DNA of 64,000 nt from Candidatus Terraquivivens yellowstonensis (GTDB lineage Archaea > Thermoproteota > Nitrososphaeria_A > Caldarchaeales > Wolframiiraptoraceae). The notes below the pieces were generated by a model. That model searched no databases. It was given only the letters and a program-made list of their open reading frames with translations, and was not told the origin of the DNA. The DNA lies in NCBI GenBank assembly GCA_023539445.1, contig JAKCEW010000001.1, positions 124,001-188,000 on the forward strand, given 5' to 3'. This document shows, in pieces, positions 1 to 64,000 of the stretch; within the stretch, counting starts at the first letter, position 1, and each line of letters begins with the position of its first letter. The position numbers were made by a program, and so were the translations under genes.

Positions 1-55
1 AAAGGTAGAAGAGCGAAAACACGTCAGTAAAAGGTTAGAAGATTTTTTCTGAAAT

Positions 56-952
56 TTACAATTTCAATCCTAAGAACCTTGCCGCGTTTTTCCATAATAT
101 CCCTTCAATTTCTTCGTAGGTTAGCGTTGGCCATCCAGCTCTCTCTGCGATTTGGTTTACTTTGCTTTTGATGAGCTCTACTAAGTTCTTCCGAGGACCG
201 AACAGTGGATAATCGCTACCGAACATCAACTTATGCATAACGCCGTATTCCTTCGCCTTAACGAGGTTCCATGTAAGGATCGTTGGTCTAACTACAGCAC
301 TCACATCCATGTACATGTTCGGTGACTTTCGCACTAACAACAGCGCCTCCTCTGTCCACGGGAATGCCATATGCGATATGCATATTTTTAATTTTGGAAA
401 ATCCATCACAACATCTTCCAAATACATAGGGTGGCCGTATTTCATACGCGCCGCAGTACTCCCGACCGCTGCTGAATGGAACATTACAGGAACGTTCAGC
501 TCCAAGGCTTTCTCATAAAAAGGATATGCCCTTCTGTCGTTGGGGAAGAAAAAGTTGTAGACTGGTAAAAATTTCAGGCCCCTAAACCCGTATTCGGTAA
601 CGGCTTTTTCAAAGTCTAAGATGCCCTTGGCATTAAATTCGTTCCTACTATCCACGGGTTGGACACAAGAAAAACCTATGAACCTATCTGGATTGTTTTT
701 AATAAAATTGTAAACATATTCGTCGGGCACAAAGGTTGATGTTGAATAGTGAACGAATCCCATGACCACTGATATCTTAACACCCGCCTCATCCATATCT
801 CTCAAAATTTTTTCTTTGTCAAGAGGGAATTGTTGTAAAACCGACTTCAGGGGGTCGCCTACAAGGTGTGCATAGGAATCAAACCATTCTTGAGTCCACT
901 GCCTAGGATATTCGCCTACATGAGAATGTACATCTATTATCATGAATTTCAC
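56..952 (-). CDS. Amidohydrolase-2 family metal-dependent hydrolase
   Basis: This looks like a TIM-barrel hydrolase or decarboxylase of the amidohydrolase-2 family (the ACMSD / resorcylate decarboxylase type), probably cytoplasmic. The N-terminus has the D-x-H-x-H metal motif (D7, H9, H11). It is followed by H159, by H194 in ISHMAFPW and by D247 in FGSDYP, in the family order. The 298 aa length is usual. Residue 4 is a second possible ATG start. The gene stands alone facing left and no neighbour suggests a substrate, so the reaction is unknown. Confidence 0.85.
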   Translation of the reverse strand: MKFMIIDVHSHVGEYPRQWTQEWFDSYAHLVGDPLKSVLQQFPLDKEKILRDMDEAGVKISVVMGFVHYSTSTFVPDEYVYNFIKNNPDRFIGFSCVQPVDSRNEFNAKGILDFEKAVTEYGFRGLKFLPVYNFFFPNDRRAYPFYEKALELNVPVMFHSAAVGSTAARMKYGHPMYLEDVVMDFPKLKICISHMAFPWTEEALLLVRKSPNMYMDVSAVVRPTILTWNLVKAKEYGVMHKLMFGSDYPLFGPRKNLVELIKSKVNQIAERAGWPTLTYEEIEGILWKNAARFLGLKL

Positions 953-1125
953 GCGAATGTCTAGATAATGTAGTAAATTTTAAGTTTTAAAGCACCTTGA
1001 AGTTTGCAAAGTGGATGAGAATGAAATATGGCAAACCTCTCCAAATATGAAATCGGGGGCTCCTTAAATCGGTAAAAAATTCTAAGATAAGAACCTCCCA
1101 AGGGATAAAAACCAGAGCTAGCTCC

Positions 1126-1401
1126 TCATTTCTTGAATATTTTTAATTCAAGAACAATTATCCCGATTATGAGTATTGTCTGCCATATCGCGATATCTAT
1201 GAGCAGCATTGTTGGTTCGACCATCCAGCGGTCCGATGGGCCTGTAAACGTTATCAGCGTATGAGTTGCCCACTTAACTGGGAAGCCATAATCCACGTGC
1301 ACAAAATCAGGCCAATCATACTTTATACCCCATCCCGCTCCCATAATTGTCAAAATTGAACAAACAATCACCCAGGCCGATCTTATAAACAAACCCTTCA
1401 T
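1126..1401 (-). CDS. Small two-helix membrane protein, unknown
   Basis: I do not recognise this 91-aa protein. Residues about 8-26 form a hydrophobic helix that could be a signal anchor. Residues about 64-87 form a second helix, followed by a short lysine-rich tail. The roughly 35 residues between them are rich in W, Y, D and P, and by the positive-inside rule probably lie outside the cell. The ATG start precedes a basic residue and the helix, as expected of a real membrane protein. It faces the same way as the amidohydrolase but is 173 bases away. Confidence 0.6.
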   Translation of the reverse strand: MKGLFIRSAWVIVCSILTIMGAGWGIKYDWPDFVHVDYGFPVKWATHTLITFTGPSDRWMVEPTMLLIDIAIWQTILIIGIIVLELKIFKK

Positions 1402-1611
1402 ACGATAACAAAGAAGACGCTATTTTATTAACACTTAGCATTCCGGTTTGCTCTACAGGTTAAGACATCCGTTAGCATAAAATACTGACCTTTCTATCAG
1501 GTTTAGATTCTGAGTGGAAGGTTGTATTCTAGGAAACTCAAATATTGCTCTATCATACTTATGAACGACCTAGAAGTATTTCTTAAGGTGTTCTGGATTG
1601 TGCGCTTGGGA

Positions 1612-1690
1612 GGGCCCGTCGCCTAGCAAGGATAGGGCGCTGGCCTCCGGAGCCAGTATTGCCTGGGTTCGAGTCCCAGCGGGCCCGCCA
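1612..1690 (+). tRNA. tRNA-Arg(CCG), intronless, CCA encoded
   Basis: A complete cloverleaf: acceptor GGGCCCG pairs with CGGGCCC, the anticodon stem CTGGC/GCCAG encloses loop CTCCGGA (anticodon CCG, arginine), and the T arm carries GGTTCGAGTCC. The discriminator is G at 1687 and the 3' CCA is encoded at 1688-1690. There is no intron. A TATA-like GTATTTCTTA about 30 bases upstream fits an archaeal promoter. Confidence 0.95.
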
Positions 1691-1739
1691 ACTTTGGTTG
1701 TGCTGAAGGTTGACGATTTACGGGGTACTCTAAATGCGC

Positions 1740-3143
1740 TTAAGGCGATGGTTGCAAGGAGAATACGCGAGTTCTTAGGTATTTTGTCACAGCTTTAATT
1801 GTGCGCTTTATGATGTAAAACTGTTTTTGCCTGAACAATCTCCAAAGCATTTTAGGCCTCACGTAGAAGGTTAGATAGGCCTTCTCAAGTAGGGATTTTA
1901 GCTGCGTTGGGGTTATATTCTTCAATTTCATTACAGGCTCTATGGCAGTGAATTTAGACCAGTCCCTCGTCAGCAGCATGTTGTTCTGTTTTGCATATTC
2001 ATAAAGTGGCGTTCCTGGATATGGTGTTAAAATCGAGAATTGTGCATAATCTAAGTCAAGTTTTTTTGCTAAAGTTATCGTCTGTTCAGCTGTTTCAATG
2101 GTTTCTTCAGGAAAGCCTAAGATGAACGAACCTAAAACCTTGATACCTGCCTCTTTCAATATCCTAACAGCTTTCGCAATTTGGTTCATAGTTATTCTCT
2201 TGCCTGTTGCGTCCAGTATTTCTTGAGACGCAGACTCTATGCCCAAGTACACTACCCAACATCCGGCTCTTCTCATTTTCTCGGCCAGTTCCCTGTTAAC
2301 GGAGTCAACCCTCGAGGAGGCGCCCCATGAAATATCGAGACGTTCCCTTAAAATTTCGTCACAAATTTCTTCAACCCTTCTTTCATTTAACGTGAAGGTA
2401 TCATCCACAAACTCAATGTTTTTTACTCCGAATTTGTCGTGTATGAGCTTAATCTCCTCGACAACATTTCTGGGACTTCTGCCGCGCCAGTAACCTCCAA
2501 AAATGCGTGATGAAGCGCAAAAATAACATCTAAACGGACATCCCCTGCTACTGATTACTGACATGTATCTAACCCCTTGGAGTTCATACTTATCCATTGG
2601 TAGCATGTCGAAACTTGGGAAAGGAATTTTGTCCAGATCTTTGATAAGGGGTCTCGGCTTCGTGACAAATGTTTTCTCGTTTTTCCTAAAGGCTATGCCC
2701 TTCACATCCTCTAGCGGATCCCCACGGTCTATCACATTGATGAGTTCTCGGAAAGTTTCTTCACCTTCACCTAAAACAACAATGTCGATGCTTTTACATT
2801 CCATGAGGACTTCATCTGGAAGAAAGGTTGCATGGGGGCCGCCCATAATAACAATGCAGTCTTCCCTCACACTTTTAGCGAGATCAGCAACCTTGTAGGC
2901 CTCATAAATTGACGGTGTCACGGAAGTTATGCCAACGACGTCTGGATCAAAATTTTTCATTTCCCTTCTAACATCATCAAAACTATAGTTAAGAACATTT
3001 GAGTCAATTATCTTAACCTCGTGTTCATCCCTAATCATAGAAGCCAAGTAAGCAAGCCCTAACGGTGGAGAGCTAACACCGACAACATACTTGACGGCCG
3101 ACATGTATGGTGGAGAGACGAGGCAGACCCTCAACGCAACCAC
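1740..3143 (-). CDS. B12-binding domain radical SAM protein
   Basis: This is a radical SAM enzyme of the class with an N-terminal B12-binding-like Rossmann domain (residues about 5-140, including GGPHATFLPDE). A radical SAM barrel follows, with the cluster motif C202-x3-C206-x2-C209 in GCPFRCYFC. The C-terminal part contains GFPEETIETAEQT, typical of BchE/methyltransferase-like members. The family methylates or cyclises diverse substrates, including lipids and cofactors, so a product cannot be named. The start is GTG, with an alternative TTG three codons in. Length 467 aa is normal. Confidence 0.85.
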   Translation of the reverse strand: MVALRVCLVSPPYMSAVKYVVGVSSPPLGLAYLASMIRDEHEVKIIDSNVLNYSFDDVRREMKNFDPDVVGITSVTPSIYEAYKVADLAKSVREDCIVIMGGPHATFLPDEVLMECKSIDIVVLGEGEETFRELINVIDRGDPLEDVKGIAFRKNEKTFVTKPRPLIKDLDKIPFPSFDMLPMDKYELQGVRYMSVISSRGCPFRCYFCASSRIFGGYWRGRSPRNVVEEIKLIHDKFGVKNIEFVDDTFTLNERRVEEICDEILRERLDISWGASSRVDSVNRELAEKMRRAGCWVVYLGIESASQEILDATGKRITMNQIAKAVRILKEAGIKVLGSFILGFPEETIETAEQTITLAKKLDLDYAQFSILTPYPGTPLYEYAKQNNMLLTRDWSKFTAIEPVMKLKNITPTQLKSLLEKAYLTFYVRPKMLWRLFRQKQFYIIKRTIKAVTKYLRTRVFSLQPSP

Positions 3144-3526
3144 CTATAGGGGCCTTCTAACAAACACTTGTTTTGAAGTTATCTGAGAAACTCCACTCTA
3201 TTATCACATCGATTTTGGATACGCAAAAAGGCACCATTTTGAGCATTGAGAAGATCTTAAGCCACGCCGTCAGTGCTTTTGCACACATCGCACCCATATT
3301 ATGAAAATCCCATTTTTTATAAAATATAAACGTTAAAGTTTGTCAGGCATCAGTTACTTACTTGTAAAAGCACGATAGTTGCAATTTACTTGACGTATAT
3401 TCTGTCCGAAGACAACGACAACCCCCTTCTTCAACCATACCTTAAGCTCGTCTCAATCCTTTTATTGGTCATGTGTTATCAATAATCTACCTACACAAAT
3501 AAATCGGGTCTAGGGTGAGGGAATAA
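3144..3526. other. 383-base intergenic stretch
   Basis: No well-supported gene lies here. The minus strand holds a 46-codon frame (listed separately) behind a good TATA-like element. The plus strand over the same bases is also open for 47 codons but lacks an ATG. The last 20 bases hold the GGTGAG ribosome binding site of the next gene. Confidence 0.6.
3157..3297 (-). CDS. Possible 46-aa protein, weak call
   Basis: This is a short open frame of 46 aa starting with ATG. It would have gone unnoticed but for the TATTTTATAAAA element about 25 bases before the start, the spacing seen at clear leaderless genes in this window. The product has a hydrophobic middle (around residues 8-25) and ends FKTSVC. 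I recognise no family. The opposite strand is open over the same bases, so chance is a real alternative. Confidence 0.25.
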   Translation of the reverse strand: MGAMCAKALTAWLKIFSMLKMVPFCVSKIDVIIEWSFSDNFKTSVC

Positions 3527-4822
3527 TTGCGCATAGCTATATTCGAAGATGAGGCGTATCGGAACTTCTTTCCCTTAACGTTAACGAGGCCTGTATACGA
3601 GCTGATCGTCGGTACCTCAACTATTAGAGAAAAGATAATCAAGAACGTCGCAAGTTTAGGAGAAGTGATCTTTTTTTGCAGAAGCTATCTTTGTGACGTT
3701 CTGAAGGAGAGGTTACCGAGTAGTTATGTAAACGATTTCTCAACAACAGATGATGACGTCCTTTTAATTAATGGCTTGCTTGTAGCAAATGAGTTCTTGA
3801 ATAATGTGCTACAAAAGCTTTCGAAAGTGGGCACGGTTGTCCTACAAAAAGGAAGGATTATAGCGGCACGTATTGGGCGTGAGTTTTTGGAACTTCCAGA
3901 AATCCAAACGGCAATGACCTCGGCCGAGAACGTGACGGAGACAATCTTGAAGGTTGCGACAGAAAAATTACATGCTGAGAAATTACATTTGTTAGAATAT
4001 CCATGGGAGCTGATAGAGCTTAACCCCAAATTAATCACAGCCGAGCTTAGGGGAATCAAAGATAAGGAATTGAGGGGCAGGATAGAACCTTCTGTAACGG
4101 TATACGGAAGTGAGGAGAGCGTATTTATAGCTGAGAATGCTTTTCTTGAGGCCGGTACGGTTCTCGATACAAGGAATGGGCCCATATACATTGGCGAGAA
4201 CACATATGTGCAATCACCGACACGAATATCCGGTCCGGCCTACATAGGAAGGAACTGCATAATATATGGAGGACAAATCAGAGAGGGCTGTAGCATAGGT
4301 GATGTTTGCAGGATAGGCGGCGAGATCGAAGGATCGATCTTTCATGGATACTCTAACAAGAGGCATTATGGTTTCATCGGTCATTCCTACATAGGTGAGT
4401 GGGTAAATCTTGGTGCCGGGACAACCAACTCAGACTTAAAGAACACCTATGGAACGATAAAAATGGACGTTGGGGGACGATTGCGCGATACTGGTAGCAT
4501 GTTCGTTGGCATATTCGTTGGCGACCATGCAAAGGCAGCCATTGGTACGCATATATTCAGCGGGAAGAAGATAGGCGTCTCTAGCCACTTATATGGAATA
4601 GTGCCGGAGGACGTTCCGTCCTTCACGGCTTACGCGAGGATGCTGGGTGCCAAACTGACTGAAATCTACCTTGAATCAGCGATAGAGACTGCCCGTAGGA
4701 TGATGCGTCGCAGAAACGTCCAACTATCTAACGCATATGAAGATATGCTCAAGAGAGTTTTTGAGTTAACTGAGCAGGAACGGAGCAGGGCGAACGTCAT
4801 AAAAGGTAAGTTTTCAATCTGA
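3527..4822 (+). CDS. GlmU-like sugar nucleotidyltransferase / acyltransferase
   Basis: The N-terminus (residues 1-30, with FEDEAY and PLTLTRPVYEL) matches the sugar nucleotidyltransferase NTP_transf_4 type. The C-terminal half (about 190-345) is a left-handed beta-helix with hexapeptides such as YIGENTYV, GRNCIIYGG and LGAGTTNSDL. This architecture is that of the alternative GlmU: acetylation of glucosamine-1-phosphate and/or uridylylation to UDP-GlcNAc. The start is TTG with GGTGAG about 8 bases upstream. The last 70 residues are helical and charged. It could feed the glycan cluster at 28-33 kb. Confidence 0.8.
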   Translation: MRIAIFEDEAYRNFFPLTLTRPVYELIVGTSTIREKIIKNVASLGEVIFFCRSYLCDVLKERLPSSYVNDFSTTDDDVLLINGLLVANEFLNNVLQKLSKVGTVVLQKGRIIAARIGREFLELPEIQTAMTSAENVTETILKVATEKLHAEKLHLLEYPWELIELNPKLITAELRGIKDKELRGRIEPSVTVYGSEESVFIAENAFLEAGTVLDTRNGPIYIGENTYVQSPTRISGPAYIGRNCIIYGGQIREGCSIGDVCRIGGEIEGSIFHGYSNKRHYGFIGHSYIGEWVNLGAGTTNSDLKNTYGTIKMDVGGRLRDTGSMFVGIFVGDHAKAAIGTHIFSGKKIGVSSHLYGIVPEDVPSFTAYARMLGAKLTEIYLESAIETARRMMRRRNVQLSNAYEDMLKRVFELTEQERSRANVIKGKFSI

Positions 4823-4929
4823 TTGTGAAAAATATGCGGCCGGAATAATGAAAATGCATCCGACCGGTCTGGTAAAAGGAAAGAGGAATGGCTATATCCT
4901 AAAAGGCTAAGAATATTACGCACATCTTG

Positions 4930-5994
4930 ATGAGCGAAACATCGTTGGCAGTGGTTGCTAAGAAGTACAAGGCTGAGATTGTTAGGCGTAGGCTTGCAAC
5001 TCTTGGGATTCTAAGAACGTCCATGAAAGTATTTTCAGACGATGAATACGTTTACTTTCCGGTTGAGCGGCCACCAAATCCAGACGAGTTGCCAGAGCTG
5101 ATAACTGGTGATGCAAAAATTCAGGAAGCTACTTTCAACAAACTTGTACTCAAGCCAAAGACACTGAAGGAAGCCATGATGGGTACTTTGGACGAAGAAC
5201 TCATAAAACTTGTTCCTAGATCCTTCGACATTATAGGCAATGTGGCGATCCTTGAACTGGATGAGAGGTTAAGACCTTTCGCTAAAGACATTGCCTCTGC
5301 GCTGAAACTCGTCCATAAGCATGTGGATACAGTACTCCTAAAGGCAGGCCCTTCGACTGGAGAGTACAGAACAAGACCATACAAGGTTATAGCTGGCTCC
5401 GGAAACACGCTGACGGAGCATATAGAGCACGGGTGTAGATACAGACTCGACGTAAGGGAGGTATTCTTCACACCGAGACTTTCTGGCGAAAGGTTGAGAG
5501 TTGCATCCCAGGTTAGACCTAATGAGTGCGTTGCAGATATGTTTGCCGGTGTCGGTCCCTTTTCTATAACGATTGCTAAAATGCAGCCCAGTTGCAAAGT
5601 TTATGCATTCGAGATAAACCCTGTGGCCTACAAATTCCTTGAAGAAAATATTAGGCTAAATAAGGTTGAGGATAGGGTTACGGCAATTTTCGGTGATGTT
5701 AGGCATAATTATGGGATTTTAGAAAAAAGGGCCGACAGGTTAATAATGAACCTTCCATTTTCCGCGGAGAAGTACCTTGACGTGGCTACAAAACTTGCTA
5801 AGCCGTCAGGTGCCATCATGCATTTTTATGGCGCTGCAGAAGATGAAAATGCAGTAGAGACAGTCAAGTTTAACGTCAGCTCAATCATACGCTCGTTAGG
5901 TTTCGATGCCAAATTCCTCTGGGCTAAAGAATTGAAGGAAGTAGCTCCAAGGAAAGTCGTGGTTGCATTGGATATTGCTATATCTATGCGCTAA
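4930..5994 (+). CDS. trm5: tRNA (guanine37-N1)-methyltransferase Trm5
   Basis: A class I SAM methyltransferase that makes m1G37 in tRNA, the first step towards wyosine in tRNA-Phe and a guard against frameshifting. Visible are an N-terminal D1/D2 region (residues 1-170), SAM motif I DMFAGVGPFSIT at about 204-215, the acidic loop FEINP, and the NLPFSAEKY catalytic motif near residue 277. Length is typical of archaeal Trm5. I chose ATG at 4930 over the TTG one codon earlier. No operon partner is evident; the next gene has its own promoter inside the 3' end. Confidence 0.92.
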   Translation: MSETSLAVVAKKYKAEIVRRRLATLGILRTSMKVFSDDEYVYFPVERPPNPDELPELITGDAKIQEATFNKLVLKPKTLKEAMMGTLDEELIKLVPRSFDIIGNVAILELDERLRPFAKDIASALKLVHKHVDTVLLKAGPSTGEYRTRPYKVIAGSGNTLTEHIEHGCRYRLDVREVFFTPRLSGERLRVASQVRPNECVADMFAGVGPFSITIAKMQPSCKVYAFEINPVAYKFLEENIRLNKVEDRVTAIFGDVRHNYGILEKRADRLIMNLPFSAEKYLDVATKLAKPSGAIMHFYGAAEDENAVETVKFNVSSIIRSLGFDAKFLWAKELKEVAPRKVVVALDIAISMR

Positions 5995-5997
5995 AGC

Positions 5998-6006
5998 TAT
6001 ATTTAT
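5998..6006 (+). promoter_or_regulatory. TATA box of the ATPase subunit I gene
   Basis: TATATTTAT lies just after the trm5 stop codon and is centred about 29 bases before the ATG at 6031. That places transcription start at or within a few bases of the start codon, so the mRNA is probably leaderless. Confidence 0.6.
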
Positions 6007-6030
6007 GGAAAAATCATAGATTACCCAGAT

Positions 6031-8085
6031 ATGGGTCTTGCGAAGCTGTCTAAGATCTCCATAATAGCGCCGAAGGCAGAGGTCGAAGACGTCATCAAAG
6101 AGCTTTTCAAATTTGGAGATTTCCATCCGGTAGAGCAGGAGCACGAATCCGTTGATAAAAATTTGGAGGAAATGTTGGACAGGGTCAAGAAGATTGGGTT
6201 GGCACTTGATACGATAGTCAATGATTTTGGAATAAAGTCGGAGATTGGTGTCATTGACTCAATAATAAAAGGGGTCAAGGTTGAGCGACATACAATCGAG
6301 GCCGAGGATGTGAAGGGACTCGTGGACGCGTTAGAGTCCGAAGCAGGACCAATTATATCGGAGCTTAAGGAACTCTCATCAAAAATCGATTCAATAACGA
6401 AAGAGATACAGAAGAATGAAACACTCCTTGCTGCCCTAAGACTCTTGAAAGACTTACGCATAGCACCATCGGCGCTTTCAACTTTAAGGAGAACTTATGC
6501 AGTCTTTGCCGTAGTGCCGACTAGGGATCTTCAAGAGATAAAGAGGAGCCTTCCAGAGGCCGCAATACTTCATGTAACCCTAACCAAGGCGTTAAGTGCC
6601 GCTCTTTTTGTGGCATCCTCTGGGGATGCAGAAAGGGTCGAGAGGGTTCTTAAGGGATTCGGCGTAAAGCCATTCACCATACCAGAGTGGTTGCCCGGAA
6701 CAATCCCTGAGGCATACGCAACCGTTGAATCTAAGTTGGTCGAACTCAACGCAGAACTATCCGATGTTAGACAAAAGTTGAACTTGATATTAGAAAATTC
6801 AAAGGGAAAGATCCTGTCACTAAAGGAGGGTGCAAGCATTCTTAAAGAATCGTTAGAAAGGCTGAAGAGTACGGGTAGGCTGAAGAGGTTTGCTACGATA
6901 GAGGGCTATGTGCCCTATGATAAAAGCAGCGAGCTTGTTAAAATGTTTGGCGAAAAATATCCTGTTTACGTTTCAGAAGTGGAAACAACACATATGGTTG
7001 AACATGGTGCAGCTCGCACCGAAAACCCGCCTACGCTGCTCCGCAATAGAGGCATCGTAAAGGCCTTTGAGAACGTTACGAACATACAAGGGTTGCCCGC
7101 TCATGGCGAAATAGATCCAACACCCTTTGTCGCGCTTTTCTTCTCTATCTTCTACGGAATAATGTTCGCAGACTTCGGCCAAGGACTTGTACTCATGATT
7201 TTCGGGCTCTTCATGAGGATGAGAACTAAAGGTAGGCTAAGAGATTGGGGTACGCTTTTAGCCGTGCTTGGTTTGTCTTCCAGTATTGCAGGCTTTCTGC
7301 TAGGCGAGTGCTTCGGTTTCAAACTGTCCAACTGGGGCATAGCCTCACCAGAACTTGTGCACCTAGTGGAGGAGCATGCTGGCGTCAAGGAGCTTAATTT
7401 GGCAGCAGTCCAAAAACTTCTACAATTTACGATAATGCTTGGTGTCGTGCACTTGGCCCTCGGCTACTCCCTTAGCGCATATAAGCACATCAAGAACCGG
7501 GAATACTTGGAAGCTTTCACATCTAAAATTCCGACGATACTCATGTACATCTTCGGTGTGCTCTTCGCTCTTGCGTTCTTTGGCGCTGGGGGCATCTCGC
7601 AGATGTTAACATCCCAAAATCCAGCACCTTTCATAGGTCTTCCATCCTCACTAGTCGGGACGATTGGTATGGGGGGCGGTATCGCGTGCATTTTCATCTT
7701 AATCTTGGGAAGGCCTATCGCGAACATGTTAACCCGGAAGGGCGGTTTTGTGGGTGCTGCTGGTATGGGTCTGCTCGAGGTCTTAGAAAACATAATCCAC
7801 TTCCTATCGAACACGATATCTTACGCTAGGCTTACGATATTGCTGCTCGTGCACATAGCTCTACTGATGCTCTTAAACAATGTTTGGTACGCGCTCGGTT
7901 TGTTGTCCTTACCAATACTCATAGTAGGAAACTTGGGCATAATGGCCCTAGAGGGTCTGATAGTCTTCATACAATCCCTAAGGCTCCACCTTTACGAGTT
8001 CTTCACGAAGTTCTTCGAAGGAAATGGCAAGCCCTTTAAAAGTCTAAGGCCTGAGACGACATACGTCAACATAAGGATAAAGTGA
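6031..8085 (+). CDS. atpI: V/A-type ATP synthase subunit I (a subunit)
   Basis: This is the membrane stator subunit of the archaeal A-type ATP synthase, which carries protons (or sodium) past the rotor ring. Residues 1-350 form the cytoplasmic part with long coiled coils. From about residue 360 there are seven or eight membrane helices. ISYARLTILLLVHIAL carries the essential arginine of the half-channel, and IVFIQSLRLHLYEFFTKFF is the conserved last helix. The 684 aa length is normal. No other ATPase subunit is in the window, so the gene is separated from the usual operon. Confidence 0.93.
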   Translation: MGLAKLSKISIIAPKAEVEDVIKELFKFGDFHPVEQEHESVDKNLEEMLDRVKKIGLALDTIVNDFGIKSEIGVIDSIIKGVKVERHTIEAEDVKGLVDALESEAGPIISELKELSSKIDSITKEIQKNETLLAALRLLKDLRIAPSALSTLRRTYAVFAVVPTRDLQEIKRSLPEAAILHVTLTKALSAALFVASSGDAERVERVLKGFGVKPFTIPEWLPGTIPEAYATVESKLVELNAELSDVRQKLNLILENSKGKILSLKEGASILKESLERLKSTGRLKRFATIEGYVPYDKSSELVKMFGEKYPVYVSEVETTHMVEHGAARTENPPTLLRNRGIVKAFENVTNIQGLPAHGEIDPTPFVALFFSIFYGIMFADFGQGLVLMIFGLFMRMRTKGRLRDWGTLLAVLGLSSSIAGFLLGECFGFKLSNWGIASPELVHLVEEHAGVKELNLAAVQKLLQFTIMLGVVHLALGYSLSAYKHIKNREYLEAFTSKIPTILMYIFGVLFALAFFGAGGISQMLTSQNPAPFIGLPSSLVGTIGMGGGIACIFILILGRPIANMLTRKGGFVGAAGMGLLEVLENIIHFLSNTISYARLTILLLVHIALLMLLNNVWYALGLLSLPILIVGNLGIMALEGLIVFIQSLRLHLYEFFTKFFEGNGKPFKSLRPETTYVNIRIK

Positions 8086-8167
8086 ATCTAATGTTGAGCA
8101 TGCCTTAACGGACCATTTTTGAGAAATAACATAAATGGCATCTTATGGCCTGAACTTGGAAGCGTCC

Positions 8168-8920
8168 TCATAAAAAGATCGTGTCAAGTATCATCATGGT
8201 GATGAAACCTATGAGAAAGCCGAACGTGGCCTCCAATTCATGACCTTGTCTGTGACTTTCTGGAATCACTTCACCGCTTACTACGTAAACCATGGCGCCT
8301 GCTGCAAAAGCCAAAGCCAGCGGAAGTACCTGAACCATGAAGGTGACTGTTAGAACGCCCACGATACCTCCAATAGGCTCAGCTAGACCGCTAAGTAGTG
8401 CGTATAAAGATGCTTTCCCCCTCCTTAGACCAACGCTCATTAACGGAAAGGCTATCGCCATGCCCTCAGGTATGTTCTGCAGTGCTATAGCTATGGCTAT
8501 CGTCATGGCCAGTGCTAGATCCCCCGAACCGAAACCAACACCGACCGCAAGACCCTCTGGAAAATTATGTATGGTTACTGCAAGCACCATGAGGCTTACC
8601 GTAGAAAGCTTACTCACTGGCCCTTCTGCACCCTTTATGATATGGGTGTGGGGTACGTGCTTATCTAAGATATAGACAAACGCACTACCAAAAACAAAAC
8701 CTATCACGGCAATTAATATGCCTCCTGCATCTATCGCGGGAACGAGTAAGCTGAAAACAGAAGCCGCTATCATAACACCGCCAGCGAAACCTAATGCGGA
8801 ATCAGTTATCTTATGCGATATTGTTTTAAAGAATAAAACGGGTATGGCACCTATCCCAGTCGCTAAGCCAACGACGAGGCTTGCTAAAATTCCTAGCTGT
8901 ATTAGCTCGATTTGCAACAT
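8168..8920 (-). CDS. ZIP family divalent metal transporter
   Basis: A ZIP (zinc/iron) permease of 250 aa with about eight hydrophobic helices. The two signature metal sites are present: HNFPEG at residues 118-123 in helix 4 and QNIPEG at 148-153 in helix 5. A histidine cluster KHVPHTH (about 88-93) sits in the loop between helices 3 and 4, as in many ZIP proteins. It probably imports zinc or another divalent metal into the cytoplasm. It lies 31 bases after the PEP carboxylase gene on the same strand, so the two may be cotranscribed, with no obvious shared role. Confidence 0.92.
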   Translation of the reverse strand: MLQIELIQLGILASLVVGLATGIGAIPVLFFKTISHKITDSALGFAGGVMIAASVFSLLVPAIDAGGILIAVIGFVFGSAFVYILDKHVPHTHIIKGAEGPVSKLSTVSLMVLAVTIHNFPEGLAVGVGFGSGDLALAMTIAIAIALQNIPEGMAIAFPLMSVGLRRGKASLYALLSGLAEPIGGIVGVLTVTFMVQVLPLALAFAAGAMVYVVSGEVIPESHRQGHELEATFGFLIGFITMMILDTIFL

Positions 8921-8951
8921 TATACATCAACCATTTGCATTTTATTACCCT

Positions 8952-10520
8952 CTAACCGAGGCTCCGTCGGAGCTTAGCGGCCGTAACCAGCGCTTGTTTT
9001 GCCTCGTCCATTTTACCCTCTGAGAATAAAATTATGAAATCGTTCGTGTAGTTCTCGTGCCTTTTTGCAACAGAGCTGCTTGGGCCTATCTTTAACCCCA
9101 TAACCTCCTCTGCTACTTTAACGTCCTCAATCAGCAACGGAAGTGCAAACTTTTTGAACTCTTTATCAAAAGCCTCGCTCTCGCGAATGACCTCCAAATT
9201 TCTCCATGAGAAAAATTCTGCTGCAGCCCTCAAGTCTTCCTTTATGTTCCTATACGCATCCAAGAGCGCACATTGTTCCTCTTCTTTTAAAGTTCTAAAA
9301 ACCCTTAAACCTATGAATTCAGGCGGCAGGCCCAAGGAGTAAAAGGAGGCCGTAAATGGTATAGCCCTTGGTAGAATTACGTCACCTACCATCCTATTGT
9401 AGCCGAATAAGCCGATGTGCAACCTTCTGGCCCTCCTTGCTGGTACAAGCCTTGAGATATTTTCGATGACCTTCGCGGCATGTAGCAAAAACTCATAGTA
9501 TGCATCTTTAAACTTAGATGCAATGGATAGGAGCATTTGCTCTATTTGCGAAAAATCTTCAGCCTCGCCTATTGGTAGGTTTCTGTTCAGATACTCTACA
9601 ACAGCCTTCGAATCGCTTTCAGGGTAGTCGTACTTGAGTCCGCATTGTATCGTAATCGTGCTCACACCTTTATACTCTCTAACAAAGTTTTCTAGATTAC
9701 TCGGCGAGAGATGGCCCCTGAAGGGCAAACTACCAACGCCTATTATAGGATGTATATCCACACCTTCTTTTTTGATGAGTGCTCTGATTTTAGAGAGTGC
9801 GATTTTTACTAGAATTACCGCTGGCACGAGTCCATAATGGAGGGCGGGGTCAGACCTAGCGAGAAATACGCGCAGATATTTTGGGGAAGTTGCCTCCAAG
9901 AGTTTAAAAAGCAAGCTGTCCAAGCTTACCAAGCTCGACCATTCTTCGAACAAGGGTATCACGTTTATGGATTTTGGCTGAATTTCTCCTACTAGTTCTA
10001 GCAGTGTAACGTCTGGAAAGTCGATCTTTACTTTTTCTATATTGACCACGGCCTCAGAATATGTCCTCAAAACCCTTACGACATCCTTATGGCTACTGGT
10101 AAAAGGTAGTATAACCTCAAAGACAGGCGCGTATTCTCCGTTTCCGTAAAATTGTTTGGCCACGTCAAAATGTTTGGGTATTGCCTGAAGGGTTTCCAAG
10201 AATACTTTTTTCTCCACCTTTTCTAGCATCGGGTTTGGAACCCTGTACGTGAGGAATATGTCTCTACCGAGAATTTTCTCTTTAAAGAAGTCAGGATAGC
10301 TTGTCAAAAGTTTCCTGACGACATGCGGATCTATGTCTTTCCCCTCAGAATCCCACATAACCTCCTGACAACCTAGTTTGCTATAGGCGTAGTACGCTTC
10401 GTAGACTTCCTTTTCACCTTCTATTACGTCTGAGTCGCACCAAGGAGGAATGGATGCGTTGTCGGGATGTTGTGTTGACATGGTTTTTGGTATTAACCTT
10501 TGCTCGCTCAAGCCGTCCAC
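8952..10520 (-). CDS. ppcA: Archaeal-type phosphoenolpyruvate carboxylase
   Basis: Converts phosphoenolpyruvate and bicarbonate to oxaloacetate, filling the TCA cycle or feeding carbon fixation. The N-terminus IPKTMSTQHPDNA is the hallmark of the short archaeal PEPC family (about 500 aa, against 900 in bacteria). GVGSLPFRGHLSP in the middle and a conserved C-terminal block (MGLKIGPSSSVAKRHENY) also fit. The start is uncertain by a few codons because ATG lies at residues 1 and 14. With FBP aldolase/phosphatase and TIM nearby it belongs to central carbon metabolism. Confidence 0.93.
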   Translation of the reverse strand: MDGLSEQRLIPKTMSTQHPDNASIPPWCDSDVIEGEKEVYEAYYAYSKLGCQEVMWDSEGKDIDPHVVRKLLTSYPDFFKEKILGRDIFLTYRVPNPMLEKVEKKVFLETLQAIPKHFDVAKQFYGNGEYAPVFEVILPFTSSHKDVVRVLRTYSEAVVNIEKVKIDFPDVTLLELVGEIQPKSINVIPLFEEWSSLVSLDSLLFKLLEATSPKYLRVFLARSDPALHYGLVPAVILVKIALSKIRALIKKEGVDIHPIIGVGSLPFRGHLSPSNLENFVREYKGVSTITIQCGLKYDYPESDSKAVVEYLNRNLPIGEAEDFSQIEQMLLSIASKFKDAYYEFLLHAAKVIENISRLVPARRARRLHIGLFGYNRMVGDVILPRAIPFTASFYSLGLPPEFIGLRVFRTLKEEEQCALLDAYRNIKEDLRAAAEFFSWRNLEVIRESEAFDKEFKKFALPLLIEDVKVAEEVMGLKIGPSSSVAKRHENYTNDFIILFSEGKMDEAKQALVTAAKLRRSLG

Positions 10521-10617
10521 CTCTCTATATTACGTCCCCTTTTTAACATTACTTTACTCGAGTTTAAGAAAGAATTGTTGGCGGGCCCGGTGGGATTCGA
10601 ACCCACGACCTATGGGT

Positions 10618-10636
10618 TACTCCGTTTAAACAAACC
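10618..10636 (-). other. tRNA-Lys intron at canonical site 37/38, 19 nt
   Basis: Reading the transcript strand, exon bases CTCT pair with intron GGAG, the bulges are TA|G and TA|A, and the inner helix is GTTT/AAAC with a GTTT loop. This is a textbook BHB with 4-bp central helix and two 3-nt bulges. Confidence 0.85.
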
Positions 10637-10651
10637 TAAGAGCCCACCGCT

Positions 10652-10665
10652 TTAGGCGGAACCCC
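10652..10665 (-). other. tRNA-Lys D-arm intron, 14 nt
   Basis: On the transcript strand exon AGGT pairs with intron GCCT. The bulges are AG|G and AA|A, and a two-pair GG/CC inner helix closes the intron. Removing the 14 nt gives GCTCAGCCAGGTAGAGC, a normal D arm. The outer helix is weak, so this is a relaxed BHB. Confidence 0.75.
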
Positions 10666-10769
10666 CTACCTGGCTGAGCTACGGGCCCCAGCTTTGGTGT
10701 TTTTACACCTCAATTATAAACTTATCCGAAGCATATAAGAAAAAATCTGGATAATGGCCAACCCAAGAT

Positions 10770-10777
10770 GTATATAC
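10770..10777 (+). promoter_or_regulatory. TATA box of the cyclophilin-like gene
   Basis: GTATATAC is centred 27 bases before GTG at 10801, which supports that GTG as the start of a leaderless mRNA rather than the ATG at 10807. Confidence 0.55.
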
Positions 10778-10800
10778 TGCCTCTTAGGCCTCGTGACTAG

Positions 10801-11199
10801 GTGCGTATGGTCTTAGTCTTGATTGAATTTAAAGGACTCGGTAGCGTTAAGGCTGAATTTATCGAACATTTGAACCCTAAGACAATCGATGCTATATTGA
10901 AAAGATTGCCTATAGAATCCAATGCGATGAGGTGGGGGGATGAAGTATATTTTGAAACACCAGTATCTGTTGACGAAGAGAACACAAAAACCCTCATGGA
11001 AGTTGGTGAAGTAGCATACTGGCCACCAGGAAGGGCCATAGCAATATTCTTTGGACCTACACCTGTCAGTCAGTCTGGTGAACCACGTGCATACAGCCCA
11101 TGCAACCCTATAGGCAAAGTCGTCGAAGAAATTGAGATTCTTAAGAGGGTAAAAAGTGGAACACCAGTAAAAGTTATGATGCTGCGTGAAGAGAGATGA
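10801..11199 (+). CDS. Cyclophilin-like fold protein (DUF369)
   Basis: A 132-aa protein of the archaeal cyclophilin-like family (DUF369/TM1367 type), a beta-barrel related to cyclophilin whose activity is not established. Recognisable segments are GDEVYFETPV, EVAYWPPGRAIAIFFGPTP and the central SPCNPIGKV. GTG at 10801 is preferred because of its TATA spacing. The stop codon overlaps the ATG of the Nudix gene by four bases (ATGA), so the two are almost certainly translationally coupled. Confidence 0.8.
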   Translation: MRMVLVLIEFKGLGSVKAEFIEHLNPKTIDAILKRLPIESNAMRWGDEVYFETPVSVDEENTKTLMEVGEVAYWPPGRAIAIFFGPTPVSQSGEPRAYSPCNPIGKVVEEIEILKRVKSGTPVKVMMLREER

Positions 11200-11735
11200 G
11201 CGACGAAGTGTATGAGAAAGTCATAGAAAGCAAGCTTGCCTATAAGGGCAGACTGTTCAATGTAAGGGTTGATAAAGTATCTACGTCATGGGGCAGATTA
11301 ACCACTAGGGAGATAGTCGAGCATCCGGGTGCAGTCGTTATAATCCCGCTACTTGACAATGACTCAGTTGTTTTAGTTAGCCAATATAGGCATGCGGTCA
11401 GGAAAGTTCTCTTGGAGTTGCCCGCTGGAACGCTGGAAGTTGGGGAACGTCCTGAAAGATGTGCGCATAGGGAGCTTGAGGAGGAGACGGGTTTTATCGC
11501 TGGCAAAATGGAGAAAATAACTGCATTATATCTAGCACCTGGCTATAGTACGGAGAAAGTCCACATCTACGTGGCTTCCGACCTGAAAAAAGTCGGCCAG
11601 AAGCTTGAACCCGACGAAAAGATAAGGACTGTAATCCTAAAAATAGATGAAGTCGTGGATATGATCGTAAAAGGTGAAATAGAGGATGCAAAAACGGTCG
11701 CGGGCATTATGCTACTGAAGAGACTTATTTCTTAA
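11196..11735 (+). CDS. Nudix hydrolase, ADP-ribose pyrophosphatase type
   Basis: Hydrolyses a nucleoside diphosphate linked to another moiety, most likely ADP-ribose to AMP and ribose-5-phosphate. The complete Nudix box G-x5-E-x7-REUxEExGU runs from G78 to F100 (RELEEETGF at its core). Upstream, VSQYRHAV and ELPAGTLE are typical of the ADP-ribose branch, as is the 179-aa length. It is coupled to the preceding gene. Its 3' end overlaps the oppositely oriented thiL by 24 bases. Confidence 0.9.
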   Translation: MSDEVYEKVIESKLAYKGRLFNVRVDKVSTSWGRLTTREIVEHPGAVVIIPLLDNDSVVLVSQYRHAVRKVLLELPAGTLEVGERPERCAHRELEEETGFIAGKMEKITALYLAPGYSTEKVHIYVASDLKKVGQKLEPDEKIRTVILKIDEVVDMIVKGEIEDAKTVAGIMLLKRLIS

Positions 11736-12710
11736 AAAATGATCCCATCCTTTATATTCGATTGATATGCGCCTCCCTTCCCAGATGGCAGTTATCCCCT
11801 CCGATCTGGGAACTACCTTACCAATCTCTATCAGTTCTCTGTTGATCGAGGCTAATGCCTTCTTTGCTGCTTCGAGGTTATCACGACTAACGGTAAATAC
11901 TAATTCGTACTCTTCACCACCATAGAATACTAGGTTGAAAATATCTAACCCGTGTTTTTCAGCAAACTTTTTCGCCGTCATGTCGACTGGAGGTGCAGTT
12001 ACCTCAAAACCTACGCCGCTTTGCTTTGCTAGTTCGTGAAGAGATGTAGCTAACCCATCGCTCGAATCTATGCATGAGGTTGCATACTTTGCTAAAATCG
12101 GCCCCTCCTTGGACCTGGCCATTGGTCTTAGAACTGCGTGCTTTAACGATTCGTCAACATCTTCGATACCCATAAGTAAAGCATTAAGACCAGCCGCGGA
12201 CCTACCAAATAACCCTGTCGTCGCCAAAACATCCCCGACACGTGCACCACGTCTTGGCACGACCCTTTCCGCGAAACCTATGCCAACACAAGATACGATG
12301 ACCTCTTGAGCTTCGTTAGTATCGCCTCCGGCTATCGTACCACCGTAATAATGTGCGGCCTTTTCCAAACCGTTCCAAAATGCCTCGAATTGCTCAAGGG
12401 TCATGCTCCTCGGAAGGCCGAGAGAAATTAGGTAAAGCATAGGCGTCGCACCCTTAGCCGCAAGGTCACTTACTACCATCGTAAGGGCTTTCCAACCAAC
12501 GCTCTCCATGTCCATGCCAGGTGGAACGTCCGTTGACTCCACCAGCATATCTGTAGATACAACAAGCTTTCCCATGAAATCGACTGCTACGGCATCATCA
12601 CCTTTTGGGAGTACGTGGTGTGGGCCTAAAGTTATCCTTGAGAGTATCCGTTCAACAAGACTTTTCTCACCGATATCGTGAAGCGTTTTGGACAAACTCG
12701 AATCGACCAT
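11712..12710 (-). CDS. thiL: Thiamine-monophosphate kinase
   Basis: Phosphorylates thiamine monophosphate with ATP to thiamine diphosphate, the last step of the pathway. The N-terminal block KGDDAVAV binds magnesium and ATP. STDMLVESTDVP, TMVVSDLAAKGATP, the glycine-rich GGDTNEA, and CIDSSDGLATSLHEL (about 215-229) are conserved in ThiL/PurM kinases. The length of 332 aa is normal. It reads in the same direction as the DPM1-like gene 45 bases upstream, and its end overlaps the Nudix gene tail to tail. Confidence 0.93.
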   Translation of the reverse strand: MVDSSLSKTLHDIGEKSLVERILSRITLGPHHVLPKGDDAVAVDFMGKLVVSTDMLVESTDVPPGMDMESVGWKALTMVVSDLAAKGATPMLYLISLGLPRSMTLEQFEAFWNGLEKAAHYYGGTIAGGDTNEAQEVIVSCVGIGFAERVVPRRGARVGDVLATTGLFGRSAAGLNALLMGIEDVDESLKHAVLRPMARSKEGPILAKYATSCIDSSDGLATSLHELAKQSGVGFEVTAPPVDMTAKKFAEKHGLDIFNLVFYGGEEYELVFTVSRDNLEAAKKALASINRELIEIGKVVPRSEGITAIWEGRRISIEYKGWDHFLRNKSLQ

Positions 12711-12755
12711 AAAAAAGCCTCGTCAACCTCGTTATAACGTTGACTTTTAAACAAA

Positions 12756-13505
12756 CTAATCAGCCCTAAATACCCTCGCTAGCATAGTTTTAATGCACCA
12801 CTTGAAGAACCTCCAAAACTCGGCTATACCAAGCTTGGATTTCCCTCGGAGCCTCGGCATGAAAACAAATGGACACTCTACGATCTTGAATCCGTTCTTT
12901 ACTAACTCGTAAATTATCTGGACTTGAAAAACGTATCCATGATCCAAATCTTCAAGCTTGACACGTCTCAGCACATCAGCTCTATATACCCTATAACCAG
13001 ACGTCACGTCTTTCAGCTTAATACCCGTCGCCAATCTCGCCAGTAAGTTAGCGCCCTTACTTACTATGGTCCTGCTAAGAGATTCCCATCCCCAACCTCC
13101 ACCTTCCACATATCTCGATGCTATGACGCAGTCGGCATTTTTCTCCAATAAGAAGTCAAGCATAAGGGGCAACTTTTCTGGTGGATGTGACCCATCAGCA
13201 TCCATTTCTGCTATGTATTCAACTTTTAGCTTTTCTAAAGCTAGAGTGAAACCATCTTTGTAAGCAGAACCAAGCCCTAACTTTTGCGGCCTTCTTATGA
13301 CTATAATTTTGCCGTATTTTTCTTTAAGAGATTCAGCGACATCTGCAGTACCGTCTGGACTATTATCATCGACTACGATTACCCAGCCATCCATATTACT
13401 GTCCGATATTGAGGCGAACACCGATTCCAAGACTGTGCCTATATTTTCCGCCTCATTATAGGTTGGTATGACCACTGCGATGTTTCGTCCTTTCAAGTCC
13501 ACCAC
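12756..13505 (-). CDS. Dolichol-phosphate mannosyltransferase-like GT2
   Basis: A family 2 glycosyltransferase of the DPM1 type, expected to move mannose or another hexose from a nucleotide sugar to a polyprenyl phosphate on the cytoplasmic membrane face. VVIPTYNEAENIG (about 10-22), VVDDNSPDGT and the DAD motif EMDADGSHPPEKLP are all present. There are no C-terminal membrane helices, as in the soluble human-type DPM1. It is a plausible supplier of lipid-linked sugar for protein N-glycosylation, alongside the 27-33 kb cluster. Confidence 0.88.
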   Translation of the reverse strand: MVDLKGRNIAVVIPTYNEAENIGTVLESVFASISDSNMDGWVIVVDDNSPDGTADVAESLKEKYGKIIVIRRPQKLGLGSAYKDGFTLALEKLKVEYIAEMDADGSHPPEKLPLMLDFLLEKNADCVIASRYVEGGGWGWESLSRTIVSKGANLLARLATGIKLKDVTSGYRVYRADVLRRVKLEDLDHGYVFQVQIIYELVKNGFKIVECPFVFMPRLRGKSKLGIAEFWRFFKWCIKTMLARVFRAD

Positions 13506-13591
13506 GTTCGCCCAAGCTTAAGTTTAAGAATATCCGTCTATTGTGAAAATACTGGTAAATTAATAAGTTTCCATGCTGAACTCGTTAAAAG

Positions 13592-13666
13592 GCCCCGGTA
13601 GCTCAGCCCGGTCGGAGCGGCCGCCTCGTAAGCGGCATGTCGCGGGTTCGAATCCCGCCCGGGGCT
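13592..13666 (+). tRNA. tRNA-Thr(CGT), intronless
   Basis: Acceptor GCCCCGG pairs with CCGGGGC, the anticodon stem GCCGC/GCGGC holds loop CTCGTAA (anticodon CGT, threonine), and the T arm has GGTTCGAATCC. The discriminator is T at 13666 and CCA is not encoded. A TATA-like AAATTAATA lies about 30 bases upstream. Confidence 0.95.
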
Positions 13667-13713
13667 TCTATACAACATCGCTTAATCAGAATTCGTCTAG
13701 AACCTTTTGGAAG

Positions 13714-14121
13714 TCATATGTTTGATGCTATGACTTTCTTAGGTATGAGTTTTATTATGACAGACTCGCCTTCCTCTATGGGAGCCATCCTTTCATACTG
13801 TTTATACTTTCTATAAAGCAGACGTCTTGCGTATGCAAATTCTTCACCACCCTCGCAAATCTCAGCGGTACCTTGAACCATGAGACTTTTTAGCCGATTC
13901 CAATTTTCATAATACACATCAACGAGCAACGTGGCCGATGGGTTCTTCTTCAGATTCTTAACCTTTTTAGAGTTAGCCTCCGTACCTATGTATATTGCCT
14001 TTCCGTCAAACGCATAACATATGGGAACCAAATGAATCGTTCCGTCTTCGGATATCGTTCCCAACCTTCCGACCCTCTGTTTTTTAAGAAAGCTCGCATA
14101 TTTTCTTTTCAATTCTAGCAA
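13714..14121 (-). CDS. PPOX-class flavin/F420-binding protein
   Basis: A 135-aa split-barrel protein of the pyridoxamine-5'-phosphate oxidase-like superfamily. The N-terminal motif RVGRLGTISEDGTIHLVPICY and the later VDVYYENW and GTAEI segments fit the small FMN- or F420-binding PPOX group (Rv0121-like). Its substrate is unknown. The start is TTG at 14121; the strong AT-rich TATATAAAG-like element upstream would allow a start a few codons later. It is divergent from the ThiF-like gene. Confidence 0.8.
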   Translation of the reverse strand: MLELKRKYASFLKKQRVGRLGTISEDGTIHLVPICYAFDGKAIYIGTEANSKKVKNLKKNPSATLLVDVYYENWNRLKSLMVQGTAEICEGGEEFAYARRLLYRKYKQYERMAPIEEGESVIIKLIPKKVIASNI

Positions 14122-14159
14122 GATCAGTCAACCCCTTTATATGGTTGTAAAAATATTAT

Positions 14160-14168
14160 ATTTATAAA
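14160..14168 (+). promoter_or_regulatory. TATA box of the E1-like gene
   Basis: TTTATAAAA lies within an AT-rich tract and is centred 25 bases before ATG 14189 and 28 before ATG 14192, predicting a leaderless transcript. Confidence 0.6.
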
Positions 14169-14188
14169 ACCATCGTAAAGAGTCTAGC

Positions 14189-14920
14189 ATGATGCTTACG
14201 GAAAGGGAACTAAAAAGGTATGACAGACAAATTAGGCTCTTTGGCGTAGAAGGTCAAAATAAGCTGAAAGCTGCGAAGGTGCTTGTGGCAGGAGTTGGGG
14301 GTCTTGGTACTGCGGCAGCTCTTTACTTGGCGGCGGCAGGTGTGGGCAAGCTTGTGCTTGTTGATAAAGATGTAGTTGAACTCAGCAATTTGAACCGTCA
14401 AATCCTATACACCACAGAGGATTTAGGAAAACCAAAGGCAGAGGTCGCAGCTAAGAGGTTGAACTCGTTAAATCCTGAAATCTCTGTAGAAGCTTTAACG
14501 ATTGAGATAAACGAAGAGAATGCACCTGAAATCGTAAAGGGATGCAACGTCGTAGTAGATGGCCAAGATAACTATGCGACTAGATATGCGCTAAACGATG
14601 CGTGCATTGTACATAAGATTCCCTTTGTACATGCATCCGTGCATGCGTATGAAGGTAGGCTGATGACTATTCTGCCGGGCAAAGGACCATGTTATAGGTG
14701 TCTTATACCCGTACCGCCACCAGAAGCTAAGGGTTTTCCGATACTTGGCACGGTTCCAGGAACTATCTCTACGCTACAAGCTACAGAAGTGATAAAAATC
14801 GTACTTGGTATAGGAAAACTTTGCGTTGGAAAGTTGCTCGTATACGATGCTCTCGATATGACGTTCTACGAGATAAAGATCGAAAGAAATCCTGAGTGCC
14901 CTTCATGCAGACTGCTTTAA
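14189..14920 (+). CDS. E1-like adenylyltransferase, ThiF/MoeB/HesA family
   Basis: Adenylates the C-terminus of a ubiquitin-like sulfur carrier (MoaD/ThiS/SAMP type) for molybdopterin, thiamine or tRNA thiolation. RYDRQIRLFG opens the protein. The ATP-binding glycine loop GVGGLGTAAA is at 35-44, SNLNRQ at 66-71, and the zinc cysteine pairs are C168/C171 and C237/C240. The region usually carrying the conserved cysteine (PPPE...AGVLG in relatives) here reads PPPEAKGFPILGTVPG with no cysteine, so the persulfide or thioester step may differ. No ubiquitin-like protein is recognised in the window. Confidence 0.88.
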   Translation: MMLTERELKRYDRQIRLFGVEGQNKLKAAKVLVAGVGGLGTAAALYLAAAGVGKLVLVDKDVVELSNLNRQILYTTEDLGKPKAEVAAKRLNSLNPEISVEALTIEINEENAPEIVKGCNVVVDGQDNYATRYALNDACIVHKIPFVHASVHAYEGRLMTILPGKGPCYRCLIPVPPPEAKGFPILGTVPGTISTLQATEVIKIVLGIGKLCVGKLLVYDALDMTFYEIKIERNPECPSCRLL

Positions 14921-14968
14921 AAAAACGTTTATAAACATCAAAACTGAAAAATTATACCGTGAGTAAAT

Positions 14969-15227
14969 ATGCCAAAAGCATTTGTCTTGGTGAACACTGA
15001 GATACCCCGATAAAATAAGGGGCTCAAAAGGTTCTGAGGAAGAAGTGGTTAACGAGTTAAGAAAGATCGACGCGGTTAAGGAGGCATTTATTGTCTATGG
15101 TGTTTATGACGTGATAGTAAAGGTTGAAGCAGATAGCATGGACAAGCTTAAGGAAATAGTTTCATGGAAGATAAGAAGATTGGATAAGGTCAGGAGTACA
15201 CTCACGATGCTTGTGATCAGCGAGTGA
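14969..15227 (+). CDS. RAM-domain (Lrp/AsnC ligand-binding) protein, split by an mRNA intron
   Basis: A stand-alone Lrp/AsnC effector-binding (RAM) domain without a DNA-binding part. Such proteins form oligomers that sense amino acids or small ligands. Read straight through, the ATG frame stops after 14 codons. Removing 15004-15028 joins MPKAFVLVNTEI to GSEEEVVNELRK and gives a complete 77-aa domain of normal length, with the first beta strand and the VYGVYDVIVKVEA core. Without splicing, only a GTG-started 60-aa fragment lacking strand one could be made. A TTTATAAA box lies at 14928-14935. Confidence 0.85.
15004..15028 (+). other. 25-nt bulge-helix-bulge intron in a protein-coding gene
   Basis: Exon bases TGAG (14998-15001) pair with intron CTCA (15023-15026) as a 4-bp central helix. 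The bulges are ATA (15002-15004) and AAA (15027-15029). Inside is CCCC/GGGG around a 10-nt loop (15009-15018). Outside, C14997 pairs with G15030 and GAAC (14992-14995) with GTTC (15031-15034), leaving one bulged A. Cutting after base 2 of each bulge restores the reading frame exactly. Confidence 0.85.
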
Positions 15228-15691
15228 CTCTAACCGCTTAAAATAATACTCAAAGCCTAATCGCATCGCCTTAAATGGTCTTGGCATCATAAGGGCTCAC
15301 GGTAGAGCTTGTGAGATAGCGGCAATAAGGCACACGTAATTACAAAATTTCTCTCACACTTCGGTACGAGCTTATGACAAAAGATGAGGTTTTATAAAGA
15401 CGATACCAAAATTCACATGCCGGACATCATCGGTTTATTTACCTAGAGCTTTAGGTGGTTTTGGCGGTTACGCGCTTGAAAACAGCTGTAGTCTGTTGAG
15501 GAAATTCGTAGATAATGCCCACTTAGGAGACAAGGAATTGCTCCAAAGTTGGACTCTTCACGAGTTGTTAAAACATTTGTTTTAACAAGGTAATACCCAT
15601 AACCTATTGTATATATTACTAAACGTAATACGGGGGCTTTTGGCTGAGAAACGCTCTTTTACTGCCTCTGAGCCAGCATTATCGAGCGGAA
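15228..15691. other. 464-base intergenic stretch
   Basis: No certain gene. The plus strand is open without an ATG or GTG from 15388 to the stop at 15585 (66 codons, ending ELLKHLF), which could be a remnant or an unrecognised exon. A TATA element at 15609-15618 serves the histone-fold gene downstream. I found no tRNA, repeat or C/D-box pattern. Confidence 0.5.
15609..15618 (+). promoter_or_regulatory. TATA box of the histone-fold gene
   Basis: GTATATATTA would place transcription start near 15640, leaving a leader of about 50 bases before ATG 15692, longer than at most genes here. Confidence 0.5.
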
Positions 15692-15868
15692 ATGGCTAGG
15701 GAACTCGTAATAGTTGAGTCGAAAGTAAGGCAACTGCTACCAGAGGGCATAAGACTCGCATCAGACGCACTTGAAGGACTCGACCAAGTGGTCAGAGAAA
15801 TAATCAAAAAGGCAGTTGAAAGATGCCAAGCAAACGGTCGCAAAACACTGATAAAAGAGGACTTCTGA
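15692..15868 (+). CDS. Short histone-fold protein (58 aa)
   Basis: A 58-aa basic protein with the central part of an archaeal histone fold. A short helix 1 (KVRQLL) is followed by loop PEGIRL and long helix 2 (ASDALEGLDQVVREIIKKAV). Loop 2 carries the diagnostic GRKT, then IKEDF where helix 3 begins. The chain ends there, so helix 3 is missing or vestigial. Related small TACK proteins (DUF1931/HAP5-like) share this layout. DNA binding and dimerisation are inferred. The frame is open upstream to 15629 but contains no earlier ATG, GTG or TTG. Confidence 0.72.
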   Translation: MARELVIVESKVRQLLPEGIRLASDALEGLDQVVREIIKKAVERCQANGRKTLIKEDF

Positions 15869-15985
15869 ACGACAAAAACAACTCAATAACTTGCCATAAA
15901 GTCAAAAAAAGTTAGCTTGTTATCTCCTCAGCATTTTTTTAGTCAGTTGATTAAATGGAACTCAACCATCGTCGTTGTTCTAAGC

Positions 15986-17125
15986 TTAATCCACCGCCTT
16001 GAACCTCGGTTTTAGCTTCTCCAAGATTGACGGCAATGTTGTGTATTCCATCTCGGATTCTTGGAGTCTCGATGGTTGGAATTCGCCCATCGTCCTAAGA
16101 TAAATAGCGATCTCCGACGCAAACCTCCGCGAGTAGTCAAAGAATGGATCTTCAAACAAATCTACCGGCTCTTTTCCGTTGAGACCCACGAGTTTTCCGT
16201 TAGAGATTTGCCATCCCATGGCTATCACTCTAGGTGGTCCATCAAAATACGAGACGACGTTCTGTCCCTTCTTGAATGATACCGGCATGAGCGGTCCTAT
16301 ATGCGAGCCACGCATCCAACCACTTACGAGTGTTGGGACTGCAAAGGCACTAAGTACCTCACCGACGGCAGGTAATCCGGCCTGACACCTGACTACCATG
16401 ACAGGGTCGTCCTTACCTACGTACCTGCCAGCAATGAGGCTTAGTTTTGTCGTGCTGGTCACTGCTGCGGGCTCTCTATCCTTTGCCCTTAAAACCCTTG
16501 CGATAGCATAATGGTTTGTCGTTCCGATCAAACCTATCAAATCATACAACTCTTCGGGCGTCTTTAGCTCAACGGACTTCGATTCGATGAGGTCCAACAC
16601 TTCAAAGATAAACCCTTCATGCATGCTTGGATCGATAACCAGACCTGCTGTATTGTCAGGTGATGCGAATATTCTATATAGTGGTATATTCCAAGCACCG
16701 GGCTCTGTTTTATCTGCGGCAAAGACTATTATGGGCTCTGACTTTCTCTCCTCAAATTCCATCTCCGCAACCCCCGGGCCTAAGCCTTTGATGTTTCCAC
16801 TAAAAGCATCGCTCAAAAGGTCCTGTCCTGCGGCGTACAGCTTCATGGGTTTCGATATCTTCTCTGTTATTTCGCGAAATGTATCCCATGCAAGGCCGTG
16901 TATCTTGGGGTTGTTCGGACCCTTGTTATGTGTCATGACGAGTATTATGTCATCACCACAGTGATTTACGTAACCACTATTTATCAACCCCTCCTCTTCT
17001 GCATTGATGAGCTTTCGTTCCGCGTATTCTATCATAGCATTATGGGGCTTATGGTGACCCACAACGCTTCCAATGTCCGCCTTTATAACCGATATTGTTA
17101 CCTTTGACAGGTTACACCACCACAT
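15986..17125 (-). CDS. fbp: Fructose-1,6-bisphosphate aldolase/phosphatase
   Basis: The bifunctional archaeal (type V) enzyme that condenses triose phosphates to fructose-1,6-bisphosphate and dephosphorylates it to fructose-6-phosphate, making gluconeogenesis one-way. The N-terminus KVTISVIKADIGSVVGHH carries the metal-binding aspartate and histidine. HCGDDI, AGQDLLSDAFSGN, GPGVAEMEF and YFDGPPRVIAMGWQ are all family signatures. Length 379 aa is typical. The ATG at 17125 gives a short extra N-terminus (MWWCNLS) and I see no alternative start. It works with the TIM encoded 3 kb away. Confidence 0.95.
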   Translation of the reverse strand: MWWCNLSKVTISVIKADIGSVVGHHKPHNAMIEYAERKLINAEEEGLINSGYVNHCGDDIILVMTHNKGPNNPKIHGLAWDTFREITEKISKPMKLYAAGQDLLSDAFSGNIKGLGPGVAEMEFEERKSEPIIVFAADKTEPGAWNIPLYRIFASPDNTAGLVIDPSMHEGFIFEVLDLIESKSVELKTPEELYDLIGLIGTTNHYAIARVLRAKDREPAAVTSTTKLSLIAGRYVGKDDPVMVVRCQAGLPAVGEVLSAFAVPTLVSGWMRGSHIGPLMPVSFKKGQNVVSYFDGPPRVIAMGWQISNGKLVGLNGKEPVDLFEDPFFDYSRRFASEIAIYLRTMGEFQPSRLQESEMEYTTLPSILEKLKPRFKAVD

Positions 17126-17162
17126 TCTTTAAAGTGTATGAAGAAGTATTTATCGTCTTCTG

Positions 17163-18584
17163 TTAAATGTTAGAAAACTTCTGATGGATGTCGTCGTTAT
17201 ACTCCCGGTATTTTAAGATAATGGGGCACCAATCCTTTTCTGGGCAATGCCCTAATAGCTTACATTTTTCGCCCATCATAGATCCTATGAGCTCATTAAC
17301 TTTTGACACTGTAGCCCAAAGCCTATATGCTATGCCCCTTTCCTCATGCTGGGCATAACTACACGTCCTTGTCGCAACAAACCCGATTGGGTAAAGAAGG
17401 TTAAACCCATCGTATATCCTGATCACATAAATCTTCACGGCTTGGGGAATAATGTATACAGCGGATGCGGGCGATGCGCCTGAAGCGATAAGTTCTGCAT
17501 AAGTTTTTAAGGCCATGCTGATAGTATCCAAAAATCGCTTTCTTAAGTCGGAATTCCTATTGATAGTTGGTGGAACTACGACCCATCTTTCGACACCCTT
17601 TGAAGCCCTGTGCACGGCCGCATATATAGACTCGACGACTGTAGGTACTGTTCTATGTCTGATTGCTTGATGGTATGCCACAAGTGACATAGGTTCTAGC
17701 ATGCTTGCATATATTAGGTGGGCAAGCTGTTCCAAGCCTCCCAACTTTATGTGAGAGATGGTCCCCTCGCCCCCTATTATTCTAAAGTCAAGCAATTTTG
17801 GCTCATACGGCAAACCATTTTCTTCTGCAATCTTAGTAATTAGATCTTCATCCTTGAATGGGTTTGGCAAAGGGTACGCGACGGATCCACCATTAAACTT
17901 CATCCTCGCCCTAAAGATTGCTGGGGATACCTTCTCAAGCATATTGCTTATTTTATTCGCGAGGACTGCAATCTCGTTTGGGACAAGCATGGATGACTTA
18001 GTCTCAAGACCGAGTCTGATTAGCGGGATCATTGATTCGAGGGTTGTGCTGACAAAGAGAGAGGTCTTTATACCAAGCGGTAAAACATAACGTGCATCCT
18101 CAACCGGTATACCCTCATCGCAAAATTGCGAGTAAACCTCAAAACACGTTTTAGCAGAATGCTGGTACGTGTCCTTTAAGCCCCTCGCATTTATCTCCTC
18201 AGGGCATAAAAGGTAAGATGAATCAACCTTTTTCCTTCTTTGCGATTCTTGAAGATAAGATCCAAAGCGTGACGCCACGAGTAACATAGAACCTATCCTG
18301 CTACATCCCCTAACCTCAAACTGAATTGATACACTTGTCGATAGTGATGCATGACCCCTCTTCGTGGACTCATTATGCATCTTTGAAGCGAACTTTTCCA
18401 AATCCTTTCCTTTATCAAGAAAACTTTGCAACCTCTCTTCAAGTGATACGCCTTCAAAGGTTCCAGCCCCCTCTAACGCGATAAAAATATCCGGTTCCAA
18501 AGTTAAGGTTCTTTGACCTATTGAGACTTCGCTTTTAGGTCCATAAGAGTAGAGATGAACCTCTAAGTCTTCGGGTCTCTGCAA
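17163..18584 (-). CDS. thyX: Tandem-duplicated ThyX-like flavin thymidylate synthase
   Basis: Flavin-dependent thymidylate synthase makes dTMP from dUMP using FAD, NADPH and methylenetetrahydrofolate. The protein of about 473 aa contains two ThyX-like halves. The first half has HASLSTSVSIQFEVRGCSR, SYLQESQRR and EDARYVLPLGIKT, but lacks a proper RHR motif. The second half has QAIRHRTVPTVVES, matching the RHRxxS-type motif, and a weaker YIIPQAVKIYVI. The active site may combine both halves. I prefer TTG 18584 behind GGGAGG; the frame is open to ATG 18662. A thymidylate kinase is at 62.6 kb and GlyA at 45 kb. Confidence 0.75.
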   Translation of the reverse strand: MQRPEDLEVHLYSYGPKSEVSIGQRTLTLEPDIFIALEGAGTFEGVSLEERLQSFLDKGKDLEKFASKMHNESTKRGHASLSTSVSIQFEVRGCSRIGSMLLVASRFGSYLQESQRRKKVDSSYLLCPEEINARGLKDTYQHSAKTCFEVYSQFCDEGIPVEDARYVLPLGIKTSLFVSTTLESMIPLIRLGLETKSSMLVPNEIAVLANKISNMLEKVSPAIFRARMKFNGGSVAYPLPNPFKDEDLITKIAEENGLPYEPKLLDFRIIGGEGTISHIKLGGLEQLAHLIYASMLEPMSLVAYHQAIRHRTVPTVVESIYAAVHRASKGVERWVVVPPTINRNSDLRKRFLDTISMALKTYAELIASGASPASAVYIIPQAVKIYVIRIYDGFNLLYPIGFVATRTCSYAQHEERGIAYRLWATVSKVNELIGSMMGEKCKLLGHCPEKDWCPIILKYREYNDDIHQKFSNI

Positions 18585-18677
18585 CTTGCCTCCCACCCAA
18601 TTATGCTTAGACTTGATAAAAAGCTTACTAAGTACTATTAAATACATATAGCCTACCATCAAAAGGTATTGTATAGG

Positions 18678-18869
18678 ATGAGTGGAATAAGAAGACCCGA
18701 AGATATATTACGTGAAAGGCTCGGGGATGTGCCAATACTTGGACAAATTCAGCCAAGACCGGTGCTTTCATCTGACATAGAGTTACTCATAAAGGAGATT
18801 CAGATGCTTAAGACCGAAATCATAAAGATAAAGGCGGCTTTGAAAAAGCACGGTATAGATGTGGAGTAG
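18678..18869 (+). CDS. Small coiled-coil protein, unknown
   Basis: A 63-aa protein opening MSGIRRPEDILRERLG and ending in a strongly amphipathic helix (about 30-58, LLIKEIQMLKTEIIKIKAAL) with heptad leucines and isoleucines, so it probably oligomerises by a coiled coil. No family is recognised. It is divergent from the ThyX gene and shares its AT-rich promoter region. ATG 18678 is chosen over the TTG three codons upstream. Confidence 0.65.
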   Translation: MSGIRRPEDILRERLGDVPILGQIQPRPVLSSDIELLIKEIQMLKTEIIKIKAALKKHGIDVE

Positions 18870-18872
18870 GCA

Positions 18873-19436
18873 TCATATCGGTAATTCTGGTTTGAGTGCC
18901 TTAACCAGCGGTTTAAGCTTTAAGAATATTAAACGTAAGACGTTCAGGTCGTCTTTACAGTGACTCTTTATCAACCTGACTGCAGCCCTGTCGCCCTTTA
19001 TCGCTTTAACATAAAGAGCGGGGACATCTTGACCTAACGTTGTAACGTCCTTTTTTATTCCGAGAAATTTTGACACATGAAATAGGTCCGTCCTGCTAAG
19101 CTTGAGATTGTTTCTGACGAGCTCTGCCATGTCGAGATGATAGATAGAAAGCAGAGGTTCCACTTTTAAATTATGCTTTACCGTCCTAGAGATCAGAAAT
19201 GGTATGTCGAAACTTTTCCCGTTCCAAGTAACTACTATGTGGTATTTCTCAAGCTTTTCCAGCAATTCATCTAACTTATCCTTCTCCAGCTCCGGTCTAT
19301 TCACAGATATGTATCTGAATTTTCCGTCATCTTCCATAATACCGGCTCCAACCATTGTCCCTACATCTGCCTCCAACGATGTGGCTTCTATGTCAAGGAA
19401 ACAGATGCTTGGTCCAGATTTTTTATGCTTTTGCAA
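18873..19436 (-). CDS. DnaQ-like 3'-5' exonuclease (RNase H fold)
   Basis: A predicted 3'-5' exonuclease of the DEDD superfamily, YprB-like RNase_H_2 group. The acidic pair is D15 and E17 in FLDIEATS, the Exo II motif is in TWNGKSFDIPFL, and the last acidic motif is in HCKDDLNVLRL. At 187 aa it is essentially a single catalytic domain. It probably trims DNA or RNA in the cytoplasm; the substrate is unknown. It converges on the small coiled-coil gene with only three bases between stops. Confidence 0.85.
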   Translation of the reverse strand: MQKHKKSGPSICFLDIEATSLEADVGTMVGAGIMEDDGKFRYISVNRPELEKDKLDELLEKLEKYHIVVTWNGKSFDIPFLISRTVKHNLKVEPLLSIYHLDMAELVRNNLKLSRTDLFHVSKFLGIKKDVTTLGQDVPALYVKAIKGDRAAVRLIKSHCKDDLNVLRLIFLKLKPLVKALKPELPI

Positions 19437-19499
19437 AGCATCACACCACTAACAAATCTTGCATTAAGATTATAAAAGTTATCTAGGCATTATGTCGTC

Positions 19500-20210
19500 C
19501 TAGAAGCCACGTTTCTGCTCGTACCATGCCATCCTCAATGTGCCTATCCTGACCTCGGTAAATTTTCGTAAAGTCTTCACAAGAATCATTGTCTTGCTTA
19601 GCGGAGGTTCCGGGAGTTTATGCCCATAATTATCGTATCCAACATACACAAAAATCGGTCTAATGTCTATCAACGATTGCACGAAGTAATCATCAAAGTC
19701 TATGATGGGCTCTATGACCACTCCCTTGTATGGATGCTTTATCTCCTTCATGGCTTCAAGTCTTTCAGAAGGTTTTGGGGCTCGCGATAATCCGTAGTCA
19801 CGGTTAGATTCTATAGTCGCAGCTAATACAACATTCATTGGAAACTCTTTCTCAAACTGCAAATACCGGCTAGGATTCTTTGTAAGGAACATAAACCGCA
19901 CATATGGTTGTACCCTAACCACGTCTACGATGTTTCGTATCCATTCTTCTGGAACCCATTCACCAAAAAGATCGCCCATGTCACATACGAATACTGTCGA
20001 ACCCCTTCTAAAACGCTTGTTAAGCCTTTGAGGAAGGAATGTGGGCCTAAATACGTTGCTTAAATAAGGCTCTACGCCCATTGACGCAAGCCTTCTTGCC
20101 AGTCTTACGGCCCAGCAATATGTGCACTGATGATTGCACCCTATGACCGGGTTCCATGTTTCAGTTATTTCGCCAAATGTATCCTGAGACTCCGTGTTTA
20201 TCGTAGTCAC
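19500..20210 (-). CDS. DUF5131 (phage Gp37/Gp68-type) radical SAM-like protein
   Basis: A 236-aa protein of the DUF5131 family, formerly called phage protein Gp37/Gp68. The N-terminus ITETWNPVIGCNHQCTYCWA has the three-cysteine radical SAM arrangement C25-x3-C29-x2-C32. FVCDMGDLFGEWVP and FLTKNPSRYLQ are conserved in the family. It resembles the spore photoproduct lyase branch, but the reaction is unknown. Archaeal genomes carry chromosomal copies, so it is not evidence for a prophage. The next gene on the strand, the exonuclease, lies 63 bases on. Confidence 0.85.
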   Translation of the reverse strand: MTTINTESQDTFGEITETWNPVIGCNHQCTYCWAVRLARRLASMGVEPYLSNVFRPTFLPQRLNKRFRRGSTVFVCDMGDLFGEWVPEEWIRNIVDVVRVQPYVRFMFLTKNPSRYLQFEKEFPMNVVLAATIESNRDYGLSRAPKPSERLEAMKEIKHPYKGVVIEPIIDFDDYFVQSLIDIRPIFVYVGYDNYGHKLPEPPLSKTMILVKTLRKFTEVRIGTLRMAWYEQKRGF

Positions 20211-20308
20211 TACGCAGCCTCACAATCTAAGAAGTTAGACATGCTTTTATCGTTTACTTGTTTGACGCGAGAGGGTAGCATAAAAGTATAAGTATTGATA
20301 ACAATTGT

Positions 20309-21019
20309 ATGTCTATGGCGAAGAGTTTGCCGAGACTAATTGAATTTCCAGTTATAGTCATCAATTTCAAAACATATATCGAGTCGTTGGGTAACGGTGG
20401 CATGAAGATCGCAAAGGAGGCAGAACGTGTTTCTAATGAAACTGGCGTATGCGTATGTGTAGCGCCGCAGTTTACAGATCTTAAAAGCATAGCCAACGCA
20501 GTTAGCATTCCAGTCTTTGCTCAGCATGTTGATCCATATCCGCCAGGCAGTTACACGGGTTCGATATCCGTTGAGGCACTCAAGGACGCAGGTGCGGTTG
20601 GTTCTATCCTCAACCATTCTGAGAAGAAGCTACAATTAACAAGTATATTTACTGCTGTAAAAATGCTAAAAGATGCAGGTTTGCTATCCTTAGTATGTGC
20701 TGACGACGTCGAGCCGGCAATGGCTATAGCCGCATTAAACCCGACAATGCTTGCGATAGAGCCTCCTGAACTTATTGGGACCGGCATACCTGTCTCGAAA
20801 GCAAAGCCCGAAATAATATCGGAGAGCGTTCGGCGAATACGTAGCATAAATAGGGAGGTGAAAATTCTCTGCGGAGCCGGAATAACTAGAGGAGATGACG
20901 TGTATAGGGCTATCGAATTGGGCTCCGATGGTGTTCTATTGGCTAGTGGTGTCGTAAAAGCGAAGGACCCAGGGGCCGTTATAAGAGAAATGGCTGAAGC
21001 AATACTTAGCTTCCGCTAA
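20309..21019 (+). CDS. tpiA: Triosephosphate isomerase
   Basis: Interconverts dihydroxyacetone phosphate and glyceraldehyde-3-phosphate. The catalytic residues N19 and K21 (NFKTY), H103 (LNHSEKK) and E151 (AIEPPELIGTG) are in place. GSDGVLLASGVV near the C-terminus binds phosphate. At 236 aa it is the short archaeal form, which is usually tetrameric. ATG 20315 is an alternative start. A TATA-like AAAAGTATAAG is 22-28 bases upstream, so the mRNA is probably leaderless. The 3' end overlaps the JAMM gene by 14 bases. Confidence 0.95.
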   Translation: MSMAKSLPRLIEFPVIVINFKTYIESLGNGGMKIAKEAERVSNETGVCVCVAPQFTDLKSIANAVSIPVFAQHVDPYPPGSYTGSISVEALKDAGAVGSILNHSEKKLQLTSIFTAVKMLKDAGLLSLVCADDVEPAMAIAALNPTMLAIEPPELIGTGIPVSKAKPEIISESVRRIRSINREVKILCGAGITRGDDVYRAIELGSDGVLLASGVVKAKDPGAVIREMAEAILSFR

Positions 21020-21395
21020 CGTCTACGACCACTTGTAGAGACTCGCCCTTACTGTTGTATGCGACAATATGTTTCTCGTTCAAGTATGGTGCTACAACTA
21101 TAACCAGCACCCTTCCTATCATGTTGTTAAGGTCATCAACCGAGGGCGTTGGTATGCCAGATGGATGGGAATGGGCTACACCAATTATAGAGAAGTCAAT
21201 GGGTAACATATCTAGACGGAACTCAGAGAACCCCCTACCATACACCGATGCGGGCGCCAGCAGAACTTCTTCTAGAATAATGTCCTGTTTGATCTCCTTA
21301 CCCCTAAGAAGGACTATGACTTCATTTGGATGGAGGTGTCTAGAAAGTTCTAAAAGGGCGACCAAAACGTCTTTTTTAAGTAATACCCTCCTCAT
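21006..21395 (-). CDS. JAMM/MPN metalloprotease-like protein
   Basis: A 129-aa JAB1/MPN/Mov34 zinc peptidase domain with all metal residues: E25, then H75-S-H77-P and S85-x2-D88 in HSHPSGIPTPSVDD. Archaeal relatives cleave ubiquitin-like SAMP conjugates, or act as sulfur-transfer factors. It stands alone, without a proteasome lid partner. The E1-like gene at 14.2 kb is the only other ubiquitin-like pathway part seen here. It faces the TIM gene tail to tail and is divergent from proS. Confidence 0.85.
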   Translation of the reverse strand: MRRVLLKKDVLVALLELSRHLHPNEVIVLLRGKEIKQDIILEEVLLAPASVYGRGFSEFRLDMLPIDFSIIGVAHSHPSGIPTPSVDDLNNMIGRVLVIVVAPYLNEKHIVAYNSKGESLQVVVDVSGS

Positions 21396-21474
21396 GAACC
21401 GCTAGATTTATAGGTTAAAGGATTTTTAAAATCCTTAACCCCACGCATAGGCTTAGGAGTTGGAGGAATACGGT

Positions 21475-22914
21475 ATGTCTGCCATAGCGACTGCGATTAA
21501 TAAGTTCACGAACTTTAGTAGCTGGTTTGATGAGTTAATATTTCAGGCAAGAATCGCCGACAGTAGGTTCCCAGTTAAGGGCTTCATAGTCTATCTTGAG
21601 AACGGCATGTTCATTCTTGAAATGATAAGAAGAAGGTTGGAAGAACTCCTTATTGAGACCGGACACAAGACCATGATGTTTCCCCTTGTAACTACTGATG
21701 AGCTTTTTGCTAAAGAAGCGGAGCATATAAAGGGCTTCTCTTCCGAAGTTTTTGTTATAGAGAAAGCTGGTAATAAGGTGTTGGAGAAGAAGCTGATAGT
21801 ACGCCCCACGTCTGAAACAATAATGTATCCTATGTTTAAATTATGGATACGATCGCATGCAGACCTTCCGCTTAAAGTTCATCAAACAGTAAACGTTTAC
21901 AGATATGAAACAAAAGCAACGCGACCCTTGTATAGGGCAAGGGAGTTTCCATGGAATGAGGCCCACACCGCACATGCTACTGCTGCAGAAGCCGAAGAAC
22001 AGGTGAGAGAGGCAATAGATATATACTCCAGAGTTCTTAAGGAACTTGGTATAAGCTATCTTCTGCTTAAGAGGCCAGATTTCGATAAGTTTGCTGGTGC
22101 GAAGTACTCAATAGCCTTCGATGCCTGGAATCCAGATGGTAAGGTTAATCAAGTTGCTACAGTTCATAACCTCGGTAGAAACTTCTCAAAGGTATTCGAA
22201 ATAGAGTTTGAGCAGAAGGATGGTAGCAGAGCATTGGTATATCAACTCTGTTATGGCTTCGGCCTCAGTAGGGTTCTGGCTGCTGTTATTGCACAGCATG
22301 GTGACGATAGGGGTTGCGTATTTCCTCCTAGCATCGCGCCAGTCCAGGTAGTTATAGTACCTATACCGTTCAAAGGATACGAGGAGCTCATAATGTCATA
22401 CTGCAAGAAAATTCATGAAAGATTGGCACGAATCTACAGATGTGTGATGGATGACAGAGAAGATGTCACACCTGGTGAAAAGTTCTATCATTGGGAAATG
22501 CTTGGTGTACCAGTGAGGGTTGAGATAGGCCCAAAGGAAGTTTCAAGCGGCAAGGTTACGCTCTTCAGGAGGGATACCTTGGAGAGAACAGAAGTAGATT
22601 TGAACGATATCGAGACACGCGTTGAGGAGCTTATGACAAAAATTTTCACGTCGTTGAAAGAAAGGAGTGCTAGAATAATGGAGCAGATGGTAGTTGACGC
22701 TTATAGTCCGGATGAAGTAAAAAAGGTCTTATCTGAAAGGAAAATAGCGAGGATTGAATGGTGCGGTAAAGAGGAATGTGCTCTAAAACTCAAAGAAAAC
22801 GCTGGCGGCGAGATAAGGGGCAGTAGGTTCGACATAGTTGAGGTACCACAAAGAAATTGTATAGTTTGTGGTGAAAAGGCCCAAGAAGTCGTCTACGTGG
22901 CCAAAGCCTACTGA
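21475..22914 (+). CDS. proS: Prolyl-tRNA synthetase
   Basis: Charges tRNA-Pro with proline. This is the archaeal/eukaryotic type: class II motif 2 in YRYETKATRPLYRAREFPWNEAH (part), motif 3 in YGFGLSRVLAAVI, an anticodon domain around 300-400, and the extra C-terminal domain ending in the CIVCGEKA zinc-type cysteines and a terminal tyrosine (VAKAY). ATG 21475 is chosen because GGAGG lies 8 bases upstream. The frame also has TTG 21460, which would sit on top of that site. Confidence 0.96.
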   Translation: MSAIATAINKFTNFSSWFDELIFQARIADSRFPVKGFIVYLENGMFILEMIRRRLEELLIETGHKTMMFPLVTTDELFAKEAEHIKGFSSEVFVIEKAGNKVLEKKLIVRPTSETIMYPMFKLWIRSHADLPLKVHQTVNVYRYETKATRPLYRAREFPWNEAHTAHATAAEAEEQVREAIDIYSRVLKELGISYLLLKRPDFDKFAGAKYSIAFDAWNPDGKVNQVATVHNLGRNFSKVFEIEFEQKDGSRALVYQLCYGFGLSRVLAAVIAQHGDDRGCVFPPSIAPVQVVIVPIPFKGYEELIMSYCKKIHERLARIYRCVMDDREDVTPGEKFYHWEMLGVPVRVEIGPKEVSSGKVTLFRRDTLERTEVDLNDIETRVEELMTKIFTSLKERSARIMEQMVVDAYSPDEVKKVLSERKIARIEWCGKEECALKLKENAGGEIRGSRFDIVEVPQRNCIVCGEKAQEVVYVAKAY

Positions 22915-22916
22915 CA

Positions 22917-23876
22917 TCAGGTTATGTAGGCATCCAAATGACGTAGCCTCTTGGCAGGGTGTGGATGGGTGCTGAATAGTTCCATCAAAATGCTTGGTTT
23001 CTCTGCTTTAATCCGTTCCACGAGCGCATCTACATCCTCATAACTCCTAACGGTAACCTCGGGGTCCGTGATAAACAACGCCTTTAATTGTGTATAAGAG
23101 GCGATTTTTTCCTTACGGACCCTTCTTGAGGCACTCATTATTCTGACCAAGCCTCTCTGGAGATTTCTTGCGCCGTTTTGCACGGAAATCGCGGCATGCG
23201 AGTCAGCATAGTACTCCCTTAACCGACTAAAGTAGAATACAAAAAGGTTAAGGATGAAGCTCAGAACCATTAGCCCCACTCCGATGAGCACAAGGAGCGC
23301 ACCGCCTCCCCGCTGGTCCCTAGATGTACTACCAAACCAGCCGGAGTAGTAAAGTATGTAGCCAATGTAATAAATAAGCGCGGGTATTATGCTTATGATC
23401 ATCATGAACATGACGTCCTTATGCTTTATATGACCTACTTCGTGTCCGATAACTGCCTCGACCTCTTCACGGGGTAGTGTGGATAAGAGACCCCTAGTGA
23501 CCGCTACGAAGTTGCCTGTAATCGGATTGCCATAGGCAAAGGCATTGGGTAGATCTATCTCTGCCAGCATAAGCCTTGGTTTTGTACTAAGTCCACTCGT
23601 TGCCGAAATTCTTGATAGAGCTTCATGAAGCCAAGGATACTCGTGCGTTTGAAGGGGTCTGACCCTATATATCGCATTAATGATGTATGGTGCGATTAAC
23701 CACTGTAATATATGGAACGCGACCACTATACCAAGTATCGTATATATGCTAAATGGAACTCCAAGCCAAGTTAAAATCGCCATCAGAACAAGAGTTGCTA
23801 AGCCGATTATTGCAGCCAGTGTACCTAACATTGCAGCCCTCAGTCTTATAAGTGAAACTTTCGCCTTGGGTAGCAT
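22917..23876 (-). CDS. htpX: HtpX-like membrane zinc protease
   Basis: A membrane metalloprotease of family M48B that degrades damaged membrane proteins. Four hydrophobic segments flank the active site: two before it, two after. HEVGH is at about residues 145-149 from the chosen start, and the third ligand is in LREYYADSHAA. The C-terminal THPHPAKRLRHLD is typical. I chose the ATG at 23876; an upstream ATG at 23906 lies before the likely transcription start set by a TTTTTTAAG box. It converges on proS with a two-base gap. Confidence 0.9.
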   Translation of the reverse strand: MLPKAKVSLIRLRAAMLGTLAAIIGLATLVLMAILTWLGVPFSIYTILGIVVAFHILQWLIAPYIINAIYRVRPLQTHEYPWLHEALSRISATSGLSTKPRLMLAEIDLPNAFAYGNPITGNFVAVTRGLLSTLPREEVEAVIGHEVGHIKHKDVMFMMIISIIPALIYYIGYILYYSGWFGSTSRDQRGGGALLVLIGVGLMVLSFILNLFVFYFSRLREYYADSHAAISVQNGARNLQRGLVRIMSASRRVRKEKIASYTQLKALFITDPEVTVRSYEDVDALVERIKAEKPSILMELFSTHPHPAKRLRHLDAYIT

Positions 23877-24009
23877 AGAAGACCCCTGCTTTAAGCAAAA
23901 TGACACGACTTAAAAAACCTTTAACCATCCTTGTTATGGAAGGCTCGCTCTTACCACAAATACCAGAAACACGTATTTAAAGCCGCTGAGAAATAAGAGC
24001 GAGACTAAT

Positions 24010-24288
24010 TTAAGGGGTAACCTTTCTCTCCTCTCTTGCCCTTACCTTTAAAATACCGTAGTGTATCGCACAACTTATGCAAAGGTTTTTCGTTATTACG
24101 TTCTCGGCAAGATATGCGCCTTGTTGCTTTAACTCCTTTGCGAGGTCTTTGCTTACAAGCGAGACCCTTTTCGTAATCCTTTGAATCTTACTCCTAGGTA
24201 CGTAAGCGCCGCAATTATCGCATTGCACCATTGGTTCCTTGCCCTTTGCACCCTTGGCCCTACCTCTACTCTTTCGCTTGAACGGCAT
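24010..24288 (-). CDS. rps26e: Small-subunit ribosomal protein S26e
   Basis: Eukaryote-like ribosomal protein eS26, found in TACK and related archaea but not in most Euryarchaeota. It lines the mRNA exit channel of the small subunit. The basic N-terminus MPFKRKSRGRAKGAKGKEP is followed by a zinc site with two cysteine pairs, CDNC and CISC. ATG 24288 is chosen because family members begin MPxKR; the open frame extends 12 codons further. It is one of the better taxonomic markers in this window. Confidence 0.93.
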   Translation of the reverse strand: MPFKRKSRGRAKGAKGKEPMVQCDNCGAYVPRSKIQRITKRVSLVSKDLAKELKQQGAYLAENVITKNLCISCAIHYGILKVRAREERKVTP

Positions 24289-24485
24289 GACCCAGCCCTC
24301 ACAGTATTGGGTGTTTGCGGTCATATAAAACGTTAACCAAGCTTGAATCCGCCTTTATTTCTGCGCTTATGACGATTATCCATACAAAAGTAAACGTTTT
24401 AACCCTCCATTAACCATTTTTCTAAGCTAATATAACGGGCAGACAGAAGGTCGAAGTTCATTGAAAACTAGGAGAGATAGATGTT

Positions 24486-25004
24486 ATGCCAATTAGTTTG
24501 AAGGAAAGGATAGAGATGCTCAGGCAAGGCATACTCCACCGTTACGTGATACCTGCCTTAGAAGAAAGAGGTTTTATGGTTAGTAATTGGAAGAGGCCAC
24601 AATCCCTCGAGGACATGGTTCTGAGAGATGAGGGCTGGATCCCTTTGTACACTCAGTTCACGACATGGGAGACATATTCTAGAGATAGCCCGCTATATGT
24701 TTATTTCAATACTTTTTATGGGGATGTTTATGAAAAAGCGTACAGGATTTGTTTTGTTGAATTCATAATAAATGTACTCAACTTCCCTCTTAAGAAGAGC
24801 CTCGTTGGAACCTTTACGAGACTTAACGTAAAAGATGGCTACTACTGGAAGGCTAGGATACCTATAGACCTGACATTTCCTGAGGCTTGTGTTAGCGAAA
24901 TAGATGGCAAGTACGACGAATTAACGCTACTAATGTCTCGTGAAGGTGTTATAAAGGAACTCATAAATCTTGACAACCAAAAAGTGTGGCGCAAGATCAC
25001 CTAA
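24486..25004 (+). CDS. Conserved-looking hypothetical protein, 172 aa
   Basis: I do not recognise this soluble protein. It has no signal peptide or membrane helix and is rich in aromatic residues (WIPLYTQFTTWETYSRD, YVYFNTFYGDVYEKAYR). Mixed helix and strand composition suggests a single compact domain. ATG at 24486 follows GGAGAG. It is divergent from the S26e gene, about 200 bases away, and its end overlaps the Lrp regulator gene by eight bases tail to tail. Confidence 0.65.
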   Translation: MPISLKERIEMLRQGILHRYVIPALEERGFMVSNWKRPQSLEDMVLRDEGWIPLYTQFTTWETYSRDSPLYVYFNTFYGDVYEKAYRICFVEFIINVLNFPLKKSLVGTFTRLNVKDGYYWKARIPIDLTFPEACVSEIDGKYDELTLLMSREGVIKELINLDNQKVWRKIT

Positions 25005-25410
25005 CGACCCTGAGAACCAAGACGGTGTTCGTGTTCTTTACACCTTCTATCTTTCTTATTTCCTCGATGCACTTATTTAACCCGGCTACGCTGTTTGCGG
25101 AGACTATAGCGGCCACGTCGTATTCGCCGGTCAACTCGTAAACACCTTCAACACCATCTAACATAGCAAGTTTCTCGCTTACAAATGGTGTAGGCACCCC
25201 GGGGTCTATCGTGATAAAAGTTATTGCCCTTACAGCATGTCCTTTCTCGACTTCTATAGTGAACCTAGTTATCACGTTATTTTTAATCAAGTTTTTTACG
25301 CGTCGTCTCACGGCACCTTCCGAGAGTCCGAGCTCCTTCCCTATCTCTACAAAAGGTTTCCTTGCATCTTTTTTCAATATCTCGATTATTTTATTATCAA
25401 TTTCGTCCAT
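24997..25410 (-). CDS. Lrp/AsnC family transcriptional regulator
   Basis: A DNA-binding regulator of 137 aa. The N-terminal winged helix is plain (MDEIDNKIIEILKKDARKP, then GLSEGAVRRRVKNLIKNNVI). The C-terminal RAM domain (about 62-135, with VEGVYELTGEYDVAAIVSA) binds an amino acid and drives oligomerisation. It is divergent from argG with about 140 bases between the start codons and TATA-like elements on both strands, so control of argG or of itself is plausible but not shown. Confidence 0.93.
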   Translation of the reverse strand: MDEIDNKIIEILKKDARKPFVEIGKELGLSEGAVRRRVKNLIKNNVITRFTIEVEKGHAVRAITFITIDPGVPTPFVSEKLAMLDGVEGVYELTGEYDVAAIVSANSVAGLNKCIEEIRKIEGVKNTNTVLVLRVVR

Positions 25411-25510
25411 AGCAAGTATATTTGCTAACGTCCTTCGTTAAATACTTTACGGAAACCATTACTAAAAACCTTGAAATTACTTCAAAAACAACAAAAATAT
25501 TCTAAATAGT

Positions 25511-25520
25511 CTTTTTATAC
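25511..25520 (+). promoter_or_regulatory. TATA box of argG
   Basis: CTTTTTATAC lies about 34 bases before the argG ATG in the intergenic region shared with the divergent Lrp regulator gene. Confidence 0.5.
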
Positions 25521-25549
25521 AGGGGCATTTTTTCTTTAAAGGACATACC

Positions 25550-26740
25550 ATGAAGGTAGCATTAGCGTATAGTGGCGGCCTCGATACGACCGTGATAATT
25601 AAATGGCTTCAAGAGAAGTACGGTGCAGAAGTTATAACCGTAACAGTAGACGTTGGTCAGGAGGAGGATTTTGAGGCGATAGCTGAACGTGCAAAGCTGA
25701 GTGGTGCATCGAAGCATTATTACATAGATGCGAAAGAGAGGTTTACAAAAGAGTTCGTGGCGAGGGCCATCAAGGCTAATGCTCTTTACGAAGGAGAGTA
25801 TCCGCTAACTGCCGCCCTTAGCAGACCCTTGATAGCTGAGGAAACAGTTAAGGTGGCGTTGAAGGAGAATGCTGATGCTGTAGCCCATGGATGTACCGGA
25901 AAGGGTAACGACCAGATAAGGTTTGAAGTGACATTCGCGGCACTGGCACCCGGAATAAAGATATTCGCACCCGTAAGAGAGTGGAACATGAGCAGAGACG
26001 AGGAGATAGAGTATGCGTTGTCCAGAAAGTTACCGATACATCCCAAGAAAAGCAGATTCAGCATTGACGAGAACCTATGGGGCAGATCAATAGAGGCGGC
26101 AGAGTTAGAAGACCCTTGGATAGAACCTCCACAAGAGGCCTTTAAGCTTGTTGCGCCTTTGGAGAACACTCCAGATGAAGCAGAAGAAGTCACAATAGGT
26201 TTCGAAAAGGGTGTTCCCGTTTCACTAAATGGTGAAGAATTGCCTTTGATCGAGATAATAAAGCGTCTGAACAAAATTGGTGGAAAACACGGCTTCGGTA
26301 TAGTAGATCATGTGGAGGATAGGGTCGTTGGAATAAAGTCAAGGGAGGTATACGAAGCCCCGGCCGCACTCATGTTAATCAAAGCTCATGCCGACTTAGA
26401 GAAGATGGCCCTTGGTGGAAGACATCTGATGTTTAAGCAATTAGTTGATAGGCAGTGGTGTTACATGGTCTATGCTGGTTTATGGGTTGACCCCTTGATG
26501 GACTCGCTTAATGCCTTCATAGATACATCACAAGAGAACGTCACCGGTGAGGTAAGGATAAAGCTGTACAAGGGCTCTGCTAGGATAGTTGGGAGAAGAG
26601 CGGAAAGACCTGTGTACTCAATGGCCATGGCAACGTATTCACGTGAGAGTGCCTTCGATCAAAAGATGGCTGAAGGCTTCGTGAGGATATGGGGTCTGGA
26701 GACAGTCTTAGGTCGAGCGGCACTAAGAAGGAAGGAGTAA
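25550..26740 (+). CDS. argG: Argininosuccinate synthase
   Basis: Joins citrulline and aspartate with ATP to argininosuccinate, the penultimate step of arginine synthesis. The ATP pyrophosphatase loop AYSGGLDTTVI is at residues 6-16. HGCTGKGNDQIRFE and the aspartate/citrulline site around PIHPKKSRFSIDENLWGRS are conserved. The 396 aa length is normal. No other arginine gene is adjacent; the divergent Lrp-type regulator upstream is the likely controller. Confidence 0.96.
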   Translation: MKVALAYSGGLDTTVIIKWLQEKYGAEVITVTVDVGQEEDFEAIAERAKLSGASKHYYIDAKERFTKEFVARAIKANALYEGEYPLTAALSRPLIAEETVKVALKENADAVAHGCTGKGNDQIRFEVTFAALAPGIKIFAPVREWNMSRDEEIEYALSRKLPIHPKKSRFSIDENLWGRSIEAAELEDPWIEPPQEAFKLVAPLENTPDEAEEVTIGFEKGVPVSLNGEELPLIEIIKRLNKIGGKHGFGIVDHVEDRVVGIKSREVYEAPAALMLIKAHADLEKMALGGRHLMFKQLVDRQWCYMVYAGLWVDPLMDSLNAFIDTSQENVTGEVRIKLYKGSARIVGRRAERPVYSMAMATYSRESAFDQKMAEGFVRIWGLETVLGRAALRRKE

Positions 26741-27069
26741 AAATCAGATTAGGCTAAACACAAAAACAGCCTCTGTTGCACCCTTTATGTCTTCTGACCA
26801 TTAACATGGATGCCATCAATTCCATTTCTGATCAACCAACGTTGGCCGCCAACCGCCGAAGTGATTGCTGGTTTTCCGGCATACATGAACTACAACTGTG
26901 CGAGTCCTAGAGCCTTCATTCTGCTCATGATTAGCATAACAACAAGTAGCAATGCCAAAAACATATACAGCTTGGGCTATCCGTGGGGATTTACGAATAT
27001 AAAGGCTTTAAGAGAGAAGAGTATAATAACCCTCGTTAAAGGTTAAATTTAGTTACGGTAGGGCTGGCC
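26741..27069. other. 329-base intergenic stretch
   Basis: Nothing convincing. A 78-codon plus-strand frame (26810-27046) has no family resemblance and no TATA element at the usual spacing. The minus strand has a 24-codon hydrophobic frame inside it. It may hold the promoter of the ribophorin I-like gene, with a TTAAAGGTTAAATTTAG region near 27040. Confidence 0.45.
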
Positions 27070-28689
27070 TTGAAGAAGCTAGTAGCCATTACGATCTTAA
27101 TCATACTCGTCTGCACGATGTTGGCGCAGTTTACCTTGGCATCCTCTGAAGAAACCTACGAAGTTGTTAGGAACGTTGAGGTAAGGGACGGTGGTTTAGT
27201 ATACGTCTCGGACAACCTTTACATCGGTCCGGGTAAGACGGCTGTTGTCGGATTTGATATAGCTTTGAAGGATAACCTAGTTGCATTTTATGTCGAACAA
27301 GCTACAATCGAAGCAAGATATGTGGAGGAACCGCCACATCTGTTCTTAATAGAGATGAAGAATACCGGTGAACAAACCGTCAGGGCGAATCTAGTAACAA
27401 TCTTCAAAAACTTGGTAACTGAGGAAGGTTCTAAAACTTTCGTGGCAAATATACCCGTGTTGCCCGTAATCAAGAAAACGGTGACATCTTTCTACATGGT
27501 AGCGCGCTTTCCGAACGGGAGCAAAGTAGAGCTTCCTAAAAGACCGGGTTTCAACTACACTGCCGCGATGGATGGTGTATTCATAGAAGCTAAAGATATA
27601 GATCTACTTGCGCCCACGAATGTTTCTGTGAGGTTTAAGAATGATTATTTTTCAATACTTTTCGTCGAGAAAGCTGAAGTTACGGTTTCCGTCGGAAACC
27701 AGAAAGAGGTATCATTTTATCTCAAAATAGCTAACCATGGCAAATCATCTATAAACGAAATCAAGTTGTTGTTACCAAAATATGCGACTTTACTTAATGT
27801 TAAGGATAGTCTCGGGGCATTGTCTTACAGTTACACACAGGAAAATGGTGTTTTGAAAGTTAAGACAAGGTGGGAAGTCAAAGGTGGTGAGAAGGTATCG
27901 TTCACGGTCGAGTACCTTGAGCCTTATGCCCAAGAACTAGGGAATACGTTCACTCTGAATTATCCGTCCCTGCTGGATGTAGCATACGGAGAATATATCT
28001 TAAAAGTTATTTTACCACCTGGCTACGAATTCAGAGAATCTTCACCGGAACCTGAAGAGTTCGTTAAAGACCAGAGCGGCACTACGACAATCACCTACAT
28101 TAGCAGAAGTGTGGTATCTCTCCAACCAAAATCTACTATAAGTATTAGCTACGTTGCAAGCATGAACTTCGTACAATACCTCCCGTACTTATGGATAGCA
28201 ACATTCGGTGCGCTTTTAACAACCGTCATAACGTACAAACTTTCTCGTAAACCCAAGGTACCTGTGCCCTCAGAGGAACTTAAAGAAACGCTCAAGACCT
28301 TGACTTCCGATGTACTTGGAATTGTAAGGACATGCAAAAAGTTAGCTTCTTCTATTCCTTTAGATAAAAAATCATTAAGCAAGTGGTCAAAAAGTACTTA
28401 CGAAAGCGAACTCGTGGGTATGAAAAGGGATGCAGATAGGATTGGCACATTAAGGAAGAGACTTGGGGGCTTCCCAGAGATTACGTCAAAACTTAGCTCC
28501 CTTGAAGTGCAAATTATGGAATTATTGGGTACCATGACGGCACTCGGCAGGACTGTGGAAGATTTCAGACTGGGAAGAATAGGGAAAGCCGCATACGAAA
28601 GAATAACAAGGGAGTATACAAAGGACATTTCATCACTCACATCCAGAATAATGGACACGACAAAGGATATAGAAGCATCCTTAAGATAA
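27070..28689 (+). CDS. Membrane protein with ribophorin I-like architecture
   Basis: A 539-aa protein with a signal peptide (1-24), a beta-rich outside region (25-365), one membrane helix (370-391) and a cytoplasmic coiled-coil tail (400-539). This order and size match ribophorin I (OST1), a subunit of eukaryotic oligosaccharyltransferase. Several stretches also look alike: YEVVRNVEVRD at the mature N-terminus, LKVILPPGYE before the membrane helix, and a tail ending with a G-K-x(4)-Y-x(3) segment. The resemblance is from memory only. The adjacent sugar-lipid genes fit a glycosylation role. Start TTG. Confidence 0.6.
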   Translation: MKKLVAITILIILVCTMLAQFTLASSEETYEVVRNVEVRDGGLVYVSDNLYIGPGKTAVVGFDIALKDNLVAFYVEQATIEARYVEEPPHLFLIEMKNTGEQTVRANLVTIFKNLVTEEGSKTFVANIPVLPVIKKTVTSFYMVARFPNGSKVELPKRPGFNYTAAMDGVFIEAKDIDLLAPTNVSVRFKNDYFSILFVEKAEVTVSVGNQKEVSFYLKIANHGKSSINEIKLLLPKYATLLNVKDSLGALSYSYTQENGVLKVKTRWEVKGGEKVSFTVEYLEPYAQELGNTFTLNYPSLLDVAYGEYILKVILPPGYEFRESSPEPEEFVKDQSGTTTITYISRSVVSLQPKSTISISYVASMNFVQYLPYLWIATFGALLTTVITYKLSRKPKVPVPSEELKETLKTLTSDVLGIVRTCKKLASSIPLDKKSLSKWSKSTYESELVGMKRDADRIGTLRKRLGGFPEITSKLSSLEVQIMELLGTMTALGRTVEDFRLGRIGKAAYERITREYTKDISSLTSRIMDTTKDIEASLR

Positions 28690-28692
28690 TTA

Positions 28693-29763
28693 TCACGCGT
28701 TACTTTCGGATATTGATTTTTTCAACCACTCAGCCACAACTTTTGCAGGATTGACCATCCTTCGCTTAAGTCTATTAGCAAGTTTCGTTTGAGCATCTCT
28801 AACATCGTCAGCATGCTTTAGTACTTTTGAGATTTCTTTTAGCGCACTCTGCCAATTCTTAAAATGCTTTAGAGCGCCAATGTCTATAAGGTAACGGTGT
28901 ACGGCAGGAAGCCTTCCCGGATAGAGCGATATAGTAGGCACGCCCATCAATGTGGCCTCTTGCGTCATAGTTCCGCCACCACCGATGAAAAGCAACGCAT
29001 AATATAGTATGCTATGATCCGATATCGGTCTATCAAGTACAATGGCATTTTTAACCAAACTTTTTAGCCGCGCTATCTGTTCACCATACCTTGGCAACAC
29101 AACGAGTTTGACATCGTTAAGATTCGATGCCAATTTCTCCACGAGTAACATTATGTATTCTGTATCAACCCCTATAAGGTAGGATGCTTGCGTTTCAGGC
29201 ATTCTTAAGAGGACATAGTTGAACTCATCAATACCTAAATCGTACAATATTCGCTTGTTCGGTCTGAAACCATCTAGCCAAGCCATGGGATCTAACGCTC
29301 TATACTTTAATACTCTGCGACCGTTTATTCCATACTTTATCCACTCGTCTTTTGGAATTATCCATGGTGTGAAAACATAATTTGAAAGTGGGACGCAGTA
29401 TCTGTTAACCGGGGACTCTGGTGTGTCTGACAGAAGAATATGTGGAATGCCCAAACCGAAGGATATCCTCGTCATATCAAGCGAACCGCTTGACACACAG
29501 ATATCAGGCGAATGATTTTCGATAATGTCAACAAGTTCCGCAGTTCTCCTAACACTTGCCTTAAGCTTTCCAAGAAGAGACCCACCACCAAATTCTCCAA
29601 CAACAATAACGTCACTACGACCAACATCCTCCAATATTGGCGTAAGTTGTTCGTATCTTCTAGAGGTAAGTAACGCTTCTACACCGTGCTCCTTTAATGC
29701 TTTCTCTATTGACGTAAAAAACCAAAATTGCTTAGGTGTTAGTATGTCAAACCATACCTTCAA
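28693..29763 (-). CDS. DUF354 glycosyltransferase-like protein
   Basis: A 356-aa protein of the DUF354 family, which has the two-Rossmann GT-B fold related to UDP-GlcNAc 2-epimerase and MurG. MKVWFDILTPKQFWFF at the N-terminus, SSGSLDMTRISFGLGIP, ILLSDTPESPVN and the nucleotide-site motif FIGGGGTMTQEATLMGVPTI are typical. The usual role is unproven but lies in glycan or lipid-sugar assembly. It converges on the ribophorin I-like gene with three bases between stops and is divergent from the ALG7-like gene. Confidence 0.83.
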   Translation of the reverse strand: MKVWFDILTPKQFWFFTSIEKALKEHGVEALLTSRRYEQLTPILEDVGRSDVIVVGEFGGGSLLGKLKASVRRTAELVDIIENHSPDICVSSGSLDMTRISFGLGIPHILLSDTPESPVNRYCVPLSNYVFTPWIIPKDEWIKYGINGRRVLKYRALDPMAWLDGFRPNKRILYDLGIDEFNYVLLRMPETQASYLIGVDTEYIMLLVEKLASNLNDVKLVVLPRYGEQIARLKSLVKNAIVLDRPISDHSILYYALLFIGGGGTMTQEATLMGVPTISLYPGRLPAVHRYLIDIGALKHFKNWQSALKEISKVLKHADDVRDAQTKLANRLKRRMVNPAKVVAEWLKKSISESNA

Positions 29764-29868
29764 GAATTTTCATCCCCGACTACTTAAAAATACATGAAAC
29801 GTGAGTAATAACGCTTATCTGATAATGAGGAAAAAATTAATAGGTTAGGGGACAAAATGAACGACTAA

Positions 29869-30858
29869 ATGTCCGCTACATTGTTACTGCTGTTTACTTC
29901 GTTTATTATGTCTGCTCTTCTATCTTACGCATTAGTTCCTTTTGTAAAGAATTTGGCCAAGAAGACCGGTCTATTCGGTGTCGACGTTCACAAAAGTTGG
30001 AGACCGTTAATCCCGAAGATAGGAGGTATAACAATTTTCATCGGTGTTACAGTATCGGTTTTGATAACGTCTTTTTTGTTTAACATGCTTGACAATAGAG
30101 TTTTAGCGTTCATAATATCGACGGAATTGGCAGCGATTGTGGGTTTATGGGAAGATTTTAGGGAACTGAATCCGGTTTTAAAGCCAGTGTTATTAGCGTT
30201 GGTAGGACTCCCGATAGTTTTTATGGGCGCTTACTATCCGTACCCGAATTTACCATTTGTTGGTAAGAGAGCGTTGACGATACTCTATCCGATACTCGTG
30301 CCCATAGCCTTCACGGTAGTGACCAACGCCGTTAACAGTATGGATGTACTTAATGGTTCTATGACCTTCACATCGCTCGTAGCCACATCCACGATTTTTC
30401 TAATAACCTTAATTAAGGGTAACATCCTCCCAGCTTATTTATGTGCTGGGCTCATAGGCTCTTTAATGGTCTTTGCGTATTATAACAAGTATCCGGCAAA
30501 ACTTTTCCCTGGAAACGTAGGTAGCTTGTACGTTGGTGCCAGCCTGATATCTGTGGCAATAATTGGTAGTGTTGAGATAGCTTTACTTGTTGCCATACTT
30601 CCCCAGATAACGAATGAGTTTCACATAATATATTCTATGAGAGGTCTTAGGTCTGCAAAGAATTTATCCGAAAGACCCGTTTTCGTGGAAAACGATATGT
30701 TAACCGCGAACCCATCAAAAAAAGCTCCTTTAACACTCGTAAGGATGCTTACATCCAAATGTAGCCTATCAGAAAGTGAAGTAGTAAAGATGCTTGTTAT
30801 CATTTCGATATTTTCCGCAATTCTTGCACTCATCACAGAGTTTTTCTTCATAAAGTGA
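29869..30858 (+). CDS. ALG7/MraY-type polyprenyl-phosphate HexNAc-1-phosphate transferase
   Basis: An integral membrane enzyme that starts lipid-linked glycan synthesis by moving GlcNAc-1-phosphate (or a similar sugar) from a UDP-sugar to dolichyl phosphate. At least nine hydrophobic helices are seen in 329 aa. The signatures are HKSWRPLIPKIGG near residue 41, AVNSMDVLNG (the acidic NxxD site) and FPGNVGSLYVG, the counterpart of GDxGSLxxG. It heads a five-gene run ending with the MtnA-like gene. Likely first committed step for N-glycans, or for another surface glycan. Confidence 0.9.
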   Translation: MSATLLLLFTSFIMSALLSYALVPFVKNLAKKTGLFGVDVHKSWRPLIPKIGGITIFIGVTVSVLITSFLFNMLDNRVLAFIISTELAAIVGLWEDFRELNPVLKPVLLALVGLPIVFMGAYYPYPNLPFVGKRALTILYPILVPIAFTVVTNAVNSMDVLNGSMTFTSLVATSTIFLITLIKGNILPAYLCAGLIGSLMVFAYYNKYPAKLFPGNVGSLYVGASLISVAIIGSVEIALLVAILPQITNEFHIIYSMRGLRSAKNLSERPVFVENDMLTANPSKKAPLTLVRMLTSKCSLSESEVVKMLVIISIFSAILALITEFFFIK

Positions 30859-30859
30859 G

Positions 30860-31159
30860 ATGAGCACGATGTCAAATATGAAAGATAAAATCTTCACCGT
30901 ATGCATGCTCGCCGTCTTCCTACTTATCGTATGGGGTATGTTCCTTTGCGTACTTTATCTGATGTCGGTTTTTGTAATACCGCTAAGCATGCCGTACCAC
31001 GAACCTTTACTGATTTCGATATACAGGATTGGTGTGGCCTTCATAGTCCTTATAGTTTGGGTTATTGCGTGGCACAGGCTTGCGATATTCTGGTTATACA
31101 GGATTTTGAGGAGGAGTAACAGGTATGGAATGTCTAGACAGAACGATAGTCCAAGTTGA
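30860..31159 (+). CDS. Small two-helix membrane protein
   Basis: A 99-aa protein starting one base after the ALG7-like stop codon. Two long hydrophobic helices (about 12-37 and 48-72) are followed by a basic cytoplasmic tail (RILRRSNRYG). The last 35 bases overlap the next gene, which suggests translational coupling. No family is recognised. Position makes it a candidate partner or regulator of the phosphosugar transferase. Confidence 0.7.
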   Translation: MSTMSNMKDKIFTVCMLAVFLLIVWGMFLCVLYLMSVFVIPLSMPYHEPLLISIYRIGVAFIVLIVWVIAWHRLAIFWLYRILRRSNRYGMSRQNDSPS

Positions 31160-32291
31160 TGTTTCCGTTAATGGTATACCGACGGCCGTCAAGATAGCTA
31201 ACTCAGGATATAAGGTAATTTTTGCCACAACGAGTGATTACATTGTATCCCAGTTAAAGGAGTACCGTCCTTCATTGCATAGGGTACCCAAGCCTATTTT
31301 CACGAAACTTTTATTGGAAGGAATGCTTACAGTAACGACAGATTTAGAAAACGCATTAACATCATCAAAAACAGTACTTGTAACGAGCCACGCTCTGGGA
31401 AGTGAAGAGGAAACAAAAAATGTAATGAACCTCTTTAAACAAATGGCGCCATATATAATGCCAAACTCTTTAATAATCTATGGTGGGCTGGCCCCTCCAG
31501 GAACGATGGAAGAAATTATAGACGTACTTGATAAACACTCGCGGCTCAATGTGGAGAAGGAAATTAACATAACTTTAATTACACCTTTGGATGCCCAAGC
31601 AGAAGCATGCATAATATGCTCGCCCAACTCTGAAGCAGCTAACCTCACGAAGAAGCTCGTATCGGTTTTTATACCATCAGACATGATAAAGCTGTATAAC
31701 AGGTTTAGAGAGGCGGAGGTAGCTAATCTGTTACTCGTGGCAAGACGGGCAATCACAAAAGCACTGTCCTCTTATGCTTTGCTGATGTTTAAACAAATGG
31801 GTGTTGTAATCGAGAATGTTCTGAACCTTTCTGGATGTAAAGCGGCAACGGCAATAGAGGATGATCCATTATCTGAGATGGTGATAAATTATTTGGTATC
31901 TGAAGAGAGAAGACTACCGCAAAGGTTAACGTTCATGCGCAACGTCATTCGGATGAGGAAGTTGTTGCTTGAGGCCATTGCTACGGGTCTTAAGCGAGAA
32001 ATTAAGTCGGCATTAAAAAAGAATAAGGATTTGAGGATTGCATGTGTGTTTGAACGCGAATCTGATAAGGAGCTGATGAACATCATATTACCAAAAAAGG
32101 GGGTTAAAGTTCATTTTTATAGTGTAGACGAGATCGAATCAAAGGTTAATGCAGGTGTAGGGAGAATTATTCCGTTTAGCGCAAATCTAATAATTTTAGC
32201 AGCACAGCCACAAAGCATCTCAGAGCAGATGGTACGCAGGCTGGAGGAAGAAGCCAAGCTTATAAATTTAGGCGGCATCGTCTCCATTTAA
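31125..32291 (+). CDS. Degenerate UDP-sugar dehydrogenase-like protein
   Basis: A 388-aa protein with the layout of UDP-GlcNAc/ManNAc dehydrogenases (WecC type). The N-terminal domain keeps VNGIPTAVKIANSGYKVI and VLVTSHAL, and the middle helix keeps EAEVANLLLVARRAITKALSSYALLMFKQMG (part). However, the usual GxGxxG dinucleotide loop is replaced by VDVSVNGI, and the GGxCLPKD block with the catalytic cysteine is absent. It is therefore probably not a working oxidoreductase, or a much diverged one. It sits between an ALG7-like and a Gfo/Idh/MocA gene. Confidence 0.65.
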   Translation: MECLDRTIVQVDVSVNGIPTAVKIANSGYKVIFATTSDYIVSQLKEYRPSLHRVPKPIFTKLLLEGMLTVTTDLENALTSSKTVLVTSHALGSEEETKNVMNLFKQMAPYIMPNSLIIYGGLAPPGTMEEIIDVLDKHSRLNVEKEINITLITPLDAQAEACIICSPNSEAANLTKKLVSVFIPSDMIKLYNRFREAEVANLLLVARRAITKALSSYALLMFKQMGVVIENVLNLSGCKAATAIEDDPLSEMVINYLVSEERRLPQRLTFMRNVIRMRKLLLEAIATGLKREIKSALKKNKDLRIACVFERESDKELMNIILPKKGVKVHFYSVDEIESKVNAGVGRIIPFSANLIILAAQPQSISEQMVRRLEEEAKLINLGGIVSI

Positions 32292-32362
32292 GTTATTCCA
32301 GAAACGTAGAATACATCTTCTACTTTTCGAATAGATAACGCTTAAAAGTAATCTCATGTAAG

Positions 32363-33358
32363 ATGAATGGGCCTGTGAACATGCGAGAAGTTAGTGTCGC
32401 AATAATTGGTGCGGGTTTTTGGGGCAAGAATCATGCAAGAGTACTTAAAGAGATACCTGGTGTCAGGTTAACCCATGTTTGCGATATAGAGATAGACAGG
32501 GCAAAGGAACTAGCATTGAGGTACGGAATTCCAAAATACACGAGAGACTACAGGGAAGTTCTATCCGATGATGTTGATGCAGTTATTTTATGTACGCCTT
32601 CAACTACTCACGCCGAGATAGCTCTTGCGGTTATAAGAGAGGAAAAGCATGTTTTGATAGAGAAACCTATGGCTACCACTATAAAGCAGGCAGAAGACAT
32701 AGTCGCTGAAGCAAGACGCAATAAAAGCATGGTGATGGTCGGTTTCATAGAAAGGTTCAATCCAGCGGTCGAGTTAGGAAAAGAATTAATAGAAAAAGGT
32801 GAGATAGGTCGTATTATACTCTCTTATAGCAAAAGAATAGGTAGCTGGCCTGAGAGAATAGGCGATATAGGTGTCGTGAAAGATACGGCTATACACGACA
32901 TAGACTTGGCGATGTACATCTTTAACGTTGAACCAATCAGTGTATACGCTAAGGGAGGCTCCATAAAACATAAGCTCGAGGATCACGTTCAAGCCGTTTT
33001 GTCGTTTGAAGGTGACAAGAGTGCATTGATAGAGGCCAATTGGCTTACGCCTAGGAAGAAGCGTGAAATGCATATAACTGGTGAAGAGGGCGTCATTAGT
33101 ATACAGTTCATTTCGAGAGAGATTGTCGTAGAAAAGGCTGAAGGTAGCAGATCCCCAATGGTGAAGCAGGTTGAACCCTTAATGGCGGAGGTGCAACATT
33201 TTATAAACTGTATCAGAAACTATGAGAAACCTTTGGTCAGCGAGGTCGAAGGGCTAAAGGCTACACTCATTGCGGAGGCTATACTCGAGTCTATGAAGAC
33301 GGGAGCTGTTGTAAACCTAGAAGAGTTTAAAGATAGGGAGTTGACTATAACAATTTAA
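32363..33358 (+). CDS. Gfo/Idh/MocA family sugar dehydrogenase
   Basis: An NAD(P)-dependent oxidoreductase with a classic Rossmann loop (VAIIGAGFWGKNHARVL), the EKP motif (HVLIEKPMATT, around residue 99-105) and a C-terminal substrate domain with DTAIHDIDLAMYIF, the catalytic histidine region. It resembles UDP-GlcNAc 3-dehydrogenases used to make 3-amino sugars. It follows the ALG7-like gene group on the same strand at 71 bases, so nucleotide-sugar modification for surface glycans is the likely role. ATG at residue 7 is an alternative start. Confidence 0.87.
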   Translation: MNGPVNMREVSVAIIGAGFWGKNHARVLKEIPGVRLTHVCDIEIDRAKELALRYGIPKYTRDYREVLSDDVDAVILCTPSTTHAEIALAVIREEKHVLIEKPMATTIKQAEDIVAEARRNKSMVMVGFIERFNPAVELGKELIEKGEIGRIILSYSKRIGSWPERIGDIGVVKDTAIHDIDLAMYIFNVEPISVYAKGGSIKHKLEDHVQAVLSFEGDKSALIEANWLTPRKKREMHITGEEGVISIQFISREIVVEKAEGSRSPMVKQVEPLMAEVQHFINCIRNYEKPLVSEVEGLKATLIAEAILESMKTGAVVNLEEFKDRELTITI

Positions 33359-33386
33359 GCTTATACGTGAACATGAAGGTGGTTTT

Positions 33387-34430
33387 ATGTCTAAGGAATT
33401 ACGGACAGTTTTTTGGAAAGGCACACAGGTCAAGCTCATAGACCAGAGAAAGCTTCCATCCAAGTTGGTCTACATCAGTTGCAAAAACTACAGAGAAGTT
33501 GCTGCTGCTATTAAAAACATGGCGGTCAGAGGTGCTCCAGCTATAGGTGTAGCCGCGGCAATGGGCATGGCATTGGCGGCTAAGAGTAGTAAAGGTAAGA
33601 GTGTGGAAAAGCTTATGTCAGAACTTGAGAAAGCAAAAAACGTTCTGGCATCAACAAGACCTACGGCTATAAACCTCTACTGGGCGCTTGAAAGAATCAT
33701 GAAAGTTGCTAGGGAAGCAGCTAAGAGTGGGGATGCCGAGAAAGTCATCTTGAATGTGTTGGAAGAAGCCAAGAAGATGGCGGACGAGGATGTAGAAACA
33801 AATAAGGCTATAGGAAAACACGGCTCTACATTAATAAATGATGGTGATACCATATTGACGCATTGTAATGCCGGCTCCCTTGCAACTGTTGGTTACGGAA
33901 CAGCCCTCGGTGTAATAAGAGCTGCATTCGAGGAAGGGAAATCCATCTCGGTTATAGCTACAGAGACTAGGCCTAAGCTGCAGGGTGCAAGGCTGACCGC
34001 TTTCGAGCTGAAGATGATGGGAATTCCCTTTAAGCTCATCACGGATGGTATGGTGGGTTATGTTATGCAACAGGGTCTAGTGAACAAAGTCGTGGTCGGA
34101 GCCGACAGGATTCTGGCAAGAAGCGGCCATGTTGTAAATAAAATAGGTACGCTCACGATAGCCATAGTAGCCAAACACTTTGGCATACCGTTCTATGTCG
34201 CCGCGCCCACTTCCACAATAGACTTTGAGAGTAAGCCAGAGGATGTCGTCATAGAGTTTAGGGACGAGAACGAAGTGCACTATATTGGTAAGACAAGAAT
34301 AACGCCAAAAGGTGTAAGGGCTATAAACCCGGCTTTTGATATGACGCCTCCCGAACTTATCACAGCAGTTATCACCGAGAAGGGGATATATGAACCGTCT
34401 CGTCTTATGGAGCTTTACAATGTCACTTAG
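33387..34430 (+). CDS. MtnA-like aldose-1-phosphate isomerase
   Basis: A 347-aa member of the eIF2B-related isomerases. It is closest to S-methyl-5-thioribose-1-phosphate isomerase (MtnA): MAVRGAPAIGVAAAMGMAL, THCNAGSLATVGYGTALG with the catalytic cysteine, TETRPKLQGARLTAFEL and VVGADRIL with the catalytic aspartate. Some archaeal proteins of this branch instead convert ribose-1,5-bisphosphate in the AMP/RuBisCO pathway, but the sequence favours MtnA. It starts 28 bases after the Gfo/Idh/MocA gene with GGTGG as ribosome binding site. Confidence 0.88.
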   Translation: MSKELRTVFWKGTQVKLIDQRKLPSKLVYISCKNYREVAAAIKNMAVRGAPAIGVAAAMGMALAAKSSKGKSVEKLMSELEKAKNVLASTRPTAINLYWALERIMKVAREAAKSGDAEKVILNVLEEAKKMADEDVETNKAIGKHGSTLINDGDTILTHCNAGSLATVGYGTALGVIRAAFEEGKSISVIATETRPKLQGARLTAFELKMMGIPFKLITDGMVGYVMQQGLVNKVVVGADRILARSGHVVNKIGTLTIAIVAKHFGIPFYVAAPTSTIDFESKPEDVVIEFRDENEVHYIGKTRITPKGVRAINPAFDMTPPELITAVITEKGIYEPSRLMELYNVT

Positions 34431-34506
34431 CATTAGATAAAAAGCGGGTTGGGATATATGCATATAAAACACGTAGGCGCGCAAAACGAGCTTAATGAGT
34501 AAAAAC

Positions 34507-34516
34507 CTTTATCATA
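34507..34516 (+). promoter_or_regulatory. TATA box of the SRP RNA gene
   Basis: CTTTATCATA is centred 25 bases before the predicted first base of the SRP RNA (34536). Confidence 0.6.
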
Positions 34517-34535
34517 CAAAGAGTTTCTTTTATTT

Positions 34536-34863
34536 GGTGGCGGCAGGTAGGGCCGGGGAGCTAGCCCTTCCCCCTAGCTCGAAACGGGCTATATGCGAGG
34601 GCCAGATAACCTAGCGGGGTGTGGAGGGTTTGACAGGAATGCGGGTCGGAAGGGGGCGTGAGGGTGCGCCTACGCGGGGTCCCGGAGGGATGCAGCCTCT
34701 CCGTAGGGAGGGGATAGGCATCCCTTGTGCGCCGAACCGTGTCAGGCTCGGGAGAGAGCAGCACTAAGGCGCAACGGCGCCGCTGCGTAGTACCGTACCT
34801 GATCCTACTTCCGACAAATGCGCCTGTCGGACCCTCTGCTACCCGCTGGGGGCTGCCGCCACC
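34536..34863 (+). ncRNA. ffs: 7S signal recognition particle RNA
   Basis: The ends are perfectly complementary over 11 bases: GGTGGCGGCAG at 34536-34546 and CTGCCGCCACC at 34853-34863. Helix 8 is clear around 34730-34775. GCGCC pairs with GGCGC, GTCAGG leads into a CTC/GAG-closed GGGA tetraloop, and the conserved AGCAGCA asymmetric loop (SRP54 site) follows. The 328-nt size and very high G+C against the AT-rich flanks are usual for archaeal SRP RNA. It directs membrane and secreted proteins to the translocon with SRP54 and SRP19. Confidence 0.93.
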
Positions 34864-34874
34864 TATAAGCATTC

Positions 34875-34895
34875 GTCAAAAGTTTTGCTTTTTTA
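34875..34895 (+). terminator. T-rich terminator after the SRP RNA
   Basis: About 12 bases after the RNA end there is a run of T tracts (TTTTGCTTTTTTAG), the kind of signal that ends archaeal transcription. Confidence 0.45.
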
Positions 34896-34983
34896 GAAGT
34901 GCGTTTCTAAAACACGGAATATGTGTTCCAATTCTTTGAAAATAAAAAAGTATTTAATCGGTTGCTGGGTGTCGATTTTGAAG

Positions 34984-35340
34984 ATGAACGGTTTTCGCGA
35001 CCTTATGAAAATAGGCATCCTCTTAATAGGCATATCGGCCATAATCATAGCATCACTCGCCACGCATGTTTATTTGACGCAGTTCCTCAGACAGCAACCG
35101 CCATTAACGGCCTACTGCTACGATATGGCGATAGTCATTACGGCGGGAAAGGAGTTAAGGGACGTCAGAATATTGGATAACAGATCGTCAATACTGCATA
35201 CATTCCCCAGAATACCTGCCGGCTCCCAAGAGTTTTTCATAGTACCTTCAGAGGGCGTTTATGCTGTCCAAGCTAATGACTACAAAGTCGTAGTCCATTG
35301 TATGAAATCACAGGTAATGCAACCCCGAACGTATGATTAA
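34984..35340 (+). CDS. Membrane-anchored extracytoplasmic protein, unknown
   Basis: A 118-aa protein with a short basic N-terminus, one signal-anchor helix (about 9-31) and an outside domain of some 80 residues that looks beta-rich and has two cysteines (in AYCYDM and VVHCMK) that could form a disulfide. ATG 34984 is preferred because GTATTTAAT lies about 28 bases upstream. The frame is open to 34921. No family is recognised. The next gene has the same topology, so they may work as a pair. Confidence 0.65.
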   Translation: MNGFRDLMKIGILLIGISAIIIASLATHVYLTQFLRQQPPLTAYCYDMAIVITAGKELRDVRILDNRSSILHTFPRIPAGSQEFFIVPSEGVYAVQANDYKVVVHCMKSQVMQPRTYD

Positions 35341-35372
35341 AAACATTTTCCTTTTTTTGATAGGGCGTTCGA

Positions 35373-36020
35373 ATGTTTAGAAATATAGGCGAGCTTTTTC
35401 AGTATGTGAATAGGTGTTTGGTGTTGAAGGGCATCTGGAAAGCAATGTTTCCGGTAATCATTGTGGCGATAGCAGTCACACTATATGTGGTTGGTGCTTT
35501 ACCGATTCAAGTGTTTGAAAATCCACAAACGGTTACTGAACTCAAGCCACAACTAAAATACAGCGTTATTTCAGTATGCTGCCCTACATCATACGAAGGT
35601 GTTGAGACTGATAAAGTATCACTAGATATCAAAGATGGCTACATCCATTTGGAACACACAATACTTTATCCTTGTTGCGCTGAGTTTAATGTCACTCTCG
35701 ATGAAAAATCTCTTAGTCAAGGTGTGATAGCAATCAAAGAGAAGAATGTAGGCGGGTTGTGTAGATGCTTATGTCAATATGTTATTGACATTCAAGTTGG
35801 GCCATTGCCAAAAGGAAAGTACTTCGTTCAGATATGGGGGGTAGAGTTCCAAGACCAGGAGCCATCCTTACGATGGGCCGAAGAACTATCGATTGGAAGC
35901 GAAAAAGTTTGTAAGGATATGTGTGGTGACGGTGTTTGTCAAGAGCTCGTTTGCATGGCAGTCGGTTGTCCCTGCCCAGAAACTCCGGCTACATGTCCTA
36001 TAGACTGCAAAAAAGGATGA
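35373..36020 (+). CDS. Cysteine-rich membrane-anchored extracytoplasmic protein
   Basis: A 215-aa protein with a signal anchor (about 24-44), a beta-like outside domain with cysteine pairs (VCCPTS, PCCAEF, CRCLC) and a C-terminal cysteine-rich tail (about 183-213) containing CGDGVCQ and ending CPIDC. CGDGxC...C..DC modules occur in archaeal surface proteins, where they probably form disulfides or bind calcium. With 16 or so cysteines outside the membrane, an oxidising surface is implied. It follows the previous membrane-anchored gene by 32 bases. Confidence 0.7.
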   Translation: MFRNIGELFQYVNRCLVLKGIWKAMFPVIIVAIAVTLYVVGALPIQVFENPQTVTELKPQLKYSVISVCCPTSYEGVETDKVSLDIKDGYIHLEHTILYPCCAEFNVTLDEKSLSQGVIAIKEKNVGGLCRCLCQYVIDIQVGPLPKGKYFVQIWGVEFQDQEPSLRWAEELSIGSEKVCKDMCGDGVCQELVCMAVGCPCPETPATCPIDCKKG

Positions 36021-36079
36021 GAATCCATAAAGACCTTAAAGTATAAATTGATAAGGCATGAAGATTGTTAAAAAGAAAG

Positions 36080-36574
36080 ATGTCCGAGGAAGAAACATCA
36101 AGAGAATTAGAGTTTCTTAAAGAGAAGCTGGAGACACTCGAGAAGGAGAATGAAAAATTAAGAAACGATTACCTGTACCTGGCAGCAGAACTTGATAACC
36201 TTAGAAAGTACATGATAAAGGAAATGGAGAGAACAAGGAGAGTTGCTATCGAGGGAATACTCATAAAGTTGATAAATGTTTATGAAGCGATAGAGAAGGC
36301 TACAGAATCTTACAGCGAGCAACAGTCGCCCTTGCTTGAAGGGTTGAAGTTAATTGGCAAAGATGTTCTGAAAATTCTAGAAGAAGCAGGTGTAAAGAGG
36401 ATGGAGGTTGTTGGGAAGAAGTTTGACCCATTTCTTCACGAGGCGGTAGAACAAGTTGAGATGGAAAATGTAGAAGATGGTACAATCATAGAAGAAGTTA
36501 TGAAAGGTTATATGCTTGACGACAAGGTTTTGAGACCGCCTAAGGTAAAGGTCGCTAGGAGTAAGAAAGTGTGA
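36080..36574 (+). CDS. grpE: GrpE nucleotide exchange factor
   Basis: Releases ADP from DnaK so the chaperone can cycle. A long N-terminal coiled coil (residues 3-60, ending YLYLAAELDNLRKYM) leads to the helical bundle and the C-terminal beta wing with FDPFLHEAVEQVE and GTIIEEVMKGYMLDDKVLRPPKVKVA. Start ATG 36080 is chosen over a TTG five codons upstream. It lies 2 kb before dnaK, with four other genes between. Confidence 0.93.
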   Translation: MSEEETSRELEFLKEKLETLEKENEKLRNDYLYLAAELDNLRKYMIKEMERTRRVAIEGILIKLINVYEAIEKATESYSEQQSPLLEGLKLIGKDVLKILEEAGVKRMEVVGKKFDPFLHEAVEQVEMENVEDGTIIEEVMKGYMLDDKVLRPPKVKVARSKKV

Positions 36575-36581
36575 AAGTGGT

Positions 36582-36941
36582 ATGCCGATATTCGTTGTTC
36601 ATGAACATCATGCGAAGAGGGCAGGCCTCCACTACGACTTAAGGCTGGAGATGGATGGTGTTCTGAAATCTTGGGCATTCAGGAAAGAACTTCCGACAGA
36701 AAAGGGTGTGAAAAGGCTTGGTATACAGCAGGAAGACCATGACCTTGATTATGCTTCATTCGAAGGAGAAATATTAGAAGGATATGGTGCTGGGAAGGTG
36801 CTGATATGGGATAAAGGTTATTATGAAATCCTAGAGCACGTTCCAGATGAGAAGATCGTTTGTATGTTAAATGGTTCCAAACTTAAAGGTAAATATGTTT
36901 TGTTGAAAACAAAGATGGGGTGGTTGTTTTTTAAGGTTTAA
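36582..36941 (+). CDS. Stand-alone LigD-type 3'-phosphoesterase domain
   Basis: A 119-aa protein equal to the N-terminal phosphoesterase (PE) domain of bacterial DNA ligase D, which removes 3'-phosphates and ribonucleotides from DNA ends during repair. The manganese-binding core is present: H-x5-G-LHYDLRLE near residues 9-23, then the later D-x-D and FEGEI segments. In some archaea this domain exists alone, as here. No Ku or ligase gene is in the window. It starts eight bases after grpE, so it may be cotranscribed. Confidence 0.88.
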   Translation: MPIFVVHEHHAKRAGLHYDLRLEMDGVLKSWAFRKELPTEKGVKRLGIQQEDHDLDYASFEGEILEGYGAGKVLIWDKGYYEILEHVPDEKIVCMLNGSKLKGKYVLLKTKMGWLFFKV

Positions 36942-36979
36942 CGAATGCTTATTAACTCTTAGTGTGTATTAGACAATGC

Positions 36980-37777
36980 ATGACTGGGTTGATACATGAA
37001 CTCGTTGAGGTGCTCTCCGCTAGGTTCCAGAACGAGCGCTTAGAAGACGTAAGGGTCGGAATATTTTATACGGGCGTGAAGCTCAGCACGGGCCACGGCG
37101 GCATATCTTATACTATGACTAGGAACCTCACAGAGACTATATGTTGTCCAAAAATCCCTATGGCCGGTGAGATTGCTGGTATGAGGGTTAGCGATGCCAT
37201 TAAATTGGCAGAAGAAGAGGATACAATATCATCAGCAATCGGCGTGGCTACAATAAATGCCGCATCTCAGTCGTTAATATTCGGCGAGATGAAAAATCGC
37301 TACAACATAATCATTGGCCGTGATGCTCTGGATTTAATCGACATAAACCCTTCTGATAAAGTCGTCATGATAGGTGCTTTTCCGCCATACATTAAAAAGT
37401 TAATGCAGAATGTAAGAAGTTTAACAGTTTTTGATGATAATAAGTCAGCATTGATGGAGTTGGGTTTACCAACAGATCCCGGCATAAGCCTTGAAAGTTC
37501 GTTGAAGGACGCATCCGTCGCCATAATTACCGGCTCAGCATTTGTGAACAAGACAATAGAAGGACTCCTTGATCTCTTAAGCAACGCGAGGGAGGTCTTG
37601 GTAATCGGTCCGACGGCTAGCATGCTACCAGACCCGCTTTTCAAGCGCGGTGTAACAGCAGTCGGTGGCATTAAGATAACGGACGTCGAAAAGATGCTAA
37701 GGGTCATAAGCGAGGCCGGAGGGGCTCGGGCGCTTTTTAAAACTTGCGCTGAAAAGTACACGATATTAAAGTGTTGA
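36980..37777 (+). CDS. DUF364/DUF4213 heavy-metal chelation-like protein
   Basis: A two-domain protein of about 265 aa. The N-terminal DUF4213 part has an enolase N-like fold, and the C-terminal DUF364 part has a Rossmann-like fold (VVMIGAFPPYIKKL, VAIITGSAFVNKTIEGLL, VLVIGPTASMLPDPLF). The family is labelled putative heavy-metal chelation from structure and is often near metal or molybdenum genes, but activity is unproven. ATG 36980 is preferred over GTG 36962 from the TATA spacing. Confidence 0.8.
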   Translation: MTGLIHELVEVLSARFQNERLEDVRVGIFYTGVKLSTGHGGISYTMTRNLTETICCPKIPMAGEIAGMRVSDAIKLAEEEDTISSAIGVATINAASQSLIFGEMKNRYNIIIGRDALDLIDINPSDKVVMIGAFPPYIKKLMQNVRSLTVFDDNKSALMELGLPTDPGISLESSLKDASVAIITGSAFVNKTIEGLLDLLSNAREVLVIGPTASMLPDPLFKRGVTAVGGIKITDVEKMLRVISEAGGARALFKTCAEKYTILKC

Positions 37778-37780
37778 AAC

Positions 37781-38218
37781 ATGTCCGAGAAGAATGCTGA
37801 ATATCAGCTTAAGGGAAAGACCGCCCAAGTTTACATGTTTTTGATAAAACGCACAGGAATGCCGATAGGTGTCAGGGAGGTCCAGAGAGCTTTAGGCTTC
37901 AGTAGCCCAAGCATAGCCCATTACCATCTAGAAAAGCTGGTTAGTATGGGACTCGTGAAAAGGACCGAAAGGGGCGAGTACGAGGTTGTCGAGGTCATTA
38001 AGGTTGGCATATTAAAGAACTTTGTCAGGGTAGGTAGGCTCCTTATGCCTAGATATATGTTCTATTCTGTTCTCCTAACCACGATGCTCTTCATTTACAT
38101 CTTGTTATATCCGCAGAATTTCTCGAGCCATAACATCATAGCCCTGACATTCGGCATAATCAGTTGCCTGATACTTTGGTATGAGACATTTAGGGTTTGG
38201 AAGGAGTCTGGGTTGTAA
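37781..38218 (+). CDS. Winged-helix protein with two membrane helices
   Basis: A predicted membrane-bound transcription regulator of 145 aa. Residues 10-72 form a winged helix of ArsR/MarR-like type (VREVQRALGFSSPSIAHYHLEKLVSMGLVKR, read in parts). Residues about 90-108 and 118-136 are membrane helices. Membrane anchoring suggests it senses an envelope or ion signal. It begins three bases after the DUF364 stop and is followed by a small membrane protein, so sensor and partner may be cotranscribed. Confidence 0.8.
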   Translation: MSEKNAEYQLKGKTAQVYMFLIKRTGMPIGVREVQRALGFSSPSIAHYHLEKLVSMGLVKRTERGEYEVVEVIKVGILKNFVRVGRLLMPRYMFYSVLLTTMLFIYILLYPQNFSSHNIIALTFGIISCLILWYETFRVWKESGL

Positions 38219-38275
38219 ATGTTGATTGTTCTAACTGATAGAATTATATCCAAAAAATTAATAGGTTGATGTGGG

Positions 38276-38527
38276 ATGAACGTCCTAGTAACCAAGATTG
38301 TTGTGTTGGTGCTCTTGGCAGTAGCTTTAGGTGTTATGTTAACATTATTACCATTGATCATCCCAAAAAACGAGGTAGTTGTGAAATCGTTTGGCGAAGC
38401 GGAGCCGACGAGAGGATCTGTGGAACATCCGGGGCCATCGGCTATAATTACGGCTACATCCATACTCGTTCCGGGACTGATAGCAGGGTTTTTAGCCTTT
38501 ATTTTGACGAAAAGATTCAGCCGTTAA
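38276..38527 (+). CDS. Small two-helix membrane protein
   Basis: An 83-aa protein with hydrophobic helices at about 6-28 and 57-77, and a polar loop between them containing KSFGEAEPTRGSVEHPG. It ends KRFSR. It follows the membrane winged-helix gene by 57 bases and may act with it. No family is recognised. Confidence 0.6.
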   Translation: MNVLVTKIVVLVLLAVALGVMLTLLPLIIPKNEVVVKSFGEAEPTRGSVEHPGPSAIITATSILVPGLIAGFLAFILTKRFSR

Positions 38528-38622
38528 CTTTCTCTTTGGCGTAAGGTTTAATTTTTGCCTTTGATACTCGCTACATTGGTCTTAGTAAATAACACTTATC
38601 CTTTGTTTGGGGGTGAAGCATC

Positions 38623-40452
38623 ATGCCAGAAAAGATAATAGGCATAGATTTGGGAACGAGCAACTCGGCTGCGGCGGTTGTCATAGGTGGAAGACCAGTA
38701 ATTATACCAAGCTCAGAAGGTGTGACGCTTTACGGCAAAGCATTCCCATCGTATGTGGCTATTACGAAAGATGGACAACTCTTAGTCGGCGAGCCAGCCA
38801 GGCGCCAAGCGGTGATGAATCCAGAAGGGACTGTGACTGCCTTCAAACGGAAGATGGGTACCGATTACAAGTATGTGTTGCACGGTAAAGAATTCACGCC
38901 GCAGCAGCTTTCTGCATTCTTACTTCAGAAAATTAAGAGAGATGCGGAAGCTTTCTTAGGGGAACCCGTGAAGAAAGCGGTCATAACAGTTCCGGCATAT
39001 TTCAACGATAATCAGCGACAGGCTACAAAGGATGCTGGTACGATAGCTGGTCTAGAGGTCGTCAGAATAATAAATGAGCCAACCGCCGCCAGCCTTGCGT
39101 ACGGTCTTGACAAGCAGGATAAAGAGATGAGAATAATGGTTTTCGATCTTGGTGGTGGAACTCTTGACGTGACTATACTCGAGTTTGGCGGTGGCGTGTT
39201 TGAGGTAAAAGCAACCTCTGGTGATACGCAGCTGGGAGGTACCGACATGGATAAAGTCTTGGTAGATTATATTGTCAATAAGTTCAAGCAAGACACGGGC
39301 ATTGATCTCACAAGGGATCCAATGGCAATGAATAGAGTAAGGGAGGCTGCCGAGAAGGCTAAGATAGAGTTATCGACGGTCTACGAGACCGAGATAAACC
39401 TTCCGTTCATAGCTCAGGACTCTTCAGGACCTAAGCATTTAACAATGACGCTAACAAGGGCAAAGTTGGAAGAACTTGTAAGACCGATAGTCGAAAGATG
39501 TGCTGGTCCGATGCGACAGGCACTTGCCGACGCAAAGCTTAGGCCAGAAGACATAGATAAGATAATCCTAGTCGGTGGCCCCACTCGAATGCCGATTGTT
39601 AGAGAGTTTGTTAAGAATTTCATGGGAAAGGAGCCGGAGCGAGGTATAGATCCGATGGAGTGTGTTGCTATGGGTGCTGCGATACAAGGTGCAATAATAG
39701 CAGGTGAGATAAAGGATGTGCTTCTATTAGATGTAACGCCACTCTCACTAGGTATAGAAACCTTGGGCGGCATATTCACGAAAATCATAGAAAGAAACAC
39801 AACAATACCTGTAAGGAGAAGTCAGATATTCACAACAGCTGCCGATTTCCAGACGAGCGTCGAGATACATGTCCTCCAAGGCGAGAGACCGATGGCGGCA
39901 GATAACATCTCGCTTGGTAGGTTTGTGCTTGATGGTATACCGCCCGCACCGAGGGGTGTACCAAGGATTGAGGTAACGTTCGACATAGATGTAAATGGAA
40001 TACTCACGGTCACGGCAAAGGATCTAGGTACAGGCAAGGACGTCAGCGTAAAGATAACTGCACCACATAGACTCTCCAAGGAAGAAATAGATAGGATGAT
40101 AAAGGAGGCTGAGATGTACGCCGAGCAGGATAGGAAGAAAAAAGAGGAAGCGGAACTTAGAAATGAGGCAGAATCGCTCGTTTACACAATCGAGAAAGCT
40201 CTCAAAGATTTTGGAGATAAAGTTCCTAACAACGTTAAGTCAAGAGTGGAGGAATCATTGAAGAAACTAAAGAATGCTTTGGCAGACAAGGATGTTCAAG
40301 AAATAAAGAACAGGATGGAGGAGTTGAAGAAGGTAGCACAGGAGATGGGAACGGTGATATATCAACAATCCGCACAGCAAAGCTCCAATAGCTCAGGCTC
40401 TAAGACAATCGATGCCGATTACAAGGTTGTTAACGATAACAAAAAGAACTAA
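38623..40452 (+). CDS. dnaK: Chaperone DnaK (Hsp70)
   Basis: ATP-driven chaperone that binds exposed hydrophobic peptides. The ATPase signatures are complete: [29 protein letters not shown] and [12 protein letters not shown]. The substrate domain follows ([14 protein letters not shown], then [14 protein letters not shown]), and a helical lid ends the 609-aa chain. GGGGGTGA precedes the ATG at a good distance. Together with grpE and dnaJ it makes a full bacterial-type Hsp70 set, thought to have reached archaea by transfer. Confidence 0.97.
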
Positions 40453-40506
40453 AATAGCATCTTAATTGTAGGTTGATATATTTCGGGCACTTACAGTTTT
40501 TAGAGC

Positions 40507-41616
40507 ATGTCGAGCAGGGAGAAGAAAGACTATTACGAGATACTGGGAGTGCCTAGGAATGCAACGAAGGAAGAAATAAAAAGGGCATACAGGAGGCTTG
40601 CGCTACAGTACCATCCGGATAGGAACAAATCGCCGGATGCCGAGGAGAAGTTCAAAGAGATAAGTGAGGCCTATGCCGTTCTCTCCGACGATGAAAAACG
40701 AAGAATATACGACATGTATGGACACGCTGGTTTAAGCGGAGCCTATACTCAAGAAGACATATTCAGGACGAGCACATTCGACTTCGACGAAATATTTAGA
40801 GACCTTGGTTTTGACCTCGACTCGATATTCGAAAGATTCTTCGGTGTTAGAAGAGGCCCACCAAGGGGGAGGGACGTCGTAATGGACTTAGAAGTCTCCC
40901 TTGAAGAAGCCTTTAATGGCGCTGAGAAGATTATTAGCGTGCCAGTATCTGAAATTTGTAGCGCGTGTGGGGGCTCCGGAGCAGCGCCTGGCGGTCTTAA
41001 GACATGTAAAGTATGCGGTGGAACAGGTCAGAAAGTTGACCGTAGAGAGACAATATTTGGTTTCTTCACTTCTGTTACAACATGTCCAGCATGCGGGGGC
41101 TCTGGAAAGTTTATCGAGAAGAAATGTCCAACATGTAAAGGTTCTGGTCAAATTAAGGTCATGAAGAATATATCCGTAAAGATACCGAGAGGCGCTGATG
41201 ATGAGTTAGTGTTAAGAATTCCTGAAATGGGTGAGAGATATGCGGGGGGTAAGCCTGGAGACCTTCTTTTGGTTGTAAGAGTTAAACCCCATAAACTCTT
41301 TACACGAAAAGGTGACGATCTTTATTTAGACCTTCCTGTATCGATATCAGAACTCATTCTTGGTTCAAAGGCCGTGATACCAACACTCGATGGTAAGGTA
41401 GAGATAAACATACCTAGCGGAACCCCACCTGGACATATCATCACTATTAAGGGTAAAGGAATGCCTAGCATGCAAGGCGGCAGAGGGGACCTGAAAGTAA
41501 GACTCAAAGTGGTTATGCCAAAGAAGTTATCTCATGAGCATAGGAGGTTATACGAACAACTATACGTTCTGGAGAAACCCTTCATAGAGGAGGAAAGGAA
41601 ATCGCTTAAAGATTAA
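40507..41616 (+). CDS. dnaJ: Co-chaperone DnaJ (Hsp40)
   Basis: Delivers substrates to DnaK and stimulates its ATPase. The J domain (5-70) has the essential HPD in YHPDRNK. A short G/F-like linker is acidic and aromatic ([18 protein letters not shown]). Four zinc-binding repeats of C-x-x-C-x-G-x-G type run from about 150 to 215, followed by the peptide-binding domain. The 369 aa length is normal. It starts 54 bases after dnaK and overlaps the oppositely oriented mptD by four bases. Confidence 0.96.
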
Positions 41617-42035
41617 GCTATTTCTGAAATATACATAAGGGGATAATTTCTGAGAGATTTTACAGCCTTCATGCGTGCTTTAACCCTTGCTTTACCATAC
41701 TTAACGTGAACTTCAACATCCATCATGTCGGGGCTTAGTATTCTATAATCAAATTGATGACGTTTTCGAGCACCTAAGCCATGCGTTTTTATCCTTACCT
41801 TTGCATTTACCTTGTATGGTTGGAGCTTTATTGCATCCTCAATCACCCTTTCAAGCCTTCTAAGGTTTTGCAAATTAGCCGTTACTGGTATGCCTATGAA
41901 CTGATGAGCGATTGCACCAAGAGCTATGCCTGCTTCGAAAGCGCACCTCTCCCTATCCGTTAAATCTTTGGAGAAGAATCTTTCAGCGATTCGTTCTGAT
42001 TTGCTAAAATTGTACGTCTTTCGCATAAAGCTCAT
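41613..42035 (-). CDS. mptD: Archaeal dihydroneopterin aldolase MptD
   Basis: Archaeal MptD (DUF381) cleaves dihydroneopterin to 6-hydroxymethyl-dihydropterin for folate or methanopterin-type cofactors. [22 protein letters not shown] (in parts), AHQFIGIPV and the C-terminal GEMLD-like stretch (here [13 protein letters not shown]) fit the family, as does 140 aa. The start overlaps the stop of the DUF1464 gene by four bases, so they are translationally coupled. It gives this organism a pterin pathway that would serve GlyA and ThyX. Confidence 0.87.
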
Positions 42036-43126
42036 CCCCTTCCAAGATATCTTTCTTTTATGTTGCTTACATAAATATAATCCAAAACCGTACCATAAGA
42101 ACGATGTATCTCCATATGTTCTACGAGTTCACGCATCTTTCCACCAGCTAAACCATCAGCTATGAGCGCCGCTCCTTGTGCCGCTTCTTTCACAATTTTA
42201 GCGAAGCCCCGTACTTTGTCGACAGGTGCTATGACGGATAGTCTTTTCTCGAGCTCTTCGTATATGCCCGGAACTCTGCTAAGCCTTCCTGACAGCATTA
42301 TGGCTTGCGGCTTTCTTATAATAGTTTTCATAGACCAGACGCATTTTTCGATGCCTTCCATGAAAGCCTTCCAAGCAAGTGCAACCCTTCTATCCTTTTT
42401 GGCTTTTTCAGGAAATTCCTCCGGCATGAGCGATTCGTCACCAACGATGGATCTCACGCCTCCCTTGAATAGGTCTGCTTTGCTTAGACTGCCAACCAAA
42501 TATGCTACCTCGCCATCCCATGCACCAGACGTCAAGAAACCAAGGCCTGCCCTTGTACCACCTATTCCGTCAACAACCTTTCCAGACTCAATTGCCATTA
42601 TAGCGTTGTAGCCAAAGCCGACTTCAACCAGTATGAATGTGCACTCCTCGTATGGAACCTTATATCTTGATGAATAGTCATGTATAGCGAGGGCAGCACA
42701 ACAGAGCTTATCAGCGGTTCCCATATCAATCGCATTAAACTTCCTATATTCTGGAACCGTTGGAAGATGTATAACGCCCGGTAGGAAATACATTTTTAGG
42801 GGAAAGCTTTTGAGACGTCTAACGGCCTCGGCAAGCCCTGTAAGAACCGGTATCTTTTCATCTTCTTTCTTATGAAGGACCATAAGGAAGATGTGCTCTT
42901 CTGTTAAATTTTCTAGGCTAACGAGCGGTAGACCATAACCAGAGGGACCAGCGATTAGGTCAAGAGGCTCAGCTTCTTTAAGCGTCTCGAGTAGAATGTC
43001 AGGTCGTTTGGCTACAGTTTCTGATGGTATCGACTTTTCATAGAAAATTTTGAGGTCTTCTAAGCCGCAGAAATCAAAGCTTTTCGTTCCAGGATCAACA
43101 CCAACGACCCTTACCAACTCTATCAC
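42032..43126 (-). CDS. DUF1464 ASKHA-fold kinase-like protein
   Basis: A 364-aa protein of the archaeal DUF1464 family, distantly related to sugar and acetate kinases (ASKHA fold). RVVGVDPGTKSFDFCGL at the N-terminus is a phosphate-1 motif, GFGYNAIMAIESGKVVDGIGGTRAG (in parts) the second, and IMLSGRLSRVPGIYEELEKRL the adenosine motif. Substrate unknown. Coupling to mptD by a four-base overlap hints at a role near pterin or one-carbon metabolism, but this is only context. Confidence 0.85.
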   Translation of the reverse strand: MIELVRVVGVDPGTKSFDFCGLEDLKIFYEKSIPSETVAKRPDILLETLKEAEPLDLIAGPSGYGLPLVSLENLTEEHIFLMVLHKKEDEKIPVLTGLAEAVRRLKSFPLKMYFLPGVIHLPTVPEYRKFNAIDMGTADKLCCAALAIHDYSSRYKVPYEECTFILVEVGFGYNAIMAIESGKVVDGIGGTRAGLGFLTSGAWDGEVAYLVGSLSKADLFKGGVRSIVGDESLMPEEFPEKAKKDRRVALAWKAFMEGIEKCVWSMKTIIRKPQAIMLSGRLSRVPGIYEELEKRLSVIAPVDKVRGFAKIVKEAAQGAALIADGLAGGKMRELVEHMEIHRSYGTVLDYIYVSNIKERYLGRG

Positions 43127-43306
43127 ATCGTCAGCGCATACAAATTAATGTATAAGTTTTCGTCATCGTTAACCTTAGAGTAATCTATGTCAAAAACCTT
43201 TATTGTCCGAATTAGACACTTCTCGTAAGATCCTCGGACCCGTTCTAAATTTGGGAAATGTTTATTTTAACCCTTGAATCACTCAAATGTAAACCGTGTG
43301 AGTAAT

Positions 43307-44695
43307 ATGCGGAAGTTATTAAAACCGACGGCTTACATTGGTGCAGTTCTGCTCGCAGGGATATTCTTTTCGGCTTTTGGTATGTCATCGGCACAGATCA
43401 TATCGTTGGTTGTATTCTCAGGTATAATCGTAGGTGTATTGTTCTATTGGAGGATGAGGTTGGCTTTTGCTCTAGCAGGATTAAGTATACTTTTTGTTAC
43501 CGGCGTAATGGATTTATCACATTTCATCGAGTTTGCTGGCTTAGACATAATAGTGTTTCTAATTGGAATGATGATCGTTATAGGGTTTCTTGAGGAGAGG
43601 CGATTCTTCGAAGTGTTACTCGAACGTATCATGGGTTTTGCAAAGGGGAATGCGGTAAAGGCAGTATCTTTGCTTATGCTAATGGCGGCATTATCCGCGG
43701 CTCTCGTTGACGAAGTAACGTCTATCCTATTCATGATGACAACGGCAATTCACCTTGTGGCACGGCTCAACCTCTCAATAGTACCTTTAATGATGATGCT
43801 AGTCTTCGCAACAAACATAGGAAGTAGTGCAACAGTTGTCGGGAACCCCGTCGGGGTCATGATAGCGATGAAAGCAAAACTTACTTTCATGGACTTCATA
43901 AGATGGGCAACGCCTATTGCAGTAGTAGGTCTGGGGCTTTCTATACTTCTGTCCTTTGCTTATTTTAAAGGCTATATAAAGAGCATGAACGACGCTATGG
44001 TTAATGCGAGGCAACAGGTGACCGAAGTTCAGGAGAATGGTAAGACGAAGTTTGACATAATTTCTGTCCTTATGTTCGTAGGGACTTTATTAGGTCTAGT
44101 GCTGCACAGTCACATAGAATATTATCTTAAATTAGAAAAAAACACGATGCTTGTAGGCGTTGCGATGATCTCCGCGGCCATTTCGCTTTTATTAATGAAG
44201 GATAAGGCGAGGGAACTTGTTGAGAGACGAGTAGATTGGTGGACGTTGACCTTCTTCTTGATCTTCTTTTCATCCGTTGGTACGCTTAAGTATACTGGTG
44301 TGACAACGAAAATTTCTAATGCCTTGTTAGAATTTACGGGTGGAAATCAGCTTTTGATGTTTTTTCTGTTTAGTGTGATCGTTGGTCTACTATCAGCTTT
44401 TATGGATAACGTTCTCGCAGTGGCCACCTTTATTCCAATGGTATTTGAAATTGGTAGTGCTGGTCTCAACGTTTTCCCGATTTGGTGGGGCATGTTGTTT
44501 GGCGCTACTTGGATGGGAAATCTAACAATGATTGGTAGCACTGCTAACATAGTAGCAGTAGGTATGGTCGAGAGGCAGAGACTCGGACATGTTAGTTTTC
44601 GCGAATGGATAGTGCCCGGTGCTGTGGTATCTCTAGGAACATTCCCTCTCGCTCTTTTTTTGCTATACATTCAGCTACCGTTTATGCCCAGCTAA
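43307..44695 (+). CDS. ArsB/NhaD-type ion permease
   Basis: A 462-aa integral membrane protein with about twelve helices of the ion transporter superfamily that includes NhaD sodium/proton antiporters, ArsB and citrate carriers. Signature stretches are ALSAALVDEVTSILFMM, ATNIGSSATVVGNPVGVM and, in the repeat half, SAFMDNVLAVATFIPM and IGSTANIVAVGM. These paired re-entrant motifs are NhaD-like. Start is ATG 43307 or GTG 43298; TTTATTTTA at 43261-43269 sets transcription too late for the open frame start at 43274. Confidence 0.87.
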   Translation: MRKLLKPTAYIGAVLLAGIFFSAFGMSSAQIISLVVFSGIIVGVLFYWRMRLAFALAGLSILFVTGVMDLSHFIEFAGLDIIVFLIGMMIVIGFLEERRFFEVLLERIMGFAKGNAVKAVSLLMLMAALSAALVDEVTSILFMMTTAIHLVARLNLSIVPLMMMLVFATNIGSSATVVGNPVGVMIAMKAKLTFMDFIRWATPIAVVGLGLSILLSFAYFKGYIKSMNDAMVNARQQVTEVQENGKTKFDIISVLMFVGTLLGLVLHSHIEYYLKLEKNTMLVGVAMISAAISLLLMKDKARELVERRVDWWTLTFFLIFFSSVGTLKYTGVTTKISNALLEFTGGNQLLMFFLFSVIVGLLSAFMDNVLAVATFIPMVFEIGSAGLNVFPIWWGMLFGATWMGNLTMIGSTANIVAVGMVERQRLGHVSFREWIVPGAVVSLGTFPLALFLLYIQLPFMPS

Positions 44696-44910
44696 TCCGT
44701 TTTTGGCTTTGATACAATAATTAACTTCTCCCCTTCTATATCAACCCATACTTCATGTCCCAGTCTAAGTAACAGTTTGAACACATCAGCCCACGGAAAC
44801 GCCATATGATTAAGAACCTCTATTCGGTAACCACCATACTCCTCCATAACATTTCCGTTATCATCTATGATGTCCTCTAGAATTGAATATGGATCTTTTT
44901 CATTACTCAA
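44692..44910 (-). CDS. Small acidic hypothetical protein, 72 aa
   Basis: A 72-aa soluble protein, unrecognised. It starts with an acidic segment (DIIDDNGNVMEEYGG) and has alternating helix and strand character (VFKLLLRLGHEVWVDIEGEKLIIV), possibly a small ferredoxin-like fold. Its stop overlaps the permease stop by four bases tail to tail. It is divergent from glyA. Confidence 0.55.
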   Translation of the reverse strand: MSNEKDPYSILEDIIDDNGNVMEEYGGYRIEVLNHMAFPWADVFKLLLRLGHEVWVDIEGEKLIIVSKPKTD

Positions 44911-44995
44911 CTTTTATCTCCGCCTAAATTGATGTATTTTATCCTTTTTAATTTAACCCCAAATAAATAATATAAGCTTACCGTGAGCTTAAAAA

Positions 44996-45006
44996 TATTT
45001 ATTTAA
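44996..45006 (+). promoter_or_regulatory. TATA box of glyA
   Basis: TATTTATTTAA is centred about 31 bases before the glyA ATG, consistent with a leaderless or nearly leaderless mRNA. Confidence 0.55.
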
Positions 45007-45031
45007 GCCCTAATCTTGCAAAGGGATAAAA

Positions 45032-46369
45032 ATGTCATCCGAGAAAGATACCTTACTATACGCTAAGGCGGCATACGAGCGTATTCTCAACCTTTTGGAA
45101 GAACATCACCGTTTCATCAGAGATTCAATACCTTTGATAGCCAGCGAAAACGTACCGAGTCCGGCCGTAAGGGAAGCTTTAGCATCAGACTTTGGTAACA
45201 GATATGCGGAAGGATGGCCTGGCGAGAGGATATATGCTGGTTGCAAATACATAGACGAAGTTGAGCTTTTAGCAATAGAGCTTGGTAAGAAGTTGTTCAA
45301 AGCGGAGTTCGTTGATGTTAGGCCGATATCAGGTGTTGTAGCGAATTTGATAACATATACAGCTTTTACGGAACCGGGCGATGTCATGATGTCTTTGGCC
45401 ATACAGCACGGCGGTCATATAAGTCATAATAAGCGGAGCTGGGGAGGGACGGCGGGTGCTGTTAGGGGTTTAGTCGTTGAACATTATGAGTTTGATGAAT
45501 ACAACTACGAAATCGATTTAGATGCAACCTACAAAAAGCTCAAATCTTTAGCATCTGAAGGAAAGAAACCTAAACTCTTCATGTTAGGAGCGAGCGTCTT
45601 TCTCTTTCCGCACCCAGTAAGGGAGATAGCTGAAATGGCAAAAGAATTCGATGCCCGTGTAGTTTATGACGCTGCACATGTTGCAGGTCTAATTGCTGGT
45701 GGAGTCTTCCAAGACCCGCTGCGAGAAGGTGCTGATGTAATGACAATGAGCACACATAAGACCCTTGCAGGCCCCCAACATGGAATGCTCTGCTCATGGA
45801 ACAAATACGAAGAAGCTCTAAAGAAGGCTGCTTTTCCAGGTATGCTAAGCAACCATCACCTTCATGCCGTGGCTGGTGTAGCGATTTGTCTCGCGGAAGC
45901 CATAGCATTCTATAAGGATTACGCCAGACAGATCGTGAGAAATTCTAAAGCTCTTGCTCAAGCCCTTTACGAGAGGGGCGTGGACGTCTTATACGAGCAT
46001 AAGGGTTTTACGGAATCTCATACGATAGTAGCCGACGTAAGTAAGTATATGAACGGTAAGCAGGCGGAGGAAAAATTAGAGCAAGCTAAAATAATAATCA
46101 ACAGGAACCTTATCCCGAAGGATTATAGACTTAAGACTGACTACAGAACGCCAAGCGGGATACGGCTTGGAACGCAGGAGGTTACAAGGCTAGGTATGAG
46201 GGAGAGTGAGATGGAGTGGATAGCAGAACTCATAACCAAAGTAATAGTTAAGGGTGAGGATCCATCGAAGGTTGCACAGGAGGTCTCTGAACTTAAGAGA
46301 CCCTTCAACAAGGTTCACTACTGTTTTTCTTCAAAAACTGAAGCATACTCCTATATACAAATAAGGTAA
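45032..46369 (+). CDS. glyA: Serine hydroxymethyltransferase
   Basis: PLP enzyme that turns serine and tetrahydropterin into glycine and a methylene-pterin. The pterin could be tetrahydrofolate or an archaeal analogue. IPLIASENVPSPAVREAL, NRYAEGWPGERIYAGC, IQHGGHISH and the PLP lysine in MSTHKTLAGPQHG are present. At 445 aa it has the archaeal length and the HH replaced pattern of that group. It supplies the one-carbon unit used by ThyX. Confidence 0.95.
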   Translation: MSSEKDTLLYAKAAYERILNLLEEHHRFIRDSIPLIASENVPSPAVREALASDFGNRYAEGWPGERIYAGCKYIDEVELLAIELGKKLFKAEFVDVRPISGVVANLITYTAFTEPGDVMMSLAIQHGGHISHNKRSWGGTAGAVRGLVVEHYEFDEYNYEIDLDATYKKLKSLASEGKKPKLFMLGASVFLFPHPVREIAEMAKEFDARVVYDAAHVAGLIAGGVFQDPLREGADVMTMSTHKTLAGPQHGMLCSWNKYEEALKKAAFPGMLSNHHLHAVAGVAICLAEAIAFYKDYARQIVRNSKALAQALYERGVDVLYEHKGFTESHTIVADVSKYMNGKQAEEKLEQAKIIINRNLIPKDYRLKTDYRTPSGIRLGTQEVTRLGMRESEMEWIAELITKVIVKGEDPSKVAQEVSELKRPFNKVHYCFSSKTEAYSYIQIR

Positions 46370-46374
46370 CTAAA

Positions 46375-47658
46375 TCATACCTTCTTGGGTTTTAAGACCT
46401 CCATGCCATCCATGTAAGGCCGCAAAACCTCGGGTATTATTACAGAACCATCCTTTTGCTGGTAGTTTTCAAGTATAGCAGCGATCGTCCTCTCAGTCGC
46501 TATCGCTGTACTGTTCAACGTATGTACATATTTCGTCCTCTCCTCATGTGGCATTTCTCTATATCTGATGTTAAGCCTTCTTGCTTGATAATCAGTGCAG
46601 TTGCTACACGACACTATTTCTCTATATCTTCTTTGCGCCGGCATCCATACCTCTATATCGTATTTTTTCGCGGCAACAACTCCTAGCTCGCCCAAACATA
46701 TGTTGACCACCCTGTAAGGAAGACCAAGTTTTTGATAGATTTCCTCGGCGTTTGATAGCAGGAACTCGTGCTCTTCCCAAGACTGCTCCGGTTTGCAGAA
46801 TACGAACTGCTCGACCTTCTCGAATTGATGAACCCTAAATATTCCCTTCGTGTCTTTTCCATGCGCACCAGCTTCTTTCCTAAAACATGGACTTACTCCT
46901 GCATACCTTAGGGGTAAACGTCTTCCATCGAGCACTTCGTTAGCATGAAGAGCGGCGAGTGAATGTTCTGAAGTCGCGATAAGATAAAGATCTTCCCCCT
47001 CGATTTTGTATATCATATCCTCAAAATCCTGTAGACTCGTGACACCTTCAATAACCCATCTCCTGAGCATGTACGGCGTCTGGTAGATTTCAAAACCCTT
47101 CTTTGTAAGTAGGTCCAGAGCGAACCTTATTAAAGCTATATTAAGTTTAACGAGTTCGTTCTTAAGATAATAAAACCTCGCCCCAGAAGCTTTACTAGCT
47201 CTTTCTATCTCTAATAAGCCGAGACCTATGGCGATTTCGTCGTGATCTTTCACCTCAAAGTCAAACTCTGGTATTTTACCCCACCTCCTAACTTCAACAT
47301 TATCCTCCTCACTAGTGCCAGGTGGAACCGATTCGTGAGGTATGTTGGGTATTCTCATCATCACGTAGTTTATTTTGTTCTCCAGCTCAGCTATTCTATC
47401 CTCCAGTCTTGCTATTTCATCCGTAATAATTTTCATTTCCTGCATAAGAGTTATCGGATCCTTCCCCTCTTTTTTCATGTTGGCTACCTCAAGCGCTACG
47501 ATGTTTTTTCTATGACGTAGATTCTGTACCTCTACCATGAGACTTCTCCTTTCCTTGTCCCATTCCAAGAGCTCGTCAATCGGTAAGTTTAGGCCTCTCT
47601 TCGTCAGCATGTCCTTAATGAATCCCGGATTATCCCGGATTATCTTAATGTCTATCAT
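46375..47658 (-). CDS. serS: Seryl-tRNA synthetase
   Basis: Charges tRNA-Ser. The N-terminal coiled-coil arm that reads the long variable arm spans about 30-100. The class II catalytic core has motif 2 CFRKEAGAHGKDTKGIFRVHQF (in parts) and motif 3 near TLNSTAIATERTIAAILENYQ. This is the common bacterial/eukaryotic-like form and not the rare methanogen type. 427 aa is normal. It converges on glyA with a five-base gap. Confidence 0.96.
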   Translation of the reverse strand: MIDIKIIRDNPGFIKDMLTKRGLNLPIDELLEWDKERRSLMVEVQNLRHRKNIVALEVANMKKEGKDPITLMQEMKIITDEIARLEDRIAELENKINYVMMRIPNIPHESVPPGTSEEDNVEVRRWGKIPEFDFEVKDHDEIAIGLGLLEIERASKASGARFYYLKNELVKLNIALIRFALDLLTKKGFEIYQTPYMLRRWVIEGVTSLQDFEDMIYKIEGEDLYLIATSEHSLAALHANEVLDGRRLPLRYAGVSPCFRKEAGAHGKDTKGIFRVHQFEKVEQFVFCKPEQSWEEHEFLLSNAEEIYQKLGLPYRVVNICLGELGVVAAKKYDIEVWMPAQRRYREIVSCSNCTDYQARRLNIRYREMPHEERTKYVHTLNSTAIATERTIAAILENYQQKDGSVIIPEVLRPYMDGMEVLKPKKV

Positions 47659-47813
47659 GGCATTTTATAGCAAACCAAAACGCTTTACTCTATATACTTT
47701 TTGATCCTTAATGCCATAATACATGCTGGCCATTAATGATGTAGGGAAATTCATCAAAACTTTTTAATCACCAGTCATATTTTTGAATATGAAGAATTGC
47801 TTGGTGGGGTAAA

Positions 47814-49028
47814 GTGTCCATAAAGATTGGCCTTATAGGTAAGACAAATACTGGCAAGACGACGTTTTTTAACGCGGCAACGCTTCAATCGGCTGAAGTT
47901 TCTACATATCCCTTTACAACAAAGCGTCCGAATTACGGAATAGCGAATGCTATAACTCTCTGTGTATGCAGGGAATTCAACGTTAAGGACAATCCCAAAA
48001 ATTCAAGATGTATTGATGGCTGGAGACACATACCGATTGAGTTAATAGATTTGCCTGGCCTAATAAAGGGTGCGTGGGCAGGAAAGGGGCTTGGAAACCA
48101 ATTTTTGGCAATAGCATCAGAGGCTGACGCTCTTCTACATGTTGTTGATGTGTCTGGTAGTGTTGACGAAGAAGGTAGGTTAACAGAACCAGGCCAAGGA
48201 AATCCGATAGCTGACGTTTACGATGTTGAGGAAGAGTTGGTTATGTGGTTCCTTAAACTTCTGGATAAATCCGAGAGTAGGATAATCAAGGACATAAAGT
48301 CTGGAAAATCTTTAGAAGAAAGTGTAGCGGACATTTTGAGGGGGGCAAAAATAACAGCTGAACACGTGAGGGTTGCGCTAAAGCAAAGCGGTTTAGAGAA
48401 TAAAGATTTTGAGAACTGGACTGGTATGGATGATAAAAAATTTGCAGAAAAATTGAGAGAGGTTTCGAAACCTACCATAATAGTTGCCAACAAAATAGAC
48501 ATAGAAACGGCATCAAAAAACTTTAGGCTACTAGTGGATCAATTTCCTGATAAGATAGTTGTTCCATGCAGTGCCGAAGCGGAGTTATTGTTAAGGAGAG
48601 CTGAGCAAAAGGGTTACATAAGGTATCTGCCAGGTGAGGAAACCTTCGAGATAATTCAGGAAAGTTCATTAACGGATAAACAGCGTTGGGCTCTGGATTT
48701 TATCAGGGATAAGGTCTTAAAGGAATATATGAGGACGGGCGTTCAATTCGCAATAAACGTAGCAGTCTTCAAGCTCCTGAGAATGAATACGGTCTATCCG
48801 GTATACGATGTAACAAAATTGACAGATAGGCATGGGAACGTGTTGCCTGATGCATATTTGCTCCCAAGCGGCTCCACCGTAGCGGACTTGGCAAAAGAGA
48901 TACACAGTGAACTAGCAAAGGGACTCTTGTACGCAATAGACGCCAGAACTGGTCTAAGGTTGCCTGCCGACTATCAACTCAAAGATAGGGATGTTCTATC
49001 AATAGTGTCAACCACCAAGAGAGGTTAG
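47814..49028 (+). CDS. Obg-family GTPase of YchF/OLA1 type with TGS domain
   Basis: A translation-associated nucleotidase related to YchF/OLA1. G1 is GKTNTGKTTFFNAAT (residues about 8-22), G3 is DLPGLIKGAWAGKGLG, and NKID is the G4 motif, so it may prefer GTP, unlike YchF which has NMSE and uses ATP. A TGS-like domain ends the protein (VFKLLRMNTVYPVYD and later). The start is GTG with GGTGGGG six to twelve bases upstream. This archaeal branch has about 400 aa. Confidence 0.9.
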   Translation: MSIKIGLIGKTNTGKTTFFNAATLQSAEVSTYPFTTKRPNYGIANAITLCVCREFNVKDNPKNSRCIDGWRHIPIELIDLPGLIKGAWAGKGLGNQFLAIASEADALLHVVDVSGSVDEEGRLTEPGQGNPIADVYDVEEELVMWFLKLLDKSESRIIKDIKSGKSLEESVADILRGAKITAEHVRVALKQSGLENKDFENWTGMDDKKFAEKLREVSKPTIIVANKIDIETASKNFRLLVDQFPDKIVVPCSAEAELLLRRAEQKGYIRYLPGEETFEIIQESSLTDKQRWALDFIRDKVLKEYMRTGVQFAINVAVFKLLRMNTVYPVYDVTKLTDRHGNVLPDAYLLPSGSTVADLAKEIHSELAKGLLYAIDARTGLRLPADYQLKDRDVLSIVSTTKRG

Positions 49029-49067
49029 AAATTTCATTAAAAGTTCGATAAACTTCATCCTCATTTT

Positions 49068-49760
49068 ATGGTGCATCATATGGATGTCAAATGTAAGCAA
49101 CTTCGTACAAGAGCAGTGATTTTCGACTTAGATGGTACGCTGATCGAATTCAAGATTAGGTTTAATGATGCAAAGCTTGAAATAATCTCAAGGTTAAGAG
49201 AGTTGGGGATTGACATAAGGAACCTTTCACCAGAAGATTCTATCCAAACGATAATTTCGAAGGTGACATGCATGAATGGGGTTGCAAATAGGGAGTTTAA
49301 TGAACGTGTTAGGTCTGAGATTTTTAAGGTTATGGAAAAGTACGAACTTGAGGCGGCATCAAACCCATCACCTAAAAGCGATGCGTTAAAAGTTCTTGAG
49401 AGTCTAAGGTCTATGAACATTATGGTGGCGGTAGCGACAAATAGTTGCAGGAAGGCCTCGTTGTTGACACTCCAAAAATGTGGCATGCTCGCTTATATTC
49501 ATGCTGTAGTAACTAGGGATGATGTTGAAAGGATTAAACCAGCAAACGACTTACTAAAGAGGGCGCTAGACTTACTCGGAGTATCTCCAGAAGAGGCGGT
49601 TTACGTTGGCGATACCGTATATGATATAGAAGCCGCAAAGAGCATGGGTATGAAATCCGTAACAGTCTTGGGAGGTGCTCATCCGGAGAGCATGTTGGCC
49701 GAGAAGAAGCCGGATTTTATCATAAAGTCCTTATCTGAACTTCTAAACATCCTTCAATAA
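49068..49760 (+). CDS. HAD-superfamily phosphatase
   Basis: A 230-aa haloacid dehalogenase-type hydrolase, probably a phosphoglycolate or similar small-molecule phosphatase. Motif I is FDLDGTLI (around 20-27), motif II VAVATNS, the lysine is in RIKPAND and motif IV is VGDTVYDIEAAKSMG. A helical cap (C1) sits between motifs I and II. It follows the GTPase gene by 39 bases. The substrate cannot be told from sequence. It ends five bases before the stop of the convergent DUF488 gene. Confidence 0.88.
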   Translation: MVHHMDVKCKQLRTRAVIFDLDGTLIEFKIRFNDAKLEIISRLRELGIDIRNLSPEDSIQTIISKVTCMNGVANREFNERVRSEIFKVMEKYELEAASNPSPKSDALKVLESLRSMNIMVAVATNSCRKASLLTLQKCGMLAYIHAVVTRDDVERIKPANDLLKRALDLLGVSPEEAVYVGDTVYDIEAAKSMGMKSVTVLGGAHPESMLAEKKPDFIIKSLSELLNILQ

Positions 49761-49765
49761 TAGGT

Positions 49766-50233
49766 CTAAATCTTTACACAGTCAAGGTTTGATTGTGCAG
49801 TATCGCCGACCTTTATGCACTTATTCTCAGAGATTATGTGAACGACTTCACAACCATTTTCGAGTAACTTTTCGGCTATAAATCGACGGTGGCAACCTGA
49901 CGGTCCAACTTCAAGGCACATAATACAAACCCTGCCCTTTTTTGCAAGCTCAATCAAAACCCCCAGCCCCTCTTTAAACGCCTCACTCTCGGTGTAGGCT
50001 TGATAGCCACCTCTCCTATACCCGCCGAGGCGGTCGCCTAGCCATACATATTCTATGCCCACTCTCGGCAACCACTCCTTAAGATATTCGAGCTTAAAAT
50101 GCTCCGTTTTTGAGGTCGGCCAACGCCTGACATCAACCAAAATCTGGATAGCGTGCTTTTTGAGAAGGTTTATGAATGTTTCTTTACTCCTGTTGCCATG
50201 ACCTATTGTATATATTGTTAACCTTCCGCTCAT
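49766..50233 (-). CDS. DUF488 family protein
   Basis: A 155-aa protein of the DUF488 family. IYTIGHGNRSKETFINLLKK opens the protein and VDVRRWPTSK, GGYRRGG and CLEVGPSGCHRRFIAEKL follow, with the conserved C-x-E-x5-CHR group. The family has been linked to nucleic acid or stress functions, but none is proven. The start is ATG 50233; the frame is open 40 codons upstream, which would overlap the divergent PIN-ATPase promoter. Confidence 0.87.
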   Translation of the reverse strand: MSGRLTIYTIGHGNRSKETFINLLKKHAIQILVDVRRWPTSKTEHFKLEYLKEWLPRVGIEYVWLGDRLGGYRRGGYQAYTESEAFKEGLGVLIELAKKGRVCIMCLEVGPSGCHRRFIAEKLLENGCEVVHIISENKCIKVGDTAQSNLDCVKI

Positions 50234-50266
50234 GATGGAACGACTTCCAAAAATATTGGTCGACTC

Positions 50267-50275
50267 AAATATATA
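50267..50275 (+). promoter_or_regulatory. TATA box of the PIN-ATPase gene
   Basis: AAATATATA lies about 40 bases before the likely start codons (GTG 50307, ATG 50313). The palindromic core could also serve the divergent DUF488 gene. Confidence 0.5.
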
Positions 50276-50306
50276 TTGCCCCCTAAGGTTTTCCAAATAG
50301 AGAGAC

Positions 50307-52103
50307 GTGTGTATGAAAATCGTACCGGATACTAGCATAGTGATAAATGGCAAGCTTACGGAATATCTTCAGTCAGGGGAGCTGAAGGAATGCGAGTTAA
50401 TAGTTCCCCTCGCGGTCGTCGACGAACTTCAGGCTCAAGCATCAAAAAAACGCGAGCCTGGTTTCATCGGTCTGAACGAGCTTAAAAAGATTAGGGAAAT
50501 TTGTGCAGAAAAAAATATACCTATAAAATTTTCTGGCGAAAGGCCTTCGTTAGAGGATATAAAGCTAGCGAGGAGTGGTAGGATAGACGCATTAATAAGG
50601 GATGTTGCTAAGAATGAAGGTGCAACACTCTTTACATCAGATTATGTGCAAGCTTTAGTGGCCGAAGCTGAAGGAATACCAGTACGCTACATACCTGTCG
50701 AGCCAAAGAAGCTTGAACTCTTATTCGAAAAATACTTCACACCCAATACACTAAGCCTTCACCTTAAGGAAGGTGCACCACCAATGGCTAAAGTAGGAAA
50801 ACCAGGGAACTTAACGTTGGTTAAGCTTAGGGATGAACCGTGCACTCAACAAGAAATATCCGAGATAATAAATGGGATAATCGAGGCGGCTAGGTCGAGG
50901 GAAGATGGTAGTATAGAAATAGTTAGAAGTGGTGCTGTTGTTATACAACTAGGGCCTTACAGGATAGCAATAGCGAGACCACCGTTCTCTGACGGTCTCG
51001 AGGTGACGATAGTTCGTCCAATTGTGAAGCTTACGCTGGAAGACTATCACCTCTCCCAGCGGCTTATGGAGAGGTTGAAAAGCAGGGCCGAAGGTATACT
51101 AATAGCAGGCCAGCCTGGTAGTGGAAAGACGACTTTCGCCTCCAGCCTTGCGGAGTTCTATGCAAGACAAGGAAAAATAGTGAAGACACTTGAATCACCG
51201 AGGGACTTACAGGTAGGCCCCGAGATTACTCAGTATGGGCCATTAGAAGGTGACTTTGAGAAGACAGCAGAGATATTGTTACTCGTAAGGCCGGACTATA
51301 CAGTCTTTGACGAAATTAGAAAGGAAAAGGACTTTCAGATATTTGCTGATATGAGGTTAGCTGGTGTTGGTATGATAGGTGTCGTTCATGCTAGCAATAC
51401 GGTTGATGCCATACAACGCTTCATAGGAAGGGTTGAGTTGGGTATGATACCGCATATAATTGATACCGTGATATTTTTGAAAGATGGTGAAGTGAAGCAA
51501 GTTTACGAGTTAAGTCTCACGGTCAAAGTTCCGACAGGGATGGTCGAAGCAGACTTGGCGAGACCAGTGGTTGAGGTAAGAGATTTTGAGACTGGAAAAC
51601 TAGAGTATGAGATTTATACGTTTGGTGACGAGAATGTTATAGTCGCCGTATCGGATGTTAAACGAAAGCTGAGCAACATAAAGGAGAGAATATTGGCAGC
51701 CGTAAGCCGTTTTGACCCAGACGCCCAAGTGGAAGTTGTATCAACGGATAGGGCTATAGTGAGAGTAAGCAGCGAGAACATACCGAGACTTATAGGAAGG
51801 AGGGGCGAGACTATTAAGAGGTTAGAGGAAGAACTTGGCATAAGGCTGGATGTGGAGTTGCTTACTCCGACTATGGGTGAGGAGGTTCAATTCAAGGTTG
51901 TCGAGTCAGGAAAGACAGTTGATATACTCTTTGATGAGAATATAATAGGCAAGACAGTAAATATCTACGTAGATGGTGAACATATACTAACCGCCATCGT
52001 AGGTAAAAAGGGTAAGGTAAAGGTCTCAAAGCATAGCAGCAGTGGTAAGGCCTTGATGAGCGCTCTGGCAACTGGGAAGAAGATAAAAGCATTCAAGATG
52101 TAG
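50307..52103 (+). CDS. PIN-domain, PilT/VirB11-like ATPase, KH-domain protein
   Basis: A 598-aa three-part archaeal protein. An N-terminal PIN nuclease-like domain (1-130; acidic residues D8, E40, D97 and D112) leads to a secretion-ATPase-like core with Walker A AGQPGSGKTT at 267-276 and Asp-box TVFDEIR. A KH RNA-binding motif follows (LIGRRGETIKRLEEELG near 494-510), then a basic tail. It is likely an ATP-driven RNA-processing or RNA-binding machine. GTG 50307 and ATG 50313 are both possible starts. Confidence 0.9.
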   Translation: MCMKIVPDTSIVINGKLTEYLQSGELKECELIVPLAVVDELQAQASKKREPGFIGLNELKKIREICAEKNIPIKFSGERPSLEDIKLARSGRIDALIRDVAKNEGATLFTSDYVQALVAEAEGIPVRYIPVEPKKLELLFEKYFTPNTLSLHLKEGAPPMAKVGKPGNLTLVKLRDEPCTQQEISEIINGIIEAARSREDGSIEIVRSGAVVIQLGPYRIAIARPPFSDGLEVTIVRPIVKLTLEDYHLSQRLMERLKSRAEGILIAGQPGSGKTTFASSLAEFYARQGKIVKTLESPRDLQVGPEITQYGPLEGDFEKTAEILLLVRPDYTVFDEIRKEKDFQIFADMRLAGVGMIGVVHASNTVDAIQRFIGRVELGMIPHIIDTVIFLKDGEVKQVYELSLTVKVPTGMVEADLARPVVEVRDFETGKLEYEIYTFGDENVIVAVSDVKRKLSNIKERILAAVSRFDPDAQVEVVSTDRAIVRVSSENIPRLIGRRGETIKRLEEELGIRLDVELLTPTMGEEVQFKVVESGKTVDILFDENIIGKTVNIYVDGEHILTAIVGKKGKVKVSKHSSSGKALMSALATGKKIKAFKM

Positions 52104-52361
52104 TTATATTTGCTTAGATTTCAGCTTGAATTCCGTACCAGCACAGTGAACTTCACCTTTTACTCTTCTTATAAATGAAACACATGCAAAGCAATCCAAA
52201 AAAGGCACGTAGCGACCGATGACTGGACAGTTGACACATTCTTTCTTCATGTTAGACAACATCTTCTTACTAATGGCTCCCTTCAAAATCTCTAGGCTTT
52301 CTTTGGAAGGCTTCGGGGGTTTTTCTGCTTGTTCAACCTTTACTAAGTATTTTGTCTCCAA
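52104..52361 (-). CDS. Small zinc-ribbon-like cysteine protein
   Basis: An 85-aa protein with C-x2-C, then 11 residues, then C-x2-C (KECVNCPVIGRYVPFLDCFAC), followed by HC near the end, a likely zinc or iron-sulfur site. The N-terminal 35 residues are basic and helical. Unrecognised. Its stop codon directly abuts the stop of the PIN-ATPase gene. ATG start; no partner gene. Confidence 0.6.
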   Translation of the reverse strand: METKYLVKVEQAEKPPKPSKESLEILKGAISKKMLSNMKKECVNCPVIGRYVPFLDCFACVSFIRRVKGEVHCAGTEFKLKSKQI

Positions 52362-52496
52362 GCACGCGCACCATTTACTACGAGGATCTACTAAGACTTT
52401 AAAATGAAAGCTTTTTTTAATATACTTTTACGTTGCACCCCCTGAATATAGAAAATATATGCAGACTCAGCAGGACGAATAATAGATTTGTTATAA

Positions 52497-53378
52497 TCAA
52501 GAGACTGTCTCTTTTGAGACAAGGAATATTCCGACAATGGTGGCGATTGCCCCGATGATAAAAATCGGGTGAGGTACCTCCGAGAACAGCAAAGCCGCAA
52601 GCGAGGAGGCAACTACTGGCTCGAGTAGGGCACTCGTAGCCGCTTGGGAGGGTGTTAGGCCTTTTAATGAGTAAAAATGTAGCGTGTGACCCAATGCTGT
52701 GGGAAGAAGTGCTAGAGCCACCAAAACAATAAGCTCGGAGAGACCGGGGATATAAAGATTGTTGCCAGATATGCAAATGACAAGAAACATGACCCCAGCA
52801 GCAACGATATATATGAATGGTAAATAGACCTTTTTTCTCAAAGACTTTCCCAAGTTCAAGTAGAGCGCCCAAAAGAAGGCGGCAACCAATGCCTCCAAAT
52901 CACCTATTAGGTTTCCAGGAGCTAAAGAGGCAGTTGACAATGCTATCAAGAATGTTCCAGCGAAGCTGATGGATAAGCCGACTAGTGCTACGAAGGTTGG
53001 TCTTATACCGAAGAACACTAAGCTTATGATCATAGCGAATATGGGTGTAGTATTCACCAAAGTTGTTGCATTCATTATCGTTGTATTCTTAACGGCTGAT
53101 ATGAAGAAAATGAAGTGAAGACCTAGAAGTATGCCGAGCGGTACAGAATATTTAAAGTGAGACATGATTTCTAAGATACTGGGTCTAGAGAGTACGTAGC
53201 TAATTACCGCCAAGAAGGCGGCCGCCATCATTAATCTGTAAAAGCCTATAGTAGCTGCGTCAAGCATAGGGAGAAATCTTATGAATATGGAGGCTGTGCC
53301 GAAGAGCGCGCCACCTGATAATGCCTTCGCTAACGAGGCTCCTTTGGCCCCTCTAAGCCGAAAACGCCATGAATCCAT
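52497..53378 (-). CDS. EamA/DMT family transporter
   Basis: A drug/metabolite transporter superfamily permease of 293 aa with ten predicted helices in two five-helix repeats. GALFGTASIFIRFLP in helix 1 and ATSALLEPVVASSLAALLF in helix 9 (the SxLLEPV pattern) are typical EamA features. Substrates in the family include amino acids and nucleosides; none can be assigned. It reads left as a probable single gene. Confidence 0.88.
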   Translation of the reverse strand: MDSWRFRLRGAKGASLAKALSGGALFGTASIFIRFLPMLDAATIGFYRLMMAAAFLAVISYVLSRPSILEIMSHFKYSVPLGILLGLHFIFFISAVKNTTIMNATTLVNTTPIFAMIISLVFFGIRPTFVALVGLSISFAGTFLIALSTASLAPGNLIGDLEALVAAFFWALYLNLGKSLRKKVYLPFIYIVAAGVMFLVICISGNNLYIPGLSELIVLVALALLPTALGHTLHFYSLKGLTPSQAATSALLEPVVASSLAALLFSEVPHPIFIIGAIATIVGIFLVSKETVS

Positions 53379-53462
53379 GCCTGCCCTTTCGAGTACTGTA
53401 GGTTAAAACAGTTTAAACATAAAAAATATGATAGTAAAAATTTAAGCGTTGTTATGCTGAGT

Positions 53463-53783
<321 letters not shown>

Positions 53784-53954
53784 TCACTTAGAACAAATTG
53801 AAAAATAAGCAATATTTAAATTGTTTTCCAGACTTTATTTCTCGTTTAAGGTAATTGCATAACTAGATATCTGTTGCGCCCCAAAGAACAAACTCCTTAG
53901 AAGATAAATAATTGGTAGGGAAGTCCGAAGAGACAAAGCCCGTGCCTAAACGTA

Positions 53955-54746
53955 TTAGGTCTGCGGTCCGATGACATATGTTACTTGAACACTTACAGAT
54001 ACGCTAGTCACACCGGCTACGATTGTGCTGCCCATGGTTGGTGTCAAGTACTCCGATTTATAGATTGGTTCATACCAATCGGTTATGGAAGCCGTCTTGA
54101 CTCTTATGATCTTAAGACCGAGCGGCCTAAGAAGAGCATCAGCCTTAGCCCTAACATCTTCCAGCGCACTTTCTATGAGCTCAAGCTTAATTTGCTTTGC
54201 CCTATGCTCAGAGAGATAAAAGTTCAAATTGTATATCCGATTGGCTCCAGCTTTAATGGATTCGTCAACAATTTTTTCAGCTATGTCTAACTTATTGGTA
54301 GTGACGGTCAACATGTTGATTACTCTGAAACCTATAACATCCCCGCCCTTTTCGTCATATAGAGGATAGATATTGTACGTTGACGTTGAAATTTCATCAT
54401 CTGCTAGACCCATGGCTTTTAATGTGGATATTACATCACTCATTATCTTAGTATTCTCATTAGCGGCATCTGTGACAGTTTTTGCAAAAGTTTCAACACC
54501 AAGCGTAACAGTGAACATATCTGGTGCTACGTAAATCTTAGCAGAACCTGTGAATGTCACAGTATCCTCCTCTTTTTGTTGTTGAGTAGCTACCTCTCCA
54601 CCACCCGCTATGACAATTACGTTCGTTACAATTGCAATTATTGCAACAGTGGCTAGCAGGCCTAAGACTGTATAAACAATGGCATCTCGTGTACCGGCTT
54701 TTACGTCCACACCATTCACCTCAAGATTCATTACATTAAGAAGCAT
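53955..54746 (-). CDS. SIMPL (DUF541) domain membrane-anchored protein
   Basis: A 263-aa protein with one signal-anchor helix (about 25-48) and an extracytoplasmic SIMPL/DUF541 domain: VTFTGSAKIYVAPDMFTVTLGVETFAKT (in parts), ANENTKIMSDVISTLKAMG and GANRIYNLNF. The family forms ring assemblies at the periplasmic or outer face, and its function is poorly known. It lies 22 bases after the phosphoribosyltransferase gene on the same strand. Confidence 0.87.
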   Translation of the reverse strand: MLLNVMNLEVNGVDVKAGTRDAIVYTVLGLLATVAIIAIVTNVIVIAGGGEVATQQQKEEDTVTFTGSAKIYVAPDMFTVTLGVETFAKTVTDAANENTKIMSDVISTLKAMGLADDEISTSTYNIYPLYDEKGGDVIGFRVINMLTVTTNKLDIAEKIVDESIKAGANRIYNLNFYLSEHRAKQIKLELIESALEDVRAKADALLRPLGLKIIRVKTASITDWYEPIYKSEYLTPTMGSTIVAGVTSVSVSVQVTYVIGPQT

Positions 54747-54768
54747 TTATTTCTAGAAATCAGAACAC

Positions 54769-55386
54769 TCATGCCCTATCGTTTCGGTACTTTATTTTCT
54801 CATTTTGCAGGTTTTTCCTTATTATGTTGATGTCCGAAACTATTTTTTTGAGCTCCTCGAAAGTTTTAGAGATTCCTAACCTTGGAATCATATCCGATGC
54901 CATGTTCCTGACAAACTCGTTAATGCTCCAAGGATAAACTATCCAAGCGTTGATATTTTCGACGTAGAAATCGGGAATGAAAGAAGTATGAGGTTTGATA
55001 TGCAAAGTTGCAGTCTTGAGTTTCTTTGGTTCGAACCCCTTAACATATTGGACTATGTGCCTCATAGTATCACCAGTATCGGCTACATCATCAACTACGA
55101 GAACATCCCTATCCAACAAAGAATTTAATGAAAGGGGTTGATATATCATGATCGTCTCCCTTTCTTCAACTCCTGTGTAGGATCTGCAACCTATTGTGTA
55201 GACCTCACGCATATTTAAGACGTCAGAGAGCATAGTAGCTATTATCGCTCCCCCTCTAAGAATCCCTATAAGCATGTTTGGCTCATATATGGAAGAGATT
55301 TGCTCAGCCAGCTTATGAACAAGCATTTCTATATCGGACCAGTTTAGAGTCAGGTATCGACGGCCGTCAATTACCCTTAAATCCAT
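54769..55386 (-). CDS. Purine phosphoribosyltransferase-like protein
   Basis: A 205-aa PRTase of the type I fold. The PRPP-binding motif is VLVVDDVADTGDTMRH and a conserved ILRGGAIIATML lies earlier. It resembles archaeal hypoxanthine/guanine or xanthine phosphoribosyltransferases that salvage purine bases. The C-terminal 50 residues are extra helices. It may be cotranscribed with the SIMPL gene. Confidence 0.85.
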   Translation of the reverse strand: MDLRVIDGRRYLTLNWSDIEMLVHKLAEQISSIYEPNMLIGILRGGAIIATMLSDVLNMREVYTIGCRSYTGVEERETIMIYQPLSLNSLLDRDVLVVDDVADTGDTMRHIVQYVKGFEPKKLKTATLHIKPHTSFIPDFYVENINAWIVYPWSINEFVRNMASDMIPRLGISKTFEELKKIVSDINIIRKNLQNEKIKYRNDRA

Positions 55387-55522
55387 GTAAAAACTTCTTC
55401 AGCCTTAAATGTAAATATATCGCTGAACTTTAATATCTTATAATAAATTTTTCCCTTGTTTCAAACTCTGTATTGTTTAACAAACACATCATTTAAATTC
55501 AAGCAACCCCTATGATGGGGCC

Positions 55523-56266
55523 GTGAGTTTCATTATGGACATCGCCGTGGAGGTCTCAGAAGTCACAAAAATCTTCGGTAATTTTCGTGCTTTGGATGGG
55601 TTAAGCTTTGAAGTAAAGTCTGGAGAAGTATTTGGACTCATAGGTCCTAATGGAGCAGGAAAGACAACGGCTTTACGGATAATTTCAACACTTCTTCTGC
55701 CCACTTATGGTACTGTAAAAATTTTTGGACTGGACGTTGTGAAAAATGCTGCTACGATTCGTAAAATCATTTCTTACCTTCCGGAGGAAGCTGGTGCTTA
55801 CAGGTACTTATCGGGTTGGGAATACTTAGAATTCATGGCTAAGTTTTACACGAAGGATGATGAAAAGGTACGTGAAATGGTTAACGAGGCTGCCAGAATA
55901 TCTGGGTTAGGTGAGAGGCTGAAAGATAAAACGGGCACTTATAGCAAAGGTATGAAACGCCGCCTTCTAGTAGCAAGGGCACTTATGAACAAGCCGAAGC
56001 TGGCTATTCTTGATGAACCCACCAGTGGTTTGGACGTCATTCATTCCTACCACGTTAGGGAAATAATAAAGAAATATGTTAAAGATTACGGGGTAACTGT
56101 CATCCTCTCAAGCCACAATATGCTCGAGGTTGAGCATGTTTGCGATAAGGTTGCCTTGATAAATAAGGGCAAGGTGATAGCCGAGGGAACACCACGAGAA
56201 CTCGAAGAAAAATTTGAAAGTGAAAACTTGGAGGAGGTCTTCGCCAAGGTGGTCAAGCTTGCTTAA
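55523..56266 (+). CDS. ABC transporter ATP-binding subunit (NatA type)
   Basis: Drives the ABC-2 exporter encoded by the next gene. Walker A is GPNGAGKTT (41-49), the signature is YSKGMKRRLL, Walker B is LAILDEPTSGLD and the H-loop is SSHNML. The GTG start at 55523 is followed by ATG four codons later. Length 247 aa. The last 8 bases overlap the likely start of the permease gene. Substrate unknown; NatA relatives export sodium, drugs or lipids. Confidence 0.92.
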   Translation: MSFIMDIAVEVSEVTKIFGNFRALDGLSFEVKSGEVFGLIGPNGAGKTTALRIISTLLLPTYGTVKIFGLDVVKNAATIRKIISYLPEEAGAYRYLSGWEYLEFMAKFYTKDDEKVREMVNEAARISGLGERLKDKTGTYSKGMKRRLLVARALMNKPKLAILDEPTSGLDVIHSYHVREIIKKYVKDYGVTVILSSHNMLEVEHVCDKVALINKGKVIAEGTPRELEEKFESENLEEVFAKVVKLA

Positions 56267-57548
56267 AGGATTTAGAAACTTTTTGCTGAAGGAACTTAAG
56301 GAATTTGCCAGAGATCCGAAAATACTCCTAGGAATAGTTATAGTTCCTCTCGTACTGTTTTCAGTTTTAGGCGGATTAATGAGTTATGCAATGCAGTCTG
56401 CAGAAGAGAGTACAATAAGATCCAACTTTGTTGTTATAAACAACGATTGCGAGAATTGGTCTTACACTTTCATAAAATTCCTTTCAAGTTCAGGATCTAA
56501 AGTCTTTGTCGAAGAAAATGTTGAGTTAAACGACGGAAAACTCATAGAACTTTTATCAAAGTACAACGTAACTCAAGCTTTGGAGATTCCAAAAGGCTTC
56601 AGTGCGAATATAACGGCACATGCAAAAAATCCTAACATAACGGCCTCCGTTAAATTTTACGTCCACATCACAACCACAAATATTTTCGATGCTACTAGAT
56701 ACTTACCGATAGATGCCACAATTTCACAATTTAACAGAGCACTGGCACCCGACGTTCTTAACATTGAAAAGTCAACAATCATTAAAGGAGAGATCAAACA
56801 TAACGTTGATCCTGCCACGGTGTCAGGATTGATGGTATCTCAGTCCGTTTTCATACCCATCGCTATAATAATTCTGCTCTTCTATTCTATACAATTGGCA
56901 GCAACGTCTGTGGCGATCGAGAAAGAGGAAAAAACTTTAGAAACACTCTTGACGTTGCCGATAGACCGTCTCACGATACTGTTCGGTAAACTTGTGGGTT
57001 CTATGATAATTGCTGCGATTGGTGCGGTAACGTACATAGCCGGTTATGCATATTTTATGCAATCGTTAATCAGCAAAACTACTCCAAATTTTGTTATGGA
57101 TTTGGTCTCGCTAGGTTTGGTCCCTTCCTTTTTGGGTTATGTGCTTCTAGGTGCATCGCTTTTTGTCACAATACTTTCAGCTTTAGCTTTAGCCGTTATT
57201 CTTTCAGCTTTCGCAGGTGACGTTAGGAGTGCTCAATCGCTTGTTGGTTTCATCTATCCCATCATCTTCCTCTCAACTTTTGCTTTGATGTACATAGATG
57301 CTGGCGCATTGCCCTATGCACTTAGGCTGGTTCTGTACGCGATTCCCTTTAGTCACCCAATAATAGTTTCAAAAGCAGTAATAATGGGGGATTATGTAAC
57401 ACCAACCCTTAGTATATTTTATGTCTCATTCTTTACGCTAGCCCTCATGTATGTGGCCTCCCGACTTTTCGCCACAGAGAAGATCTTGACTGCAAAACTG
57501 AAACTCAAATGGTTTACAAAATATGGCAAAACTACCGGAGAACCGTGA
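56259..57548 (+). CDS. ABC-2 family transporter permease
   Basis: The membrane part of the exporter, about 429 aa. Helix 1 is in ILLGIVIVPLVLFSVLGGL, then a large outside loop of about 150 residues and five or six further helices, the common ABC-2/NatB topology. EKEEKTLETLLTLPIDRLTILFGKL is the conserved coupling segment. TTG at 56259 with GGTGG upstream is the likely start; an ATG at 56214 lies inside the ATPase gene in another frame. Confidence 0.87.
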   Translation: MLKGFRNFLLKELKEFARDPKILLGIVIVPLVLFSVLGGLMSYAMQSAEESTIRSNFVVINNDCENWSYTFIKFLSSSGSKVFVEENVELNDGKLIELLSKYNVTQALEIPKGFSANITAHAKNPNITASVKFYVHITTTNIFDATRYLPIDATISQFNRALAPDVLNIEKSTIIKGEIKHNVDPATVSGLMVSQSVFIPIAIIILLFYSIQLAATSVAIEKEEKTLETLLTLPIDRLTILFGKLVGSMIIAAIGAVTYIAGYAYFMQSLISKTTPNFVMDLVSLGLVPSFLGYVLLGASLFVTILSALALAVILSAFAGDVRSAQSLVGFIYPIIFLSTFALMYIDAGALPYALRLVLYAIPFSHPIIVSKAVIMGDYVTPTLSIFYVSFFTLALMYVASRLFATEKILTAKLKLKWFTKYGKTTGEP

Positions 57549-57566
57549 GAACCATGCACATTAAAG

Positions 57567-57670
57567 TGGGGCCGCTGGGATTCGAACCCAGGATTTCCAG
57601 CGCCCCAGGCTGGAGTGTTCTACCCCGCAACGACTCTGCGGAGTCATAGACCATGCTAGACCACGGCCCC
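57567..57670 (-). tRNA. tRNA-Pro(GGG) with a D-stem BHB intron
   Basis: Acceptor GGGGCCG pairs with CGGCCCC, the anticodon stem CCAGC/GCTGG holds loop CTGGGGC (anticodon GGG, proline), and the T arm has GGGTTCGAATCCC. The discriminator is A and CCA is not encoded. The D arm becomes normal only after removal of 28 nt (57617-57644), leaving 76 nt. A TATA-like AAATATAG lies about 27 bases upstream on the same strand. Confidence 0.92.
57617..57644 (-). other. tRNA-Pro intron in the D stem, 28 nt
   Basis: On the transcript strand, exon TCTA pairs with intron TAGA as a 4-bp central helix. The bulges are TG|A and AC|A, and the intron has a 7-pair inner helix (CTCCGCA/TGCGGGG, one U-G). The intron lies between mature positions 23 and 24, away from the usual 37/38 site. 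It is a canonical BHB apart from a short outer helix. Confidence 0.85.
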
Positions 57671-57715
57671 TTAGTGGCATAGTTCTTCGCAGCTATATTT
57701 CAAATTTTTTATGAA

Positions 57716-58702
57716 CTAAAGAGCCTTAAAAACGGATTTGGGTGGTGGATCCATTGCCGCCAATATTGCTCCTATAAGGGGCGCATCATGGCCCAATGGT
57801 GTGGGAACGATATCTGGAACCCTATTAATTGCGTATCGTTCTACGAACGGCTTAAGCTTCTCCACTACCAGGTCGACATTGTTGAGGGCTACGCTACCTC
57901 CTATTGATATCACGGATGGGTCGAATACGTCCACAACGTTTGCGACACCAACTCCGTTTATTTCAGCAACAGTGTCAATGAATGTGAGTGCGAATTCGTC
58001 ACCAGCCCTCGCGTAATCAAATATATCTTTAGCTGAAACGGTATGTATTCCCTCCTTTAACTTACGAGCGAGCGTCGAATTCACATTGTCGTATTTACTT
58101 TCCACAAGAAACTTGGCGAACTTAGGCATAGAATTTCCACCGCAATAAGCCTCCCAATGTCCCTTTTTTCCACAGCCGCATATCATTCCCATGCTCATAT
58201 CTACAACTGTATGCCCTATCTCAGCTGCGTTCCCATCCTTTCCTAAAAGGAGTCTGCCGTCGAGTATTACGCCGCCACCGATCCCAGAACTCATAGTGAT
58301 GTAAACGACATCATCAACGTTCTTTCCGGCTCCAATACGTTTTTCAGCAATTGCAGCGGCATTGCAATCATTCAGAAGAATAAATGTGGCATCGAAATAA
58401 TTGCAGAGAACATCCGCTATAGGAACAACATCGTATGGCATATTAGCGGGCCTGATTATCGCTCCTTTTTTTATATCTAAAGGGCCTATGGCCGCAATAG
58501 ATACTTTAGATATTAAGCGCCTACCTCCATGTTTAGCAGATAATGCGTCGCAAAGCTCAAGCACCTTCATAGGAACTGCCTTGGCGTCGGGAGCTTTTGG
58601 AACAGGCGTACTTGCCTTTTCGAGTATGTGACCCTGCGAGTCAGCAATAGCTACTCGTATAAATGTACCGCCGATGTCCGCAGCCAAGATAAGTTCTTCC
58701 AT
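57716..58702 (-). CDS. ROK-family sugar kinase
   Basis: A 328-aa ROK kinase, most likely phosphorylating glucose or another hexose. The phosphate-1 motif is ADIGGTFIRVAIAD, the catalytic aspartate is in LLNDCNAAAIAE, and the zinc-type motif reads CGCGKKGHWEAYCGG, with a histidine where most ROK proteins have the third cysteine. Archaeal broad-specificity ATP-glucokinases belong here. It starts one base after the stop codon of the MTHFS-like gene, so they form an operon. Confidence 0.9.
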   Translation of the reverse strand: MEELILAADIGGTFIRVAIADSQGHILEKASTPVPKAPDAKAVPMKVLELCDALSAKHGGRRLISKVSIAAIGPLDIKKGAIIRPANMPYDVVPIADVLCNYFDATFILLNDCNAAAIAEKRIGAGKNVDDVVYITMSSGIGGGVILDGRLLLGKDGNAAEIGHTVVDMSMGMICGCGKKGHWEAYCGGNSMPKFAKFLVESKYDNVNSTLARKLKEGIHTVSAKDIFDYARAGDEFALTFIDTVAEINGVGVANVVDVFDPSVISIGGSVALNNVDLVVEKLKPFVERYAINRVPDIVPTPLGHDAPLIGAILAAMDPPPKSVFKAL

Positions 58703-58703
58703 C

Positions 58704-59432
58704 TTAAACCCGTCTCCTATCTCTCAAAAGCTGTTGTAGGATGGGTATTTCCTTTACTTTTTCGGCAGACAAATCCTCCCAGTATATGCCGCTAGGTTTT
58801 GCCTTACGTGGCTTAACTTCATAGAAACTGTTCCTAGTTACTATATAGTCAACTGGTACGTCGTAACGATCGTGCGGTACATATTCAACGATTTGGAGTT
58901 CATGTACTGTCGTTGCAACGGGAACGCTATCATTAACTTTCCCGAGCTCCCTCAATATAGCATATTCTATTTCACCGTAACCCTCGCCTTTACCAAGCCT
59001 CCAGCCCTCTCGGGATACGGCTACAGAACCTAGAACGATTAGGTCTATGCTGGGGGCCTCAGATGGTGAGATTGATTTACCAAACTTAAAGCTACCCTTT
59101 ATAGTGGCAGCCTCATCTACACTATTGCTAGGTATCTTTCTAGGGTCTAATAACAGAAAACCGGAACTTAACCTCGGAGTTGGCATCAGAAGCACCTTTC
59201 CGTCCCTTAATGCCGCACGTCTGACCTCAAGCTGAGGTGAATCTGGATTTACCTTTACAACCTCGGCTTTTCTGTATATGGGCGCACGACATAACATATG
59301 CGCAGCTTCCTCGGCACCCACAAAGTTTGGTATTCTTCCAAATATGGGCTTTGGAAATCTTGCTACGCCTCTTTCTTCAAGCAATCTCCATACAGTTTTT
59401 CTTATTTCGTCTTTTGATACGCTTGTGCACAT
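58704..59432 (-). CDS. MTHFS-like (5-formyltetrahydrofolate cyclo-ligase family) protein
   Basis: A 242-aa protein of the 5-formyl-THF cyclo-ligase family in its archaeal form. The conserved LGKGEGYGEIEYAIL and ATTVHELQIVE segments and the IDLIVLGSVAVSREGWRLG stretch are present. In bacteria and eukaryotes the enzyme makes methenyl-THF from folinate; archaeal members may use other substrates. It directly precedes the ROK kinase gene. Start ATG at 59432. Confidence 0.85.
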   Translation of the reverse strand: MCTSVSKDEIRKTVWRLLEERGVARFPKPIFGRIPNFVGAEEAAHMLCRAPIYRKAEVVKVNPDSPQLEVRRAALRDGKVLLMPTPRLSSGFLLLDPRKIPSNSVDEAATIKGSFKFGKSISPSEAPSIDLIVLGSVAVSREGWRLGKGEGYGEIEYAILRELGKVNDSVPVATTVHELQIVEYVPHDRYDVPVDYIVTRNSFYEVKPRKAKPSGIYWEDLSAEKVKEIPILQQLLRDRRRV

Positions 59433-59514
59433 TTAGCATTACTCAACCCGTTCTTCAGATATTACATCCTATTTATACATCGCCTGACGTTAAGCAGTCG
59501 TAAATTATCGGACT

Positions 59515-59880
59515 CTATTCCAACTTTATCGTCTTTAAGTTTTCGCGCTTAGGTATGACACATATGAACTCAGCGTCTTCAGGTCCGGGATTCGAGTACC
59601 AATGTGGTACGTTCGGTGGTATGAATATGACGTCGCCAGGTTTAACATTATATGTCATATCACCTATACCCACCAAATAGTTCCCTTTCAAGACGTATTG
59701 CTCATGCTCTACGTCTGGATGCATGTGTTTTAATATCCTCCCCCCAGCCTTTATCACAAACTTTCTCATCTCAAAGTTTTCAGCACCATCACGTCTACTT
59801 ATCAACCACTTCATCTCAGTCCTCACAGCATCGGGAACACTTTCCCATTTTATACTATCGCTACTTTTGACAGACATCAT
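59515..59880 (-). CDS. Cupin-domain protein
   Basis: A 121-aa single cupin barrel. Metal-ligand histidines lie in KHMHPDVEHEQYVLKG, and the second motif is PGDVIFIPPNVPHWYSN. Such small cupins bind a metal and may be isomerases or sensors. Genes on either side do not suggest a substrate. Confidence 0.87.
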   Translation of the reverse strand: MMSVKSSDSIKWESVPDAVRTEMKWLISRRDGAENFEMRKFVIKAGGRILKHMHPDVEHEQYVLKGNYLVGIGDMTYNVKPGDVIFIPPNVPHWYSNPGPEDAEFICVIPKRENLKTIKLE

Positions 59881-59915
59881 TGATGTTTTGCAATAATGCG
59901 GCTAATAAATGTTAT

Positions 59916-60632
59916 TCATAGCCCGAGACTCCTCATTAGATTGTTAAAGTTTTCGTCTGAAATATGCTGCTTGTATTTTTTCACGAGATCAACATCTTGC
60001 GTCTTTATTCCTAAGATTTGTCTAATGGATGATGCGATTTTACCATACATTATATAGCTGAAAAATGACGTAACATTCGACACCCTCCTAGTGATGCTGG
60101 CGTTGCTGAAATCTATAATGACGGGCTTAAGCTCCTCATTAATTATCACGTGCTTGGATGCATCAGAAAGCTCACCATGGTCTAGACCAATGCGGTCGAG
60201 TTTGTAACAATCTTCAAAACATGACCTAAGGACCTTCCTCAACTTTTCAGAAGATTCGACGTCCAAAGAAGAAACCCAAGAGCTTATATCAGAACCATGA
60301 ATATACTCCATAATTATGAAATCTTTCGTGTAAGAAAAAATACGGGGTCCAACGTTAACGTTATTGGCAATCTTAAGCATTTTCGCCTCAAATTCCATAG
60401 ATTCAACGGGTGAATCGCTTCTCCGCATTTTTATAGCGACCAGCCTACCTTCCGATGTGCCAACTAGGACTATACTCCTGAAACCCTTTCCAGCAAGCAG
60501 TAGTCCGTTTTCAGTCACCATTAACGAGTCTATACCCAAAGACTCTAACATTTTGACCCTTTTCATACCTTCTTCCAAATTACACGAAGGATAATGCAAA
60601 ATAGATATAAAATGCGTATGTTCTCTGAGCAA
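59916..60632 (-). CDS. Archaeal RIO/COG2112-like Ser/Thr protein kinase
   Basis: A 238-aa predicted protein kinase. GKGFRSIVLVGTSEGRLVAIKMRR is the nucleotide loop and the ATP lysine, GLDHGELSDASKHVIINEE the catalytic loop, with HGELSD in place of HRD, and IIDFSNAS the DFG-like metal site. It lies 11 bases after the cca gene and is the last gene of the tmk-thpR-cca run, so it could be linked to tRNA or nucleotide metabolism. Confidence 0.85.
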   Translation of the reverse strand: MLREHTHFISILHYPSCNLEEGMKRVKMLESLGIDSLMVTENGLLLAGKGFRSIVLVGTSEGRLVAIKMRRSDSPVESMEFEAKMLKIANNVNVGPRIFSYTKDFIIMEYIHGSDISSWVSSLDVESSEKLRKVLRSCFEDCYKLDRIGLDHGELSDASKHVIINEELKPVIIDFSNASITRRVSNVTSFFSYIMYGKIASSIRQILGIKTQDVDLVKKYKQHISDENFNNLMRSLGL

Positions 60633-60643
60633 TTGTTCTAGAG

Positions 60644-62065
60644 TTATTGGTCGTGCTTGGTTAAGAATGATGGCCTCGCCTCCAAGAACTCAAAAAGAAA
60701 CTTACGGAAACTAATATTTTTTGAAGCAAGTCTAGCAAGTTCATCATTGGATTTGCATATTTTAGCGTGCTTAACGGCCTCCATAAGTCCGGCCGAAACA
60801 CTTACGTCACCTCTTGCTAACCTCATCCTAATTATATCTTTTACTGAAGTCTTGGCTCTTGATTTAAGCACGTAAAGTCTTAAACCGCTAATCCACGGAC
60901 CAGCAACAGTATCTTGTGCCGTAGAGTGCTTTTTGACGAACTCCAATGCGTTAGCCAGATACGTTGGTGGACCATGGTGGACGTAACAGGTGGGTAAATT
61001 TAATTCCTGAAGTTCAAAAAGCATGATACACATATTGCCCTCGGACCATGCATCGTACCTGAACGTCTTAAAACCTTCATATTCTAAAGCCCTACAAATT
61101 CCCTTTAATGTATGTTTTATCTCACCCCAAAGAACGTCTGGTGGTTTCTGCTGAACTTTCAATCTCAGTCCTAATATGCATCTACCCCTTAGCGCCCTTC
61201 TTATTTCTGTCATCATTATGCGCCCATTGGTGCGCTCGGGAATGTAAAAAAACTTCTCACTCGGCGAATCAAGAAACAATTTTGATGCAAGGATGAATTC
61301 CGATAACTTCGTATCGGTTATGGCAGCGGCAACGTTCCTTTTTTTGTCAACAGGGTCGATAACTAAGATGTGCGGTCTACCAAAAGCCTCTAAAGCCTCC
61401 CTCTTATCTGTATAATGTCCCTCGATGTCTACATATATAGGAGGTCTCCAATTTGAAGCGGCTTTTAGGGCATTATAGAAATTACCATAATTTATCGTGA
61501 GGAGTTCTGCGAGGTAGCCGCTGAAACCACCAATCCTTATCTCTGCTCCATAGACGCCGCAACCAAGCATGAAAGATTTCATCAATCTAATCTCGTCAGC
61601 AAGCGCTTCAGTAAGCTTCGATTTGATGTACTCAGTATGATAAGGTGTTCTATCAACAGCACTCAGCCACATGCCGCACTCAACTTTGTAGCATGCGACG
61701 ATGTTAACTCTCACACCGCTGATTATGCCCTCTACGTAAGGATGCTCGGCATATCTGACCTCCGTTTTTCCACCAAACTTCTTAATAACACCATTACCTA
61801 TCTCTAGGATTGTCTTCTCCAAACTGTCCTTATCCACATCTTTTGAGAATTGAACAAACACGTCTATCTCTTCCCTACCTCTTATCCATGTGCCCTTAGC
61901 CACCGAACCTTCGAGTCTGGCGTCAAGTATTCCTTCATAATTATTTGACAAGTCCCTCACAGTTTTCAGTAACTCATTAGCTAGCCGCATAAGCCTCTCT
62001 GATTCTATGAGTGAAGGTCTTATCTTCTGCAAAACTTCTGCCGTAACCTCTTCTACACTCTTCAA
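60644..62065 (-). CDS. cca: CCA-adding tRNA nucleotidyltransferase (archaeal class I)
   Basis: Adds or repairs the CCA end of tRNAs. GSVAKGTWIRGREEIDVFVQF is the polymerase beta-like metal site (G-S, D-x-D variant). LTINYGNFYNALKAA and VIDPVDKKRNVAAAI are archaeal class I signatures. 473 aa is normal. It begins three bases after thpR. Two of the four tRNAs here (Thr, Pro) lack an encoded CCA and depend on it. Confidence 0.94.
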   Translation of the reverse strand: MKSVEEVTAEVLQKIRPSLIESERLMRLANELLKTVRDLSNNYEGILDARLEGSVAKGTWIRGREEIDVFVQFSKDVDKDSLEKTILEIGNGVIKKFGGKTEVRYAEHPYVEGIISGVRVNIVACYKVECGMWLSAVDRTPYHTEYIKSKLTEALADEIRLMKSFMLGCGVYGAEIRIGGFSGYLAELLTINYGNFYNALKAASNWRPPIYVDIEGHYTDKREALEAFGRPHILVIDPVDKKRNVAAAITDTKLSEFILASKLFLDSPSEKFFYIPERTNGRIMMTEIRRALRGRCILGLRLKVQQKPPDVLWGEIKHTLKGICRALEYEGFKTFRYDAWSEGNMCIMLFELQELNLPTCYVHHGPPTYLANALEFVKKHSTAQDTVAGPWISGLRLYVLKSRAKTSVKDIIRMRLARGDVSVSAGLMEAVKHAKICKSNDELARLASKNISFRKFLFEFLEARPSFLTKHDQ

Positions 62066-62068
62066 ACA

Positions 62069-62641
62069 TTATTCACCCTCAACTACCAAGAGATTGCTGT
62101 AGATGGGACCTTTCGACGTCAAGACACTTCTTTTAAGGAAGAGTCTATCTATAGATTGTACCCCGAAATCTAGATATGCTAAGTCTTTGATGAACGATAG
62201 AAGCCTTGCCTTGTCCTTTACAGATCTGACCCTACCTATCGTAAGATGCGGCGTAAATTCTCTCTCCTCGGGTCTGAAACCTATTGGTTCCAATAACTTC
62301 ACGAGTTGTGAGTGTATTGACCTTAGTGTATCGGCGGGGTCTTCCACGCCTACCCATATTACGTTAATTCTTCCGCCTCCTGGAAAGTATCCCAAGCCCT
62401 TCAACTTTATGCTAGACCTACTAAATTTTACTTTCTTTACTGCCTCCATAACCTGTCGAAGCTTTTGTTCCGTTATCTCTCCTAAGAACCAAAGCGTTAA
62501 ATGAAGGTTGTGTGGTTCAACGAACTTAATGTCAGCGCCAACCGTCTCCATTTTAGATTGGACATCCAGTATCTTTTCAACGATTGTAGTATCGTTTACC
62601 TCGACGGCTATGAAGCATCTAATCAAGTCCTGCGGATTCAT
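62069..62641 (-). CDS. thpR: RNA 2',3'-cyclic phosphodiesterase ThpR
   Basis: A 190-aa 2H phosphoesterase that opens 2',3'-cyclic ends of RNA. It was once called 2'-5' RNA ligase. The two catalytic H-x-T motifs are HLTLWFLGE and HLTIGRVRS. RCFIAVEV opens the protein. Such cyclic ends are exactly what the BHB splicing endonuclease leaves on exons and introns. It sits between tmk and cca. Confidence 0.93.
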   Translation of the reverse strand: MNPQDLIRCFIAVEVNDTTIVEKILDVQSKMETVGADIKFVEPHNLHLTLWFLGEITEQKLRQVMEAVKKVKFSRSSIKLKGLGYFPGGGRINVIWVGVEDPADTLRSIHSQLVKLLEPIGFRPEEREFTPHLTIGRVRSVKDKARLLSFIKDLAYLDFGVQSIDRLFLKRSVLTSKGPIYSNLLVVEGE

Positions 62642-62651
62642 TATGCATACC

Positions 62652-63329
62652 TCACGACATACTCTGACGTAACTCTACTAATTTATCCGCTAGTAATATA
62701 GCGTTCTCCTTAAGCTTATTTTCCGTGTTATTAACCCAAATAGCCTTTATGGATCCCCTTTCTATCAATAACCTGTAGAGCTCCCTTACTTCTTCCTGTA
62801 AGCGTGAATCAAGCTCATAGGATAAGTCGGCTGAATGCGCCTTGCTAGATTTTGATATGGCACGTCTTAACCTCACCTCTTCCTCCACATCAACAATTAT
62901 GTATATATCTGGTCTAACAAATATGTCCTGACCTAAATTCTCAAACAATTTGAGAAGTTTTTCAACATCTTCAAAATTTGCTGCCTTTCCATGCTTGGTT
63001 TTTAGGATCGCAATTCCATAAACTATCGAGCATAGGTAATATCTATCTATAAACTCGAAATGTGGCCTAAAATTATCTATCTGCATTCTTATGAGCTTAG
63101 AATCGTCAGCTGTGTTGGCGGCAAAGAGAAGCATCCTAGTAAACCCATCAACCCCTTGCGTGTTTCCATACTCTAAAGCAAACCTGCCCGTCTGAGTATC
63201 TCCTGGTGTCTTATAAGTCTCGACACGGTAACCTTTTTTTGATAACAAATCCTTCACGGCACACATCAAGCTCGTCTTTCCAGAGCCGTCAGTCCCTTCC
63301 CAAACCACGATTAAGGTTTCTTTAGACAA
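62652..63329 (-). CDS. tmk: Thymidylate kinase
   Basis: Phosphorylates dTMP to dTDP. The P-loop is WEGTDGSGKTSLM (about 10-22). The DR-Y motif is in FIDRYYLCSIVYG, in the position of the dTMP-binding DRY/H segment, and the LID region has RLRRAISKSSKA. 225 aa is normal, with an extended helical tail. It is the first gene of the tmk-thpR-cca-kinase run and completes the ThyX pathway. Confidence 0.9.
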   Translation of the reverse strand: MSKETLIVVWEGTDGSGKTSLMCAVKDLLSKKGYRVETYKTPGDTQTGRFALEYGNTQGVDGFTRMLLFAANTADDSKLIRMQIDNFRPHFEFIDRYYLCSIVYGIAILKTKHGKAANFEDVEKLLKLFENLGQDIFVRPDIYIIVDVEEEVRLRRAISKSSKAHSADLSYELDSRLQEEVRELYRLLIERGSIKAIWVNNTENKLKENAILLADKLVELRQSMS

Positions 63330-63464
63330 ACGCCATTCACCATTTAAACGAGGCCTTTCTCCGAATCCTCATACACTCTATATAAGCTTACTTAGCAAAA
63401 GAGGTTTAGCAACTCAGAAACATTTATCGAGAACCACCTTTTAAGACATCACGGGTGACGGACA

Positions 63465-63656
63465 ATGTCCGAGCAACGTATATTATATGAGTGTGTCTGG
63501 TGTAGGAGGGTATTCGAGAAGGACAAGTTATCGAAGGTCTCTGAGACGAGATGCCCATACTGCGGCTTTAATGTCATCAAAAAATCGAAGGCTGGAAGGA
63601 CGAAGCTTATAGAAACATCAAAGATAGATACAGAGAGCAAAGGTCTCATCAGCTAG
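63465..63656 (+). CDS. rpo12: DNA-directed RNA polymerase subunit P (Rpo12)
   Basis: The small zinc-binding subunit of archaeal RNA polymerase, equivalent to eukaryotic Rpb12. Zinc ligands are in ECVWCRRVF and RCPYCGFNVI. It is 63 aa, slightly longer at the C-terminus than usual. GGGTGACGG lies just before the ATG as ribosome binding site. It is divergent from tmk and its stop overlaps the partial gene by four bases. Confidence 0.9.
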   Translation: MSEQRILYECVWCRRVFEKDKLSKVSETRCPYCGFNVIKKSKAGRTKLIETSKIDTESKGLIS

Positions 63657-64000
63657 CTAATGAGGGGATAAACTTCTTCGAATATGCATTGTACGAAATC
63701 CTCCTCCGGCATCTTGGTAAATGATGTAACAACGCAGTTTCGTGTCAATCCCATTACTGCGCTGTTCCTTCTGCTTGTAAAAACTATGTACCATATCTTC
63801 CCGTGTGCTAGGTATTCTTCATATAAGGGCGAATTCTTGAGTGCATCACCATAAAGCGCAAGCTTGTTCACGGAAGGTATGTCAATGTTGTCAAAGTATA
63901 TGACTTTTGTTCCCTCTGGATTTCTTTCGTGAAACTCTTGAAGTGTTTCAGGCTTAATGTTCGCCTCAACTATTGCCTTATAAGATAAGAATAGTAGTTG
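63653..64000 (-). CDS. Partial protein of unknown function, cut by the window end
   Basis: Only the C-terminal 115 codons are inside the window; the frame is open to base 64000. It has mixed helix and strand stretches (EGTKVIYFDNIDI, GKIWYIVFTSRR, FVQCIFEEVYPLIS). GTG at 63871 could start a 72-aa product, but the frame upstream reads as ordinary coding sequence, so the true start lies beyond. I do not recognise the family. It converges on rpo12 with a four-base overlap. Confidence 0.6.
   Translation of the reverse strand, partial: QLLFLSYKAIVEANIKPETLQEFHERNPEGTKVIYFDNIDIPSVNKLALYGDALKNSPLYEEYLAHGKIWYIVFTSRRNSAVMGLTRNCVVTSFTKMPEEDFVQCIFEEVYPLIS

Follow-up and report, generated by a model that had tools for sequence, protein, structure and literature searches.

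An OST1 (ribophorin I) homologue with a predicted cytosolic four-helix bundle in the TACK archaeon Candidatus Terraquivivens yellowstonensis

The open reading frame at positions 27070–28689 of a 64,000-nucleotide stretch of Candidatus Terraquivivens yellowstonensis DNA (hereafter the window) encodes what is almost certainly a true homologue of ribophorin I, the OST1 subunit through which eukaryotic oligosaccharyltransferase (OST) contacts the ribosome, across all of its domains. The original prediction, made from the letters of the window, had proposed a ribophorin I homologue on the basis of a signal peptide, an outside beta domain, one membrane helix and a coiled-coil cytoplasmic tail, and had placed the gene beside ALG7-like and other sugar genes in a TACK-type genome. 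The location of the reading frame was exactly as it gave it (plus strand, 539 residues), and the lineage proved to be of the expected type: the genus Terraquivivens sits in the Wolframiiraptoraceae according to NCBI, and the lineage is named Caldarchaeales, with Aigarchaeota as a synonym (PMC9246946). Aigarchaeota supply the ‘A’ of TACK, and the host is hence a TACK archaeon. Because a real relative of OST1 occurs in such an organism, the family is older than eukaryotes and is not confined to Asgard archaea.

The reading frame is a real conserved gene, given that orthologues in other Terraquivivens genomes share 67–75% identity with it (68–75% in the five other sampled genomes of the genus) and that dN (0.14–0.19) is well below dS (0.86–2.0) between the window copy and those of other species. 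Full-length or near-full-length orthologues are found on four database contigs, and the orthologous contigs include Ca. Terraquivivens tengchongensis, T. tikiterensis and T. ruidianensis. The host genome has a size of 1.16 Mb and is 95.8% complete. As called, the gene starts with TTG; at the position of the relatives' MALKKL start the window reads CTG GCC TTG AAG, and the true start is uncertain and may be a few codons away. Coordinates of the gene, its predicted domains and its neighbours are listed in Table 1.

Table 1. The OST1 homologue, its predicted domains and neighbouring genes (window coordinates).
Feature	Position	Strand	Basis
OST1 / ribophorin I homologue, 539 aa	27070..28689	+	PF04597; profile-to-PDB matches
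Signal peptide-like N-terminus, ~residues 1–25	27070..27144	+	Hydropathy peak at 4–22; inferred
First ectodomain beta domain, ~residues 28–193	27151..27648	+	Phylum-profile alignment; low-confidence model
Second ectodomain beta domain, ~residues 194–363	27649..28158	+	Pfam match 217–389; VIA-align; alignment
Membrane helix, ~residues 368–391	28171..28242	+	Predicted helix; hydropathy of relatives; aligned with OST1 helix
Predicted cytosolic four-helix bundle, residues 396–539	28255..28686	+	Model; VIA-align; tail profile to 8WHN
DUF354 protein, convergent neighbour	28693..29763	-	PF04007, E 6.8e-45; adjoins OST1 in 3 of 4 families of the order
PF00953 glycosyltransferase 4 (ALG7/AglH/MraY-type GlcNAc-1-P transferase)	29869..30858	+	E 4.8e-27; synteny
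Small protein, two predicted membrane helices	30860..31159	+	Alignment; conserved context
UDP-sugar dehydrogenase-like protein	31125..32291	+	PF03721, E 4.2e-6, just below cut-off; synteny

Family membership was assessed with profiles, because a single-sequence phmmer search of the window protein against the PDB returned nothing; a first scan of the genome contigs with a single sequence as the query likewise returned nothing. The Pfam family Ribophorin_I (PF04597) matched residues 217–389, scoring 39.7 bits where the cut-off is 25 (E 4.3e-10), and had no match in any of 14 control genomes. When a genus profile of the six Terraquivivens copies was searched against the PDB, human OST1 was the sole significant sequence (E 4.3e-7), and the alignment was colinear (228–491 against 272–562), running from a beta domain through the membrane helix into the tail, part of which it covered. 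A phylum profile of 30 Thermoproteota homologues, picked by Pfam match, recovered human OST1 (E 1.6e-34), yeast Ost1 (2.7e-17) and the ribophorin tail of Ca. Prometheoarchaeum syntrophicum MK-D1 (8WHN; 1.5e-17), and aligned the ectodomain of the yeast protein end to end (19–416 against 12–468). Because those 30 members had been selected by Pfam, the ectodomain and the tail were also searched separately. The ectodomain-only profile found OST1 alone in the PDB (human 2.1e-22, yeast 1.9e-13), and the tail-only profile, which covers the region outside the Pfam domain, found 8WHN at E 2.5e-19, the next match being a coiled-coil protein at E 1.4e-5. The stretch ILPPGYE, singled out in the original prediction for its similarity to ribophorin I, falls within the matched block, where human OST1 reads ILPEGA. 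We also built a profile from ten divergent copies of other Caldarchaeales genera that had not been picked by Pfam. It too ranked 8WHN first; since it reached just E 7.5e-4, assignment of the divergent genera to OST1 relies on synteny and the wider profile together.

The predicted protein comprises a beta-rich ectodomain of ~335 residues, a membrane helix and a helical C-terminal domain of ~144 residues. In the ectodomain, two beta domains akin to those of OST1 follow one another. The first is assigned from the profile, its model being poor, and the second from the profile and from its fold, of which VIA-align superposed 170 residues on yeast Ost1 with Z 13.4 and an rmsd of 3.8. This second domain is the best conserved part of the protein and holds an invariant residue in the alignment, D246 of a DxxG motif. 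A full-length AlphaFold model, built from an alignment of five sequences, was of low confidence (mean pLDDT 59). With this model, the best seven Foldseek matches were all OST1 chains from human and yeast complexes, followed by the beta domains of M1 aminopeptidases, and VIA-align ranked human OST1 first for both the full-length and the isolated tail model. Both checks that the original prediction had proposed for the protein itself, a PF04597 search and a comparison of an AlphaFold model with yeast Ost1, came out in its favour. A signal peptide is predicted from the hydropathy of the window copy and its relatives, and a single C-proximal membrane helix from the predicted structure, an arrangement shared with the OST1 family; the helix is weakly hydrophobic in the window copy, falling under the hydropathy threshold that most relatives exceed.

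The tail is where the original prediction needed amendment: rather than a simple coiled coil it is predicted to form a cytosolic four-helix bundle of the kind found in human and Asgard OST1. Folded alone, it gave four long helices with a pLDDT of 89.3 and a pTM of 0.83, and its best VIA-align match was residues 466–607 of human OST1 (Z 14.6, rmsd 2.9, 136 residues). Since unrelated bundles reach Z ~14 in the same list, this match supports but does not prove the link to OST1, for which the sequence profile carries more weight. Foldseek with the isolated tail returned nothing at E <= 0.001, four-helix bundles matching many unrelated structures; 8WHN was absent from the VIA-align tail list, and neither this absence nor the generic Foldseek bundle list was counted as evidence. 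Two OST1 homologues from one Thermoproteota group (L014:1237-2481 and L024:1246-2514) stop ~19 residues past the membrane helix and are without the cytosolic bundle.

Of 398 Thermoproteota genomes searched with the ectodomain-only profile, 163 (~40%) contained an OST1 gene, among them 39 of the 44 genomes of the host's own order, Caldarchaeales, and all six sampled Terraquivivens genomes; a gene cluster with an ALG7/AglH-type transferase usually lay next to it. A count based on the full-length profile (239 of 398) was dropped as inflated by the helical tail: the extra weak matches, in several families, were gone when the tail was removed from the profile, and we treated them as coiled-coil noise.

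The neighbourhood of OST1 includes the ALG7-like and sugar genes that had been predicted, namely the PF00953 transferase, the DUF354 gene and the UDP-sugar dehydrogenase-like gene. Also downstream is a gene that, going by its sequence alone, encodes a Gfo/Idh-type oxidoreductase. All or most of the gene order OST1–DUF354–PF00953–small protein–dehydrogenase–oxidoreductase recurs in eight loci (L033-L036, L057, L058, L062 and L065), and OST1 and DUF354 alone occur together in three more (L063, L064 and L066). This neighbourhood is kept even where the OST1 proteins, outside the genus, are just ~22–28% identical. Neighbours differ in two loci from another family of the order (L059 and L060) and in loci from beyond the order, where OST1 lies near asparagine synthase-like and histone-deacetylase-family genes in L067, L070, L074 and L075 (identified by Pfam in L070 and L075, and in L067 and L074 by open reading frames of like length and order). 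Throughout most of the order the DUF354 gene points towards OST1, and its product is a possible candidate for a glycosyltransferase of the lipid-linked glycan pathway. The small gene that follows the ALG7-type gene encodes a conserved 99-residue protein and overlaps the next gene, the UDP-sugar dehydrogenase-like one; its product matched no Pfam family and no PDB structure, and its identification as Ost5 was not supported.

A search for STT3, likewise proposed with the original prediction, found one copy in the host genome (L031:631-2730, 153 bits), on a different contig from OST1. It carries the WWDYG motif and a double sequon, DNSTTNST; double sequons have been reported for TACK and Asgard AglB and for most eukaryotic Stt3 (PMC8993221). 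Beside it, in divergent orientation, is the gene for a 169-residue membrane protein (L031:2919-3428, contig C18), and the same pair is present in four related loci (L090, L095, L096 and L099). Among 15 aligned relatives of this membrane protein in the order, 14 matched the membrane part of OST3_OST6 (PF04756) at E <= 0.01 (best 2.7e-8), and the best PDB match of the family was the membrane domain of MAGT1 (E 0.014). We call the host's protein OST3/OSTC-like, as its own copy scores just E 0.059 against PF04756. It has no thioredoxin domain, and eukaryotic OSTC/DC2 likewise lacks one. A direct PF04756 match (L032) was rejected as OST3/6, in which four membrane helices come after the thioredoxin domain; it is an ordinary thioredoxin, with 138 residues, a WCMPC motif and no membrane helices. 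Ost5 (PF05251) was above the cut-off in none of the 44 genomes of the order, with weak matches in bacterial controls too, and OST48/WBP1 (PF03345) matched none of these 44 genomes and no control genome.

We consider it probable that the OST1 homologue is an accessory subunit of STT3 in a small archaeal OST, with its bundle meeting the ribosome. In this reading it is a membrane-bound, non-catalytic component of an OST at the cell surface, built on the single STT3/AglB, and would have the small OST3/OSTC-like membrane protein alongside. The beta domains outside the cell would offer the polypeptide to STT3 or hold it in place there, while on the inner side the bundle would be in contact with a ribosome during translation, such that glycosylation could take place as the protein emerges. 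We infer complex formation, ribosome contact and co-translational glycosylation from eukaryotic OST1 and from MK-D1: the cytosolic domains of MK-D1 and human OST1 bind ribosomes in pull-downs (PMC11417166), and the net charge of +7 on the Terraquivivens tail (residues 396–539) fits a putative ribosome contact.

The main rival to this accessory role accepts a true OST1-family protein but sets it apart from STT3, for example as a ribosome-contacting chaperone of the translocon or of membrane proteins at SecYEG that takes no direct part in glycosylation. Such a function would sit comfortably with an OST1 gene that does not adjoin STT3, a tail resembling a ribosome-binding domain, the lack of detectable OST1 in over half of the sampled Thermoproteota, and the case of an archaeon like S. 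acidocaldarius, which has STT3 but no PF04597 match. We nonetheless judge it unlikely, as the neighbourhood of GlcNAc-1-P transferase-type and sugar enzymes is kept in three of the four families of the order and an OST3/OSTC-like partner adjoins STT3 in the same genome.

Convergence of a generic archaeal surface protein, made of a DUF11-like beta-sandwich and a coiled-coil tail, on the form of OST1 is already disfavoured and very improbable. There is a weak DUF11 match, and the tail profile also picks up coiled-coil proteins, CdvA among them, at E 1e-5; however, the ectodomain profile, which contains no coiled coil, finds OST1 alone in the PDB, the tail favours 8WHN over CdvA by 14 orders of magnitude, and the domains have the sequence and sizes of those in human OST1 along the colinear phylum profile, as had been predicted. 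A DUF11-type identity was rejected on the DUF11 score itself (E 0.0019, below the cut-off) together with the OST1-only ectodomain result. The outcomes that the original prediction had named as telling against it, no profile match to ribophorin I or an unambiguous hit in some other surface family, were not seen: PF04597 matched, and the ectodomain had OST1 as its sole significant family in the PDB. It is highly improbable that one lineage recently acquired the gene from Asgard archaea or eukaryotes by horizontal transfer, or that the assembly is contaminated, as we found no points in favour of either and both are opposed by the distribution of OST1 across the genus, order and phylum and by neighbours conserved even at 20–28% identity.

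Non-catalytic OST subunits were long held to be eukaryotic, and a 2016 survey saw no promising prokaryotic candidates for them (PMC4973528). A 2023 paper referred to earlier reports of Ost1 in Asgard archaea (PMC10307638), and in 2024 a single sentence listed OST1 and OST3/6 in eukaryotes, TACK and Asgard archaea (PMC11417166); no other papers treating TACK OST1 were found in the openly licensed literature. The original prediction had presented ribophorin I as a subject usually confined to eukaryotes and Asgard archaea. Its TACK copy stands, but the novelty is limited, given the 2024 report and the presence of OST1 in a large share of the sampled Thermoproteota. The Terraquivivens protein is a well-supported addition to a known family, and its evolutionary implication was already announced in that report. 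That many Thermoproteota have a complete OST1, ribosome-side domain included, suggests that the subunit predates the Asgard archaea. More tentatively, the last ancestor shared by TACK and Asgard archaea may possibly have had a translocon-coupled OST composed of STT3, OST1 with a ribosome-contacting bundle and an OST3/OSTC-like subunit. If so, co-translational glycosylation would be an archaeal trait inherited by eukaryotes and not an Asgard or eukaryotic invention. Thermophilic OST1 proteins should suit structural and ribosome-binding work.

Finally, we compared the Terraquivivens protein with OST1 of known structure. Yeast Ost1 (6c26, 6ezn and 7oci) is colinear with it over the full ectodomain but, at 476 residues, ends approximately at the membrane helix and has no cytosolic bundle. 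The Thermoproteota group of L014 and L024 resembles the yeast form, with an ectodomain and a membrane helix and no bundle. Human OST1 (RPN1; 6s7o chain E and 8b6l chain O) has the same two outside beta domains, membrane helix and four-helix bundle at an identity of ~15–20%. It is located in the ER, whereas the archaeal homologue is predicted at the cell membrane, where none of OST48, Ost5 and full-length OST3/6 was detected to accompany it. Ribosome binding has been demonstrated for the human and MK-D1 tails (PMC11417166) and is predicted for that of Terraquivivens. The MK-D1 host is an Asgard archaeon in which TRAP subunits and OST3/6 have been reported, and its ribophorin I is, like the Terraquivivens protein, an archaeal OST1 with a four-helix bundle (PMC11417166), the structure of which (8WHN) was the first match of our tail profile.
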